Shown: in pieces, positions 1 through 43,179 of the stretch | How the letters are laid out: each line of letters opens with the position of its first letter | Position numbering within the stretch: position 1 is the first letter of the stretch | DNA from: a virus | DNA length: 43,179 bases | Direction: 5' to 3' (one strand) | IMG/VR virus record: IMGVR_UViG_3300047201_000038 | Span: 1-43,179 of that record | Position numbers and translations under genes: made by a program | The notes under the pieces: generated by a model | Told to the model about the DNA's origin: nothing | The model's input: only the letters and a program-made list of their open reading frames with translations | The model's database searches: none

Positions 1-127
1 AGCGTAGTCTATCGGGCGGGGAGCCACGACGCTTCCCGCCCATTTCTCTTTCCGATTTTTCAAAGGGGTGAGTTATGCCGTTTAAAGACAAGGCTACGGA
101 ACGCGAATATAGGAAAGCCTATCGGCA
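1..127. repeat. Left copy of exact 127-bp terminal repeat (circular contig overlap)
   Basis: Bases 1-127 are identical to 43053-43179. An exact overlap of 127 bases fits the largest k-mer size commonly used in short-read assembly, so it most likely marks a circularly closed assembly and not biological terminal redundancy. The repeat holds the last codons of the small virion protein gene, a terminator hairpin and the first codons of the endonuclease VII-like gene. Unique genome length is therefore 43,052 bp. Confidence 0.95.
14..51 (+). terminator. Rho-independent-like terminator at the end of the capsid genes
   Basis: GGGCGGGGAGC at 14-24 pairs with GCTTCCCGCCC at 31-41: an 11-bp stem with one G-U pair and a six-base loop, followed by the pyrimidine-rich run ATTTCTCTTT. 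The T tract is interrupted, so termination may be partial. It lies just after the stop codon of the small virion protein gene (in circular order) and before the endonuclease VII-like gene. A second copy in the terminal overlap is at 43066-43103. Confidence 0.75.
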
Positions 128-533
128 ATTGCGCAAACAGGATTTCAAAGAATACGACCAACATTATCAGGTCACTCATCGAGAAGAACTGAACGCGTAT
201 AAGAAGAAGTACTATCTGATCAACCGCGAACAGGTGCTTGCAAATCACAGGGTCAATCGATCTAGCATCAAGGAAACGGCATTAATCCGTAAATATGGAA
301 TCGATAGAAATAGCTATGAACAGATGCTGAAAGACCAAGGGAATGTTTGTAAGATTTGCAGGGGCGATCAATGGGGCGGCAGGTGGAACATCCCTTATGT
401 AGACCATGATCATACGACAGGAAGAGTGCGGGGAATTCTTTGTCTCAAATGCAATACGGCGATTGGCTATCTAAAAGATAGCGCAAATATTGCTTATGCG
501 GCAGCGAGTTATTTAAGGGGGGTGGACTTATGA
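75..533 (+). CDS. Endonuclease VII-like HNH nuclease (free-standing)
   Basis: A 152-residue protein. The C-terminal half has the recombination endonuclease VII pattern: a CKIC zinc knuckle, the core VDHDHTTGRVRGILC, then CLKCN. The N-terminal 75 residues are lysine/tyrosine/arginine-rich and loosely repetitive, probably DNA-binding. The ATG at 75 follows AGGGGTGAG. Members of this family cleave branched or specific DNA and are frequent as free-standing homing nucleases in phages. It sits between the small virion protein gene and the connector genes, behind a terminator, and is more AT-rich than its neighbours, which suggests insertion. A role in resolving DNA before packaging is the alternative. 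Its stop overlaps the next ATG (ATGA). Confidence 0.85.
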   Translation: MPFKDKATEREYRKAYRQLRKQDFKEYDQHYQVTHREELNAYKKKYYLINREQVLANHRVNRSSIKETALIRKYGIDRNSYEQMLKDQGNVCKICRGDQWGGRWNIPYVDHDHTTGRVRGILCLKCNTAIGYLKDSANIAYAAASYLRGVDL

Positions 534-805
534 CTCCCGTCAATTACGACAAGACTCCGGGCGGGGTCAATTTGATGCGGGCGAGCGGCAGAACCATGCG
601 CGTTAGGATGAAAGAGACGAGGAACGCTTACGAGGCCGGGAAGTCCTATGACCTGCCTCTGGACTTGGCATTCATGTACATCCGCAATGGCCGCGCCTAT
701 GAGGACAAGTCTATCGACGGCCCGCCGGAAGTGAAGCTCGGGCCGCACGTCACGCTTGAGGTGATCGATAAGCCCGCTAAAAAAGGCAAGGGCAAAAGGG
801 GATAG
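530..805 (+). CDS. Small conserved head-region protein, unknown function
   Basis: A 91-residue soluble protein that begins inside the stop of the endonuclease gene (ATGA at 530). It has a central stretch with alternating hydrophobic residues and a lysine-rich tail (KKGKGKRG). No known motif was recognised. Its place, after the capsid genes and before the head-tail connector, suggests a minor head or connector accessory. A structural role is inferred from position only. Confidence 0.75.
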   Translation: MTPVNYDKTPGGVNLMRASGRTMRVRMKETRNAYEAGKSYDLPLDLAFMYIRNGRAYEDKSIDGPPEVKLGPHVTLEVIDKPAKKGKGKRG

Positions 806-808
806 AAC

Positions 809-1369
809 ATGGCAGACCTGGTCACGCTCGCGAACGTAAAGTCATACCTCTGGCCGGGGGAGTCCATCACGCAATGGGACGCCATCCTACCGTCCATCAT
901 CTCGGCAGTCTCGGAGCAAGTCAACCGCGAAGTCGGGTGCGTGCTATTGAGCGCAACCTATACGGCGGAGCTGGTAAACGGGAAGGGGACGTCCGCACTC
1001 GAACCCCTGAACTGGCCCATCACGGATGTCACGTCGATCGTGGACTCATACGGGGCCGCGTACGCCGAGGGCAATGATGCGGATTTTGTCATCGATGCGT
1101 TCTGTTTACGGAAGGTTAACGGAGTCTGGGCCGAGGGCCGGGGGAACTTTACCGTCACCTACACGGCGGGATACGCGACGATCCCCGCGGACATCGCGCT
1201 CGTCTGCTATGAGGCTATTGCTCAAGCGTGGAAAACAATGAGTAAGCAGAGCTGGGGAGAAAGTACCCGAACATTCCCGGACGGCTCCGTTGGCTTTATT
1301 AATACCGATGGCGGATTAACTAAAGTCCAGCGTGGGATTCTAGCAAGATATAAAAAGCTGACCGCATGA
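809..1369 (+). CDS. Head-tail connector protein (gp6-like)
   Basis: A 186-residue protein. It opens with a VTLANVKSYL helix, then a largely helical region with 'AILPSIISAVSEQVNREVGC', and later the pattern 'GYATIPADIALVCYEAIAQAWK'. This helix arrangement is typical of the phage gp6-like connector family, whose oligomeric ring sits between portal and tail. Position after the capsid and before a gp10-like neck protein is the standard siphovirus order. The ATG at 809 comes four bases after the previous stop. The final codons overlap the next tiny gene. Confidence 0.75.
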   Translation: MADLVTLANVKSYLWPGESITQWDAILPSIISAVSEQVNREVGCVLLSATYTAELVNGKGTSALEPLNWPITDVTSIVDSYGAAYAEGNDADFVIDAFCLRKVNGVWAEGRGNFTVTYTAGYATIPADIALVCYEAIAQAWKTMSKQSWGESTRTFPDGSVGFINTDGGLTKVQRGILARYKKLTA

Positions 1370-1446
1370 CCAAAGCGGGCATCGGGCTTTTCTATGACAA
1401 TCCCAAAGCACTGAGGGCCGCCGCTGATTACTTGGAGAGAATATGA
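1366..1446 (+). CDS. Tiny 26-residue coupled ORF
   Basis: The frame encodes 26 residues (MTKAGIGLFYD... ending DYLERI). Its ATG overlaps the connector gene's stop (ATGA at 1366) and its stop overlaps the start of the neck gene (ATGA at 1443), so it bridges two structural genes with overlaps at both ends. It could be a real small protein or only a relay that keeps ribosomes coupled. No family was recognised. Confidence 0.5.
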   Translation: MTKAGIGLFYDNPKALRAAADYLERI

Positions 1447-1985
1447 CCGATGCGATAGGACTTCGCGCCGATTTCAGCGGCGCGATCCGAAAAACGCAAG
1501 TCCTGAAGTCGCTCCCGGCGGCGGCTAAACATCAGGCGACGACCTGGACGACCGAGACCATTCAGGCACTCATGCGTTCGGCGGCTGCGATGCAGAAGTC
1601 GCCGAAAAAGACCGGCATGATGGGGCGGAATATTGGCAAGGTTATTACTGTCGGGAACGACACCTGGACCATCACCATCGGGACGGGCGTCGGCGGGAAG
1701 CAAACCGTCCCATATGCCCGGATACAGGACGAGGGTGGGACGACGAAGGCCCATATGATTTACGCCAAGTCTGGCGGGGTGCTGGCGTTCTTGTGGAAGG
1801 GAAAGGACACCTTTCTCAGCCACGTCCATCACCCGGGGTCGAAAATCCCGGCCTCGCGATGGTTCACAAAAGTGATTGAAGAGCGGAAGCCGATCCTGGC
1901 GGGCATGATGCAACCCAACGTCGTGCTCAAGGTCGCTGAGATCATGGGCGGCGGCGGAGTTGGCTTGAGATCAGAAATAACATGA
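1443..1985 (+). CDS. Neck / tail-completion protein, HK97 gp10-like
   Basis: A 180-residue protein. The segments 'YARIQDEGG' and 'HHPGSKIPASRWF' near residues 95-145 match the conserved core of the HK97 gp10-like family (YA...E.G, then HPG and the P-A-R-F/W pattern). Such proteins attach to the connector and help stop the channel or join the tail. The start overlaps the upstream 26-residue frame. Followed after 17 bases by a gene with a good AGGAGG site. Confidence 0.8.
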   Translation: MTDAIGLRADFSGAIRKTQVLKSLPAAAKHQATTWTTETIQALMRSAAAMQKSPKKTGMMGRNIGKVITVGNDTWTITIGTGVGGKQTVPYARIQDEGGTTKAHMIYAKSGGVLAFLWKGKDTFLSHVHHPGSKIPASRWFTKVIEERKPILAGMMQPNVVLKVAEIMGGGGVGLRSEIT

Positions 1986-2002
1986 AAATTTAGGAGGATA
2001 AC

Positions 2003-2383
2003 ATGGCGAAAAGTATTCCAGACACAGTCATCGACCTGATGCTGGACATCATCGGATCGTCCAATGGAGACAGGCTATTCATTTGCTCGGCACAGCCCGC
2101 GACGTATGCGGAGGCGTCAGCGACTTATGACCTGGCGACTCATATTCTGACCAGCGGGGATTTCTCAAAGGCTGCCGGGGACACGTCCGGGCGGAAGCTC
2201 ATTCTTGCGGCTCAGAACGGGATCAACGTCGATCATTCGGGCGATGCAACGCACTACGTCATCGGCAAGTCGGGCGACACGACTATTAAACTCATCGGGA
2301 CGCTGACGCTGCAAACACTCACGCTGGGCAACCTGGTCAACTTCCCGGCGACCGACATCGACGAAATCCGCGCTGTGGCGTAA
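2003..2383 (+). CDS. Putative virion structural protein
   Basis: A 126-residue protein with AGGAGG five bases upstream of its ATG. An N-terminal helix (DTVIDLMLDIIG) is followed by beta-rich sequence with repeated T-L-T-L strands towards the end, ending DIDEIRAVA. It has no cysteine motif and no membrane segment. Position between the neck protein and a repeat-bearing virion protein suggests a minor head or tail component, perhaps a small beta-sandwich decoration. The exact role is unknown. Confidence 0.65.
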   Translation: MAKSIPDTVIDLMLDIIGSSNGDRLFICSAQPATYAEASATYDLATHILTSGDFSKAAGDTSGRKLILAAQNGINVDHSGDATHYVIGKSGDTTIKLIGTLTLQTLTLGNLVNFPATDIDEIRAVA

Positions 2384-2392
2384 GGAGTTTAC

Positions 2393-3880
2393 TTGGCTAT
2401 TTCTTTGCGGTCCGTAGGGGCCAGCCCCGGGGCGAACTCCTCGAACTGCGTTATTACAAAACCTTCGGGTTTGGCCGTCGGCGATTTCATGCTGGCGCAT
2501 GTCGTAAATAAAGCTACGTCCGGAACTATCACGCCCCCGGCAAATTGGACCATAGTCGGCGCACAGTCCAACACGGCAAGCTCCCGCTCGGCATTGTTCT
2601 ATAAGTTTGCAGTCCAAGCCGACGTCGACGCCACGACCTTCACCTTTACCCTCGGCACAACGGGGCGCAACCGTGGGGAGATGGGGGCTTGGCTTGGCGT
2701 GCATACCAGCACCCCGATAGACGTAGCGGACCAGCAGATTAACGCGGCCGGAACCTCAATCGCAGTTCCCACCCCAACCGTCACTGACGGATGTACGGTC
2801 CTCATTATCGGCAGTAACGCCGCCGGGGGGACGGCCTCTGCGTGCTCCGGGTCCGATCCCACCTGTACCATCACTCTCGGATATGCGGTTGCCTACAGCA
2901 CATACTGTGCGCTGGCCTGCTTCAGTGGAGTGAAGTCAGGCACGGATGCGATAGACGCCCATTCGACTAGCACCTACACATCTGCCGTCAGTAGCGGACA
3001 CGCGGTGGCCCTGACGCCCGCGCCTGCTACTTATGACCTCCTTCCCGCCGAAGGCAATCAGACTCAGGGTAGTGACGCGCCCGGCTTGACTCAGGAACAC
3101 CAGCTGGCGGCGGCGGAAGGCTATCAGACCGAACTCTCCGACTCTCCAGCACTGACACAGGAGCATACTCTAGCGACTGCAAAAGGGGCGCAGACTCAAC
3201 TCTCGGATTCGCCAGTCCTGGCTTGTGTTCACGTCTTGGCCGCCGATGAAGGGATACAGATTCAAATCTCGGATACGCCGGACCTCGAACAAGAGGCGGG
3301 CGCGATTGACCTCATCCCAGCCGAAGGGGTGCAGGTTGAAATATCCGACACGCCCGCGCTGAGTCAGGTTCATAACCTCATCGTCGCGGAGGGGGCGCAG
3401 GAACAGGCATCAGACGCTCCGGCGCTGACGCAGACACATGTTCTCCAGGCGGCTGAGGGATACCAGACACAGGCATCTGATACCCCGCCCTTGACGCAAG
3501 AGCATCATCTGGCGGCCCAAGAGGGAGTTCAGGTCCAGGTATCCGACGAAGCAACCATTGACCGAATTATCGTGCTCATGGCGGACGAGGGCACACAGGA
3601 ACAGTTGAGCGATGCGGCCACCCTCTATCTCACCTTTATTCTCGAAGTTCAGAAGGGCTATCAAACTCAATTCTCCGACCAGGCGACGCTATCCATTGAA
3701 GGCGAGGCGATAAACCTCTTGCCAGCGGAAGGCGTTCAGGTACAGGTATCCGATTCGCCGATTTATTTGACTATCGAAACCGGCGAGGTCTGTACTTTCC
3801 CGACGTTTCGGGGCCGGGTAGTGAAGGACGTCATTAGAACCGGCAGGGGAGGAGTTTTTATACCCGGGGGAAGATCATGA
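2393..3880 (+). CDS. Repeat-containing virion protein, 22-residue AEG-x-Q-x-Q-x-SD repeats
   Basis: A 495-residue protein starting at TTG (2393), which is supported by AAGGAG six bases upstream. Residues 1-205 form a beta-rich domain (GLAVGDFMLAHVV ... PPANW ... ) seen in many phage surface proteins. Residues about 216-460 are 11 tandem copies of a roughly 22-residue unit with consensus AEG-x-Q-x-Q-x-SD-x-P-x-LTQ-x-H-x-L. The C-terminal 35 residues are basic. The repeats suggest an extended, regular fibre or solenoid. The same unit occurs twice in the tail protein at 10895. Likely a head or tail fibre or decoration; no enzyme motif is visible. Confidence 0.7.
   Translation: MAISLRSVGASPGANSSNCVITKPSGLAVGDFMLAHVVNKATSGTITPPANWTIVGAQSNTASSRSALFYKFAVQADVDATTFTFTLGTTGRNRGEMGAWLGVHTSTPIDVADQQINAAGTSIAVPTPTVTDGCTVLIIGSNAAGGTASACSGSDPTCTITLGYAVAYSTYCALACFSGVKSGTDAIDAHSTSTYTSAVSSGHAVALTPAPATYDLLPAEGNQTQGSDAPGLTQEHQLAAAEGYQTELSDSPALTQEHTLATAKGAQTQLSDSPVLACVHVLAADEGIQIQISDTPDLEQEAGAIDLIPAEGVQVEISDTPALSQVHNLIVAEGAQEQASDAPALTQTHVLQAAEGYQTQASDTPPLTQEHHLAAQEGVQVQVSDEATIDRIIVLMADEGTQEQLSDAATLYLTFILEVQKGYQTQFSDQATLSIEGEAINLLPAEGVQVQVSDSPIYLTIETGEVCTFPTFRGRVVKDVIRTGRGGVFIPGGRS
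3038..3772 (+). repeat. Eleven tandem 66-bp-class coding repeats
   Basis: About 735 bp encode 11 units near 22 residues long. Invariant or nearly invariant positions are E-G, Q, the SD pair and the final L. Two units carry a three-residue insertion. DNA identity between units is moderate, so the array is old or under selection for protein shape and is not a recent DNA expansion. Confidence 0.85.
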
Positions 3881-4167
3881 CTCAATTCATCGTTGAAAAA
3901 GCAGCGGCTGAGAAGTTCAAGATCGGCCTCTACTATTGGCCGCCGGACGTGACTGCGACTAATGCCATTGTTACAGCGACGGCGACTGTATCACCATCCG
4001 GCTTGACGCTGGACGGGGACGTCGCCATCTCCGGCCCGCAAGTCCTCCAGATGATGCACGGGGGGGCATCGGGAGCGACTTATCTTGTCCAATTCACGAT
4101 CACGACAATGGACGGGAGCATTTATGCCTCGCCCGATCATGACGCAATCCTTGTGAGGGTACTGTGA
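3877..4167 (+). CDS. Small beta-sandwich virion protein, fibre-tail adaptor-like
   Basis: A 96-residue protein whose ATG overlaps the preceding stop (ATGA). The pattern of a short helix, WPPDVTATNAIV, then 'SPSGLTLDGD', 'GGASGATYLVQFTITT' and a final beta strand resembles small Ig-like phage proteins that join fibres to virions. No catalytic residues. It likely works with the upstream repeat protein, being translationally coupled to it. Assignment is by pattern only. Confidence 0.6.
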   Translation: MTQFIVEKAAAEKFKIGLYYWPPDVTATNAIVTATATVSPSGLTLDGDVAISGPQVLQMMHGGASGATYLVQFTITTMDGSIYASPDHDAILVRVL

Positions 4168-4649
4168 GCGCGCCATCAACGCCTCTCCGGCTTCAGGTGA
4201 TAGACCGCATCGTCGCGGTCCTCCAGGGGATCACGACGGGCGATACCTATTTTTACACACCCGGCGAGGTGGCCAAGCGCTTCATCCATTGGAGCGAGTG
4301 CAAGGCGTTCCCGACCTACATGGTGTTCACGGCCTCCGGCGGTAAGGTGGAACTCAGCGGGGCGGCTGGCGATGATAGCGAATATACGGAGGACTTCTAC
4401 GTCTCGGTCAAGGGAATCGTCAAAGACAGCGTAGACACGGTGACGCGGCTGGAGCGGTGCATCGCGGACATCAGGAAAGCCATCGACGCCGACTCACGGA
4501 GCGGGGTTGCCGGGAGCCTGGGCGCGCTGGCTGTCGAGATCAGAATTGAAGAGAGTCCGGAAACGGATGACGGATATTTGAGCTTGGAGGGCTTCGGGTT
4601 CTTTGACCAGAAAGTCCGAATCTCTATCGCGGGAGTCATGGGGGTCTGA
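4164..4649 (+). CDS. Tail terminator / tail completion-like protein
   Basis: A 161-residue protein starting at GTG 4164 (GTGA overlap with the upstream stop). It begins with the helix RLQVIDRIVAVLQ, has a central beta region, the helix 'DTVTRLERCIADIRKAID', and a final strand 'GFFDQKVRISIAGV'. This order (helix, variable beta part, mid helix, closing strand), the length and the position just before the tail tube genes fit the minor tail / tail terminator class that caps the tube near the connector. Confidence 0.6.
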   Translation: MSAPSTPLRLQVIDRIVAVLQGITTGDTYFYTPGEVAKRFIHWSECKAFPTYMVFTASGGKVELSGAAGDDSEYTEDFYVSVKGIVKDSVDTVTRLERCIADIRKAIDADSRSGVAGSLGALAVEIRIEESPETDDGYLSLEGFGFFDQKVRISIAGVMGV

Positions 4650-4650
4650 T

Positions 4651-4851
4651 ATGAAAGTGAAATGGGCAATCAGTAATCAGCACACGGAGTTCGGCCTGTT
4701 CAAGGTCGGGGCCGTGATCGACATGGCGGCACTAGGCGTCCCCGAGGAGGTCGTCTCGTCATGGATCAGGGACGGCTATGCCGTTGAGGTCAAGCCGGAA
4801 TCGGAGTCGAAAGCCGAATGTCGGCCGGAAAAGAAAAGGGCATCGAGATAG
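4651..4851 (+). CDS. Small protein before the tail tube genes
   Basis: A 66-residue protein (MKVKWAISNQ...). The ATG at 4651 follows the previous stop by one base; the frame is open further upstream but inside the preceding gene, so 4651 is preferred. It resembles small phage proteins that mention a target value such as 'GLFKVGAVIDMAALGVPEEVVSSWI', with a lysine/arginine-rich end. No function recognised; a minor tail or assembly role is inferred from place. Confidence 0.65.
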   Translation: MKVKWAISNQHTEFGLFKVGAVIDMAALGVPEEVVSSWIRDGYAVEVKPESESKAECRPEKKRASR

Positions 4852-4863
4852 GAGGTATTCAAC

Positions 4864-5901
4864 ATGGGTGACATTGAAAAAAGGTTAAACAAGGCGGCCA
4901 TCAAAAAAGCGACGGACTGGGGCGTGGTCATCGCGGGGCTGAATGGCGCGGGCAACGGCATCCTGCCATTGAATCCCGGCTCCCCGAAGCGAAGCGTCCA
5001 GATGATCGAGGACGAAGCCGCAGGAGCTTTCGAGGCGAACCTTGACGTCGGCACGTTCGGGGCTTCGGACTTCCCCCTCGATTTTGACTACCGATGGGAC
5101 GGTCTGGAGAACATCCTCCTGGGCCTCCTGATGGGTGTCGACACGAGCCCCGTGGTACAGGATGCTCTAGCGTATCTGCACACCATCACGCTGAAGGATT
5201 CGGTAGCCGGATTATTCGCGTCCTATGCCGTCGAGAAAGGGACGATGGTTCATACCATCCCCACGCTCAAGGTTCTAAAGGCGACCTTTTCGGCCAGCGG
5301 CGGACTCCTCAAGGCGGCCTTCAACGTGAGGGGAAGTAACATCACCGACGAGACGGCAACGCTGGGTTCGACGACTGTCCCGACTAATTCGCATCATCGC
5401 GCGAAGTTCCAACAGGCTGTATTCAGGATGAACGACTACACGCTCGCGGGCGGGGGCACGACGCTGGGCTCCGGCCACATCATCAAGCCGAAAACATTCA
5501 GCCTGGAGATCGAGCGGAAGATGGACGCGGAGCATACATCCGGGAGCCAGCAAATCATCGAGCCTATCGAAAATGACAAACCGAGCGTGAAGCTCACGAT
5601 GGACTTCCCGCGCATGGACGCGACGAACGCCGCTTACTTTGCGGCATGGACGGCGGCTACCGACAAGAAGGCCGACATCGTCGTGACGGGTCCAGTCATT
5701 GAGGGAGATCATCCTTATGCCCTCAACGCCCAACTTCCCCACCTTGTGATTGAGGACGTGGAATACGCGGACAGTAAGATCATCCCGGCAAAGATTGTCC
5801 TGCGCGGCCTGATGGCGGACGTAGCGCAGACGGGGTTGACGGGCCTTCTCCCTATCGGCATTTTCCTGACGAACCTTCGCTCGGCAAGCCTGGTCGCATA
5901 A
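4864..5901 (+). CDS. Major tail tube protein, copy 1
   Basis: A 345-residue protein with AGGAGG upstream. Landmarks are IEKRLNKAA at the N terminus, 'MIEDEAAGAFE', 'SDFPLDFDYRWDG', 'HTITLKDS', 'SLEIERKMDAEH' and 'VEYADSKIIPAKIVLRG' near the C terminus. The alternating polar/hydrophobic strands and place before the chaperone and tape measure genes identify it as a tail tube protein. The next gene is a full-length paralogue of the same length. Confidence 0.75.
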   Translation: MGDIEKRLNKAAIKKATDWGVVIAGLNGAGNGILPLNPGSPKRSVQMIEDEAAGAFEANLDVGTFGASDFPLDFDYRWDGLENILLGLLMGVDTSPVVQDALAYLHTITLKDSVAGLFASYAVEKGTMVHTIPTLKVLKATFSASGGLLKAAFNVRGSNITDETATLGSTTVPTNSHHRAKFQQAVFRMNDYTLAGGGTTLGSGHIIKPKTFSLEIERKMDAEHTSGSQQIIEPIENDKPSVKLTMDFPRMDATNAAYFAAWTAATDKKADIVVTGPVIEGDHPYALNAQLPHLVIEDVEYADSKIIPAKIVLRGLMADVAQTGLTGLLPIGIFLTNLRSASLVA

Positions 5902-5911
5902 GGAGACGCAC

Positions 5912-6949
5912 ATGGCAGACATTGAGAAAAGGCTAAACAAGGCGGCAGTCAAAAAGGCACCGATCTGGGGGACGGCGGTCGATACCGACGCAGCCGGGAT
6001 GGGGTTCCTACCCCTAAATCCCGGCTCACCGAAAGCGGCGGTGCAGATGATCGAGGACGAGGCGGCTTCGGCGTTTGAAGGAAACCTGGACGTCGGGCTT
6101 ATTAACCCCTCTGACTTTCCACTCGATTTTGACTACCGGTGGGACGGGCGCGAAAACCTGCTCCTCGCCATGCTCATGGGGACGGCGGGAGTGCCAGCCC
6201 ACCAGGGGGCGACAGCGGCTTATCTTCACTCTTTCGTCCTGCTGAACACGGTGTTCGGGATTTTCGGGACATACGCGACGGAGAAGGGCGCGAAAATCCA
6301 CACTGTGCCGTCATTCAAGGTGCTCAAGGGCGCATTCTCATTGAGCGGGGGGCTCATCAAGGCGGCTTTTAACTTGCGTGGAATCAAGGTCATAGACGAT
6401 TCCGCGCTCCCTGCGGCCTTCACGTCCACGACGGTCCTCGGCAACACACACGCACGCGCGAAATTCTCTCAGGCGGTCTTTCACATGAACGCGCAGACCG
6501 GGGATGATTTCGCGGACGGGGATATTGTGAGACCAAAGTCCTTCACGTTGGAAATCGAACGCAAGATGGACAGTGAACACGTGGCGGGCATCCAGACCAT
6601 CGTCGAGCCGGTAGAAAACGATAAGCCGTCGATCAAGTTGACGATGGACTTCCCGAGGATGGACACCGCGAACGCGGCATACTTCGCCGCATGGATTGCA
6701 GGGACGGAGAAGAAGGCGGACCTCAAGATCACCGGCCCGCTCATCGAGACACCCTATAGTTTTTACCTGAAGTTCCAACTGCCGCGCCTCATTATCGAGG
6801 ATGTCGAGTATGCCGACTCGAAGATTATCCCGGCCAAGATCGTCCTACGTGGACTTGTGCCCGACAGTGCGCCGATCGGGATGACGGGGGTCCAGGTCCC
6901 GGTCGTCTGCCAGGTGATGAACACGATGACGGTAAATTATCTCGCTTAA
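5912..6949 (+). CDS. Major tail tube protein, copy 2 (tandem paralogue)
   Basis: Also 345 residues, aligned with copy 1 over its whole length with almost no gaps. The blocks IEKRLNKAA, LPLNPGSPK, SDFPLDFDYRWDG, ENDKPS-KLTMDFPRMD and VEYADSKIIPAKIVLRGL are conserved, while loops and the last 20 residues differ. AAGGAG precedes the ATG. Either both form a mixed tube, or one is the tube and the other a specialised ring or an outer-surface variant. Confidence 0.75.
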   Translation: MADIEKRLNKAAVKKAPIWGTAVDTDAAGMGFLPLNPGSPKAAVQMIEDEAASAFEGNLDVGLINPSDFPLDFDYRWDGRENLLLAMLMGTAGVPAHQGATAAYLHSFVLLNTVFGIFGTYATEKGAKIHTVPSFKVLKGAFSLSGGLIKAAFNLRGIKVIDDSALPAAFTSTTVLGNTHARAKFSQAVFHMNAQTGDDFADGDIVRPKSFTLEIERKMDSEHVAGIQTIVEPVENDKPSIKLTMDFPRMDTANAAYFAAWIAGTEKKADLKITGPLIETPYSFYLKFQLPRLIIEDVEYADSKIIPAKIVLRGLVPDSAPIGMTGVQVPVVCQVMNTMTVNYLA

Positions 6950-6960
6950 TAAGGAGACAC

Positions 6961-7365
6961 ATGGATATCAAGAAACTTCAACCTGAAGCAGAAGTCACCT
7001 ACGCGCTGGAGACGACAGGCGAGCCGATCTCGATCACGTTCAAGGTCGGGTTCATCGCGCTCGACGCAGTGCAGGATTATGTCAACGAGTCCAGGATGGG
7101 TAACGACTTGCCCAGGATTTCGGACGTCATCCGGCGGGCCGTTGCCGATGCGATTCACGGATGGGACTTGACCGAGGACGGCAAGCCGCTCCCATGCACG
7201 CGGGAGAATAAGGAAAAGTACCTGCCGCTTTTATTCGGCCTGAAAGTTAAGCAGTCGGAAGTGGTCGTCGAGGGCGAACCCTTGCCGATTGATCCGGTAG
7301 CTTCGGTCCTCGTCCGGGCGCTGGCAGAGTTCGCCGGGGACTCGGGACACTTCCTAAAAAATTAA
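6961..7365 (+). CDS. Tail assembly chaperone, short product (gpG-like)
   Basis: A 134-residue acidic protein between the tail tube and tape measure genes, the usual place of the lambda G-like chaperone. AAGGAG lies six bases before the ATG. Its last codons, CTA AAA AAT TAA, contain the heptamer AAAAAAT (7356-7362), where a fraction of ribosomes should slip back by one. The short form would bind the tape measure and solubilise it during tail assembly. Confidence 0.75.
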   Translation: MDIKKLQPEAEVTYALETTGEPISITFKVGFIALDAVQDYVNESRMGNDLPRISDVIRRAVADAIHGWDLTEDGKPLPCTRENKEKYLPLLFGLKVKQSEVVVEGEPLPIDPVASVLVRALAEFAGDSGHFLKN

Positions 7366-7703
7366 ACGCCTATCTCGCGTTCTATACCGAGTGGTGGGAA
7401 TCGGTCCTCAAGCCGGAGGATCACCGACACGAGATAGGCGAAACGACGGCGGAGTGTGTGAACTGCCGACTTGACGCGATGGCGGCAGGATTGAGTGCTT
7501 TCGAGGTCGGGATCTGGAACTGGTATTGCGAAGTCGTGAATCATTTTACGCTGGAGGTTGGGATCGTGGCGGACGAATTTCGGAGGATGGGGTTGCGGGG
7601 TCCGGCCCGGAAGATGGCGCTTGCGGCGCTGAACTCCATCCATCTCATGTTCCAGACTGTCGCGGCGGAGCGGAGAAATAAACGGGAGCAAGCTGATGGC
7701 TGA
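6961..7703 (+). CDS. Tail assembly chaperone, -1 frameshift product (gpGT-like)
   Basis: After a -1 slip at 7356-7362 reading continues without a stop to TGA at 7701-7703, adding 113 residues (LNAYLAFYTEWWES...). The fused protein has about 247 residues. The downstream part has no start of its own in good context; a GTG at 7458 is the first usable one and lies well inside the conserved-looking sequence. This is the classic G/GT arrangement of siphoviruses, in which T recruits the tail tube protein. The end overlaps the tape measure start by eight bases. Confidence 0.8.
7354..7440 (+). promoter_or_regulatory. Programmed -1 frameshift signal: slippery site plus branched RNA stem
   Basis: Slippery heptamer AAAAAAT at 7356-7362 lies in frame as A AAA AAT. 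Four bases downstream, CGCCTATCTCG (7367-7377) pairs perfectly with CGAGATAGGCG (7430-7440), an 11-bp stem. Inside are two smaller hairpins: ACCGA/TCGGT (7386-7390 with 7401-7405) and CCTC/GAGG (7406-7409 with 7416-7419). Together they form a three-way junction at the right distance to stall ribosomes. Confidence 0.85.
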
Positions 7704-10131
7704 TATTCAATACATCGTAACGATGGACGCTTCCGGGGCCTTGAAGTCTATCAAGGACCTTGACGGCGCCATCAACCAAGCGGCTGGGACGACGGCTAAA
7801 GCCGGAGGCTCAAGCGGGCCTTTCGGTAGCCTCTTCGCACAATTCACAGCCGGGACATTGGTAGCCTCTGCGCTCCAGAAGGGGATGGGTGCGCTCAAAG
7901 ACATCATTGCAAGTTCCATCACAAACGCCATAGAAGCAGAACAAGCCGAGAATAACTTGAAGGCGGCCCTGGAGATCACGGGCCGGACCGTCGAAGGGAA
8001 CATCCAGCACTATAAGAAATTTGCCGCCGAGCAGTTGAAGGTCACGACCTACACGGACGAACAGGTCATGGCCAGCCAGACGCTCCTCCTCCAACTCACG
8101 AGCTTGGACCAGAAGGGACTTGACCGGGCGACGAAGGGCGCGATGGGCCTGGCATCGACGATGGGGATAGACCTCCATTCTGCGACCATGATGGTCACGA
8201 AAGCGATGGAGGGGAACTATGGGGCGCTCGGTCGGGTCGGAATTAGAGTTTCCGAAAACTTGACGGGGGAGCAGAAGCAGACAGCGCTACTCGACCAGCT
8301 GGAAAAACTCTATCAGCGCTCGACGAAGGAGACAGAGACCTTCGGCGGAGCGATGAAACAGCTGGCCAATAACTGGGACGAGCTCAAGGAGGCTGGCGGG
8401 AAGGCCATCCTCGAAACCGAAGGGCTCGGCACGGCTATCGTGGCCCTCAATAAGGCTATGTCGAATTTTGTGGCGTCCGGTGCGTTCACGAGGTTTCTGG
8501 GCCAGCTTGAGAGATTCCCGGTCATCCGAAGCTTTTCGGACGCCTTAAAATTACTCACCCTTTCGCTCGAATTAGAATCCGCGAAAGCAGATCACGCCGC
8601 GAAGGTCAATGCCGGACTGGGAATCGCCATCGATACGGTGGGGAAGACCTTTGCGAAAGCGGCTCCGCTGACGAAGATTTTCGGCATTGACTTTGCCGCG
8701 CTCGTTGGAATGTTCACGGGCGCTCCCACGAAGATCAATGAAGTGGGGAATAAGGTCCGCGAATTAACGGCGGCGGAGATCAAGGCGGCGAAAGAAGCGG
8801 CGGACGCATATAAAAAGCTAGGGGACGCCGCCGCTGCTGTCGTGGCCAAATACAACCCGCTCCTCGGCGCGATGATGAAGCTCAAGGCGGAACAGGACAC
8901 CTTGACGAAGGCCTGGAAGGCCGGGGCCATGAGCGCCGATGCGTATGACAAGGCGATGGCCGCGAACGCCAAAGCCATGAAGGACGTCGGGCTTGAGGCA
9001 GGCAAATCGGCAAAGGCGCAGGGCGAGATTGTGAAGGCCGCTCAGGAAATCATCAATCGGTATAACCCGATGCACGCGGCGATGGTAAAAGCCATCGACG
9101 ACGAGAAGAAACTTGATGCGGCACTCAAGGCCGGGGTCATCACCGATAAGGCTTATGCGAAGGGGCTTGAGAGTATCCATAAAGACCTCGACATGGCCGC
9201 AAAAGCTGCGAAGGATGCAAAGGCGCCAACCGCCGCATTTGCCGCGTCTATCCAAGATGTCATCAATCATGTCAGGCCAATGAACGCAGCCATGCTCACG
9301 GCTATCGCCAGAGAGAAAGCGGCGACGACGGCATATAAAACCGGGAACATCACCCTCAAGGAATATATAAAACTCCTGAAGGAAATTACCAAAGACCTGA
9401 AAGCAAACGATTCCGAGACGGCCGCCTGGGTAACCGCTGCGCAGAAATGGGTAGATAAATGGGTATTGGGCTGGGCCGTCGGCATCTCCGCCATCGAAGC
9501 CGCCATGCGGCAGAGCGCGACGAACAAACTCGCCATATTGGACGAGGAATACCAAGCCCGTCTTGACCTTATAAATAACAGCGTGATGAACGAGGAGGAA
9601 AAAGAGGCGGCGATCACGGCCCTGGATGCTGAGTATAACATGAAGCGGCGGCAAGCCGAAGTCAAGGCTGCACAAGCGGCGAAGATTACCGCCATTGCGA
9701 TGGCCATCATCAATGTCGCGGAAGGCGTCACGAAAGCCCTTTCCGCACTCCCTCCGCCATTCAATATCGCATTGGCCGCGATTACTGCGGCGGCCGGGGC
9801 AATCCAGATCGCCCTCATCAAGTCCCAACCCATCGGGGCGGCGAAAGGCGCTATCTTCAAGCAGAAAGCCCTGCTGATGTCGCAGACCACCGGCCAGGAA
9901 TACGAGGTTGCCGAAGGCGGGGAGGCGGAGATCGTGAGTTCGCCGCGCCAGCTCCGCGAGGCAATCATGGGCAAGCGCGGAAAGGGCGTGGGGCCCGGCC
10001 AGCCGATCACCCTCCACAATCACATCTACATCGACGGAAAAGAGATGAAGACATTCATCACCAAGACGATCCGGGAACTGAGCAAGGCCGAACTCATGCA
10101 GATACATCCACGCGCGATAAGGGCATACTAA
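7696..10131 (+). CDS. Tape measure protein
   Basis: An 811-residue alanine/lysine-rich, mostly helical protein. The N-terminal MADIQYIVTMDASGALKSIK and the segment around residues 40-230 with 'MGLASTMGIDLHSATMMVTKAMEG' are typical tape measure features, and a hydrophobic segment near 660-705 (ITAIAMAIINVAEGV ... AAITAAAGAIQIALI) is the expected membrane-active region. Residues about 370-590 hold four diverged repeats with 'YNPLLGAMM', 'YNPMHAAMV' and 'VRPMNAAML' followed by 'KAG.....AY.K'. At roughly 1.5 angstroms per residue, a tail somewhat over 100 nm long is expected. A tip-binding glycine/histidine-rich end follows. Confidence 0.9.
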   Translation: MADIQYIVTMDASGALKSIKDLDGAINQAAGTTAKAGGSSGPFGSLFAQFTAGTLVASALQKGMGALKDIIASSITNAIEAEQAENNLKAALEITGRTVEGNIQHYKKFAAEQLKVTTYTDEQVMASQTLLLQLTSLDQKGLDRATKGAMGLASTMGIDLHSATMMVTKAMEGNYGALGRVGIRVSENLTGEQKQTALLDQLEKLYQRSTKETETFGGAMKQLANNWDELKEAGGKAILETEGLGTAIVALNKAMSNFVASGAFTRFLGQLERFPVIRSFSDALKLLTLSLELESAKADHAAKVNAGLGIAIDTVGKTFAKAAPLTKIFGIDFAALVGMFTGAPTKINEVGNKVRELTAAEIKAAKEAADAYKKLGDAAAAVVAKYNPLLGAMMKLKAEQDTLTKAWKAGAMSADAYDKAMAANAKAMKDVGLEAGKSAKAQGEIVKAAQEIINRYNPMHAAMVKAIDDEKKLDAALKAGVITDKAYAKGLESIHKDLDMAAKAAKDAKAPTAAFAASIQDVINHVRPMNAAMLTAIAREKAATTAYKTGNITLKEYIKLLKEITKDLKANDSETAAWVTAAQKWVDKWVLGWAVGISAIEAAMRQSATNKLAILDEEYQARLDLINNSVMNEEEKEAAITALDAEYNMKRRQAEVKAAQAAKITAIAMAIINVAEGVTKALSALPPPFNIALAAITAAAGAIQIALIKSQPIGAAKGAIFKQKALLMSQTTGQEYEVAEGGEAEIVSSPRQLREAIMGKRGKGVGPGQPITLHNHIYIDGKEMKTFITKTIRELSKAELMQIHPRAIRAY

Positions 10132-10132
10132 C

Positions 10133-10888
10133 ATGGCAAAATGTCGATTTGCATACGATAACAAATGGAAGGCGGCGACGACCATCCTGACGGCCTCGAC
10201 GGCCGAGCTGAACTTCCCCGCGACGAATACGCAGAAGCGGGCTCCGGGCCGAAGGTGGAGGTCGACAACCGTTGTTACGGACCAGACCATCGTTGCAGAC
10301 CTCGGGGCCGTAAACATTCCGGCGACGGCGTTCTCCATTCGCGGGAATAATTTCTCTGCGGCGGCGGTAGTCACGATCCAGGCTACCCACGAGGACGAGG
10401 CGGGGCATTGGGCCGCTCCCGATTTCGAGGCGGTCTTGAGCCCCGTGGACAACACGACGATGGGTGCGTTCTTTGAGACGCAAACATACCAATATTGGCG
10501 GCTCGTGATTTCGGATGCTGCCAACACGGACCTCTACGTCGAGGCCGGACCGATGTTCCTGGGATTATATTTCGAACCCGCCGTCAATTACAAAATCGGG
10601 GGGACGGCGACACCGGCAGATTTGAGTGTTATCACCATGAGCGCCGGAGGCCAGCGGACAGTAGTCATCCAGGACCAGTCGGGTGTCTGGCAATATGCGT
10701 TCAGGACCGACGAGAAGGCATCCTTTGAAACGATACGGCGGGCGGTCGGCTGGTCGCTCCCGTTCTGGTTCTGCGAGGACCCGGACGTCCCCAACGCGAC
10801 CCTCTACGTCGTCGCGACGGCCTGGGAATGGGAACATCTTTATCTTACGACCTGGACGCTAATACTCAGCCTGGCCGAAGAGGTATAA
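10133..10888 (+). CDS. Distal tail / tail tip protein
   Basis: A 251-residue beta-rich protein immediately after the tape measure gene. It has two halves: a jelly-roll-like N-terminal part with 'YWRLVISDAANTDLYVEAGPMFLG' (a discoidin-like pattern common in tail tip proteins) and a C-terminal part with 'FETIRRAVGWSLPFWFCEDPD'. Position and size suit a distal tail protein or the adjacent tip hub partner. No enzymatic motif is visible. Confidence 0.65.
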   Translation: MAKCRFAYDNKWKAATTILTASTAELNFPATNTQKRAPGRRWRSTTVVTDQTIVADLGAVNIPATAFSIRGNNFSAAAVVTIQATHEDEAGHWAAPDFEAVLSPVDNTTMGAFFETQTYQYWRLVISDAANTDLYVEAGPMFLGLYFEPAVNYKIGGTATPADLSVITMSAGGQRTVVIQDQSGVWQYAFRTDEKASFETIRRAVGWSLPFWFCEDPDVPNATLYVVATAWEWEHLYLTTWTLILSLAEEV

Positions 10889-10894
10889 ATCGCC

Positions 10895-12637
10895 GTGACT
10901 CAATACGCTTATCCGACTTCAGATGTTTCTAATCCAGGAGTCTGGACCACAGAACCTCTCTGGTCGAAAGTTGATGAGGAGCCTTATAGTGATGCAGACT
11001 ATGTTCAGGCTCCGCAAAATGCGGTGAATCTTGCTTTCACGGTCGGGCTTGGGGCGCCAAGTGACCCGGGCGTGCACACAGGACACACGCTAAGAATTCG
11101 GGCGAAGTGCAACATCGCACGCGCATTTAAGTTTGAACTTCTCCAGACCTCGACCGTCATCCACGACTCGGGAAGTACAAATCTCACGACCTCATTCGCA
11201 GAGTATAGTTTTACGTTGAGCGAAGGTGAGGCCGCGAACATCACGAACTACGCGGCTCTCCGGGTTCGGGTCACGGCTATCGCCACGTATGCGGATGAAT
11301 ATGAGCAAGTTTCCTGGGTTCGACTCGAAGTCCCCGATGTTGTCGCCACTGATCTCGTCCCGGCAGAAGGTTATCAGGCGCAAGCCTCGGATTCTCCGGC
11401 CTTAACGCAAGAACACCACCTCACCCCCGCCGAAGGGGTGCAGGTCCAGGTCTCCGACTCGCCGGTCTTGAGTGTCGTTATCCGTGGGAAAATAAGCTTC
11501 GCAGATTTGCTACTGCTTCCCGAAGCCAAGCGGCTCGTCATCGGCGAGCACAAGCCGGCCATCGAGCTTGAGAGCCGGGAGTGGGGGGTGACGGGAGCGA
11601 CTCTCTGGACCAATACTGGCAGTACGTTTAATCGCGGCGACTTTACGGCGGCCAACGCCTTCTTCTGGTGTTCATTAGACCTATCTGCTTATGCGGGTAC
11701 GGATATCGGCTCAACACCTTATTCGATTCTCCTCACCGACGGGGCGGGCAAGACGGCAAGGGGGTACATCGGCGCGGTGGGCGCGGGGGAAACGCTAGGG
11801 GGTAATCCAATTATTAATGCCGATTTTGCTTCTGCTGAACCTGACGGGACCGCTTGGTCGAGACAGGCCGGATGGACAGTTGCGGGAGGCGTAGGAGTTG
11901 GTTCGGCAACAAATGGAGCCATATATCAATATATTGACACGGCTCAACAAGGTCTTTTTAAGTGTCAATATGATTTGGCTACCTTCGCAGGAGATGGTGT
12001 AAACTGGGGGTTTGATGCTACATATTTTGGATATAATTCAACCCCGGCCACATATGTTGCTTATAGAACCGCAATAGGGGGGGGGGGGAATTATGTGATC
12101 ACCGGAGCCAACTTTACTGGAACGGTCGATAATGCAAGTTTGAAGAAAGTAACCGACCCTCCCGCCACCGGCGTCCATATCGTCTCGGCATACGGGGGGA
12201 GTGTTAGGGCGTGGGCGAGCATAGATTCAGGGTTTAACCCGAATACGATTACGACGGCGGTCATATATGTAAGTGAAGAGAATGGTTCCTACTATACGCC
12301 CATGACTGACGGCGAGATCATCGAGGTCAGCGAAAACGGGGCCGCCTACGACGAGGTATTCACGGTCGCGGAGTGCGATGCCGCGGCGTCTACTTTTTTC
12401 ATGGACCTGGTGAACCGGCGTCTTTACCTTCACACCTTGAACGGGGATATCCCGAGCCACCAGACGGCCGGGGTTTATGACTTTTGCATCCTGGCTTATT
12501 TCCTCATCGGGTTCGCGGACCGCGTGGATGCGGACGGGCGGGACCCGGTTTTCGAGCCGGAGATCGAGATGCTTCTGGACGGAGGGTTTGAGGATTGGAC
12601 GAGCGAGACGGTCCCTGCACAGTGGACGGAGACTTAG
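10895..12637 (+). CDS. Tail tip / receptor-binding protein with shared N-terminal domain and AEG repeats
   Basis: A 580-residue protein starting at GTG 10895. Residues 1-150 (MTQYAYPTSDV...) form a domain that is repeated at the start of the next gene. Residues about 154-195 hold two copies of the 22-residue AEG-x-Q-x-Q-x-SD unit found 11 times in the protein at 2393. Residues 200-570 are beta-rich, with a lower-GC stretch at about 11810-12130 containing a run of nine G's near 12077, which could be a phase-variable or error-prone spot. The end, 'LLDGGFEDWTSETVPAQWTET', looks like the opening of a carbohydrate-binding jelly roll, so a downstream domain may have been lost. Confidence 0.65.
   Translation: MTQYAYPTSDVSNPGVWTTEPLWSKVDEEPYSDADYVQAPQNAVNLAFTVGLGAPSDPGVHTGHTLRIRAKCNIARAFKFELLQTSTVIHDSGSTNLTTSFAEYSFTLSEGEAANITNYAALRVRVTAIATYADEYEQVSWVRLEVPDVVATDLVPAEGYQAQASDSPALTQEHHLTPAEGVQVQVSDSPVLSVVIRGKISFADLLLLPEAKRLVIGEHKPAIELESREWGVTGATLWTNTGSTFNRGDFTAANAFFWCSLDLSAYAGTDIGSTPYSILLTDGAGKTARGYIGAVGAGETLGGNPIINADFASAEPDGTAWSRQAGWTVAGGVGVGSATNGAIYQYIDTAQQGLFKCQYDLATFAGDGVNWGFDATYFGYNSTPATYVAYRTAIGGGGNYVITGANFTGTVDNASLKKVTDPPATGVHIVSAYGGSVRAWASIDSGFNPNTITTAVIYVSEENGSYYTPMTDGEIIEVSENGAAYDEVFTVAECDAAASTFFMDLVNRRLYLHTLNGDIPSHQTAGVYDFCILAYFLIGFADRVDADGRDPVFEPEIEMLLDGGFEDWTSETVPAQWTET
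11354..11485 (+). repeat. Two copies of the 22-residue AEG repeat
   Basis: Residues beginning LVPAEGYQAQASDSPALTQ and LTPAEGVQVQVSDSPVL match the consensus of the 11-unit array at 3038-3772, including the E-G, Q and SD positions. The first resembles the seventh unit of that array closely, which suggests exchange of repeat modules between two tail or surface protein genes. Confidence 0.8.
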
Positions 12638-12640
12638 AGC

Positions 12641-15274
12641 ATGACTCAATACGCTTATCCTATTTCCGATATTGAAAACAGCGGTGGTTGGGCGACTTGG
12701 CCCACACCCGCACAACCGCTCTATCAACAGATAGATGAGGCCGTTCCTAGTGCGACCGATTGGATAGATGTTTATAGTGGGAATAAAACCTGCACGGTCA
12801 AGTTCGGAAGTCTAGATGATCCCGGTATTCACACCGGGCACATCCTACGATCACGCGTATATTTGGATTATCAAACCACATATGAATTACTTCAGGGGAC
12901 AACTATTATTCATTCTGAGATTCTAGTGGGAAGTATCGGTTGGACAACGGTATCGTTCACGCTCACCGAGGTCGAGGCTGCCCATATTACGGATTATACC
13001 GATCTTCGTGTCAGGCTCACGTCTACCTTCGGTTCTAATACATGTTGGCTTCAACTGGAAGTCCCCGAAGTAACTCCGCCTCCGGCGGAGGGGTCAATCA
13101 GCAGGATTATTCTCCCCGTTCATGGCGGAGCCTATGCGCTCAAAATGACGGTGAACGCAGCCGGGGATGATATCTCGGTTTCTCCGATAGCCAACATCAG
13201 GTTGCGACCGGGCTGCAAGGGGCGCGTGCGATTCTACGCCCAGAGCACCGTTGACTCGCCCGGGATAAGGGTTCACTGGCGGCTCTCGGATATCGGCGGC
13301 AACGTGTGGCTTAACTCCACGACCGGAGCATGGGGGGCCGTGCACGATAACGTCGTCGCGGGCGTCGGGAATGCGGGATGGACCGAGGCCTCTTGCGATT
13401 TCACGGCCAGTTCATCCTATTCGGTTTATAAATTGTCCATCGGTCGCGGGACGTCGGATTATGGCGCGACGTACAGCATCTACCTTGACGACGCTTCGGT
13501 CCTTCGGCTTCTGGAGCCGATGCCTTACCGGGCCATCATTCCACAGGGTGGCGCACCGTCGGTCCAGCAGTCGGTCGGGGATTTTTACGTCGGGGACGTG
13601 GCACTCTCCGCGGGCGAACTTAAATACGGGAACGACGGTGGGTGGTATACGGCGCTCGACGCTTACATCTGGCACCTCAAGGAATTCTGGTTGAAGATCG
13701 GGTCCATCGATTCGACCTACGCCGAGCTCGGGACGATATTTTGGGGCCGGACGACACGGCCATCAGTCACAGATGAGGCCGTCACGTTCCAACTCACCGA
13801 TGCGCGGGACGGGCTTTTCGGGTCGATCCCGACGGCCATTTATGACCTGACGACCTATCCGGACATGGACCCGAACGCTGTCGGCATGGCTATTCCCATC
13901 CTCTTCGGGGAATTGGATAACTTGACGCCGGTCTGCATCGATACCGTGCTCTTCAAATACAAGATCATGGGCTACGAGGCGATGGAGGCCATCCCCGCGG
14001 TCTATAAGGCCGGGATCACGCTCACCCTGACGACGGACTACACCGTCAATTTGGCCCTCGGAGAATTCACGTTGGTCGCTGATCCGGGAGATTCCGTTAT
14101 CACCTGCAAGGCGAAGGGCGCGAAATGCAGTATTGAGGGTGGGACCTATAGTGCCCTCGGCGCGGACATTCTTTTCCACGTGCTCACGGTGCTGAACTCG
14201 TCGCCCGTCCCGAAGTCGATGATTAACCTGCGCTCCTTTCTAGACCTTCGGACGTTCCGGACCCAGGCGCTGGCCGCCTATTTGACCGAGCAAACCGCCG
14301 TCACCGACTTTATTCGGATGCTTCAGAACTCGAACGTTTTCCACTTGATCCCACTTTTAAACGGAACCTTCGGCGCATTCCGCTATGCCGTCGGGGTGAC
14401 GGGCGCAGAGACCCGGATCAATCAGCTCGACATGGCCTCGTTTACCTTGAGTTATGACACGGCCCCTGTTCGGAAAACCGTCGTCGTGAAATACGGGCAG
14501 GACCCGGGGACGGGGAACTGGTTGGCGATCTCCGCGACGGACCCGAATATCGGCTTGCGATACGATCAGGCGGAAATCCTTGAAATAGAAACGCTCCTGA
14601 CTTCCGCCTCGGACGCGGCGATTCTTGCTGCGTTTTTTCTCAGACTCATACGAAGCCCGGAGAAGCGCGTTGCCGGGAGCGTCCCAGCCCTGCTCTTGGG
14701 TCATCGGCCTGCGGAGAAAATTGTCATCTCGAAAGTGATTCGGGACGGCGAGGGCGTCAACCAGACCGTCCTGGCTGCCGAGGTTTACCGAGCGCTGACG
14801 CTTGTCAAAAACGCCGGTCCGGCGACCGTTGATGTGGAGGCGGTGCTCGACATCCAAACTACCGGGGCCATCCACTCCGACGTCACTCACGTCGATACGC
14901 ATACGGATACAGGAACGAGCATTCCGCACACGGATGTCGCGCATGACGATTCGGGGCATGCAGACAGCCATGCGAATGTCGCGTACGTGGACACGCACGG
15001 CAACGTCAGCTATCACGATCATGCTCATGTGGACACGCACGTGGACCACTATGCGGATCACGACGATACACCCGGACACGGGGACGCCCACACCGACACC
15101 CACGGGGACTCCCACACGGACGTTCCCCACACGGACACGCACTCCGACACGGCACACTCAGACACCCACAGCGACGGGGCTCACGCGGACGTCGCGCACG
15201 GGGACATCGCTTACGAGGATGTCGCTCACGAGGACATGCACGGGGACGTCCTGCACGGGGACTCGGAGTATTGA
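12641..15274 (+). CDS. Tail tip protein with C-terminal His-x-Asp repeat tail (candidate modification substrate)
   Basis: An 877-residue protein. Residues 1-150 repeat the N-terminal domain of the preceding protein (MTQYAYP-SD...). Residues 150-290 look like a jelly-roll (APLTVD-like) domain and residues 290-740 like a tail hub or baseplate protein, with 'DARDGLFGSIPTAIYDLTTYPDMDP' and 'MAIPILFGEL'. From H745 to the end, 133 residues are almost only His-x-Asp units spaced four or five apart (HTDVP, HTDT, HSDTA, HSDT...). Such a tail could bind metals, as HxH motifs do in phage T4 long tail fibre tips, or be the target of the radical SAM enzyme encoded four bases downstream. Both ideas are inference. 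Confidence 0.75.
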   Translation: MTQYAYPISDIENSGGWATWPTPAQPLYQQIDEAVPSATDWIDVYSGNKTCTVKFGSLDDPGIHTGHILRSRVYLDYQTTYELLQGTTIIHSEILVGSIGWTTVSFTLTEVEAAHITDYTDLRVRLTSTFGSNTCWLQLEVPEVTPPPAEGSISRIILPVHGGAYALKMTVNAAGDDISVSPIANIRLRPGCKGRVRFYAQSTVDSPGIRVHWRLSDIGGNVWLNSTTGAWGAVHDNVVAGVGNAGWTEASCDFTASSSYSVYKLSIGRGTSDYGATYSIYLDDASVLRLLEPMPYRAIIPQGGAPSVQQSVGDFYVGDVALSAGELKYGNDGGWYTALDAYIWHLKEFWLKIGSIDSTYAELGTIFWGRTTRPSVTDEAVTFQLTDARDGLFGSIPTAIYDLTTYPDMDPNAVGMAIPILFGELDNLTPVCIDTVLFKYKIMGYEAMEAIPAVYKAGITLTLTTDYTVNLALGEFTLVADPGDSVITCKAKGAKCSIEGGTYSALGADILFHVLTVLNSSPVPKSMINLRSFLDLRTFRTQALAAYLTEQTAVTDFIRMLQNSNVFHLIPLLNGTFGAFRYAVGVTGAETRINQLDMASFTLSYDTAPVRKTVVVKYGQDPGTGNWLAISATDPNIGLRYDQAEILEIETLLTSASDAAILAAFFLRLIRSPEKRVAGSVPALLLGHRPAEKIVISKVIRDGEGVNQTVLAAEVYRALTLVKNAGPATVDVEAVLDIQTTGAIHSDVTHVDTHTDTGTSIPHTDVAHDDSGHADSHANVAYVDTHGNVSYHDHAHVDTHVDHYADHDDTPGHGDAHTDTHGDSHTDVPHTDTHSDTAHSDTHSDGAHADVAHGDIAYEDVAHEDMHGDVLHGDSEY
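14873..15271 (+). repeat. His-x-Asp coding repeat array
   Basis: About 400 bp encode some 28 units. Over twenty are H-x-D; a few positions carry Y for H or N for D. Unit lengths alternate between four and five residues, giving a nine-residue super-period in the second half (HTDVPHTDT, HSDTAHSDT). Codons are mixed (cac/cat, gac/gat), so this is not a simple DNA slippage tract. Confidence 0.9.
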
Positions 15275-15277
15275 CCG

Positions 15278-16492
15278 ATGGGTCTTCACGTTAAAATAAT
15301 GGATTGTCAAGGCGGCTGTCGGTCCTGCTATGAACGGCGAATTCGAAAGACCCAAGGCAGGGCGGATTACAACCTTGAGGCGATGCTGGCAACGCTTCGG
15401 CGTGAGGCCGACCACGAGAAACCGGAGGACCGGAAGAAGCGTTCGGCCCCATGCGTCCACGGCGGGGAGCCGCTGATTATTCGGTCCGCCGATTTACGAA
15501 AAATTCTGCAGCTTTCGTTCGACCTTTACGGACGGACGGGTATCCAGACGAACGGGATTCTCTTAACGGATGCGCATCTTGAGATGTTCCGGGAGTTCAA
15601 GACATCGGTCGGAGTCTCTATCGATGGCGACACGGCCGCGCTCAATCGGGGCCGGTGGAATGACGGCGATATTCCAGACAGCCGCATCCAGGAATTAACG
15701 GACCTGACACTCAGAAACATGGCGCGGGCGAAGGCGGCGGGCCTTGATGTTTCGGCCATCATTGTGCTGAGGCGATACAACGCGGCACCAGAACGGCTTT
15801 CCGCACTGATGCGGTTTCTTATCCGGCTTGAGAAAATGGGCATCCGATCTCTTCGCACAAATGAGGTTATCGTATTCGAGGACGAGTTCCGCGACGAGGA
15901 ATTGACCCGCGACGAACTGGGCCGGGCGTTCATCCGGCTTGCGGACTTGTGTTTTGAGGACGCGGGGCGACAATGGAACCCCTATCGGGACATCGTGAAG
16001 ATGTGGACGGAGGGCGGTGACGCGACTTGCGTTTTCAATGCCTGCGATATCTGGAAGACGGGCGCGGAGACGGCCATAACCGCTGACGGGTCAATCGGCG
16101 TTTGCCTCAAGGGCGGCGCGGCGCTGGACGGGATTCAGGCCCTGGCCGCCGATGTGGGCGGCGCGGAAAGAGTCCAGGCACTTCCGGCCATTCCCCAGGA
16201 GCAGGGCGGTTGTCAAGGTTGTGAGTTCTGGGGCCTCTGTGGAGGCGGTTGTCCCGGCTCGGGAATCGGCAACGATTGGCGGAACCGGACCCGGTTCTGT
16301 GGAGCCTATAAAACGCTCTTCCAGCACGTCAGGGCCCGGCTCAAGGGCCTCATGCCGGGGATAGCGCTCAAAGACCCAGCGGAGCGGGCCAAGCGATGGG
16401 CCTCCACGCTGGCCGGCGGCGCGTCAGGACATGGAGACAGCCACGGCGACGAACATGGGGACAAACCTCACGGGGATCACCAAAACGGCTAA
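15278..16492 (+). CDS. Radical SAM/SPASM protein, probable virion-protein maturase
   Basis: A 404-residue protein. C10-x3-C14-x2-C17 is the canonical radical SAM [4Fe-4S] motif; H61-GGEP65, T91-NG and S114-IDG are hallmark motifs of the anaerobic sulfatase-maturase/peptide-maturase group. The C-terminal third has cysteines near residues 251, 256 and 277, then C312-x2-C315-x5-C321-x3-C325 and one near 342, a SPASM-type auxiliary cluster pattern. Residues 385-404 form a short His-x-Asp tail. Proteins of this class modify peptides (crosslinks, epimerisation, thioether bonds). The adjoining His-x-Asp tail protein is the obvious substrate. The iron-sulfur motif is very close to the N terminus; no in-frame upstream start exists before the preceding gene. 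Confidence 0.9.
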   Translation: MGLHVKIMDCQGGCRSCYERRIRKTQGRADYNLEAMLATLRREADHEKPEDRKKRSAPCVHGGEPLIIRSADLRKILQLSFDLYGRTGIQTNGILLTDAHLEMFREFKTSVGVSIDGDTAALNRGRWNDGDIPDSRIQELTDLTLRNMARAKAAGLDVSAIIVLRRYNAAPERLSALMRFLIRLEKMGIRSLRTNEVIVFEDEFRDEELTRDELGRAFIRLADLCFEDAGRQWNPYRDIVKMWTEGGDATCVFNACDIWKTGAETAITADGSIGVCLKGGAALDGIQALAADVGGAERVQALPAIPQEQGGCQGCEFWGLCGGGCPGSGIGNDWRNRTRFCGAYKTLFQHVRARLKGLMPGIALKDPAERAKRWASTLAGGASGHGDSHGDEHGDKPHGDHQNG

Positions 16493-16493
16493 C

Positions 16494-17375
16494 ATGAAAC
16501 TCATTCCGGGTCTGGACCTCCCACCTTCGTGTAGAACGACATGGGTTAGCGAGGAGGCGCGAAAGGTCTGGGCTCCCGTTCTACCCAAAGTCTCGGCGAT
16601 GGTTTCGGAGCTTGAGGTTTCGAGCGTTGCCCGCGGGCATCGCCCCTGCGCGTGGCAGACGATTGCCGAAGATGAGTTTCCGCGCTTGGCGGCGGCATGG
16701 GCGGAGATGGACCTTATCAGCCTGCCGATCCTGCGTGTCCGGTCCTTCACGGGATTCGCTCACCGGCACGAAACGCCCCAGCCGGGCGAGCGGGCCTCCA
16801 TCTGCGTCATCGTCGCCCGGACGCTCAAGGACGCACTCCGGTTCAAGGCGGCCAATGCGAGCGGGGACAACGACGCGCAGGGCGAGCTCCTCGGGTTCCC
16901 GAAATGCTGCCGGACGTTTTTCAGCGGCGTCTGGGCAAAGGGATATTATGACCCGATTTGGCAGGCGGCCATGAATACCAAGCATGAGGTCGTCGGAGAG
17001 CGACACGTCCGGGTCCAGGGCCACCCCTTCGCGAATCCCATTCTCCGATATGCCGGGATCCGGGTCGGGTTCCATCTTCCTTGCGCCTTCGATTGCCGTG
17101 AGACGGTCGCGGTCGCGGCTGAACGGATGGAGTTGGCCAAAGCGACGGACCCGAACCTGGCTAACATCCTCCAGGGACTTCTTTCAATGCCGATGTCCTG
17201 GGACGTTTATAATGGCGTGGCAGTAGTTCGAACACCAATGTTTTATTTGATTGTACCTTCCGTCCCAGCAGAGGAGCGGCACGTCGTCGAGATCGTGAGC
17301 AAGCCGGAATTCATTCCGCGAGAGAGCGCGAGGGGGACTGGGTTCCCATTCCTTACGGACAGGAGGGCGGAGTGA
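16494..17375 (+). CDS. Cysteine-motif protein partnered with the radical SAM enzyme
   Basis: A 293-residue protein. The ATG at 16494, one base after the radical SAM stop, is preferred; an in-frame ATG at 16431 lies inside that gene. The motif GFPKCC (C138-C139) followed by FF, and H194-x2-C197-x3-C201 in 'FHLPCAFDC', resemble the paired cysteine motifs of DUF483-type proteins, which suggests a bound metal or cluster. No SAM motif is present. It could be a second modifying enzyme, a substrate carrier or a chaperone for the His-x-Asp tail. The link to the radical SAM enzyme rests on gene order and the cysteine motifs. Confidence 0.7.
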   Translation: MKLIPGLDLPPSCRTTWVSEEARKVWAPVLPKVSAMVSELEVSSVARGHRPCAWQTIAEDEFPRLAAAWAEMDLISLPILRVRSFTGFAHRHETPQPGERASICVIVARTLKDALRFKAANASGDNDAQGELLGFPKCCRTFFSGVWAKGYYDPIWQAAMNTKHEVVGERHVRVQGHPFANPILRYAGIRVGFHLPCAFDCRETVAVAAERMELAKATDPNLANILQGLLSMPMSWDVYNGVAVVRTPMFYLIVPSVPAEERHVVEIVSKPEFIPRESARGTGFPFLTDRRAE

Positions 17376-17563
17376 TAAAAGGGTTTCCCGGCTGGCTGAA
17401 TTTTATTTTGCTCTGGCTTTTCTATTTCGCCGTTGGACTTCTACTTGACCTCATTTGCGGCTGGCATACGGATAAACGATTCATCGGGTTTTTCACAGCC
17501 TTCTACGCCGGGGGATATTTAGCCAAGTGGCGGTTTTTTGACGGCGGCTGGCACTTTAATTAG
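17372..17563 (+). CDS. Small membrane protein, two transmembrane segments
   Basis: A 63-residue protein starting at GTG 17372 (GTGA overlap) with AGGAGG upstream. A long hydrophobic segment at residues 7-30 and a second at 38-53 predict two membrane passes. Placed between the modification cassette and a glycoside hydrolase, it could be a holin-like or membrane-anchoring partner of the hydrolase. Function not recognised. Confidence 0.7.
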   Translation: MIKGFPGWLNFILLWLFYFAVGLLLDLICGWHTDKRFIGFFTAFYAGGYLAKWRFFDGGWHFN

Positions 17564-17573
17564 GAGATAACCG

Positions 17574-18770
17574 ATGTTCCAGAATGATAAGGTTGGAATA
17601 GGTTGGGGCCGTTTCGTGCCGATGTCTCCGGTGAACTTCGGCTCGTTCGATGGGACAAGCTTCAAACTGGACGAGGCGACGCTGGACAAAGAATTCCACG
17701 CCATCTCAAATGCTGGTGCAAATTTCGTCCGCATCTTTCCGGCAGACGTCTGGGCTAATTATAAGGCCAAGAAAGAAGTCTTCCAACCCTACGTCCTCGA
17801 TACTTCACGGGACAAGTGGGACTTGAGCGCATTCAACCATTACTACTTCCCCATCATGCGGAAAGTATTCGAGTTGGCGAATGGCGTCAATATGTCCGTG
17901 ATGTGGGAATTGTTCGAGAATTGCCAGTTTCATGGAACCTACAAGAAGTGGTCTCCCTGGGTCTCGAACGTACAGGGCGTCTTGCGGCCCGAGGAAAAAG
18001 CCGCCGATAAATACACGAAGTCGTGGATTGAAAAGTGTCTCGCGGAATTCAAAAACTTCGATGTGGTTTGGTCGCTCGGCAACGAGATGGTCTATTCCGG
18101 ATTCCCCGATTTTGTAGCGCGGGTCATCTGTCCCTTCATTAAGGCCAAGAGATTCGACTTCAAGCGGCTGGTCGTGGGGGCGGACTTCAGTCTTGCCAAT
18201 ACATATCAGAGCGACGTCCTGGATGCTTTTATCAATGCGCGCTTGCCGGGATATATGGCCGCCATTCGTCCCATTCACACTTGCGGGGGGCCGTGCGACC
18301 CACCGGATGCTCAACAGCCCTATGGTCCTACCCTGACTGCGGCGCTGGATGTCTTCAAGCCAGCTTGCGTAGCTCTTGTATCGGACGATGCTGTTTACAA
18401 TGGCGACAGCAAATGCGATGTGGATGATCGGAAACGCTATCGGCCATCAGCCGCAACGTGGGGCAAGATGGTGACATACACGCTCGGTCGGCATCCGAAC
18501 AGCCACTTCGAGCATATCCCGCACGGAAGGAACCTTGACTGTCATGTCGAGACATTCAGGTCAATAAGTGGGGCATATAGGTCAAAATTTGGGGCATACC
18601 CGAAAAATTGGGGTAAATATCCGTACACGCCACCGACACCTGGACCCGGACCTACTCCTGGACCCGGCCCTGAACCAACGCCAGGACAAGACTGTAAGTG
18701 CAGTTATTGGCTTCCGAATATATTGAAATGGCTCGCCTGCCTATTCGGCGGCAAGAAGCGGTGCAAATAA
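17574..18770 (+). CDS. Glycoside hydrolase of clan GH-A type with cationic cysteine-rich tail
   Basis: A 398-residue protein. Residues 1-330 have the TIM-barrel order of cellulase-like clan GH-A enzymes: 'NFVRIFPADVW' on an early strand, 'VMWELFENCQF', then 'VWSLGNEM', where E171 is the expected acid/base. The second catalytic Glu expected at the end of strand 7 is not clear: 'ALVSDDAVY' carries Asp there. Residues 340-370 are a Pro-Gly linker (PGPGPTPGPGPEPTPG), then a hydrophobic, cationic tail with four Cys (CKCSYWLPNILKWLACLFGG). It may degrade a host surface polysaccharide or peptidoglycan; the tail may contact membranes. Last gene of the late operon. Confidence 0.75.
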   Translation: MFQNDKVGIGWGRFVPMSPVNFGSFDGTSFKLDEATLDKEFHAISNAGANFVRIFPADVWANYKAKKEVFQPYVLDTSRDKWDLSAFNHYYFPIMRKVFELANGVNMSVMWELFENCQFHGTYKKWSPWVSNVQGVLRPEEKAADKYTKSWIEKCLAEFKNFDVVWSLGNEMVYSGFPDFVARVICPFIKAKRFDFKRLVVGADFSLANTYQSDVLDAFINARLPGYMAAIRPIHTCGGPCDPPDAQQPYGPTLTAALDVFKPACVALVSDDAVYNGDSKCDVDDRKRYRPSAATWGKMVTYTLGRHPNSHFEHIPHGRNLDCHVETFRSISGAYRSKFGAYPKNWGKYPYTPPTPGPGPTPGPGPEPTPGQDCKCSYWLPNILKWLACLFGGKKRCK

Positions 18771-18811
18771 TGCACGCGAATTGAACCCCGGCTAATCTAT
18801 TCACCATAATG

Positions 18812-18841
18812 GCCCGTCCTCGAAAGGGGGCGGGCTTTTTG
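18812..18841 (+). terminator. Rho-independent terminator of the late operon
   Basis: GCCCGTCC (18812-18819) pairs with GGGGCGGGC (18827-18835) across a short loop, with one G-U pair, and is followed directly by TTTTT. It sits 42 bases after the glycoside hydrolase stop, and no gene on the plus strand follows until the immunity region. Confidence 0.9.
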
Positions 18842-19127
18842 TTTGTGTCTGAAAATATGCCCAATCACGGCACGTACCCAAAGCCAGAAAACCGCTCCCG
18901 CCTGGACACGTGTCCACATTCCCGCCTTTTTTGTCTTTCCAACCTTTCCCTCCATTTCCTCGATTTCCCCTGATTTCTCCCGAGAACGGGGGTTCTCTGC
19001 CTATTTGCCCCAGGGATTCCTAATCCATGTGTCGGGGGTTCGAGTCCCCCCAGGGCTAATTTATATCCCTTGAAACGTCAATAATTTATGTTCAATCCAC
19101 GTCCGGCCGTGTCTAAAAATCCACGTG
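18842..19127. other. Non-coding attachment region with short repeats
   Basis: 286 bases without a convincing gene. It holds the tRNA-like attP core (19011-19058), a perfect 12-bp palindrome GGACACGTGTCC at 18904-18915, GTGTCCAC at 18910-18917 and again at 19144-19151, and AATCCAYGT at 19022, 19094 and 19118. These may be integrase or excisionase arm sites; this is inference from repetition and position. Confidence 0.5.
19011..19058 (+). other. attP: attP core identical in shape to the 3' half of a tRNA-Arg(CCT) gene
   Basis: The sequence folds as the 3' part of a tRNA: anticodon stem AGGGA/TCCAT (four of five pairs), seven-base loop TTCCTAA with anticodon CCT, five-base variable region, T arm GGGGG-TTCGAGT-CCCCC (19034-19050), acceptor strand CAGGGCT and discriminator A at 19058. 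There is no D arm or 5' acceptor strand upstream, so it is not a tRNA gene. Integrating phages carry such fragments to restore the target tRNA. It lies 70 bases from the end of the integrase gene. Confidence 0.85.
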
Positions 19128-20162
19128 TCATGTGTCCGGCAAAGTGTCCACAGCCCTCCGCTTTCGCTCGGGGTCGCTGTGTGCATAGAGGAGCGAAACC
19201 GACATTCTGCTGTGTCCGAGTATCTCCGAAATAGTGATGATATCGACCCCGGCGGCGAGTAGGTGCGTTGCAAAGGCGTGCCGGAAAAGATGGAGCCCGG
19301 CATGGACACCTGTCCGTTTTTCTATAGCCTCCATCGTCCGGCGCATGAGTCCGCCCGATGTCCGGTTAGGCACGTTGAATACGTAAGGCCCGGCTCGCGG
19401 CTGTCGGCGCAGGACTTCAAGCGCGGCGGCATTGAGCGGGATCGCCCGGAGTTTTGAACCCTTGCCGATGACGCGGACCTCAGCTCCGCGCACGTCATCC
19501 CATTGAAGGCCCAGTGCTTCTGACCGCCGGAGGCCCGTGTTCAGGATAAGCATGAGTAGGTCATAAATGACGCGTTGGACAGGACTCTCGGGCTTCGCGG
19601 AAATCGCCCGTGCCGCTTCGAGAATCTTCCCGATCTCATCTTCCGTGAGCGGCCTGATCTTTGCGCCCTCGCGGGCGAACTTCACTTTACGGAGCGGATT
19701 CGGGCCGGGGATAACTTCCCAGTCGATGGCCCGGTAGAACATCCCCCGAAGAACTTGAAGGTATCGGTTGGTCGTGGCTTTCGAGCGGTCCACTTCGCGG
19801 GATACGTTGCCCTTGACGATCACCCTGGACTTGAGCCGGGAGCGTATCTGCTCGATATGGTAAGGCGTCACGTTCTCAAGACGAGTGACCTTGAGTTCGT
19901 CGAATAACCCGAGCATCCTTTCGAGCCGGAGTTTTTCGGCTGGCCAGGAGGCAGATTTTGTCTCTCGCGCCCATTCGAGATAGCGGGCAGCGAAGTCGCG
20001 GAGTCCTGTTGTAGGATGTTTCGCTCGCTCCCGGAGTTCTCGGGTGATCTCATTGGCTCGGGCGATGGCCAGGGAGTGCTCGGACGTTCCGAGTGAGCGG
20101 CGGACACGGCACTTGCCTACCCAAACATCAAGCCAGTAAAAAGACCCGCGCTTTTTAATCAC
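19128..20162 (-). CDS. int: Tyrosine recombinase, phage integrase
   Basis: 344 residues from GTG at 20162, which overlaps the upstream stop (GTGA); an open frame extends to 20243 but lies inside the previous gene. An N-terminal arm-binding beta region, a SAM-like core-binding domain (about residues 50-150), then the catalytic domain. Catalytic set: R212 in NTGLRRSEALGL, a lysine near 234-237, H291-x2-R294 in HLFRHAFATH, H317 in LGHS and Y326 in LLYAHSDPERK. It should recombine the adjacent attP with a tRNA-Arg gene. Cotranscribed with the repressor, so made in the lysogenic state. Confidence 0.95.
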   Translation of the reverse strand: MIKKRGSFYWLDVWVGKCRVRRSLGTSEHSLAIARANEITRELRERAKHPTTGLRDFAARYLEWARETKSASWPAEKLRLERMLGLFDELKVTRLENVTPYHIEQIRSRLKSRVIVKGNVSREVDRSKATTNRYLQVLRGMFYRAIDWEVIPGPNPLRKVKFAREGAKIRPLTEDEIGKILEAARAISAKPESPVQRVIYDLLMLILNTGLRRSEALGLQWDDVRGAEVRVIGKGSKLRAIPLNAAALEVLRRQPRAGPYVFNVPNRTSGGLMRRTMEAIEKRTGVHAGLHLFRHAFATHLLAAGVDIITISEILGHSRMSVSLLYAHSDPERKRRAVDTLPDT

Positions 20163-20350
20163 GACGGCTTTTTCTTCTCCGCCCGCATCTCCCCGGACGC
20201 GGGATCGGTTGTGACCTGGACCTCCGCGCCGCACCATTGGCACGTCGTCACGGCCAGCGCGGGGTCGTTAATTCCCTTGATCTCCGAGGCCATGATCATC
20301 TGCCCGCACTCCGGGCACTTAAACCCCTGGAACATCGCCATGATGGACAT
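20159..20350 (-). CDS. Small zinc-ribbon protein
   Basis: 63 residues from ATG 20350, chosen because GGGAGG lies nine bases upstream; a TTG at 20359 is in frame but too close to that site. Two knuckles, CPECG and CQWCG, about 28 residues apart form a typical zinc ribbon. The tail is lysine-rich. It is coupled to the integrase start. It might act as an accessory DNA-binding or recombination directionality protein, but nothing in the sequence shows that. Confidence 0.75.
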   Translation of the reverse strand: MSIMAMFQGFKCPECGQMIMASEIKGINDPALAVTTCQWCGAEVQVTTDPASGEMRAEKKKPS

Positions 20351-20364
20351 GATATTCAACCTCC

Positions 20365-20772
20365 CTATCTATCAAGCCAAGTTATTTTTACGGTCGTCCC
20401 TTTAATTTGATCATGCGACGTACAATCGAAAGCGACCGCCTCAAAATAAGCTCTTATTCCTGGAGCGATATCTCCAAGGTCGGCGGGAAAGCCTACTGCA
20501 GTATCAATAATCGTCGTTTTGTTCGCATCGGAAAAGCAGGCAATTTCTACCATGCAATTATAGCCGGTGTTATCTCCGATGTTTTTCACGTAACCCTCGA
20601 ACTGCGGACAGCCGTAATCGGTCATCGTCTTGATTAGGTTACCATCTAAAACAATGTTTGCTTTTTTAGGCGGAACGTATGGAGCGCTTGGGGCCGTTGG
20701 GCTATTACAAGAGATTGAAAAGAGAAGCATAACGAGACAGAGCAACACCCCACAGATAATTCGCTTTTCCAT
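20365..20772 (-). CDS. Putative lipoprotein expressed from the prophage (moron-like)
   Basis: 135 residues. The N terminus is a lipoprotein-type signal: MEKR, a hydrophobic core, and LFSISC with C22 as the probable lipidated residue (the -3 position is Ser, so the lipobox is not ideal). After a Ser/Pro-rich linker comes a compact beta domain with 'FEGYVKNIGDNTGYNC', similar to FxLYD-type domains of surface lipoproteins. AGGGGGTG precedes the ATG. It lies in the repressor-integrase operon, so it should be made in lysogens and exported by the host, as in lysogenic conversion or superinfection exclusion. Confidence 0.75.
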   Translation of the reverse strand: MEKRIICGVLLCLVMLLFSISCNSPTAPSAPYVPPKKANIVLDGNLIKTMTDYGCPQFEGYVKNIGDNTGYNCMVEIACFSDANKTTIIDTAVGFPADLGDIAPGIRAYFEAVAFDCTSHDQIKGTTVKITWLDR

Positions 20773-20789
20773 GATTCACCCCCTAAGAT

Positions 20790-21101
20790 TTATTTTTTGA
20801 GTTCGTCCAAGCGCTCCCGAATTTTTTGATCGACGATTTCATCGATTGTTTTAGGGGGCTTGATTTCATCTGCCTTCGGGCACAAGTCGCCCATTTGAAC
20901 CCCCAATAACTCTGCTATTTTGGATAGCTCCCCAACCGACAGACTGCGTTTGTTTTTCATGACCAAACTAAACCAAGATCCGGTATAGCCGAGGGCACTA
21001 GCAATCGAAATTCCCTTGACCTTATGATCCCTCATCAATGTTCGCAGGCGAGCGGTGATGGGTGTTTGTCTTTGGAATTCTTCTTCTGCATCAATCATCA
21101 T
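20790..21101 (-). CDS. XRE-family phage repressor (CI-like)
   Basis: 103 residues with a helix-turn-helix of the XRE/Cro-CI type over about residues 15-75 (GISIASALGYTGSWFSLVMKNKRSLSVGELSKIAELLGV). A helical C-terminal tail (TIDEIVDQKIRERLDEL) may dimerise; there is no LexA-like peptidase domain, so induction must differ from the lambda CI route. It diverges from a Cro-like gene across an AT-rich operator region. The ATG lies at the predicted transcription start, so the message would be leaderless. Confidence 0.85.
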   Translation of the reverse strand: MMIDAEEEFQRQTPITARLRTLMRDHKVKGISIASALGYTGSWFSLVMKNKRSLSVGELSKIAELLGVQMGDLCPKADEIKPPKTIDEIVDQKIRERLDELKK

Positions 21102-21107
21102 TGAACC

Positions 21108-21136
21108 ATTATTTACCCTTATTTACCGCCTGTCAA
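21108..21136 (-). promoter_or_regulatory. Leftward promoter for the repressor-integrase operon
   Basis: On the minus strand TTGACA (21136-21131), a 17-base spacer and AATAAT (21113-21108). Transcription would begin about at 21101, which is the A of the repressor ATG. Two copies of TTATTTACC (21109-21117 and 21119-21127), one helical turn apart, overlap the -10 and spacer, fitting operator half-sites for autoregulation. Confidence 0.75.
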
Positions 21137-21180
21137 GGCTAAATGTTTTATAAACAATAACATAACGAGTCGTAAATAAT
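21109..21180. promoter_or_regulatory. Operator region with three GTAAATAA sites
   Basis: GTAAATAA appears on the minus strand at 21109-21116 and 21119-21126 and on the plus strand at 21172-21179. The two leftward copies overlap the repressor promoter and the rightward copy lies just upstream of the Cro-side promoter. They are the best candidates for binding by the repressor and the Cro-like protein. Confidence 0.6.
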
Positions 21181-21192
21181 ATAAAATAACAC

Positions 21193-21221
21193 TTGACAAG
21201 GCGTTAATTATACATTATATT
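21193..21221 (+). promoter_or_regulatory. Rightward early promoter
   Basis: TTGACA at 21193-21198, spacer of 17, TATATT at 21216-21221: a near-consensus sigma-70-type promoter. The start point would be about 21228, three bases before the Cro-like ATG at 21231, leaving no room for a ribosome binding site. Confidence 0.8.
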
Positions 21222-21230
21222 ATTAACATC

Positions 21231-21422
21231 ATGTTAAGTATGGCTAAGTTTATAAGGGAACGGGGGATGACGCAGGCTACTTTTGCCAAGCAGTTACATA
21301 TATCCGAGGCCATGCTTTCCCTTTGCCTGCACGGAAAACGTCGTTTCGGTCTCAATACCGCAATCAGGGCCAAGAAGATTACGGGAATGGGATTAGACGA
21401 AATATACCGAGGAGCCCAATGA
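21231..21422 (+). CDS. Cro-like helix-turn-helix regulator
   Basis: 63 residues. The helix-turn-helix covers nearly the whole protein (MTQATFAKQLHISEAMLSLCLHGKRRFG). It is the first gene of the rightward early operon, diverging from the repressor gene. No Shine-Dalgarno sequence precedes the ATG at 21231, fitting a leaderless message; a second in-frame ATG at 21240 is possible. Its end overlaps the excisionase-like gene (ATGA). Confidence 0.8.
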   Translation: MLSMAKFIRERGMTQATFAKQLHISEAMLSLCLHGKRRFGLNTAIRAKKITGMGLDEIYRGAQ

Positions 21423-21610
21423 CCCGCCTGCTCACGCGCAAGGAGGTGGCCGAACTGTTCCGCGTCTCGGTCCAAACAATCAATCATTGGTGCAAAAACG
21501 GTATCCTGCCTTACGAAACGTATCCCTGCGGCAAGCGTTTCGACCCGGACAAGATCGAGGCTTTCCGGCGCTCCAGGTCTTTCGGTGATTCTCATTCTCA
21601 GCATCCGTGA
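21419..21610 (+). CDS. xis: Excisionase-like MerR-type HTH protein
   Basis: 63 residues from ATG 21419, which overlaps the Cro-like stop and follows GAGGAG. LLTRKEVAELFRVSVQTINHWCKNG then RFDPDKIEAF is the standard excisionase-family winged helix pattern (HTH_17). As an early gene beside an integrase module it may direct excision or act as a transcription regulator. A longer frame beginning at 21323 lies inside the Cro-like gene and is not preferred. Confidence 0.8.
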   Translation: MTRLLTRKEVAELFRVSVQTINHWCKNGILPYETYPCGKRFDPDKIEAFRRSRSFGDSHSQHP

Positions 21611-22086
21611 ACATCATGAACTCGTGCGCCCTTCCTTATCAAGCAAACGTTTCTGGGAAAATTCGCACGATCCTCAAGCGCGAAGCCGCAGAGAACGGCG
21701 GACTCCGGGACATGGCGCGGGACATCGGCGAGAACTACCACAAGGTCTGGAACCAGATGAACAGGAACCAGGGTGTCCTGGCGGACCTCGTGGTCATCCT
21801 GGCGCGGCATGGCTTCGATGGGCCGCTCCGCATCGTGGCCGAAGCCGCCGGGCATGAGGTTATTCCGAAGGTGAAGTTCTTACGGAAAATGCATCCAGGG
21901 AAATCTATCCGGTCATTTGAACTGGATGTGCATCACGCGGCCTCTGCACTGACCATGCTGGTTGAACTGGCCCTAAGCGACGGGGCGTTAAGTTCAATGG
22001 AGAAGGAAGCGATAAAGGAAGCGGCTCAAAAGGCAAAAATTGAGATAGCCGAACTAGAGGCACGAATGACGGGAGGAACGACGTGA
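21607..22086 (+). CDS. CII-like phage regulator
   Basis: 159 residues from GTG 21607 (GTGA overlap) or 156 from ATG 21616. The N-terminal half, 'LRDMARDIGENYHKVWNQMNRNQG', is a helix-turn-helix resembling the CII/CP76 class of phage regulators, and the C-terminal half is a helical, acidic coiled-coil-like segment (AASALTMLVELALSDGALSSMEKEAIKEAAQKAKIEIAELEAR, given in part). Place and size fit a CII-type lysis-lysogeny switch protein; this remains an inference. Confidence 0.6.
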   Translation: MNIMNSCALPYQANVSGKIRTILKREAAENGGLRDMARDIGENYHKVWNQMNRNQGVLADLVVILARHGFDGPLRIVAEAAGHEVIPKVKFLRKMHPGKSIRSFELDVHHAASALTMLVELALSDGALSSMEKEAIKEAAQKAKIEIAELEARMTGGTT

Positions 22087-22484
22087 GCAAGCGAACAGCA
22101 ATCAAAGCATACTGCCGGGAATGTGCTGGGGGAACCTACCCCGAAGTCATTCTCTGCCACTTGACCGACTGCCCACTTTGGCCATATCGGACAGGGTATT
22201 CTGCAGCGTCTACGGCCAAGAGTGCTAAACAAGCACTGATCAGGCATCCGGATATAGCGAAAGAACTTGCCGATCTTGGTCTAGATGCCTGTTTTTCCCA
22301 GAACGCAATCAAGAAACCCGCAACGTGGCGAAGAAAGTCCACTGGGGCGGGTCAAACTACGGGGGTCAAGGGGAAGGAGGTGGTCGATAGCCCCAAACAT
22401 GTCATCCGAAAGGAACAGTCTGGAGACGCGCTGACGGGGGCCGCGGGGCCCCTTGAGGCGCAGGATGAAAGGAGACACGCATGA
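22083..22484 (+). CDS. Cysteine-rich putative zinc-binding phage protein
   Basis: 133 residues from GTG 22083 (GTGA) with GGGAGGAA upstream. The N-terminal pattern YCRECAGG, then C-x6-CPLWPYRTG, is found in many phage early-region proteins. The rest is basic and low in structure. Probably binds zinc and perhaps nucleic acid. The role is unknown; it is coupled to the genes on both sides. Confidence 0.75.
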   Translation: MSKRTAIKAYCRECAGGTYPEVILCHLTDCPLWPYRTGYSAASTAKSAKQALIRHPDIAKELADLGLDACFSQNAIKKPATWRRKSTGAGQTTGVKGKEVVDSPKHVIRKEQSGDALTGAAGPLEAQDERRHA

Positions 22485-22699
22485 CACATATCGAACAGGC
22501 CCTTTACGACTACCTGTCCCCGGCGGCACGGAAGGAAGTCGATGATTACCTCGCTCTGGACGAGGAGGCCATCCAGTTGATGACGCGAAAGGATCCCATT
22601 CTGGATGAGGACGCGCTTTTCGAGGAAGCAAGAGAACTTCGCATTCGGAATACCGAACCCCAGGACAACGCACCGTCCGGGGCGGTTAAATCCGAATGA
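22481..22699 (+). CDS. Small acidic early protein
   Basis: 72 residues, highly acidic (EEVDDY, DEEAIQL, DEDALFEEARELR) and helical. ATGA overlap with the preceding gene and AAAGGAGA upstream. It lies directly before the RecA-fold ATPase. Acidic helices might mimic DNA or bind a partner, but nothing specific can be read. Confidence 0.65.
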   Translation: MTHIEQALYDYLSPAARKEVDDYLALDEEAIQLMTRKDPILDEDALFEEARELRIRNTEPQDNAPSGAVKSE

Positions 22700-22711
22700 C
22701 AGGAGAATAAC

Positions 22712-23767
22712 ATGAGTGTCTTTCAAAAGGCACAGAATGAGATGGCGTATCTCAAGGCTGGATTCTATGGAGAAGCCGGATCGGGGAAGTCCTTCACTTC
22801 CTCACGGATCGCCATCGGACTGGTGAAATACATCAAGGCCAAAAAGCCCGTCATGTATTTCGACACCGAGACCGGATCGGACTTTCTGATCCGGCAATTC
22901 AAGGACGCCGGGATCGAACTCCACACGGCTAAGACCCGCGCATTCGCAGACCTGCTCGTAGCCGTCGATGAGGCTGAAAAGACCGCCTCGGTGATGATTA
23001 TCGACAGCATCACGCATGTCTGGAATGAACTCATCGAGAGTTACATGAAGAAGTTAGAGCTTAAGCGGCTATCCCTGAAACATTGGATACCACTCAAAAC
23101 TACCTGGCGCGAGTTCACCACGCGATACGTCAATAGCAAAATTCACATCATCATCTGCGGTCGATCTGCCGACAAATGGGATGAGGTCGAAGATGAGGAT
23201 GGGGCCAAAGAACTCCGCAAGGTTGGGACGAAAATGCGGACGGAAACGGAGCTGGCTTACGAACCCTCATTGCTGGTTGAGCTGGAACTCGTCCAGGCTT
23301 CGCCCCATGTCGGCGGGAAACTCATCCATCGAGCGCATGTCCGGAAAGATCGGTTCGATGTCATTAACGGTCAGCACTTCGATGACCCCGGCTTCGAGAC
23401 GTTCCTTCCGCATATCTCGCTCCTGAATCTGGGCGGTGAGCACAAGGCGCTGGAACCCGGGCGCGATTCCACGGCCATGTTCGAGCGGAACGATGTCGGC
23501 GCACGGAAGATGGAGACCCGCGAAATCCTCATCGAAAAGATCGGAAACGAGATCAAGCTCATCTATCCCGGCCAGAACGAGACCGACAAGACAGCACGGT
23601 TAAAACTCATGAAGCAGATTTTCCAGACGCACTCATGGACGGAGATTTGCACCCGCCGGACGAATGAGGAACTTCAGAATGGCTTAGATGCGATCATCGC
23701 GTTCAAGGGCAAGGTCGATACTGTGCCCGTAGATGAAATAAAGAAAACCAAAAAAGGAGGCAAGTGA
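22712..23767 (+). CDS. Sak4-like RecA-fold recombination ATPase
   Basis: 351 residues. Walker A is GEAGSGKS (residues 20-27) and the Walker B-like strand is VMIIDS with D98. This is the AAA_24 / Sak4 pattern of phage single-strand annealing ATPases, which work with an SSB that follows directly here. A following lysine-rich end (KKTKKGGK) may touch DNA. AGGAG precedes the ATG. Likely role: recombination-dependent replication or repair on single-stranded DNA. Confidence 0.8.
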   Translation: MSVFQKAQNEMAYLKAGFYGEAGSGKSFTSSRIAIGLVKYIKAKKPVMYFDTETGSDFLIRQFKDAGIELHTAKTRAFADLLVAVDEAEKTASVMIIDSITHVWNELIESYMKKLELKRLSLKHWIPLKTTWREFTTRYVNSKIHIIICGRSADKWDEVEDEDGAKELRKVGTKMRTETELAYEPSLLVELELVQASPHVGGKLIHRAHVRKDRFDVINGQHFDDPGFETFLPHISLLNLGGEHKALEPGRDSTAMFERNDVGARKMETREILIEKIGNEIKLIYPGQNETDKTARLKLMKQIFQTHSWTEICTRRTNEELQNGLDAIIAFKGKVDTVPVDEIKKTKKGGK

Positions 23768-24174
23768 TGCAGTGGCCTGAGTTTGAAGGTAGAGTCAAAA
23801 TCCCCGAGGGGCACTATTCGTTCCGGATGAATCGGGAGCCGGAACTCAAGTCCTTTCCCTATAAGGACAAGGACGGAAACGCGAAGTCGGGACGCAAAAT
23901 CGTCGTTTACGCCATCGGCCTCAACGATCACGGGGAATACCCTATTGTCGATGCCATCGTCGCATGGGAAGAGCGCTATGCCGATCTGTGCAAGGCGCTG
24001 GGGGTTGAGCATGGGCGCGATCTCGTGATGGCCGGCAGTCGATTCGAGGCAGACGTGATCCACGAACCCGACAAGACGGATCCGACGAAGTCCTATCCCA
24101 GACTCACCAACATCACCGCCGTTGCCGACATCCCACCGACGACGGGGCCCGGCGACGAAGATATCCCCTTTTGA
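23767..24174 (+). CDS. ssb: Single-stranded DNA-binding protein-like
   Basis: 135 residues from ATG 23767, six bases after GGAGG; a GTG three bases earlier is less well placed. A compact beta-rich body ends in the acidic tip DEDIPF, the signature by which SSB proteins recruit partners. The body has little obvious similarity to E. coli SSB, so it is a divergent OB-fold candidate. The pairing with a Sak4-like ATPase supports it. Confidence 0.75.
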   Translation: MQWPEFEGRVKIPEGHYSFRMNREPELKSFPYKDKDGNAKSGRKIVVYAIGLNDHGEYPIVDAIVAWEERYADLCKALGVEHGRDLVMAGSRFEADVIHEPDKTDPTKSYPRLTNITAVADIPPTTGPGDEDIPF

Positions 24175-24281
24175 CCACGAATCCAATGGCCCAGCTGTCC
24201 ATGCACGATATGGTGCAAAACAAGGAGCGGCGCGACAAAGTCCTCTCCGGCAGCGTCCCCTCCCGGCATTTACCAAGATGA
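24171..24281 (+). CDS. Short 36-residue ORF, possibly a remnant
   Basis: A frame from TTG 24171 (TTGA overlap with ssb) or ATG 24186, ending at TGA 24279-24281. It encodes AQLSMHDMVQNKERRDKVLSG and then SVPSRHLPR. The sequence recalls the first turn of RecT-like annealing proteins but no more of such a gene follows, since an HNH gene begins 12 bases later. A tiny gene or the broken front of one. Confidence 0.35.
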   Translation: MTTNPMAQLSMHDMVQNKERRDKVLSGSVPSRHLPR

Positions 24282-24293
24282 AAGGATGATGAC

Positions 24294-24719
24294 GTGGACG
24301 ATGGACTAATGAAACAAGATTATTGGAAAACGTTACGGGGAAAAGAGGTGCACGGTAGGGCAAATAAAAAATACTATAAATCAGAAAAGGGTCAGGAATC
24401 TCGTAGAAAAACAGACGCTAAACGGAAGATATATAAGCGAGAATTGTATCACAAACTTAGGAAAATAGTCCTTGTACATTATGGAGGTAACCCACCAACT
24501 TGCTCTTGTTGTAAAGAAACCCGAATAGAATTTCTGGCAATCAATCATATAAATGGCGGTGGAACCGCCCACCGGGGAACGATTGGGCAAGGATCTCTTT
24601 ATCCCTGGCTGAGAAAAAACAATTATCCCATTGGCTACAATGTTCTCTGCCACAACTGCAATATGAGTATTGGATTCTACGGTTATTGTCCTCACGAAAA
24701 GGATAACAGAAATGGATAA
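24294..24719 (+). CDS. HNH endonuclease, free-standing
   Basis: 141 residues from GTG 24294 (an ATG at 24309 is possible). The N-terminal half is very basic. The nuclease core has CSCC, then FLAINHINGGG and CHNCN, the His-Asn-cysteine pattern of HNH proteins, with a zinc site made by the two CxxC pairs. The gene is clearly more AT-rich than its neighbours, a sign of transfer. It is wedged between ssb and the replication initiator gene and its end overlaps the latter. Confidence 0.8.
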   Translation: MDDGLMKQDYWKTLRGKEVHGRANKKYYKSEKGQESRRKTDAKRKIYKRELYHKLRKIVLVHYGGNPPTCSCCKETRIEFLAINHINGGGTAHRGTIGQGSLYPWLRKNNYPIGYNVLCHNCNMSIGFYGYCPHEKDNRNG

Positions 24720-25497
24720 TGGGCGCGAAGATAAACTCCCCTGGACCAAGTGGTATTGGAGCGATTGGAAGAAAGAGGACGGCCTTCAGCTGGTGAGTTT
24801 GGCGGCGAGGGGTCTTTGGGTCACGATGTTATCGGTTATGGCGAGCAGTAGAAAGAAGGGATTTTTGCTTTTGGGAAATAGCAAAATGTCGGTTAAAGAC
24901 TTAGCAAATCTAACGCGTATTTCAGATAAAGAAGCGTTAGATTTGTTAGCGGAATTAAGGGAAAAGGACGTATTTTCGGAGACTTCTGATGGAATTATCT
25001 ATAACCGAAGGATGGTCCGAGAAGCCGAAATCTCCTCTGTTAAAGCCAAGGCCGGACACCTTGGTGGAAAGGCTCGTAGCAAAGCCCTAGCAAAACTCAA
25101 GCATAATTCTAGCAGACCTATAGAAAGAAAGGGTAGCAAAATTGTAGCACCCTCTGCTTCTGCCTCTGCATATGCTTCTGCTTCTATTTCTTTTGAAGAG
25201 GGGGTGTGGGGGGGAGTACGCGACGATGACATTTCCGCATGGTCCGAAGCCTATCCGGCGTGTGATGTTCTGGGTGAGTTGAGAAAGATGGCGGAGTGGC
25301 TCAAGGCGAACCCGGACAAGCGGAAGATTAGATATCGGCGGTTCATCGTCAACTGGCTGGCTCGGACACAAGATAAAGGCGGGAGCGGGGGGCGGCGGGA
25401 TCCCGATCCCCCGCAAGTCGGGGCATCCATTCAATCCGGCAAGGATGTTTTCCGGGAGCAATATGAGAAAAACAAGCCGAAGGAGGCAAGACCATGA
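24712..25497 (+). CDS. Replication initiator-like protein with winged helix
   Basis: 261 residues from ATG 24712; the frame is open upstream but inside the HNH gene. The opening, 'LPWTKWYWSDWKKEDGLQLVSLAARGLW', and the winged helix near residues 60-100 (MSVKDLANLTRISDKEALDLL) match phage replication proteins of the DnaD/O-like kind. A low-complexity Ser/Ala linker at about 150-170 leads to a C-terminal region, 'ELRKMAEWLKANPDKRKIRYRRFIVNWL', typical of helicase-loader-type initiators. Replication probably starts with this protein and the host helicase. Confidence 0.7.
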   Translation: MDNGREDKLPWTKWYWSDWKKEDGLQLVSLAARGLWVTMLSVMASSRKKGFLLLGNSKMSVKDLANLTRISDKEALDLLAELREKDVFSETSDGIIYNRRMVREAEISSVKAKAGHLGGKARSKALAKLKHNSSRPIERKGSKIVAPSASASAYASASISFEEGVWGGVRDDDISAWSEAYPACDVLGELRKMAEWLKANPDKRKIRYRRFIVNWLARTQDKGGSGGRRDPDPPQVGASIQSGKDVFREQYEKNKPKEARP

Positions 25498-25760
25498 AAG
25501 ACCACTCCTGTTCGTGGATTATCTGGAGCATCGCGTTGATCGTTGTTCTGGGTCTCGGCATATATGCCGGGCATAAGGTGACGGCGGCCTATAAGGACGT
25601 GGAGATCATGGATGCCCGGGCGGCACTTGAGACAGAGCGGGCAAGTCTCGCCGACGCGAACGTCGAGCTGGCGTTCTGGAAGTCGACGCTTCGGGGACTT
25701 GCCGAAGGTGGTCAGTTAGAGGGCATCGACCTCAAGGGAAGGCCATCAAAGGAGGACTGA
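25494..25760 (+). CDS. Small single-pass membrane protein with coiled coil
   Basis: 88 residues, ATGA overlap with the upstream gene. A transmembrane segment at residues 8-26 (WIIWSIALIVVLGLGIYAG) is followed by a helical, probably coiled-coil region (ALETERASLADANVELAFWKSTLRGL). AGGAGGCAAG lies upstream. Unknown function; it could be an envelope-facing accessory such as a superinfection or lysis modifier. Confidence 0.7.
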   Translation: MKDHSCSWIIWSIALIVVLGLGIYAGHKVTAAYKDVEIMDARAALETERASLADANVELAFWKSTLRGLAEGGQLEGIDLKGRPSKED

Positions 25761-26174
25761 ATGAAAGAGACCATCGAAGAGAAAAAGAAACGTCGCGCCG
25801 CTTCCATGAAGAAGAATTATAAAACTTGGAAACAAAAGAACAAAGAGCATTTAGCTGACTATAAGAAAGCTTGGTCAGAAAAGCATCCTGGATACTTCGC
25901 CGTTTATAGCAAAGCATGGAGAGAGCAAAATCCAGAAAAGAACAGAGAAGCACAGCGGGCATATAGACAAAAACATCCCATACAGTACATGGTTTATAAA
26001 CTCGTCCACCGAAAGATAAGGGAACAAAAAATTGAGAGACCAGTAATTTGCTCTGCGTGCGGGGTTATCGGAGAGCGCATTGAGGGACATCACATGGATT
26101 ACGATAGGCCATATGATCTGACTTGGCTTTGCTATAGTTGCCACAAGCACTTAGATACGGGGAGAAAAAAATGA
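25761..26174 (+). CDS. HNH endonuclease, free-standing
   Basis: 137 residues. The first 90 residues are very basic and carry loose repeats with 'YKKAWSEKHPGYFAVYSKAW' type units. The core has CSAC, then IEGHHMDYDRPYDLTWLCYSCHKHLD: paired CxxC knuckles and the GHH-x-DY catalytic motif. AT-rich like the other nuclease genes. ATG follows directly on the previous stop. Probable homing-type mobile gene. Confidence 0.8.
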   Translation: MKETIEEKKKRRAASMKKNYKTWKQKNKEHLADYKKAWSEKHPGYFAVYSKAWREQNPEKNREAQRAYRQKHPIQYMVYKLVHRKIREQKIERPVICSACGVIGERIEGHHMDYDRPYDLTWLCYSCHKHLDTGRKK

Positions 26175-26347
26175 CCGCGAAAAAGACAATCAAGGCGTGG
26201 GCGATATTCGATCCACATGGCATTTTTTGTTATTGGCTAGTTCAAATGACTCAGAAAGCGACCAGAGATCAGATGGGAGTGACTTGGCCTAGCTTGAAAA
26301 AGGCTGGTTATCGCGTCCGGCGCATCACCATCACGGTGGAGGATTGA
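26171..26347 (+). CDS. Small conserved early protein
   Basis: 58 residues from ATG 26171 (ATGA overlap). It contains 'KAWAIFDPHGIFCYWLVQMTQKATRD' and 'RRITITVED'. No cysteine pair or membrane segment. Typical of accessory early phage genes; function unknown. A longer frame reaching into the HNH gene is not used. Confidence 0.6.
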   Translation: MTAKKTIKAWAIFDPHGIFCYWLVQMTQKATRDQMGVTWPSLKKAGYRVRRITITVED

Positions 26348-26348
26348 G

Positions 26349-26654
26349 ATGAGAATTCATTACTATGACAAAAAGGGAAGGGCCATCGGCCCCGATGAAT
26401 GCGGAGACCTATTCAAGAGTAAAACCTACGCGAGAATCAAGCAAGATATTTTGCCGAACGGGAAATGGGTCTCGACGATCTGGCTCGGGCTGAATCACCA
26501 ATTTGGAAGCGGCCCCCCGCTCATTTTTGAGACGATGGTTTTTCCAAAGTGCGGGGAATGGAGCGAGTTGGATTGTGATCGGTATTCCACATTGAAGGAA
26601 GCCCGAGCAGGGCATGAGGCAATGGTTAAGAAGTGGACAAGCAAGGAGGATTGA
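26349..26654 (+). CDS. Conserved phage protein, unknown function
   Basis: 101 residues. 'TYARIKQDILPNGKWVSTIWLGLNHQFGSGPPLIFETMVFP' resembles a family of phage early proteins seen in many genomes, with a C-terminal helix ending 'ARAGHEAMVKKW'. No enzyme motif. It sits in the run of small coupled genes; its ATG follows the previous stop by one base. Confidence 0.7.
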   Translation: MRIHYYDKKGRAIGPDECGDLFKSKTYARIKQDILPNGKWVSTIWLGLNHQFGSGPPLIFETMVFPKCGEWSELDCDRYSTLKEARAGHEAMVKKWTSKED

Positions 26655-26655
26655 C

Positions 26656-27141
26656 ATGAAATCTACGAAAGACATCCTGACCAATTTAGGCGCGTGTACC
26701 AAGGCCGTGAAGTGGGCGGGAAGCAAGACGCATAAGCAGGCATGGAACACCTGCAAGCGCGGCGATTGGCTGTTGTGGATTACAAGCAAGCTCGGCGTTG
26801 ACCGGAAGCGGATCGTTCTAGCCGCGTGCGCCTGCGCCGCATGGGCCGCATGGGCCGCAGGGGACGCCGCATGGGCCGCCGCATGGGCCGCATGGGCCGC
26901 AGGGGACGCCGCATGGGCCGCATGGGCCGCAGGGGACGCCGCAGGGGCCGCATGGGCCGCAGGGGACGCCGCAGGGGCCGCCGCAAGGGCCGCAGGGGAC
27001 GCCGCATGGGCCGCAGATGCCGCCGCAGATGCCGCCGCACGGGCCGCTGCCCACAAAAGGATGGCGGGTATCATACGCAAGATCATCCCGTTCAGCGTCA
27101 TCTGCAAGGCCATCGCCCAGTATGAGGGAAGGGATAAATAA
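26656..27141 (+). CDS. Ala/Trp-rich phage protein of the 'putative immunity protein' type
   Basis: 161 residues from ATG 26656. N-terminal '[48 protein letters not shown]' and C-terminal '[18 protein letters not shown]' match the conserved ends of a family often named putative immunity protein. Between them lie about 75 residues of A-A-x units ([15 protein letters not shown]...), probably long helices. The name comes from sequence families; the actual role in phages is not established. Confidence 0.7.
26821..27050. repeat. GC-rich low-complexity coding repeat
   Basis: About 230 bases built from GCCGCATGGGCC, GCCGCAGGGGAC and close variants, giving the A-A-W / A-A-G-D pattern. Unlike other repeats here it is near-identical at DNA level, so it can expand or contract by slippage. 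Several other frames stay open through it only because the sequence is periodic. Confidence 0.85.
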
Positions 27142-27143
27142 CA

Positions 27144-27380
27144 ATGGAATACACGACGGGGGAATTAATCCAGCTTCTTGAAAACTTCAAAACCGAATCT
27201 CTCGCAGACTGGATCGTCAATGTCGATGTCGACGTCTTCATTGAAAAACTTCAGGCGGCGGACAAACTGTGCGAGGCGGCGAAGGGGTTGGTCTCATCAT
27301 GCACCCCGGAACTATATGACGAATATTTTGAAGCAACAAAGAAGGCCATCGCCGAGTATGAGGGGAAGGAGGGGAAATGA
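27144..27380 (+). CDS. Small early protein, 'L-A-A-D-K-L' paralogue family member 1
   Basis: 78 residues. The pattern is an N-terminal [11 protein letters not shown], a middle '[16 protein letters not shown]' and a C-terminal '[17 protein letters not shown]'. The same frame of residues recurs in the genes at 27377, 28156 and 30544. Probably all-helical. Function unknown. Confidence 0.65.
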
Positions 27381-27619
27381 GAAAATACAGCACGAAGGAG
27401 TTGATAAAGGAATTGGAAAGGGGGCGTGGAATTTCGCTTGGCTTGGGAGCATCGCCGCAAGTTGAGATTTGGGACGCCATCATCGCTCGGCTCCGGGCGG
27501 GGGACAAGCTGTTGGGTATAGCAAAGAGAGCGAGGTTTATTATTTCCGTATATTGCAAGGAACATATCGACGAATACGACAAGGCCATCGCCGAGTACAA
27601 GGGGAAGGTGGAGGATTGA
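27377..27619 (+). CDS. Small early protein, paralogue family member 2
   Basis: 80 residues, ATGA overlap with member 1. It contains 'IIARLRAGDKLLGIAKRARF' and 'YCKEHIDEYDKAIAEYKG'. A 101-bp stretch (27488-27588) is identical to 28252-28352 in member 3, evidence of recent duplication or gene conversion. Confidence 0.7.
   Translation: MRKYSTKELIKELERGRGISLGLGASPQVEIWDAIIARLRAGDKLLGIAKRARFIISVYCKEHIDEYDKAIAEYKGKVED
27488..27588 (+). repeat. 101-bp perfect direct repeat, copy 1
   Basis: Identical to 28252-28352. It covers the coding part from RLRAGDKLLG to EYDKAI in both proteins. The rest of the two genes has diverged, so this patch was copied recently or has been kept uniform by recombination. 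Confidence 0.95.
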
Positions 27620-27620
27620 C

Positions 27621-27911
27621 ATGAGCGAATTTACGGGGCCGTTCGACGCGGCGATAAGTTTTCTAACACATAAGTTAGAAAGTCGAGGGCCGGGAAGTGA
27701 ACGCGATGAATTGAAGCAAGCCATCCGCGTCCTCGAAGCGGCGGGGAAGATAGCATATAGGCGCGAATTGATTCTCGGGGCGATGGACAATATTCACGAG
27801 GAATGGGGAAGAATGTATGAGGCGATTAGTGAGGAATGGGGAAGCCGGAATATTATCGTCAATCTGACAAGGGGGCTCATCGAAGCCCTGCCGGATGGAG
27901 GGAAGAAATGA
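27621..27911 (+). CDS. Small helical early protein
   Basis: 96 residues. The middle 'LKQAIRVLEAAGKIAYRRELILGAMDNIHEEWGRMYEAI' suggests a remote member of the neighbouring paralogue family (helix, then A-x-x-I motif, then a charged helix). It starts one base after the preceding stop region and its end overlaps the next ATG. Function unknown. Confidence 0.65.
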   Translation: MSEFTGPFDAAISFLTHKLESRGPGSERDELKQAIRVLEAAGKIAYRRELILGAMDNIHEEWGRMYEAISEEWGSRNIIVNLTRGLIEALPDGGKK

Positions 27912-28159
27912 CCTGGCAATATCGCGTCATGCGGAAGCGCTGGCAACGAGGGCGGAAATGGGGTTATTCCTATGGGATTTATGAACTCTATTCTCACATG
28001 ATAAACGGTAAAAACCCAGGCTGGACATCGGATTCAATGGAGCCTCAAGGAGACACCATTGCGGAACTAAAGTCGGATTATGAATATATGGCCGAGGCGT
28101 TCAAGCTACCCGTGCTGGACCACAAGACGGGCAAACCGATCAAGGAGGGGAAGCTATGA
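27908..28159 (+). CDS. Conserved small phage protein
   Basis: 83 residues from ATG 27908 (ATGA overlap). 'WQYRVMRKRWQRGRKWGYSYGIYELY' and 'PQGDTIAELKSDYEYMAEAFKLPVLD' match a widely spread phage family in which an aromatic N-terminal strand region is followed by a helix and the P-V-L-D end. Function unknown. Coupled to the next gene by ATGA. Confidence 0.7.
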   Translation: MTWQYRVMRKRWQRGRKWGYSYGIYELYSHMINGKNPGWTSDSMEPQGDTIAELKSDYEYMAEAFKLPVLDHKTGKPIKEGKL

Positions 28160-28422
28160 GCGAGACATATAACACAGATGAGTTGGAAGAGAAACTAAAG
28201 GGTGCGTGGAGGTTTCGCCTAGCTCCCGACGTGATCTCCACCATCATCGCCCGGCTCCGGGCGGGGGACAAGCTGTTGGGTATAGCAAAGAGAGCGAGGT
28301 TTATTATTTCCGTATATTGCAAGGAACATATCGACGAATACGACAAGGCCATATATTGCAAGGAACATATCGACGAATACGACAAGGCCATCGCCAAGTA
28401 CGAGGGGAAGGAGGGGAAATGA
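28156..28422 (+). CDS. Small early protein, paralogue family member 3 with internal duplication
   Basis: 88 residues. Carries the 101-bp block shared with member 2 and then a perfect in-frame 39-bp tandem duplication, so that YCKEHIDEYDKAI occurs twice in a row. This lengthens the C-terminal helix by 13 residues. Starts inside the upstream stop. Confidence 0.7.
   Translation: MSETYNTDELEEKLKGAWRFRLAPDVISTIIARLRAGDKLLGIAKRARFIISVYCKEHIDEYDKAIYCKEHIDEYDKAIAKYEGKEGK
28252..28352 (+). repeat. 101-bp perfect direct repeat, copy 2, followed by 39-bp tandem duplication
   Basis: Identical to 27488-27588. Directly after it a 39-bp unit (ATTGCAAGGAACATATCGAC and following bases) is repeated in tandem, over about 28313-28390. 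Confidence 0.95.
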
Positions 28423-28655
28423 GACTTAAAATAATTTCCTACGATGAAAAGCAAAATCATTGGGTGTGCAGAGATGAACAAGGAAAAACGCACCGCGTTG
28501 ACCTGGCTGTTTGCGGAACCGATGATGGGAGGCTTATTGGGAAATCGCCAAATGATTTTAACGGGAGGTTTATTGAATCCGGAAACTTGCACCCATACGA
28601 GGAAATAGCAAACGATGTCCTCCTCGAAGTTCTGCCGGACAAGGAGAGGGCATGA
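28419..28655 (+). CDS. Conserved small phage protein
   Basis: 78 residues from ATG 28419 (ATGA). 'WVCRDEQGKTHRVDLAVCGTD' and 'LHPYEEIANDVLLEVLPD' fit a conserved phage family with a small beta-barrel-like start and a short helix. A longer upstream frame lies inside the preceding gene and is not used. Function unknown. Confidence 0.65.
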   Translation: MRLKIISYDEKQNHWVCRDEQGKTHRVDLAVCGTDDGRLIGKSPNDFNGRFIESGNLHPYEEIANDVLLEVLPDKERA

Positions 28656-28685
28656 GTGTATTCCTACGGGCGATGGGGGCTTATC

Positions 28686-29024
28686 TTGAGAGATAATTTT
28701 ATCCAAAACCAGATTATGAGATTTATGCAGGGGCACAGGGGACGAGACAACGCCATGCCGCGCAAGGTGCTACTCGCCGAGCTGAGGTTATACCGCCCGG
28801 CGTTCACGGATCGTGACTGCCGGGAGCTGTACTCGGGGCTACCGATTTGCTCATGCGAGCAAGGGCTATTCCTGCCTCAGACCGTGGCTGAAGTGCAGGA
28901 CTTCAAATCCTACATCACGAAGGCGTGGGGGCCGATACAGGCGCACAGACGATGTGCGACGATCCTGTCATTCTATCCGCAGCTCGCGCCGCCTGCTGAA
29001 CAACTGGGGCTGGGGTATGATTAA
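28686..29024 (+). CDS. Winged-helix-like protein upstream of the resolvase
   Basis: 112 residues from TTG 28686, chosen because similarity-like sequence begins there ('RDNFIQNQIMRFMQGHRGR'). The frame stays open to GTG 28656. Then 'VLLAELRLYRPAFTDRDCRELYSGLPICSCEQGLF' reads as a winged helix that is common next to rusA in phages. ATG 28652 in another frame gives only 14 codons (stop at 28694-28696) and may deliver ribosomes to the TTG. Its end overlaps the resolvase start by eight bases. Confidence 0.6.
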   Translation: MRDNFIQNQIMRFMQGHRGRDNAMPRKVLLAELRLYRPAFTDRDCRELYSGLPICSCEQGLFLPQTVAEVQDFKSYITKAWGPIQAHRRCATILSFYPQLAPPAEQLGLGYD

Positions 29025-29364
29025 CCTGACGATCCCGGGCCGCCTTCCGTCGCTGAACGAGACGATGCGGATGCATTGGGCCAAACGTGCGAAACTCAAG
29101 GATGGCATGGCGTGGATTTTAGCGACTTCTGGCCAACCCCGTCCGGATTATGGACGAAAGTATCATGCCGTGATTACCGTCTATCAAAAGACGCGGCGAT
29201 TCGACAAGGATAATTTATATGGTGCGTGTAAGCCCGTGATCGATGCCCTAAAAGAATCAGGTTATATTTACCGCGACTCGCCGGATTGGCTTGATCTAGA
29301 TATACGGCAGGAGCTGGATCACGGGAATCCTCGCGTCGAGATCGAACTGGAGAAACTGACATGA
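29017..29364 (+). CDS. rusA: RusA-like Holliday junction resolvase
   Basis: 115 residues from ATG 29017. The family signature is present: PGRLPSLNE near the N terminus, then D63-x-D65-N66 (FDKDNLYGACKPVIDAL) with D76 as the third acidic residue, and 'YIYRDSPDWLDL'. RusA enzymes cut four-way junctions as small dimers and clear branches before packaging. A longer upstream frame inside the previous gene is not used. Confidence 0.9.
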   Translation: MINLTIPGRLPSLNETMRMHWAKRAKLKDGMAWILATSGQPRPDYGRKYHAVITVYQKTRRFDKDNLYGACKPVIDALKESGYIYRDSPDWLDLDIRQELDHGNPRVEIELEKLT

Positions 29365-30020
29365 ATAAAACGCGGATCGAATGGTGCGATTATTCTTGGA
29401 ATCCCATCAAGGGTCTTTGTCCGGTCGGGTGCTGGTACTGTTATGCGAGAAAGATGTACAAGCGGTTCGGGATAAATCCCAAACTCCGGTTATCCAAGAG
29501 AGAGGTTTTCTGTGACCCGCCGCCAGTTCCGAGAAAAAAGATTTTTGTCTGCTCGACGATGGAACTTTTTCATCCCACAGTCATGCCCGGATGGCGAGAT
29601 ACGATTTTTACTCGCATCGCCCTGAATCCTCAACACACCTTCATCGTCCTGACGAAGATGCCGGAGAACATCGACCGACCCATGCCGCCGAATGTTTGGC
29701 TCGGGGTAAGCGTGACGGGCGAGAATGATTTTTGGCGAGCAAAACAACTCTGTGGAATTGAGGCAAAAATGAAATTTGTGTCCATCGAGCCATTATTAAG
29801 CGATGACTGTAGTGGACCCTCTTTCACCGGGCCAATATTGGATGAACTTTCATGGGGCATCATTGGCCGCCTTACGGGACATGGAAAAAAATGGGACCCG
29901 AGTAAAGAGACGGTATCTCGCTTTGTTAGATTATTTAAGACGCGGGATATCCCCGTCTTTCTCAAGAACAATCTCCGCGAGATTTGGGGCAAGCCATTGA
30001 TACAGGAGTTCCCGAAGTGA
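29361..30020 (+). CDS. Gp37/Gp68-family (DUF5131) radical SAM-like protein
   Basis: 219 residues, ATGA overlap with rusA. C20-x3-C24-x2-C27 in 'LCPVGCWYCYA' is a radical SAM cluster motif, and the N-terminal TRIEWCDYSWNPIKG plus 'NVWLGVSV' and 'FVSIEPLLS' mark the DUF5131 family found in many phages. The reaction is unknown. It is distinct from the SPASM enzyme at 15278 and is not near its proposed substrate. Confidence 0.85.
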   Translation: MNKTRIEWCDYSWNPIKGLCPVGCWYCYARKMYKRFGINPKLRLSKREVFCDPPPVPRKKIFVCSTMELFHPTVMPGWRDTIFTRIALNPQHTFIVLTKMPENIDRPMPPNVWLGVSVTGENDFWRAKQLCGIEAKMKFVSIEPLLSDDCSGPSFTGPILDELSWGIIGRLTGHGKKWDPSKETVSRFVRLFKTRDIPVFLKNNLREIWGKPLIQEFPK

Positions 30021-30103
30021 ATCTGATCATCATCTTCGCCTATGCCGTGGCACTCATTGCCGGGATCGGATACGCAATTTACGAGGACAGGAGGAAGGCG
30101 TGA
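30017..30103 (+). CDS. 28-residue membrane peptide
   Basis: GTG 30017 overlaps the upstream stop (GTGA), with AGGAG nine bases before. The product, LIIIFAYAVALIAGIGYAIY followed by EDRRKA, is one transmembrane segment with a charged cytoplasmic end. Overlaps the next gene by GTGA. Probably a real small gene. Confidence 0.6.
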   Translation: MNLIIIFAYAVALIAGIGYAIYEDRRKA

Positions 30104-30276
30104 ATCTACCTGACACATCTAATCCGAAAAAGCCATTCGTTCCGCCTTGCCTATATGATGTTTTCGCGCAATCGACCAAAGACGAGGTTGTCTGCGCCGC
30201 ATATATGAGTCAGGTGCCGAGGGGTAACTGTGGGCGAGATTGCCAAGCATATAAGCCGTGGAAAGGAAACGCATGA
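30100..30276 (+). CDS. Small cysteine-containing protein
   Basis: 58 residues from GTG 30100 (GTGA), ending exactly at the overlap with the next ATG (ATGA at 30273). Four cysteines (PCLYD, VVCAAY, NCGRDC) could bind zinc. The same type of short protein, with 'CAAYMSQVPRGNCGRDC', appears among accessory phage genes. Tight coupling on both sides supports it. Confidence 0.6.
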   Translation: MNLPDTSNPKKPFVPPCLYDVFAQSTKDEVVCAAYMSQVPRGNCGRDCQAYKPWKGNA

Positions 30277-30497
30277 GCCGCCATTATAAATCATACGAGT
30301 CCGATCAGGCGCATTCTTTCAGGGCCGTGAAGCTTAACCCGCCTCGGCCCTGCAAGTTCCCCGGATGCAAGCGGATGATTCGGTATATACCGGGTGACGT
30401 GGATGTGCGTTATCTGCGGTTCTGCATGAGGTGTCGGGAAAACCTAAGCGGTGCCCAATGGATGGAGCGCTGGACAAGGAGACAACAATATGTCTGA
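30273..30497 (+). CDS. Small zinc-finger-like protein
   Basis: 74 residues from ATG 30273. CKFPGC and CMRC, about 25 residues apart, form a probable zinc site within a basic protein. AAAGGAAA precedes the ATG. An earlier in-frame ATG at 30258 lies inside the preceding gene. Function unknown. Confidence 0.65.
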   Translation: MSRHYKSYESDQAHSFRAVKLNPPRPCKFPGCKRMIRYIPGDVDVRYLRFCMRCRENLSGAQWMERWTRRQQYV

Positions 30498-30543
30498 GGA
30501 AGCGCTCGGGGAACATGGTATTATAAAAGCTAAGGAGGAATCC

Positions 30544-30783
30544 ATGAGCGACTTAGTGGATCGACTTTGGGCTGTCTGGCACTCTGGTTGGGATGAAGAT
30601 TTTTTGACGGACGATGAGTGGGAGGCCACTATCACCCGATTGCAGGCAGTAGATGCGCTGTTCGCGGCGGCTGAACATATCGAAAAACAATGGCTGCACC
30701 ATGAGGGAGAGCCCTATGATGTTGTGCCATTGATACGGGCCATTCAGGATTACAGAAAGGCGATAGGGGGTTCCAATGTCTGA
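30544..30783 (+). CDS. Small early protein, paralogue family member 4
   Basis: 79 residues from ATG 30544, chosen for the strong AAGGAGG five bases upstream; an in-frame ATG at 30490 begins MSEEALGEH, whose first five codons are repeated at the next gene's start. The body, 'EATITRLQAVDALFAAAEHIEKQW' then 'LIRAIQDYRKAIG', matches the family at 27144-28422. ATGA-type overlap with the next gene. Confidence 0.65.
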   Translation: MSDLVDRLWAVWHSGWDEDFLTDDEWEATITRLQAVDALFAAAEHIEKQWLHHEGEPYDVVPLIRAIQDYRKAIGGSNV

Positions 30784-31063
30784 GGAAGCGACTAAGGCGC
30801 AAAAGAGGCGATTACAGAACGCCGTTGTCGCCCACTTCGGCAAGACGATCAAGGACATTTTCTATCTGGACGGTCATCCTTTCGACCTGGAATTCTGCGA
30901 TGCTTTCCAGACGTGGAAGATTCGATGCGTTCCCGGTACAGTCACGGATGCCGATCGGGACGAGGTCGAAAAGCGACACCTGAACCCCGCCTATTTCAGA
31001 AAAGCTATTGCCTATCGACCCAATGAAAGCAATAAGGATTTCGATCTCTTAGAGATAAAATAG
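30776..31063 (+). CDS. Early protein, last gene of the early operon
   Basis: 95 residues beginning MSEEATKAQKRRLQNAV. Charged, mixed alpha/beta, with 'FDLEFCDAFQTWKIRCVPG' and 'NPAYFRKAIAYRP'. No recognised motif. It is followed by a 117-base gap with hairpins, which suggests that the early operon ends here. Confidence 0.6.
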   Translation: MSEEATKAQKRRLQNAVVAHFGKTIKDIFYLDGHPFDLEFCDAFQTWKIRCVPGTVTDADRDEVEKRHLNPAYFRKAIAYRPNESNKDFDLLEIK

Positions 31064-31123
31064 CTGTCAAGCGGTATTGCCTCGCCTAATCCGTCCATTC
31101 GGTATGGATAATCCATCACAACC

Positions 31124-31145
31124 CGACGGATAAGCCGTCGTCTTT
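31124..31145 (+). terminator. Possible weak terminator
   Basis: CGACGG (31124-31129) and CCGTCG (31135-31140) form a six-bp stem with a five-base loop, followed by TCTTT. A smaller hairpin, ATGGATAATCCAT, lies just upstream (31105-31117). The stem is short and the T run brief, so this is a low-confidence end for the early operon. Confidence 0.4.
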
Positions 31146-31180
31146 CAAATCGCCTAAAATTCGATGGTTATACTATACGC

Positions 31181-31405
31181 ATGAAGGGAAAGGGCCAAGA
31201 CCCCGATGCCATCAGAACCTGTTCTAATTGCGGAGACAAATTCCGGGCTCAGAACGGGGCTAAACGTGGGCGCGTCTGGTACTGTGGTTATTGCCACGCG
31301 GCCAAATTCGGCGTACCAGACCCCCGCTGGCTTCCCGCTCTCAGCCGGAGCGAATGGCACGATCTTCAAAAAACAAGAGGAGCGCATATAACGAAAAATC
31401 CATGA
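31181..31405 (+). CDS. Zinc-ribbon protein at the start of the lysis region
   Basis: 74 residues with CSNC and CGYC knuckles 21 residues apart in a basic protein; a short zinc ribbon. A TATACT box at 31169-31174 lies just upstream without a convincing -35. Its stop overlaps the endolysin ATG (ATGA). Could be a small transcription regulator of the late genes; this is a guess from position. Confidence 0.7.
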   Translation: MKGKGQDPDAIRTCSNCGDKFRAQNGAKRGRVWYCGYCHAAKFGVPDPRWLPALSRSEWHDLQKTRGAHITKNP

Positions 31406-31749
31406 CCCACACCCAACGCCGCGCTGAGTTCAATCGTCTTTTTGGACTCCTCTCCGTCTATGCCGAATTGAATCAAATCAAATTCATCCATCCCAACGAA
31501 GGATATTTCCGCACGCCGGAACAGCAGAGGGCGCTTTTTAGTGCCGGTAAATCCAAATGCGACGGTACGAAAATTGCTAGCAAGCATCAGTCGCACCTTG
31601 CCCGAGACCTTTTCATCGTCAACGAAAAGTCCGAAATCGTCTGGGAGGATGCGCCATACGCGACGCTCGGGGCGTACTGGGAGAAACTCGGGGGAACCTG
31701 GGGCGGGCACTTCGGGGGATTCCGAGACATTTTCCATTTTGAGGTTTAG
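31402..31749 (+). CDS. Endolysin, M15-type D-Ala/L-Ala-D-Glu peptidase
   Basis: 115 residues from ATG 31402. The M15 zinc-peptidase pattern is visible: FRTPEQQ, then S60-K-H62-Q-S-H65-L-A-R-D69, where H62 and D69 are expected zinc ligands, W99-type aromatic sequence 'GGTWGGHFGGFRDIFHFE' and H112 as the third ligand. Such enzymes cut peptidoglycan stem peptides. No signal peptide, so a holin is needed; holin-like genes follow. A longer upstream frame is not used. Confidence 0.85.
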   Translation: MTHTQRRAEFNRLFGLLSVYAELNQIKFIHPNEGYFRTPEQQRALFSAGKSKCDGTKIASKHQSHLARDLFIVNEKSEIVWEDAPYATLGAYWEKLGGTWGGHFGGFRDIFHFEV

Positions 31750-31758
31750 GAGGACGCC

Positions 31759-32694
31759 ATAGACATTACAACGGAGGCCGGTCGGCCTCGGTTTCGTTGG
31801 ACACCGGCGACTCTGGCGAAGTTGAGGGAAATGGTAGCGGACGGGCGCACGGCTCGGGATATCGCCGCGGCCTTTGAACAAGGCATTCAGTGCATTGATA
31901 ACGCCATCCGTCGTCATGGCAAAGTACCCGTGGGGACGTTGGAGGAAAACCTAGACGTCCCTCTTTTCAAGGGCGACCTCAAGCTTCCGATGGATGATTA
32001 CATCATCACGGCTGATTACCATTCGCCCTATTTTTCTGTACCCTGGCACAATCGAAGTCTCGCAATCGCAGAGAGATTCGGCATTAAGAAGCTAATTGTC
32101 ATCGGCGACCTCGTGGACTTCGGATTTGCGTCGCATTATTACTCAGACCACAAGCCGGGGATCGCGGATGAGGCCGATGAAAACAGGCGGCTCATCCAAT
32201 CGCTTCTCGCTCAATTCGAGGAGATCGTCGTCGTCAAGGGGAATCACGAGGACCGGCTCGGGCGGCAGACGAACGGCATCGTCCAGGCGCGGTATCTTTT
32301 CGAACTCTGGGCCGGGACGGAATATGGTAAGCGATTCAAGTATTCGCTTTACGACAAACTGACCATCGGCGGCGAGTGGCTCTGCGTCCATCCGCGTTCC
32401 TATTCGCAAAGGGCCGGGATCGCGTCGCGAGCACTCTGCTCGAAGTATCTCAAAAACGTTCTGAACACGCATGGCCATCACGTCGGCTGGAATTATGACC
32501 CGAGCGGCAAGTTTCTGGCGGTCGATCTTGGGGGAATGTTCGACCCAGAGAAGATCGAGTATATGAACGTCAAGACGACAACGCATCCAACCTGGAACCA
32601 GGGTTTCGGGATGCTTCGGAACGGATACTTCCACCTGTTCGATGAAAGAACGGACTGGGATTTCTGGCTCGAATCCGATTGGGGCAAGAAATGA
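31759..32694 (+). CDS. Calcineurin-like metallophosphoesterase, probable AUA start
   Basis: 311 residues if started at ATA 31759, five bases after a perfect AGGAGG (31748-31753). The first ordinary in-frame starts (TTG 31822, ATG 31831) would cut off a clearly coding helix-turn-helix-like region, RPRFRWTPATLAKLREMV. Metal-binding motifs: D86-x-H88, G116-D117-x2-D120, G161-NHE164, H at VHP near 211 and H238-G-H240. Family members hydrolyse phosphodiesters; possible DNA repair or nucleotide role. Confidence 0.8.
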   Translation: MDITTEAGRPRFRWTPATLAKLREMVADGRTARDIAAAFEQGIQCIDNAIRRHGKVPVGTLEENLDVPLFKGDLKLPMDDYIITADYHSPYFSVPWHNRSLAIAERFGIKKLIVIGDLVDFGFASHYYSDHKPGIADEADENRRLIQSLLAQFEEIVVVKGNHEDRLGRQTNGIVQARYLFELWAGTEYGKRFKYSLYDKLTIGGEWLCVHPRSYSQRAGIASRALCSKYLKNVLNTHGHHVGWNYDPSGKFLAVDLGGMFDPEKIEYMNVKTTTHPTWNQGFGMLRNGYFHLFDERTDWDFWLESDWGKK

Positions 32695-32722
32695 AGGACG
32701 CCAGAGGATATTGGGGAATGAC

Positions 32723-32950
32723 GTGTATCTAGAAAACGCGAGGCATGAGGCATTTTCGAACTTCGATGACGAGGGCGGGAAACTCATACGCCTGACAAAC
32801 TGCATTTTCTGTCCCTTCGAACTGGATAATGTTTGTATGGCATACCAGCAAAGTCTGAATGATAAATCGAAAAAGCCTTCATGGTGCCGATATAAGGCAC
32901 TAGTTGTCGGGGATGAAGAAAATTGGTCGGCGGACGAGGTCGGTAAATGA
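32723..32950 (+). CDS. Small cysteine-rich protein
   Basis: 75 residues from GTG 32723 (TTG 32711 is possible). CIFC, then C-M and C-R at wider spacing ('NCIFCPFELDNVCMAYQQ', 'SWCRYKALVV') suggest a zinc site. The start is uncertain: an ATG at 32691 overlaps the preceding stop but gives only 13 codons in another frame. Ends at ATGA with the next gene. Confidence 0.6.
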   Translation: MYLENARHEAFSNFDDEGGKLIRLTNCIFCPFELDNVCMAYQQSLNDKSKKPSWCRYKALVVGDEENWSADEVGK

Positions 32951-33285
32951 ATTCTGAGGGGACGGGCCTGTGTTTCCGTTGTGAGCACCGGGCAAAATAT
33001 CTTGAATCCGGATTCCAGCCGCGTTTCGAATGCGGCATGAAGAGAATGGCCAGTGCCTGTTGCTATATGTTTATGCCGTGCAAGCCTATCGCCATTGCGC
33101 CCATCGAAGGGGAGAAGCGGCCCATATTCGGTCCTCCGTTTATCGCCGGACGGATACAGGCGCATGGCCTCGTCGCCGACGAGAGACTAACGCTCCAACT
33201 TATCAACATTGACAAGAAACTGGTAACGCCCGTTTGGGCGATCAAACCGAGTAAAGATAATAAATTTTTAAGGAGAAAAAAATGA
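32947..33285 (+). CDS. Cysteine-rich conserved phage protein
   Basis: 112 residues. Cysteines at LCFRC, FECG, ACC and PC in the first 46 residues resemble a zinc-binding module, followed by 'RPIFGPPFIAGRIQAHGL' and a basic end. The same type of protein is widespread next to lysis or structural genes in phages. Function unknown. ATGA overlaps on both sides. Confidence 0.65.
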   Translation: MNSEGTGLCFRCEHRAKYLESGFQPRFECGMKRMASACCYMFMPCKPIAIAPIEGEKRPIFGPPFIAGRIQAHGLVADERLTLQLINIDKKLVTPVWAIKPSKDNKFLRRKK

Positions 33286-33542
33286 CCATTGATCTGGGAA
33301 TTATCAATGCAATCGTTGCCCTGGTGTCTGGGCCCATTGTGTCCACCATCATCGCGGCTTTGAAGTCATGGCTCAAGTTGAGCGATGGCAAGGCAGTGAT
33401 CCTTTCCATTGCCACCTCGTTAGGTGTCACGGCTTATTACCTGGCGGCCATTGCCCATGCCTTCACGCCCCTGAATCTCGTGGCATACGCAGTGGGGGTA
33501 TTCGTCTATTCGTCCGGGTATTACAAGCAGGTGGTGAAGTAG
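33282..33542 (+). CDS. Holin-like membrane protein
   Basis: 86 residues. Hydrophobic segments at about 5-27 (LGIINAIVALVSGPIVSTII), 38-55 and 57-77 predict two or three membrane passes, with a basic end (YYKQVVK). AAGGAG precedes the ATG. Place after the endolysin and before a spanin-like gene fits a holin. No family-specific motif, so the call rests on topology and neighbours. Confidence 0.65.
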   Translation: MTIDLGIINAIVALVSGPIVSTIIAALKSWLKLSDGKAVILSIATSLGVTAYYLAAIAHAFTPLNLVAYAVGVFVYSSGYYKQVVK

Positions 33543-33555
33543 CAAGCAATCCAAC

Positions 33556-34179
33556 ATGAAAGTCCGTCCCGTCCATTGGATAATTGTGGGTCTCGCCTTG
33601 GCCCTTACCGTCGCCGTCTGTGACGGCCTGAAGCTCCGCGATAAGTATTCCGTCTCCGTCGGCAAGTATCAAGCGACGCTTGACCAATCGAAAAAGGATG
33701 GCGCGGCCCTTACCCTACAAATAGGCGAAACGCAGGCGATTGTAGGGCAAAAGGACAAGGCCATCGCCGAACTGAAAGAATCCATTGTGGTAAAAAATAC
33801 CACGATTGAGGTAAAAAACACCACGCTCACCAAACTCCAGTCACAACTGGCCCAAGCCAAGACCGATACAGAGAAAGTGCCGATCCTCACCGCTATGGTA
33901 GAGAATTGGCGTGCGCAATATAACACTGCCACGCTTATCATCACGGACAAGGACGCCATCATCGCCGCATGGGCCGCGAAGTTCAATGCCCAGGTGGTCA
34001 TCTCGGATGCATGGAAGCAGAAGTACGAAAGCGAACTACACCTTCGGACGCTGGCAGAGAAGGGCTGGAAGGTAGCCGAACGCAAGCTCCGATGGACGCG
34101 GGTTATGGGAAACATTAAGACGGGTCTGGTCCTGGGTGCACTTGGCTACATCGGATATTCGGCGATCAAGGGGAAATGA
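33556..34179 (+). CDS. Spanin / Rz-like protein
   Basis: 207 residues. A single N-terminal membrane anchor (residues 8-24, WIIVGLALALTVAVC) precedes a long helical coiled coil (about 40-150, with repeats such as VVKNTTIEVKNTTLTKL). A second hydrophobic stretch lies near the C terminus (TGLVLGALGYIGYSAI). Inner-membrane spanin subunits have this shape, though they usually lack the second segment. No overlapping small lipoprotein gene (Rz1) was found. Confidence 0.6.
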   Translation: MKVRPVHWIIVGLALALTVAVCDGLKLRDKYSVSVGKYQATLDQSKKDGAALTLQIGETQAIVGQKDKAIAELKESIVVKNTTIEVKNTTLTKLQSQLAQAKTDTEKVPILTAMVENWRAQYNTATLIITDKDAIIAAWAAKFNAQVVISDAWKQKYESELHLRTLAEKGWKVAERKLRWTRVMGNIKTGLVLGALGYIGYSAIKGK

Positions 34180-34180
34180 G

Positions 34181-34519
34181 ATGTCGCTATCAGTCGGCGA
34201 AGTCACAGCTATCGGGATCGGGTTGGGCAACGTCGCGGCCTGGACAAAACTCATTTATGATGCCCGGAAGAACGGCAAGAACGGGAATGGGAGACCCTGC
34301 CCGCTCCATTCGGGCGTTGTGGCACAGATAGAGATAGGCGAGAAGCAGGGTGCGGACCTGGCGAAGGAATTGGCCAGCCTTCACACAGAGAATCGGGATG
34401 ACCACAAGAAACTCTTCGAGGATATCAAGGGTTTATCGATAGCCGTTGCCGGGGCCGCGAGTGCGGCTGCAGCCGCCGCTATAGCCGCAACATCGAGTAG
34501 GAAAAGGGGTAAGCCATGA
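34181..34519 (+). CDS. Lysis-region protein with Ala-rich end
   Basis: 112 residues from ATG 34181. A weakly hydrophobic N-terminal segment (AIGIGLGNVAAWTKLIY), a charged helix 'ELASLHTENRDDHKKLFEDIKGLS' and a terminal Ala-rich helix (AGAASAAAAAAIAA). It might be a membrane-associated lysis accessory of the XhlA type. Overlaps the next ATG (ATGA). Confidence 0.55.
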   Translation: MSLSVGEVTAIGIGLGNVAAWTKLIYDARKNGKNGNGRPCPLHSGVVAQIEIGEKQGADLAKELASLHTENRDDHKKLFEDIKGLSIAVAGAASAAAAAAIAATSSRKRGKP

Positions 34520-34650
34520 ACATCATTCCCGAGTATCTTGATGTTGTCTTTGCCATCAAACTCCAACTGACGCCGCTGAACCTATGCGCTCTACTCGCGC
34601 TCGGGCTGTGCGTCGCTATCGTATGGCGGCTTTGCAAGAGGCGAACCTAG
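34516..34650 (+). CDS. 44-residue membrane peptide
   Basis: ATG 34516 overlaps the upstream stop. Residues 20-37 (PLNLCALLALGLCVAIVW) form one membrane segment and the end is basic (RLCKRRT). Short size and coupling fit a small lysis or antiholin-type membrane protein; function unproven. Confidence 0.6.
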   Translation: MNIIPEYLDVVFAIKLQLTPLNLCALLALGLCVAIVWRLCKRRT

Positions 34651-34669
34651 ATGACGGAAAGAAGACCCG

Positions 34670-34930
34670 ATGAACCGCCACTTGCGCCACTTAAAGGAAC
34701 TAATTGGCCTGTTCTTCCTCGGTCTCATAACCGATATCGGCGTCTGCCTGTATTACAGATCGGTCTCTTCCGGCATGGTCTTTATGGCGATGTGGCTGTC
34801 ATTCCTCGTAACGCTGATTCCTTTCTTCGTGATGTGGAAAGGGATCGAGGCTAGGCGTCCCGCGCTATTCGTGGCCTACGCGCTCGGGGCGGCGGGGGGC
34901 ACACTTGTTGGCATGATGATACGGCTATGA
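34670..34930 (+). CDS. Small membrane protein, three transmembrane segments
   Basis: 86 residues. Hydrophobic stretches at about 9-27, 34-53 and 62-83 (LIGLFFLGLITDIGVCLYY; MVFMAMWLSFLVTLIPFFVM; ALFVAYALGAAGGTLVGMM). GGAAAGA lies upstream. This frame is preferred over an overlapping one at 34651 because it has clear membrane segments. Confidence 0.65.
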   Translation: MNRHLRHLKELIGLFFLGLITDIGVCLYYRSVSSGMVFMAMWLSFLVTLIPFFVMWKGIEARRPALFVAYALGAAGGTLVGMMIRL

Positions 34931-34959
34931 AGCGTTGGCTCATGTGGTAGAGGGTAAAG

Positions 34960-35436
34960 ATGTGGAAAGATAAAGTTAAAGAATACAAACGAGCATATTA
35001 TCTTACCCACAAAGACAAGATATCGATTCAATCTAAGGCCAATTATATTGCCCATAGACAGGAGCGGTTGGCTCACGTAAAGACTTATCGAGATGCACAC
35101 AGAGAAGAAACGCTTGCCCGCCACAAGGCTTATTATCATGCCCATCGGGAAGAAAGATCATCCTCTGAACTTATATTAAATTATGGAATATCCAAAGCGG
35201 ATCGCGACATGCTTCTCTTTGCCCAAAATGGAACATGTGCCATCTGTGGAAAAGACAATTGGGGAAAGAATAGTCCCCACGTTGACCATGACCACGTAAC
35301 CGGGAAAATCCGCGGCATCCTATGTGCGAGATGTAACGTTGCCCTGGGGATGATCGGAGACGATCCCAAGGTTGCACAATCAATTATCACCTACCTAGAG
35401 AATTATCGTTCATGTGAAGAAGCAAGATTAACATGA
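34960..35436 (+). CDS. Endonuclease VII-like HNH nuclease (free-standing)
   Basis: 158 residues. N-terminal half: five loose repeats of about 12-14 residues rich in Y, K and H (KEYKRAYYLTHKDK, ...KTYRDAHREETLARH). C-terminal half: CAICG, VDHDHVTGKIRGILC, ARCN, the recombination endonuclease VII core, close in pattern to the gene at 75. AT-rich. Located between lysis-region genes and the terminase block. ATGA overlap at its end. Confidence 0.85.
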   Translation: MWKDKVKEYKRAYYLTHKDKISIQSKANYIAHRQERLAHVKTYRDAHREETLARHKAYYHAHREERSSSELILNYGISKADRDMLLFAQNGTCAICGKDNWGKNSPHVDHDHVTGKIRGILCARCNVALGMIGDDPKVAQSIITYLENYRSCEEARLT

Positions 35437-35693
35437 AAAGCAGGCGGTTTTTCCTCAGCTTTGTGGAAGAGTGCGTCATGGACCCCGCATACTTTGATTA
35501 TGTCGGTGGGCGCATCGAGGTGTACGAGGTCGGCTCGGACAAATACGCCATCGAGGAGATCCGCTTCCTGACGAAGAAGCAAAAGGCATTCGGCAAACTG
35601 CGCGAGAAGTGGGATTTCGAGGAAGCTACGGTTAAGGAACTGGAACGACTACGGGCGAAGATCATTGCCCTGAACGAGAAGGAGAAGGAATGA
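35433..35693 (+). CDS. Small soluble protein
   Basis: 86 residues, ATGA overlap. A central beta region (YVGGRIEVYEVGSDKYAIEEIRFL) and a C-terminal charged helix (FEEATVKELERLRAKIIALNEK). Coupled to the next gene by ATGA. No motif recognised. Confidence 0.6.
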   Translation: MKSRRFFLSFVEECVMDPAYFDYVGGRIEVYEVGSDKYAIEEIRFLTKKQKAFGKLREKWDFEEATVKELERLRAKIIALNEKEKE

Positions 35694-35857
35694 AGCGCAT
35701 CGGTCAGATCGTCGGGGCCGCAATAGTCGGCATCGTGTGCGTTATCCTGCTCCCCCTAGTCATAATCTTTGCCGTTATAGCATCGGTTGTCGCCGTAGTC
35801 AAGGCGGTCATTGCGGCAATCCAGGCGGCTATTAAAGCGAAACCCGATCCGCTTTAA
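35690..35857 (+). CDS. 55-residue hydrophobic membrane protein
   Basis: ATG 35690 overlaps the previous stop. Nearly the whole length is hydrophobic: GAAIVGIVCVILLPLVIIF and then AVIASVVAVVKAVIAAIQ. One or two membrane passes. Its stop lies inside a strong hairpin (35852-35878). It is the last gene before the structured intergenic region. Confidence 0.6.
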   Translation: MKRIGQIVGAAIVGIVCVILLPLVIIFAVIASVVAVVKAVIAAIQAAIKAKPDPL

Positions 35858-35878
35858 TAGCGAACGCGCTTATTAAAG
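35852..35878 (+). terminator. Strong hairpin at the end of the lysis operon, no T tract
   Basis: CTTTAATAGCG (35852-35862) pairs with CGCT-T-ATTAAAG (35867-35878): 11 pairs with one bulged T and a four-base loop. It overlaps the stop codon of the 55-residue gene. Without a T run it may be a weak terminator, an RNA processing or stability element. Confidence 0.5.
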
Positions 35879-35894
35879 TAATCATCATTACCTA

Positions 35895-36205
35895 GGAATT
35901 GTCAAATACGCCGGGAGCGTAAAAGGCGTAATACGGTCAAGGCGGTTGCATTGCACGGTGCGTTTACCGTCTTCGCCAAAGGCTTTCCGGCCCGCGGCCC
36001 CCGGCGGCCTAAGCCGTCGGATTATGACGACCAACCCTCAGGTCTAGAATCACTTAACCGTAGGTGAGCGCGGGGTTGGTATTAAGACGTGGTGATACGG
36101 CCAGCATCCGGCAACGGATGAAAGTTGCCACGCCTAATGTTGGTAATCACGACGGGCGGCTAGGCAAAGGGTTCCGTCTCGCGATAATGCCGCCCACAAA
36201 GTACC
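35895..36205 (+). ncRNA. Candidate structured non-coding RNA or packaging-site region
   Basis: A 370-base gene-free stretch (35858-36227) with many nested complementary segments: TACGCC/GGCGTA (35907/35925), GGCG/CGCC (35941/35974) enclosing ACGGT/ACCGT (35955/35966), GGCTT/AAGCC (35981/36011), ACCAACCC/GGGTTGGT (36030/36073) enclosing TCACTTA/TAGGTGA (36050/36061), GTGGTGAT/ATCACGAC (36089/36146, one mismatch) enclosing CATCCG-GCAA-CGGATG with a GNRA loop, and GGGCGG/CCGCCC (36154/36190). No open frame of note. It does not show tmRNA, RNase P or group I/II core motifs. Strand is assumed from neighbouring genes. A cos/pac site is an alternative. Confidence 0.55.
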
Positions 36206-36227
36206 ACATTCAATACTACATTAAAGT

Positions 36228-36467
36228 ATGAGAACCGCCTTCCCCGCGTTAATTAAATCCATCAGCAGCGGCGATAAGGAAGGCGAGATACGCCTGCGCT
36301 TCCTGCCGACAGATGAGGTGATGGACGCACTGCAGCGGCTGCATAAAGCCGACGAGGAAGTTTCGATAGGTATCGTCTCCATGATTGATAACGAGAATAA
36401 ACATGCCATTCCAGAAAGGAAACAAAGCCTCCAGGGGCAAAGGAAGGCCCCGAGGGGCGAAGTCTAA
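36228..36467 (+). CDS. Small protein with LHKAD motif upstream of terminase
   Basis: 79 residues. 'VMDALQRLHKADEEVSIGIVSMID' is echoed at the C terminus of the terminase relic at 36675 ('INRLHKADAFVGVAI'). Its last 20 residues overlap the next gene in another frame, over 65 bases. A small terminase-associated or regulatory protein; function unknown. Confidence 0.6.
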   Translation: MRTAFPALIKSISSGDKEGEIRLRFLPTDEVMDALQRLHKADEEVSIGIVSMIDNENKHAIPERKQSLQGQRKAPRGEV

Positions 36468-36678
36468 ACTCTCGGAATCATTCTATCAAGATTGTCTTAC
36501 TCTATATTCGGAGATGAGCATCGATGGACTTCGGGCCTTCGTCAATAAATGTCCACGCAATAAGGAAATCTTTTTTGCCTGGCTCGCTAAGTGGGCCGAA
36601 AAGCAGATAAACCAATCCATTAGCGGGGACGTGAAGATGGATGGAAAACTCATCGTTGAATTCATAGATACGAAATGA
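36403..36678 (+). CDS. Small terminase-like protein 1
   Basis: 91 residues from ATG 36403; an upstream in-frame start at 36385 has no better site. 'PFQKGNKASRGKGRPRGAKSK' is the basic N-terminal pattern of DUF5681/small-terminase-like proteins, followed by helices with 'FYQDCLTLYSEMSIDGLRAF' and 'INQSISGDVKMDGKLIVEF'. The N-terminal DNA-binding part overlaps the previous gene. It probably marks packaging sites or regulates the large subunit. Confidence 0.65.
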   Translation: MPFQKGNKASRGKGRPRGAKSKLSESFYQDCLTLYSEMSIDGLRAFVNKCPRNKEIFFAWLAKWAEKQINQSISGDVKMDGKLIVEFIDTK

Positions 36679-37049
36679 GGCTCCTGCTCTCCAAGTCGTT
36701 CAAGGAACCATTCAAAGATAAGCATCGATATCTTATCCTCTGCGGCGGAGCGGGATCGGGCAAAACAGAATTCGCCGCTCGGAAGATATTCTATCGTTGC
36801 CAAGTCGAAGGCGGGCACCGCTTTCTTGTTCTTCGCAAGGTGCGTTCACGGGCCAGAGAATCAGTCCTAGAAGTTTTCCTTTGCCTTCTGCGTGAGAACG
36901 AAATCGCCTTTGAGCTTAATAAGACAAATCGAGTTATCTCGTGGACGGGACCTAACGGAAGGACGAATGAAATTCTAATCGATGGCATCAATAGGCTTCA
37001 CAAGGCCGACGCTTTTGTCGGCGTGGCAATAGCGGAGAAAGAGAAATGA
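36675..37049 (+). pseudogene. Relic of a second large terminase: N-terminal ATPase piece fused to a foreign tail
   Basis: 124 residues, ATGA overlap at both ends. Residues 20-105 read as the start of a PBSX-type large terminase: C23-GGAGSGKT31 (Walker A), 'KIFYRCQVEGGHRFLVLRKVRS', 'NRVISWTGPNGRTNEIL'. Then, where Walker B and the nuclease should follow, the sequence becomes 'IDGINRLHKADAFVGVAIAEKEK', which resembles the end of the protein at 36228. This looks like a deletion fusion. An ATPase fold without Walker B or nuclease cannot package DNA; it may be inactive or a repurposed regulator. Confidence 0.65.
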
Positions 37050-37351
37050 TTCGCAATTCGTCTAAGAAAAACCTGAAACCCTTCAAGAAGGGGTACGACC
37101 CCAAGCGGGCGAAGGGTGGAGCTGCGTGTGTTGAGCGAACCGCTTGGACAAATCTGTTCTTAAACCGACTCGCTAAGCGGCTCAAACCCACTGACGCCGC
37201 CGACATCCTGGCCACGGCTTATGAGCGCGGGCGTCCCTGGGCTATTGCCGAAGTGCATGAGCGGCTCATGGGCAAGGTGACGCAACCCATCAGCGGCGAG
37301 ATGGCGCACACCTTGCACTTCGATTTCGGGAACGGCAACGGGGATGAATGA
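37046..37351 (+). CDS. terS: Small terminase-like protein 2
   Basis: 101 residues. 'LKPFKKGYDPKRAKGG' is the same basic entry as in the gene at 36403, followed by a helical core 'WTNLFLNRLAKRLKPTDAADILATAYERGRPWAIAEVHERLMGKVTQPISGE'. It overlaps the intact large terminase gene (ATGA at 37348), so it is the more likely functional partner. The shared -Q-x-ISG- end segment links it to small terminase 1. Confidence 0.7.
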   Translation: MIRNSSKKNLKPFKKGYDPKRAKGGAACVERTAWTNLFLNRLAKRLKPTDAADILATAYERGRPWAIAEVHERLMGKVTQPISGEMAHTLHFDFGNGNGDE

Positions 37352-38553
37352 AAGTTACCGGCTTCGTACCGCGGGACAGTCAGCGCTTGGTCTTTGCGTC
37401 CCCGGCTCGATTCCTAGTTCTCGACGCCGGAAGGCGATTCGGAAAATCGCTGACGGGCCTGAACTGGCTGCTGGCCGGGGCGTGCGAGATGCCCAGGGAA
37501 AACTGGTATGTCTCCCCGATCTACGGTCAGGGCAAGATGGCATTCCGCACATTTCTCTCGGCGGCGCACAAAGGAAAGGCAGAAGGGGTTTTCAAGAACA
37601 TCTCTCATTCGGAGATGAGGGTCGAGTTCGTCAACGGCGCGGCGATGACCTTCAAGAGCGCCGACAACCCGGACAACCTGCGCGGCGAAGGACTTCATCG
37701 CGTAGTCGTGGACGAGGCGGCTAGGGTCAAGCGCGAAGTGTGGGAGGCGATCCTGCGCCCCGCCGTCAGCGATACTCGGGGCCGGGTCCTTTTCATTTCG
37801 ACGCCTAAGGGTAAGAACTGGTTCTATGAGCTGTATACACGCGGGCAAGACCCGCTCCAGGCGGAGTTCAAGAGCTGGAAATTCCCGACGAGCGATAATC
37901 CGAAGGTGAGCGCAGCGGACATCCTCCAGGCGCGGCAATCGCTCCCAGTCGACGTGTTCAGCCAGGAATACCTGGCTGAGTTTCTTGAAAACAGCGCGGG
38001 TGTCTTCCGCAATATTGGGGAGTGCATCGGCTCGATACGCGAGGAGCCGCTCCCGGGCAAGGAATACTTTGCCGGACTCGACTTGGCGCGGCTCACAGAC
38101 TTCACCGTCTTGACGATTCTGGACGGCGCGGGCAGGCAGGTCTATTGGGATCGTTTCAACCTACTGGACTGGACGGTGCAGAAAGAGCGGATCATCCCGG
38201 TCATCCGCAGATACAGGGCGAAGCTCAACGTAGACGCGACGGGTGTCGGCGATCCCATCTATGAGGACTTGAGGCGCGCGGGGCTGAACGTCCAGGGTTA
38301 TAAATTCACGGCCGACAGTAAGAAAAAGCTCATCGAGACCCTAATGATCGGCTTCGACCAGAAGAAAATCAGCATCCTTGACGAAAAGGTCCAGACGAAT
38401 GAGCTCGAGATCTTCGAATACGCCATAGGGTCAAGCGGCATGGTCCACTACTCAGCCCCGGAAGGCTATCACGACGATGCGGTCATCGCGCTGGCATTGG
38501 CTTACTGGCTGATAGGCGGGCCAAGGGTGGACCCCAGGATTTGGAGTATCTGA
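37348..38553 (+). CDS. terL: Large terminase subunit
   Basis: 401 residues. ATPase: Walker A G28-RRFGKS34, Walker B VVVDEAA around residues 119-125 (D122, E123), 'FISTPKG' coupling motif near 151-157. Nuclease: 'GLDLARLTDF' near 244 (first Asp), 'VDATGVGDP' near 293 and 'YHDDAVIALALAYW' near 378 supply the RNase H-like acidic residues. Complete. It drives DNA into proheads and cuts it; stop 38551-38553 is followed at once by the portal gene. Confidence 0.95.
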   Translation: MKVTGFVPRDSQRLVFASPARFLVLDAGRRFGKSLTGLNWLLAGACEMPRENWYVSPIYGQGKMAFRTFLSAAHKGKAEGVFKNISHSEMRVEFVNGAAMTFKSADNPDNLRGEGLHRVVVDEAARVKREVWEAILRPAVSDTRGRVLFISTPKGKNWFYELYTRGQDPLQAEFKSWKFPTSDNPKVSAADILQARQSLPVDVFSQEYLAEFLENSAGVFRNIGECIGSIREEPLPGKEYFAGLDLARLTDFTVLTILDGAGRQVYWDRFNLLDWTVQKERIIPVIRRYRAKLNVDATGVGDPIYEDLRRAGLNVQGYKFTADSKKKLIETLMIGFDQKKISILDEKVQTNELEIFEYAIGSSGMVHYSAPEGYHDDAVIALALAYWLIGGPRVDPRIWSI

Positions 38554-38554
38554 G

Positions 38555-40786
38555 ATGAAACTTTTAGGACTCAACATCACAAGGGCAACAGAGCGGAAGG
38601 AAGACCCGACGTGGAAGTCTATTCTGGCCATGATGTACGGGCAGGAGGCCGTCTGGACGCCCGCTGATTATAACAAGCTGGCCCAGGCTGGCTATAAGCT
38701 TTGCGCTCCCGCGTTCGCGTGCGTGAGCCTGATTGCCCGCTCCGCTTCCGGCATCTCTTGGACAGTCGCCCGCAAGAGTAAGGGCGGCGAGCCAACAGAG
38801 CTGGACAACAGCCCGCTTGCCGAACTCCTGGCACACCCTAACGAATACGATCACGGCTTCCAGTTCATTGAAAAAGTCGTGTCTTACAAGCTCCTGGCCG
38901 GGAACAGCTACATCTTGCGCGTGGGGATCGGGACTCAGCCGCCCCGCTTCCTCTATGCCATGCGCCCCGACAGGATGAAGGTTAGGCCTGGAGCCAGGGG
39001 CGGGAAGGAGCTTGTCGGCGGCTATGAGTACGAGGTCAACGGGATAAAGACGCCGCTGGAATTAAAAGACGTACTGCACCTTCGGGACTTCAACCCACTG
39101 GATGATTTCTACGGCTTGTCGCGGCTTGAGGTGGCAGCCCGGTCAATTGATATTTCCAACTCGTCAGCTGAATGGAACGCGAAGATTCTCCAGAACGACA
39201 TGCGTCCGCCGGGAGCGCTCGTCCTGACTGGGAATCTGACTGGGGATCAGCGCACGTTTCTGGAGCGCCAGCTCCGCGAGAAATACATGGGCTCGGGCAA
39301 CGCCGGGACGCCCTTGATTCTGGAGGGCGGCTTCGACTGGAAGCAATTCTCCATATCGCCGAAGGACATGGACTGGGTGAATGCCGATAAGTCCAACCTG
39401 CGGCGCATCTGTTCCGTATTCAACGTGCCCTCGGAGCTCTTGGGCGATAGTGAGAATAAGACCTATAGCAACGTGCAGGAGGCGCGGCGGGCACTCTACA
39501 TGGAGACGGTGCTCCCGATAATGGACAACCTGCGTGACGCATTGAATAGCTGGATCGTGCCGCTGTTCGGGGAAAGCCTGTATCTCGATTATGACCGGGA
39601 CGCTATCGAAGCGCTACAGGAAGAGCGGGCGGCAAAATATGCATATCTCGCTGCGTCTGATTGGATGACGGTTAACGAGAAGCGGGTAGCGACGGGATAT
39701 GACGAAGTTGGGCCGGAGGGCAACGTGATCTTCATAGCGCTCGGCAAGCAGCGGCTTGAGGATGCGGCGGCAGAGCCGGAATCCGTGCCGGATGCGCTTG
39801 CGCCCTTCGCCGGAGGCGATACGAGCGAAGAGGACGAAAAGCCCGCGGAGGAACCCGAGAAGCCTCAGGACGAAGAAGAGACCGAGGAAGGATCAGGCGC
39901 GGGCGCTGATGAAAAGGCCGCCACGGGCCTCGTAACGCCAATAACAGGAATTACTACGCATAAGGCGACAGGCTACTGGGCTAATCCGGAACTCAAGAAA
40001 AAACTCTGGCAGACGTTCGAACAGCGCGTCACGAAGCGCGAGAAATCGTTCCAGCAGATGGCGCGGGCATACCTTCGCGCCCAGGGCGATGCACTCCGTC
40101 AACGCGCTGCACGGCTCGGTTCTATAAGCGGCGTTCATGCCGCCGATATTTTCAGCGTCAAGGAAGAGGCGAAGCGGTACGCCCGGACATTTACGCCCTG
40201 GTATGTCGACCACTTCATCCGCGCAGGCAACGCGGGGATGCGCGCATCGAAGGGCGAGCTGTTCGATGATGCCGAATTCAAATCGATCACATGGAAGGGC
40301 GATGTCAAAAAGCCGACATCCTGGACGTTTACTATGACGCCTGCACAGGACGCGAAGCTCAAGGACATGATCTTCAATTCGGGGACGAAGGTCAATAAGA
40401 CGACGCTTGAGATCGTCGAACGAATGATCCATGAGGCCAATGATTCAAACTGGACGGTTCAACAGCTCGCTCAGAACTTGAGCGATCAAGCCACGGACCT
40501 CGGGCCCTGGCGTTCGAGGCTATGGGCGCGGACGGAGAGCGCGAAGGTCGATAACTACGGCGCGGTCGAGGGATTCAAGGAGGCCGAGTTCGTGGAGCTG
40601 AAGGGCTGGATGTGCTCGTTCGTTCCGGACAGCCGTGACTCGCACGTGGCGGCGGACGGGCAAGAAGTTTTGCTAGACGAGGACTTCAGCGTCGGCGGCG
40701 AACAGCTCGGCTTTCCGGGCGACCCCCGCGGGAGTGCGGGCGAAGTCTGCAACTGTTTATGTGGCACGTATCCTGTCGTAGCGTAA
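38555..40786 (+). CDS. Portal protein fused to head-morphogenesis (Mu gpF-like) domain
   Basis: 743 residues. Residues 1-400 are an HK97-type portal ('PLAELLAHPNEYDHGFQFIE', 'LRDFNPLDDFYGLS', 'RRICSVFNVPSELLGD', 'TYSNVQEARRALYMETVLP'). Residues about 408-448 are an acidic Glu-rich linker. Residues 465-743 resemble the Mu gpF / SPP1 gp7 minor head domain, ending 'WMCSFVPDSRDSHVAADGQ ... VCNCLCG'. These are usually two genes. The fusion would place the minor head protein at the portal in fixed number. Confidence 0.9.
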   Translation: MKLLGLNITRATERKEDPTWKSILAMMYGQEAVWTPADYNKLAQAGYKLCAPAFACVSLIARSASGISWTVARKSKGGEPTELDNSPLAELLAHPNEYDHGFQFIEKVVSYKLLAGNSYILRVGIGTQPPRFLYAMRPDRMKVRPGARGGKELVGGYEYEVNGIKTPLELKDVLHLRDFNPLDDFYGLSRLEVAARSIDISNSSAEWNAKILQNDMRPPGALVLTGNLTGDQRTFLERQLREKYMGSGNAGTPLILEGGFDWKQFSISPKDMDWVNADKSNLRRICSVFNVPSELLGDSENKTYSNVQEARRALYMETVLPIMDNLRDALNSWIVPLFGESLYLDYDRDAIEALQEERAAKYAYLAASDWMTVNEKRVATGYDEVGPEGNVIFIALGKQRLEDAAAEPESVPDALAPFAGGDTSEEDEKPAEEPEKPQDEEETEEGSGAGADEKAATGLVTPITGITTHKATGYWANPELKKKLWQTFEQRVTKREKSFQQMARAYLRAQGDALRQRAARLGSISGVHAADIFSVKEEAKRYARTFTPWYVDHFIRAGNAGMRASKGELFDDAEFKSITWKGDVKKPTSWTFTMTPAQDAKLKDMIFNSGTKVNKTTLEIVERMIHEANDSNWTVQQLAQNLSDQATDLGPWRSRLWARTESAKVDNYGAVEGFKEAEFVELKGWMCSFVPDSRDSHVAADGQEVLLDEDFSVGGEQLGFPGDPRGSAGEVCNCLCGTYPVVA

Positions 40787-40815
40787 ATGACGGGATGCTT
40801 TTCGAGGAGGGGGAA

Positions 40816-41394
40816 ATGACAACCAAACGTCTGGAGACTAAGGATCTGGAGTTCAAATTTACCGTCGGCGGCGAGGATGCTGATGCCGGACAGTTCACCG
40901 GCTATGCGTCGATCTTCGATATGGTGGACACATACGGCGACGCGGTGCAGCGGGGCGCATTCAAGAAGACGCTCAAGGAAAAACAACAGTTTCCGCTTCT
41001 CTGGAGCCACGACATCAGCAAGCCTATCGGCATCATCAGCGGGTCCGAGAATAAGAAGGGCCTGGAAGTCACAGGTCAACTGAACCTGGACGTCCAGCTT
41101 GCCCGCGAGATTCGCTCGCTCATGGCACAGGGAGCCGTGACGGGACTCTCTATCGGATACAACGTAGTCAAGGAACTAATCGACACGGAGACGGGCATTC
41201 GACAACTGAAAGAGGTCAACTTATGGGAGATCAGCCCATGCGTCTTTCAGTCATGCCCGGAAGCCGTGGTCGATGATGTAAAAAGCAAAGAACCGGGCGA
41301 AGAGCCGGAGAAATCCACTCCCACCATCAAGCCGGAGACCCTCCACTTGATTGAGGAATTGACGGCCCGGATTGAGGAATATCTTAATTCCTAA
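40816..41394 (+). CDS. Prohead protease, HK97/U35 family
   Basis: 192 residues from ATG 40816 (GGAGGGGGAA upstream); the open frame reaches into the portal gene. Typical GYASIFDMVD-x2-GD entry, H65 in LLWSHD and S112 in GLSIGY are the catalytic pair, followed by the strand 'LKEVNLWEISPCVF'. It removes the scaffold-like delta domain of the capsid protein encoded next. Confidence 0.9.
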   Translation: MTTKRLETKDLEFKFTVGGEDADAGQFTGYASIFDMVDTYGDAVQRGAFKKTLKEKQQFPLLWSHDISKPIGIISGSENKKGLEVTGQLNLDVQLAREIRSLMAQGAVTGLSIGYNVVKELIDTETGIRQLKEVNLWEISPCVFQSCPEAVVDDVKSKEPGEEPEKSTPTIKPETLHLIEELTARIEEYLNS

Positions 41395-41407
41395 CAGGAG
41401 GAAACAA

Positions 41408-42595
41408 GTGGAAATCGAAAAGGAAGTCGCCAACCTTAACGGCGCAATCAACAAACTCATCGCCGACGTGCAGACCAAGCATTCGGAGATGGAGCGGGAC
41501 GTCATTCACAAGACCTCATTCGACGAGTTCAAGGTCAATGCCGACAAGCGGTACAACGAACTCAGCGATGAGGTTATCAGGCTGAAGACGCCCATCATCC
41601 AGGCCAGCGAGGCCGACGTGGCGAAGGTCATCAAGACAAAGGCTTTCCAGGGCTGGCTTCGCAAGGGCAAGGGCGGTCTGAGCCCCGAAGAGCAGAAAGT
41701 TCTGACCATTGCGGACTCGGACCACGCGGGCGTGCTGGCTCCTTACGAGTACGTTCAGCAGATCATCAAGGCCCTGACGCTCTACTCGCCCATTCGCACG
41801 GTTGCGAACGTGAGGCAGACATCGGCCTATGCAGTTGAGTTCCCGACGGAACTCACGGTCCCGGCTGCAACATGGATCGCCGAGAGCGCGGAAAAGACCG
41901 AGACGACCGGGCTCACCTACGGTCTGACCGAACTCAAGACCTTTGAAATGGCGCAACTGTTCAAGGCTACGCAGAAGATACTGGAGGACAGCGCGTTCAA
42001 CCTGGAAGCGGAGATCGCCAGCGTCGTGGGTCGGAAGTTCGGTGTCCTGGAAGGGACGGCGCTCTATTCCGGCAACGGCACAACGGCCCCCGAGGGCATC
42101 ACCATCAATGCGACAGTTCTGGCCGATCATCGGGATGTTCTGACAACCGACGTCCTGGTGTTTGACGATTTCATCGGCACGCAGTACCAGCTCGCTTCTC
42201 CCTACGTTGCGAACGCGACGTGGCTCATGAACCGGACGCTGCTCGGTGTCGCCGTGACGCTGAAGAGCGCGACGACCAATATGTATCTTCTCCAGCCGAA
42301 TCTCCAGCAGGGCCAACCGGCCACCATTCTGGGCAATCCCGTTCTGGAATGCCCGGACTTTCCCGCTATCACATCCACGGTACTCAGCACCACGCCCGGT
42401 GACGACGGCATCGTTTGTGCCCTAGGCGACTTCAGGGCGGGCTACACCATCGTTGACCGGGTCGACGTCAACATTCAGCGGCTCGTCGAGAAGTATGCCG
42501 AGTTCGGCATGATCGGGTTCCTGGCGCGTCGGCGCGTCGGCGGCGGGGTTCTTCTGCCGGAGGCCATTCAGCTTCTCTCGAACATCAAGAGCTAA
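41408..42595 (+). CDS. Major capsid protein, HK97 fold
   Basis: 395 residues from GTG 41408, preceded by AGGAGG; this start keeps the helical delta domain. Residues 1-90 are a charged coiled coil (scaffold-like, expected to be removed by the protease). Then 'FQGWLRKGKGGLSPEEQKVL' and the HK97 body: 'LAPYEYVQQIIKALTLYSPIRTVANV', 'AATWIAESAEKTETT', 'GNGTTAPEGI', 'ILGNPVLECPDFP', 'FGDFRAGYTIVDR'-like region and the arginine-rich 'IGFLARRRVGGGV'. Forms the icosahedral shell. Confidence 0.95.
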   Translation: MEIEKEVANLNGAINKLIADVQTKHSEMERDVIHKTSFDEFKVNADKRYNELSDEVIRLKTPIIQASEADVAKVIKTKAFQGWLRKGKGGLSPEEQKVLTIADSDHAGVLAPYEYVQQIIKALTLYSPIRTVANVRQTSAYAVEFPTELTVPAATWIAESAEKTETTGLTYGLTELKTFEMAQLFKATQKILEDSAFNLEAEIASVVGRKFGVLEGTALYSGNGTTAPEGITINATVLADHRDVLTTDVLVFDDFIGTQYQLASPYVANATWLMNRTLLGVAVTLKSATTNMYLLQPNLQQGQPATILGNPVLECPDFPAITSTVLSTTPGDDGIVCALGDFRAGYTIVDRVDVNIQRLVEKYAEFGMIGFLARRRVGGGVLLPEAIQLLSNIKS

Positions 42596-42612
42596 GGCAA
42601 GGGGAGGCTAAA

Positions 42613-43059
42613 GTGATCAACACGATTGCAGGTAACAAGGTAGTCAGCCTCCTGACACCCGTCCTGGCTAATACCACGGCGGAGGGGACGGGCGTCGCAA
42701 AGGATCGGTGGGGATACGGCGATGTCCTTATGATCGCCCATGTGGGGATCTCGGGCGACACGCTCAGTGGTGCGCTCTACTGGACGATCTCGTTCCAGCA
42801 CTGTGCCGTAGCCACGGCGGGGAGCTTCGTCGACATCCCGCAGGCAGACCTCGAAGGCGGGACACCGACTTGGGTCATCAACGAACCTACCGAGGACGAC
42901 ATGACCATTACCCGAATGTACAGGGGTAACTTGCGCTATGTCCGCATTCTCTTCACGCAGACAGGTACGCACACGAACGGAACGCCGTTGAGCGCGGTGG
43001 CTGTTATGGGACAGCCGAATCACATCCCGGTGACTCAGGACACAGAAGTTCAAGCGTAG
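42613..43059 (+). CDS. Small virion protein, possible capsid decoration
   Basis: 148 residues from GTG 42613 with GGGGAGG upstream. Beta-rich: 'VLMIAHVGISGDTLSGALYWTISFQH', 'FVDIPQADLEG', 'YRGNLRYVRILFTQTGTH'. Directly after the capsid gene and of suitable size for a capsid-stabilising or decoration protein, though no family signature was recognised. Its stop at 43057-43059 lies inside the terminal overlap (equals 5-7) and is followed by the terminator. Confidence 0.7.
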   Translation: MINTIAGNKVVSLLTPVLANTTAEGTGVAKDRWGYGDVLMIAHVGISGDTLSGALYWTISFQHCAVATAGSFVDIPQADLEGGTPTWVINEPTEDDMTITRMYRGNLRYVRILFTQTGTHTNGTPLSAVAVMGQPNHIPVTQDTEVQA

Positions 43060-43179
43060 TCTATCGGGCGGGGAGCCACGACGCTTCCCGCCCATTTCTC
43101 TTTCCGATTTTTCAAAGGGGTGAGTTATGCCGTTTAAAGACAAGGCTACGGAACGCGAATATAGGAAAGCCTATCGGCA
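43053..43179. repeat. Right copy of the 127-bp terminal repeat
   Basis: Exact copy of 1-127. It includes a second terminator copy (43066-43103) and the first 53 bases of the endonuclease VII-like gene (ATG 43127), which is complete only at 75-533. These are one locus in the circular genome. Confidence 0.95.

Follow-up and report, generated by a model that had tools for sequence, protein, structure and literature searches.

Tail proteins of many phages carry arrays of aromatic-x-Asp motifs beside a radical SAM/SPASM enzyme that may cross-link them

Introduction

Why should a gene in the tail region of a phage end in a long run of His-x-Asp (HxD) units, and be followed immediately by a gene encoding a radical SAM/SPASM enzyme? 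The question is raised by a virus record of 43,179 nucleotides, referred to here at its full length as the window. Most of what is known about cross-linking by radical SAM enzymes concerns small bioactive peptides. In the present case the likely target is a structural component of the virion, and up to 101 HxD units occur in a single chain (in Thermus phage phiLo).

Results and Discussion

A tail-region gene ends in an HxD array

The window contains genes for a portal protein, an HK97-type capsid protein, the large terminase, a tape-measure protein and a tyrosine integrase, and no tRNAs were found in it; it is the genome of a temperate siphophage-like virus. The features discussed below are listed in Table 1.

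Table 1. Positions of the features of the window, all on the plus strand
Feature	Position	Strand	Basis or remark
Tape-measure protein	7696..10131	+	Locates the module on the tail-tip side of the morphogenesis genes
Upstream paralogous tail protein	10895..12637	+	Paralogue of ORF 12641
Tail-tip/fibre-like structural protein, 877 aa	12641..15274	+	phrog_8917 domain, tail gene order
HxD array, proposed substrate region	14873..15262	+	22 HxD + HAN, HGN, YVD, YAD, YED
Radical SAM/SPASM enzyme, 404 aa	15278..16492	+	PF04055 E=6.5e-8, invariant Cys
C-terminal HGD tail of the enzyme, 4 HGD units	16430..16489	+	HGDSHGDEHGDKPHGD
DUF483-like partner	16494..17375	+	GFPKCC and HLPCAFDC motifs; model mean pLDDT 91

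The array-bearing ORF (ORF 12641) lies directly behind the tape-measure gene and two further tail-region genes, and has a conserved domain at residues ~290-740 ahead of its C-terminal array. Its upstream paralogue, in which there is no HxD unit, is 42% identical to it over the N-terminal ~150 residues, and in close relatives the counterparts of the two are a single fused ORF. Searches of the tail domain against Pfam gave nothing informative, and the tail alignment matched no sequence in the PDB. The placement of the protein in the tail is based on gene order and PHROG matches, the model of the tail domain (mean pLDDT 46) being unusable; on these grounds the array gene is assigned as a tail-module gene with a structural domain, and its product is predicted to be a virion protein. 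Array proteins elsewhere point the same way: those of loci L257 and L261 match tail-fibre or collagen-like PHROGs, with collagen-like tail-fibre sequence preceding the array, and a GSxW-type repeat motif was matched ahead of the array in 68 of 104 loci. The arrays are C-terminal, and 95 of 115 finish within 10 residues of the end of the ORF.

As the original prediction stated, the HxD tail begins at base 14873; we counted 22 HxD units in the last 133 residues of the protein. When this segment (27 His, 28 Asp) was shuffled 20,000 times, the shuffled versions held 5.7 +/- 1.9 units and never more than 13. Asp and Asn residues outside HxD units are mostly preceded at position -2 by an aromatic residue or His, i.e., in HAN, HGN, YVD, YAD and YED. 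We considered recent expansion of a DNA repeat as the origin of the array and rejected it: Tandem Repeats Finder (TRF) reported only short imperfect repeats (15179-15262), the codons are mixed, and relatives that are ~69% identical over the region compared have quite different arrays in which the motif is kept.

The adjacent enzyme was also as described originally. It scored 33.4 bits against Pfam PF04055 (cut-off 29.5), and has the CX3CX2C cluster motif (C10, C14 and C17) together with GGEP and QTNG. The seven-cysteine SPASM pattern, CX9-15GX4C...CX2CX5CX3C...C, is complete (C256-X14-G271-X4-C276, C312-X2-C315-X5-C321-X3-C325 and C341), and the cysteines of both clusters are invariant over 21 relatives; the SPASM model TIGR04085 gave 23 bits, slightly below its cut-off of 27. 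For the third gene the most likely start is 16494, one base past the enzyme stop as originally proposed, rather than the mechanical start at 16431, because the residues that the longer form adds at the N-terminus are modelled with very low confidence.

The three genes recur together

Using tblastn, we found the enzyme and DUF483 genes adjacent to one another in three cultured phages of Thermus, namely Cumys and phiMa, which are grown on T. thermophilus HB8, and phiLo. A small protein encoded directly upstream of the enzyme in Cumys and phiMa contains 54 and 53 HxD units, respectively, and the Cumys gene, gene 13, is annotated straight after the baseplate and tail-fibre genes. The phiLo arrays, with 55, 101 and 72 HxD units, are on three proteins encoded 4-8 kb away on the opposite strand.

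Scanning contigs from IMG/VR and GTDB with profiles added ~100 members of the enzyme family. Among the non-redundant viral loci obtained by clustering and having at least 2.5 kb of flank (n = 53), an HxD array was found near the enzyme in 52, and a DUF483-like gene in all 53. By contrast, control loci of other SPASM enzymes had no arrays (0/35) and a single DUF483 match (1/35), the association with arrays giving p = 9e-24 in a Fisher test.

The reverse test was performed by scanning viral contigs, blind to the enzyme, with two DNA patterns representing four HxD units. A fixed filter for protein-like sequence retained 51 loci, and removal of three that were out-of-frame low-complexity DNA left 48. 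The translations showed that many other matches to the DNA patterns, such as L040, L104, L124 and L130, were likewise out-of-frame low complexity, and these were discarded. The enzyme was encoded in 43 of the 48 array records, 40 times in the stretch fetched and three times elsewhere in the record. The co-occurrence beyond chance that the original prediction had proposed as a test was thus seen in both directions, and the result that would have told against it, HxD proteins mostly lacking the enzyme, was not obtained. The five records without the enzyme may be fragments: in two (L108 and L369) the array runs past the end of the available stretch, and the other three (L310, L337 and L359) carry closely similar array genes, the same gene being present in L365, whose record does include the enzyme. 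The filter missed two arrays, i.e., a convincing one in L127, an 18.9-kb record without the enzyme that is possibly a fragment, and one in L063, where the enzyme is in the record.

Among the 25 non-redundant members derived from genomes, 12 had no array by the criterion used, and some of these 12 have short or HxK tails; HxK arrays adjoin the enzyme in the bacterial loci L160 and L166. Other genome-derived members have arrays on other large proteins or as short HxD-rich peptides (L150, L154, L156 and L158), and the chemistry would therefore not be confined to phages.

According to the available part of Kolesnik et al. 2024 (PMC11437467), Cumys and phiMa contain a module of a radical SAM gene, a DUF483 gene and a gene of unknown function, with copies in prophages, and DNA modification was proposed for this "rSAM module"; a text search of that part found no mention of HxD or histidine. 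The module is the same trio as ours if its third gene is the array gene adjoining the enzyme. A role of the enzyme and DUF483 protein in DNA modification, with the HxD protein unrelated, would agree with the proximity of cyanobacterial homologues to deazapurine genes, noted in the same part of that paper (PMC11437467). We nevertheless consider it extremely unlikely, given that the array adjoins the enzyme in nearly every viral locus, that the enzyme itself bears HxD units, and that an HxD array adjoins the enzyme in one of the cyanobacterial loci (L146) too. In addition, enzymes of the SPASM class act mainly on peptides and proteins. We conclude that the array is very probably the substrate of the adjacent enzyme.

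The arrays follow an aromatic-x-[Asp/Asn] grammar

We analysed the composition of 128 non-redundant arrays comprising 13,352 residues and 2379 HxD units. Asp occupied position +2 of 95% of the His residues. Where Asp lay outside an HxD unit, Tyr, Phe or Trp was found at -2 in 161 of 297 cases (54%), compared with 6-9% at the other offsets tested, and when the ten richest arrays were dropped the figure at -2 was still 48% versus 6% (p = 4e-76). Asn behaved like Asp, with His or Tyr/Phe/Trp at -2 in 153 of 342 cases, but neither Glu nor Ser showed any aromatic enrichment at that position, and Ser occurred at +2 of His outside HxD units only four times. Pro was found at the x position in one of the 2379 units, although it makes up 6.7% of the residues other than His and Asp; it directly followed Asp in four cases, and was common immediately ahead of His. 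The true motif thus appears to be aromatic-x-[Asp/Asn]. Codons for Phe and Trp are at least two base changes away from those for His, and mutation alone is therefore a poor explanation for their presence.

These substitutions bear on the other half of the original prediction, which had offered the repeat as either an enzyme substrate or a metal site. A site for iron or zinc formed by His and Asp, with the enzyme and DUF483 protein loading or assembling the metal, has in its favour that both residues are classical ligands, and that HxH motifs in tail fibres have been discussed as potential iron sites, at least in the available part of one paper (PMC11705849). The arrays resemble those fibres in having His-containing motifs in phage tail proteins, but the fibres have HxH rather than aromatic-x-Asp, and are without an enzyme. 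In proteins the side chains of Phe and Trp are not metal ligands, yet both stand in for His in register; there are hardly any HxH motifs (15 among 2517 His); and metal binding would not need a radical SAM/SPASM enzyme. We therefore regard a metal site as very unlikely, while pairing of the repeat with the enzyme as its substrate gained support from the co-occurrence.

The grammar matches that of cyclophane-forming enzymes

As described in the accessible portion of a review (PMC11002830), triceptide enzymes form bonds between residues i and i+2 via C-beta, the pairs being Trp to Asn, Asp or Arg, Phe to Asn or Ser, Tyr to Asp or Arg, and His C2 to Ala or Arg, and in dynobactin a C-N bond joins His N-tau to the C-beta of a Tyr two residues apart. 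The triceptide examples in that portion of the review do not include a His-Asp cyclophane (PMC11002830). Substrates of these enzymes, again according to that portion, conform to aromatic-x-X3, where X3 includes Asp, Asn, Ser and Arg and His is a known aromatic partner (PMC11002830), and the arrays, as putative substrates, conform to it as well. Judged from sequence, then, the grammar of the arrays is that of substrates of cyclophane-forming (triceptide) radical SAM enzymes.

The phage module shares a SPASM enzyme with triceptide systems (XncB, OscB, YxdB, HaaB and YhhB, and DynA/DynE of dynobactin). NCBIfam models for YhhB, DynA, FxsB and AmcB matched 21 of 21 members of the phage enzyme family, but when the curated models of cyclophane enzymes (YhhB, DynA, FxsB, AmcB, XyeB and GrrM) were applied, the top score was 66 bits against cut-offs of 445-450, and the family lies far under every equivalog cut-off. 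By these profile scores the enzyme is significantly similar to the cyclophane-enzyme families, yet belongs to a separate one. Two further differences are that triceptide substrates are short leader-core peptides, whereas the putative phage substrate is a large structural protein of the virion with up to ~100 motifs, and that the phage module is always accompanied by the DUF483 partner.

The models for sulfatase maturases also matched all 21 members, with scores about equal to those of the cyclophane enzymes, and the best solved relatives of the enzyme are anSMEs. Because of these about equal scores, the enzyme might instead modify the Asp or Asn of the array by a different radical reaction at C-beta (oxidation, epimerisation or desaturation) in the style of a sulfatase maturase, with the aromatic residue serving for recognition only. 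However, acceptance of Asn but not Glu, the occurrence of any aromatic residue exactly at -2, and the exclusion of Pro from x all fit an i/i+2 linkage better, and we consider such a reaction unlikely. Because of the motif grammar, the known i/i+2 linkages and the matches to YhhB, DynA, FxsB and AmcB, cyclophane formation is the likeliest reaction, and cross-links of this type are, on balance, the probable product.

Two other systems invite comparison. The original prediction drew a parallel with the Hxs systems, in which a radical SAM enzyme is likewise encoded beside a protein with His-x-residue repeats. This parallel survives as an analogy, but membership was rejected: the HxsB model gave 14.7 bits against a cut-off of 370, HxsC had no match in the window, and there are no His-Xaa-Ser repeats. 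The phage module differs from Hxs in its enzymes, in the third residue of the repeat and in having a DUF483 partner. In TvgA/TvgB a single radical SAM enzyme acts on a motif repeated many times per chain, as may be the case here, but the motif is TVGG, the product is cyclopropylglycine and the peptide is cellular (PMC9062424).

The DUF483-like partner

The DUF483-like protein of the window scored 13.2 bits against PF04467 (gathering cut-off 25), but 27 of 42 homologues match that family at E <= 0.01, the best at 9e-8. Many of the viral proteins extend into a methyltransferase domain that the window protein does not have. A single ORF encodes both the enzyme and the DUF483 domain in nine loci of the genome collection, which is strong support for joint action of the two proteins. 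Comparison of the model with solved structures gave no convincing relative. The best match, of residues 50-169 with 2guk, covered 103 residues at 3.1 A (Z 8.7), and 2guk is itself a protein of unknown function, so that the function of the DUF483-like protein cannot be deduced from it.

A proposed mechanism

We propose that, with this module, the phage encodes its own means of maturing a virion (tail) protein. The enzyme would bind the aromatic-x-[Asp/Asn] motifs of the array at the C-terminus and remove one hydrogen from C-beta of the Asp or Asn. This carbon would then form a bond with the ring of the residue two positions earlier, His or else Tyr, Phe or Trp, converting each motif into a strained three-residue cyclophane. 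With up to ~100 cross-links from His to Asp C-beta per tail protein, a floppy tail rich in His and Asp might become, at the tip or at the end of the fibre, a stiff, stitched rod that resists proteases and heat. The DUF483 protein would be an obligate partner, in substrate delivery or a second modification. The biological role suggested by this mechanism would be stiffening and stabilisation of the tail tip.

We put at about even the chances that the full proposal holds, i.e., that tailed phages of many lineages use a dedicated enzyme to stitch tens to ~100 His-Asp cyclophanes into a stapled tail-tip or fibre rod, which would possibly be the first case of a radical SAM enzyme maturing a structural protein of a virus. 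Within the open-access literature (subscription papers lay outside the search) we found no paper that connects HxD repeats with phage tails and radical SAM enzymes or that proposes a virion substrate, and relative to that literature a virus hardening its tail by radical-enzyme rings would be new. If the proposal is correct, phages build a new kind of covalently reinforced polymer. This would be relevant to how stable the tail is, how it contacts the receptor and how the phage enters its host, and would make the enzyme a stapling tool that tolerates repeats. For this unexplained gene module the motif grammar yields a quantitative prediction, a loss of 2 Da (2.016 Da) per motif, which is testable in the cultured Thermus phages.

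The enzyme has an HGD tail of its own

At least two HxD units are present on the enzyme itself in 57 of 66 viral family members. This might suggest that the array is a docking or assembly tag mimicked by the HGD tail of the enzyme, and that some other component of the virion is modified. Such a role is most improbable, considering that enzymes without an HxD tail (L007, L015 and L236) still adjoin arrays, and that members linked to genomes lie beside short peptides consisting mostly of HxD (L154 and L156). With the array as substrate, the HGD tail of the enzyme, a feature overlooked in the original prediction, is probably a docking segment or one that is auto-modified.

Organization of the Module in the Window and in Related Loci

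The two tail proteins encoded upstream of the radical SAM/SPASM enzyme (ORFs 10895 and 12641, the latter carrying the C-terminal His-x-Asp, or HxD, array) have in common an N-terminal domain of ~150 aa (42% identity, E 5e-27), and in relatives that are 70% identical (L093, L273 and L225) both parts are fused in a single ORF of about 1400 aa. Because of this common domain and the fused form, the region is taken to show a duplication or a split.

Arrays adjoining bacterial members of the enzyme family (L160 and L166) were of HxK type (PHVKVPHVKHVK...), apparently a natural variant at the third motif position. In L059, a single array, in which HxD was intermixed with FVN motifs, was followed by two enzyme-family radical SAM genes in tandem. 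The module's array protein and enzyme also occurred together in L165, a contig that binning assigned to a Diapherotrites archaeon.

The gene immediately 3' of the module, which possibly belongs to the tail module, encodes a Pro/Gly linker and a Cys-containing C-terminus. Elsewhere in the window, the 9/21/42-bp tandem repeat codes for an Ala/Trp-rich stretch of its ORF.

Coordinates of features in the window and related loci
Feature	Location	Remark
Tail-protein pair	window 10895-15274	
Gene 3' of module	window 17574-18770	apiosidase-like glycoside hydrolase match, weak
Tandem repeat, 9/21/42-bp	window 26835-27047	within ORF 26614-27141
Tandem duplication, 39-bp	window 28313-28391	two copies, perfect
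HxK array	L160 2-1180	
HxK array	L166 4832-7972	
Array and tandem enzymes	L059 10391-13315	
Array protein and enzyme	L165 7059-9272
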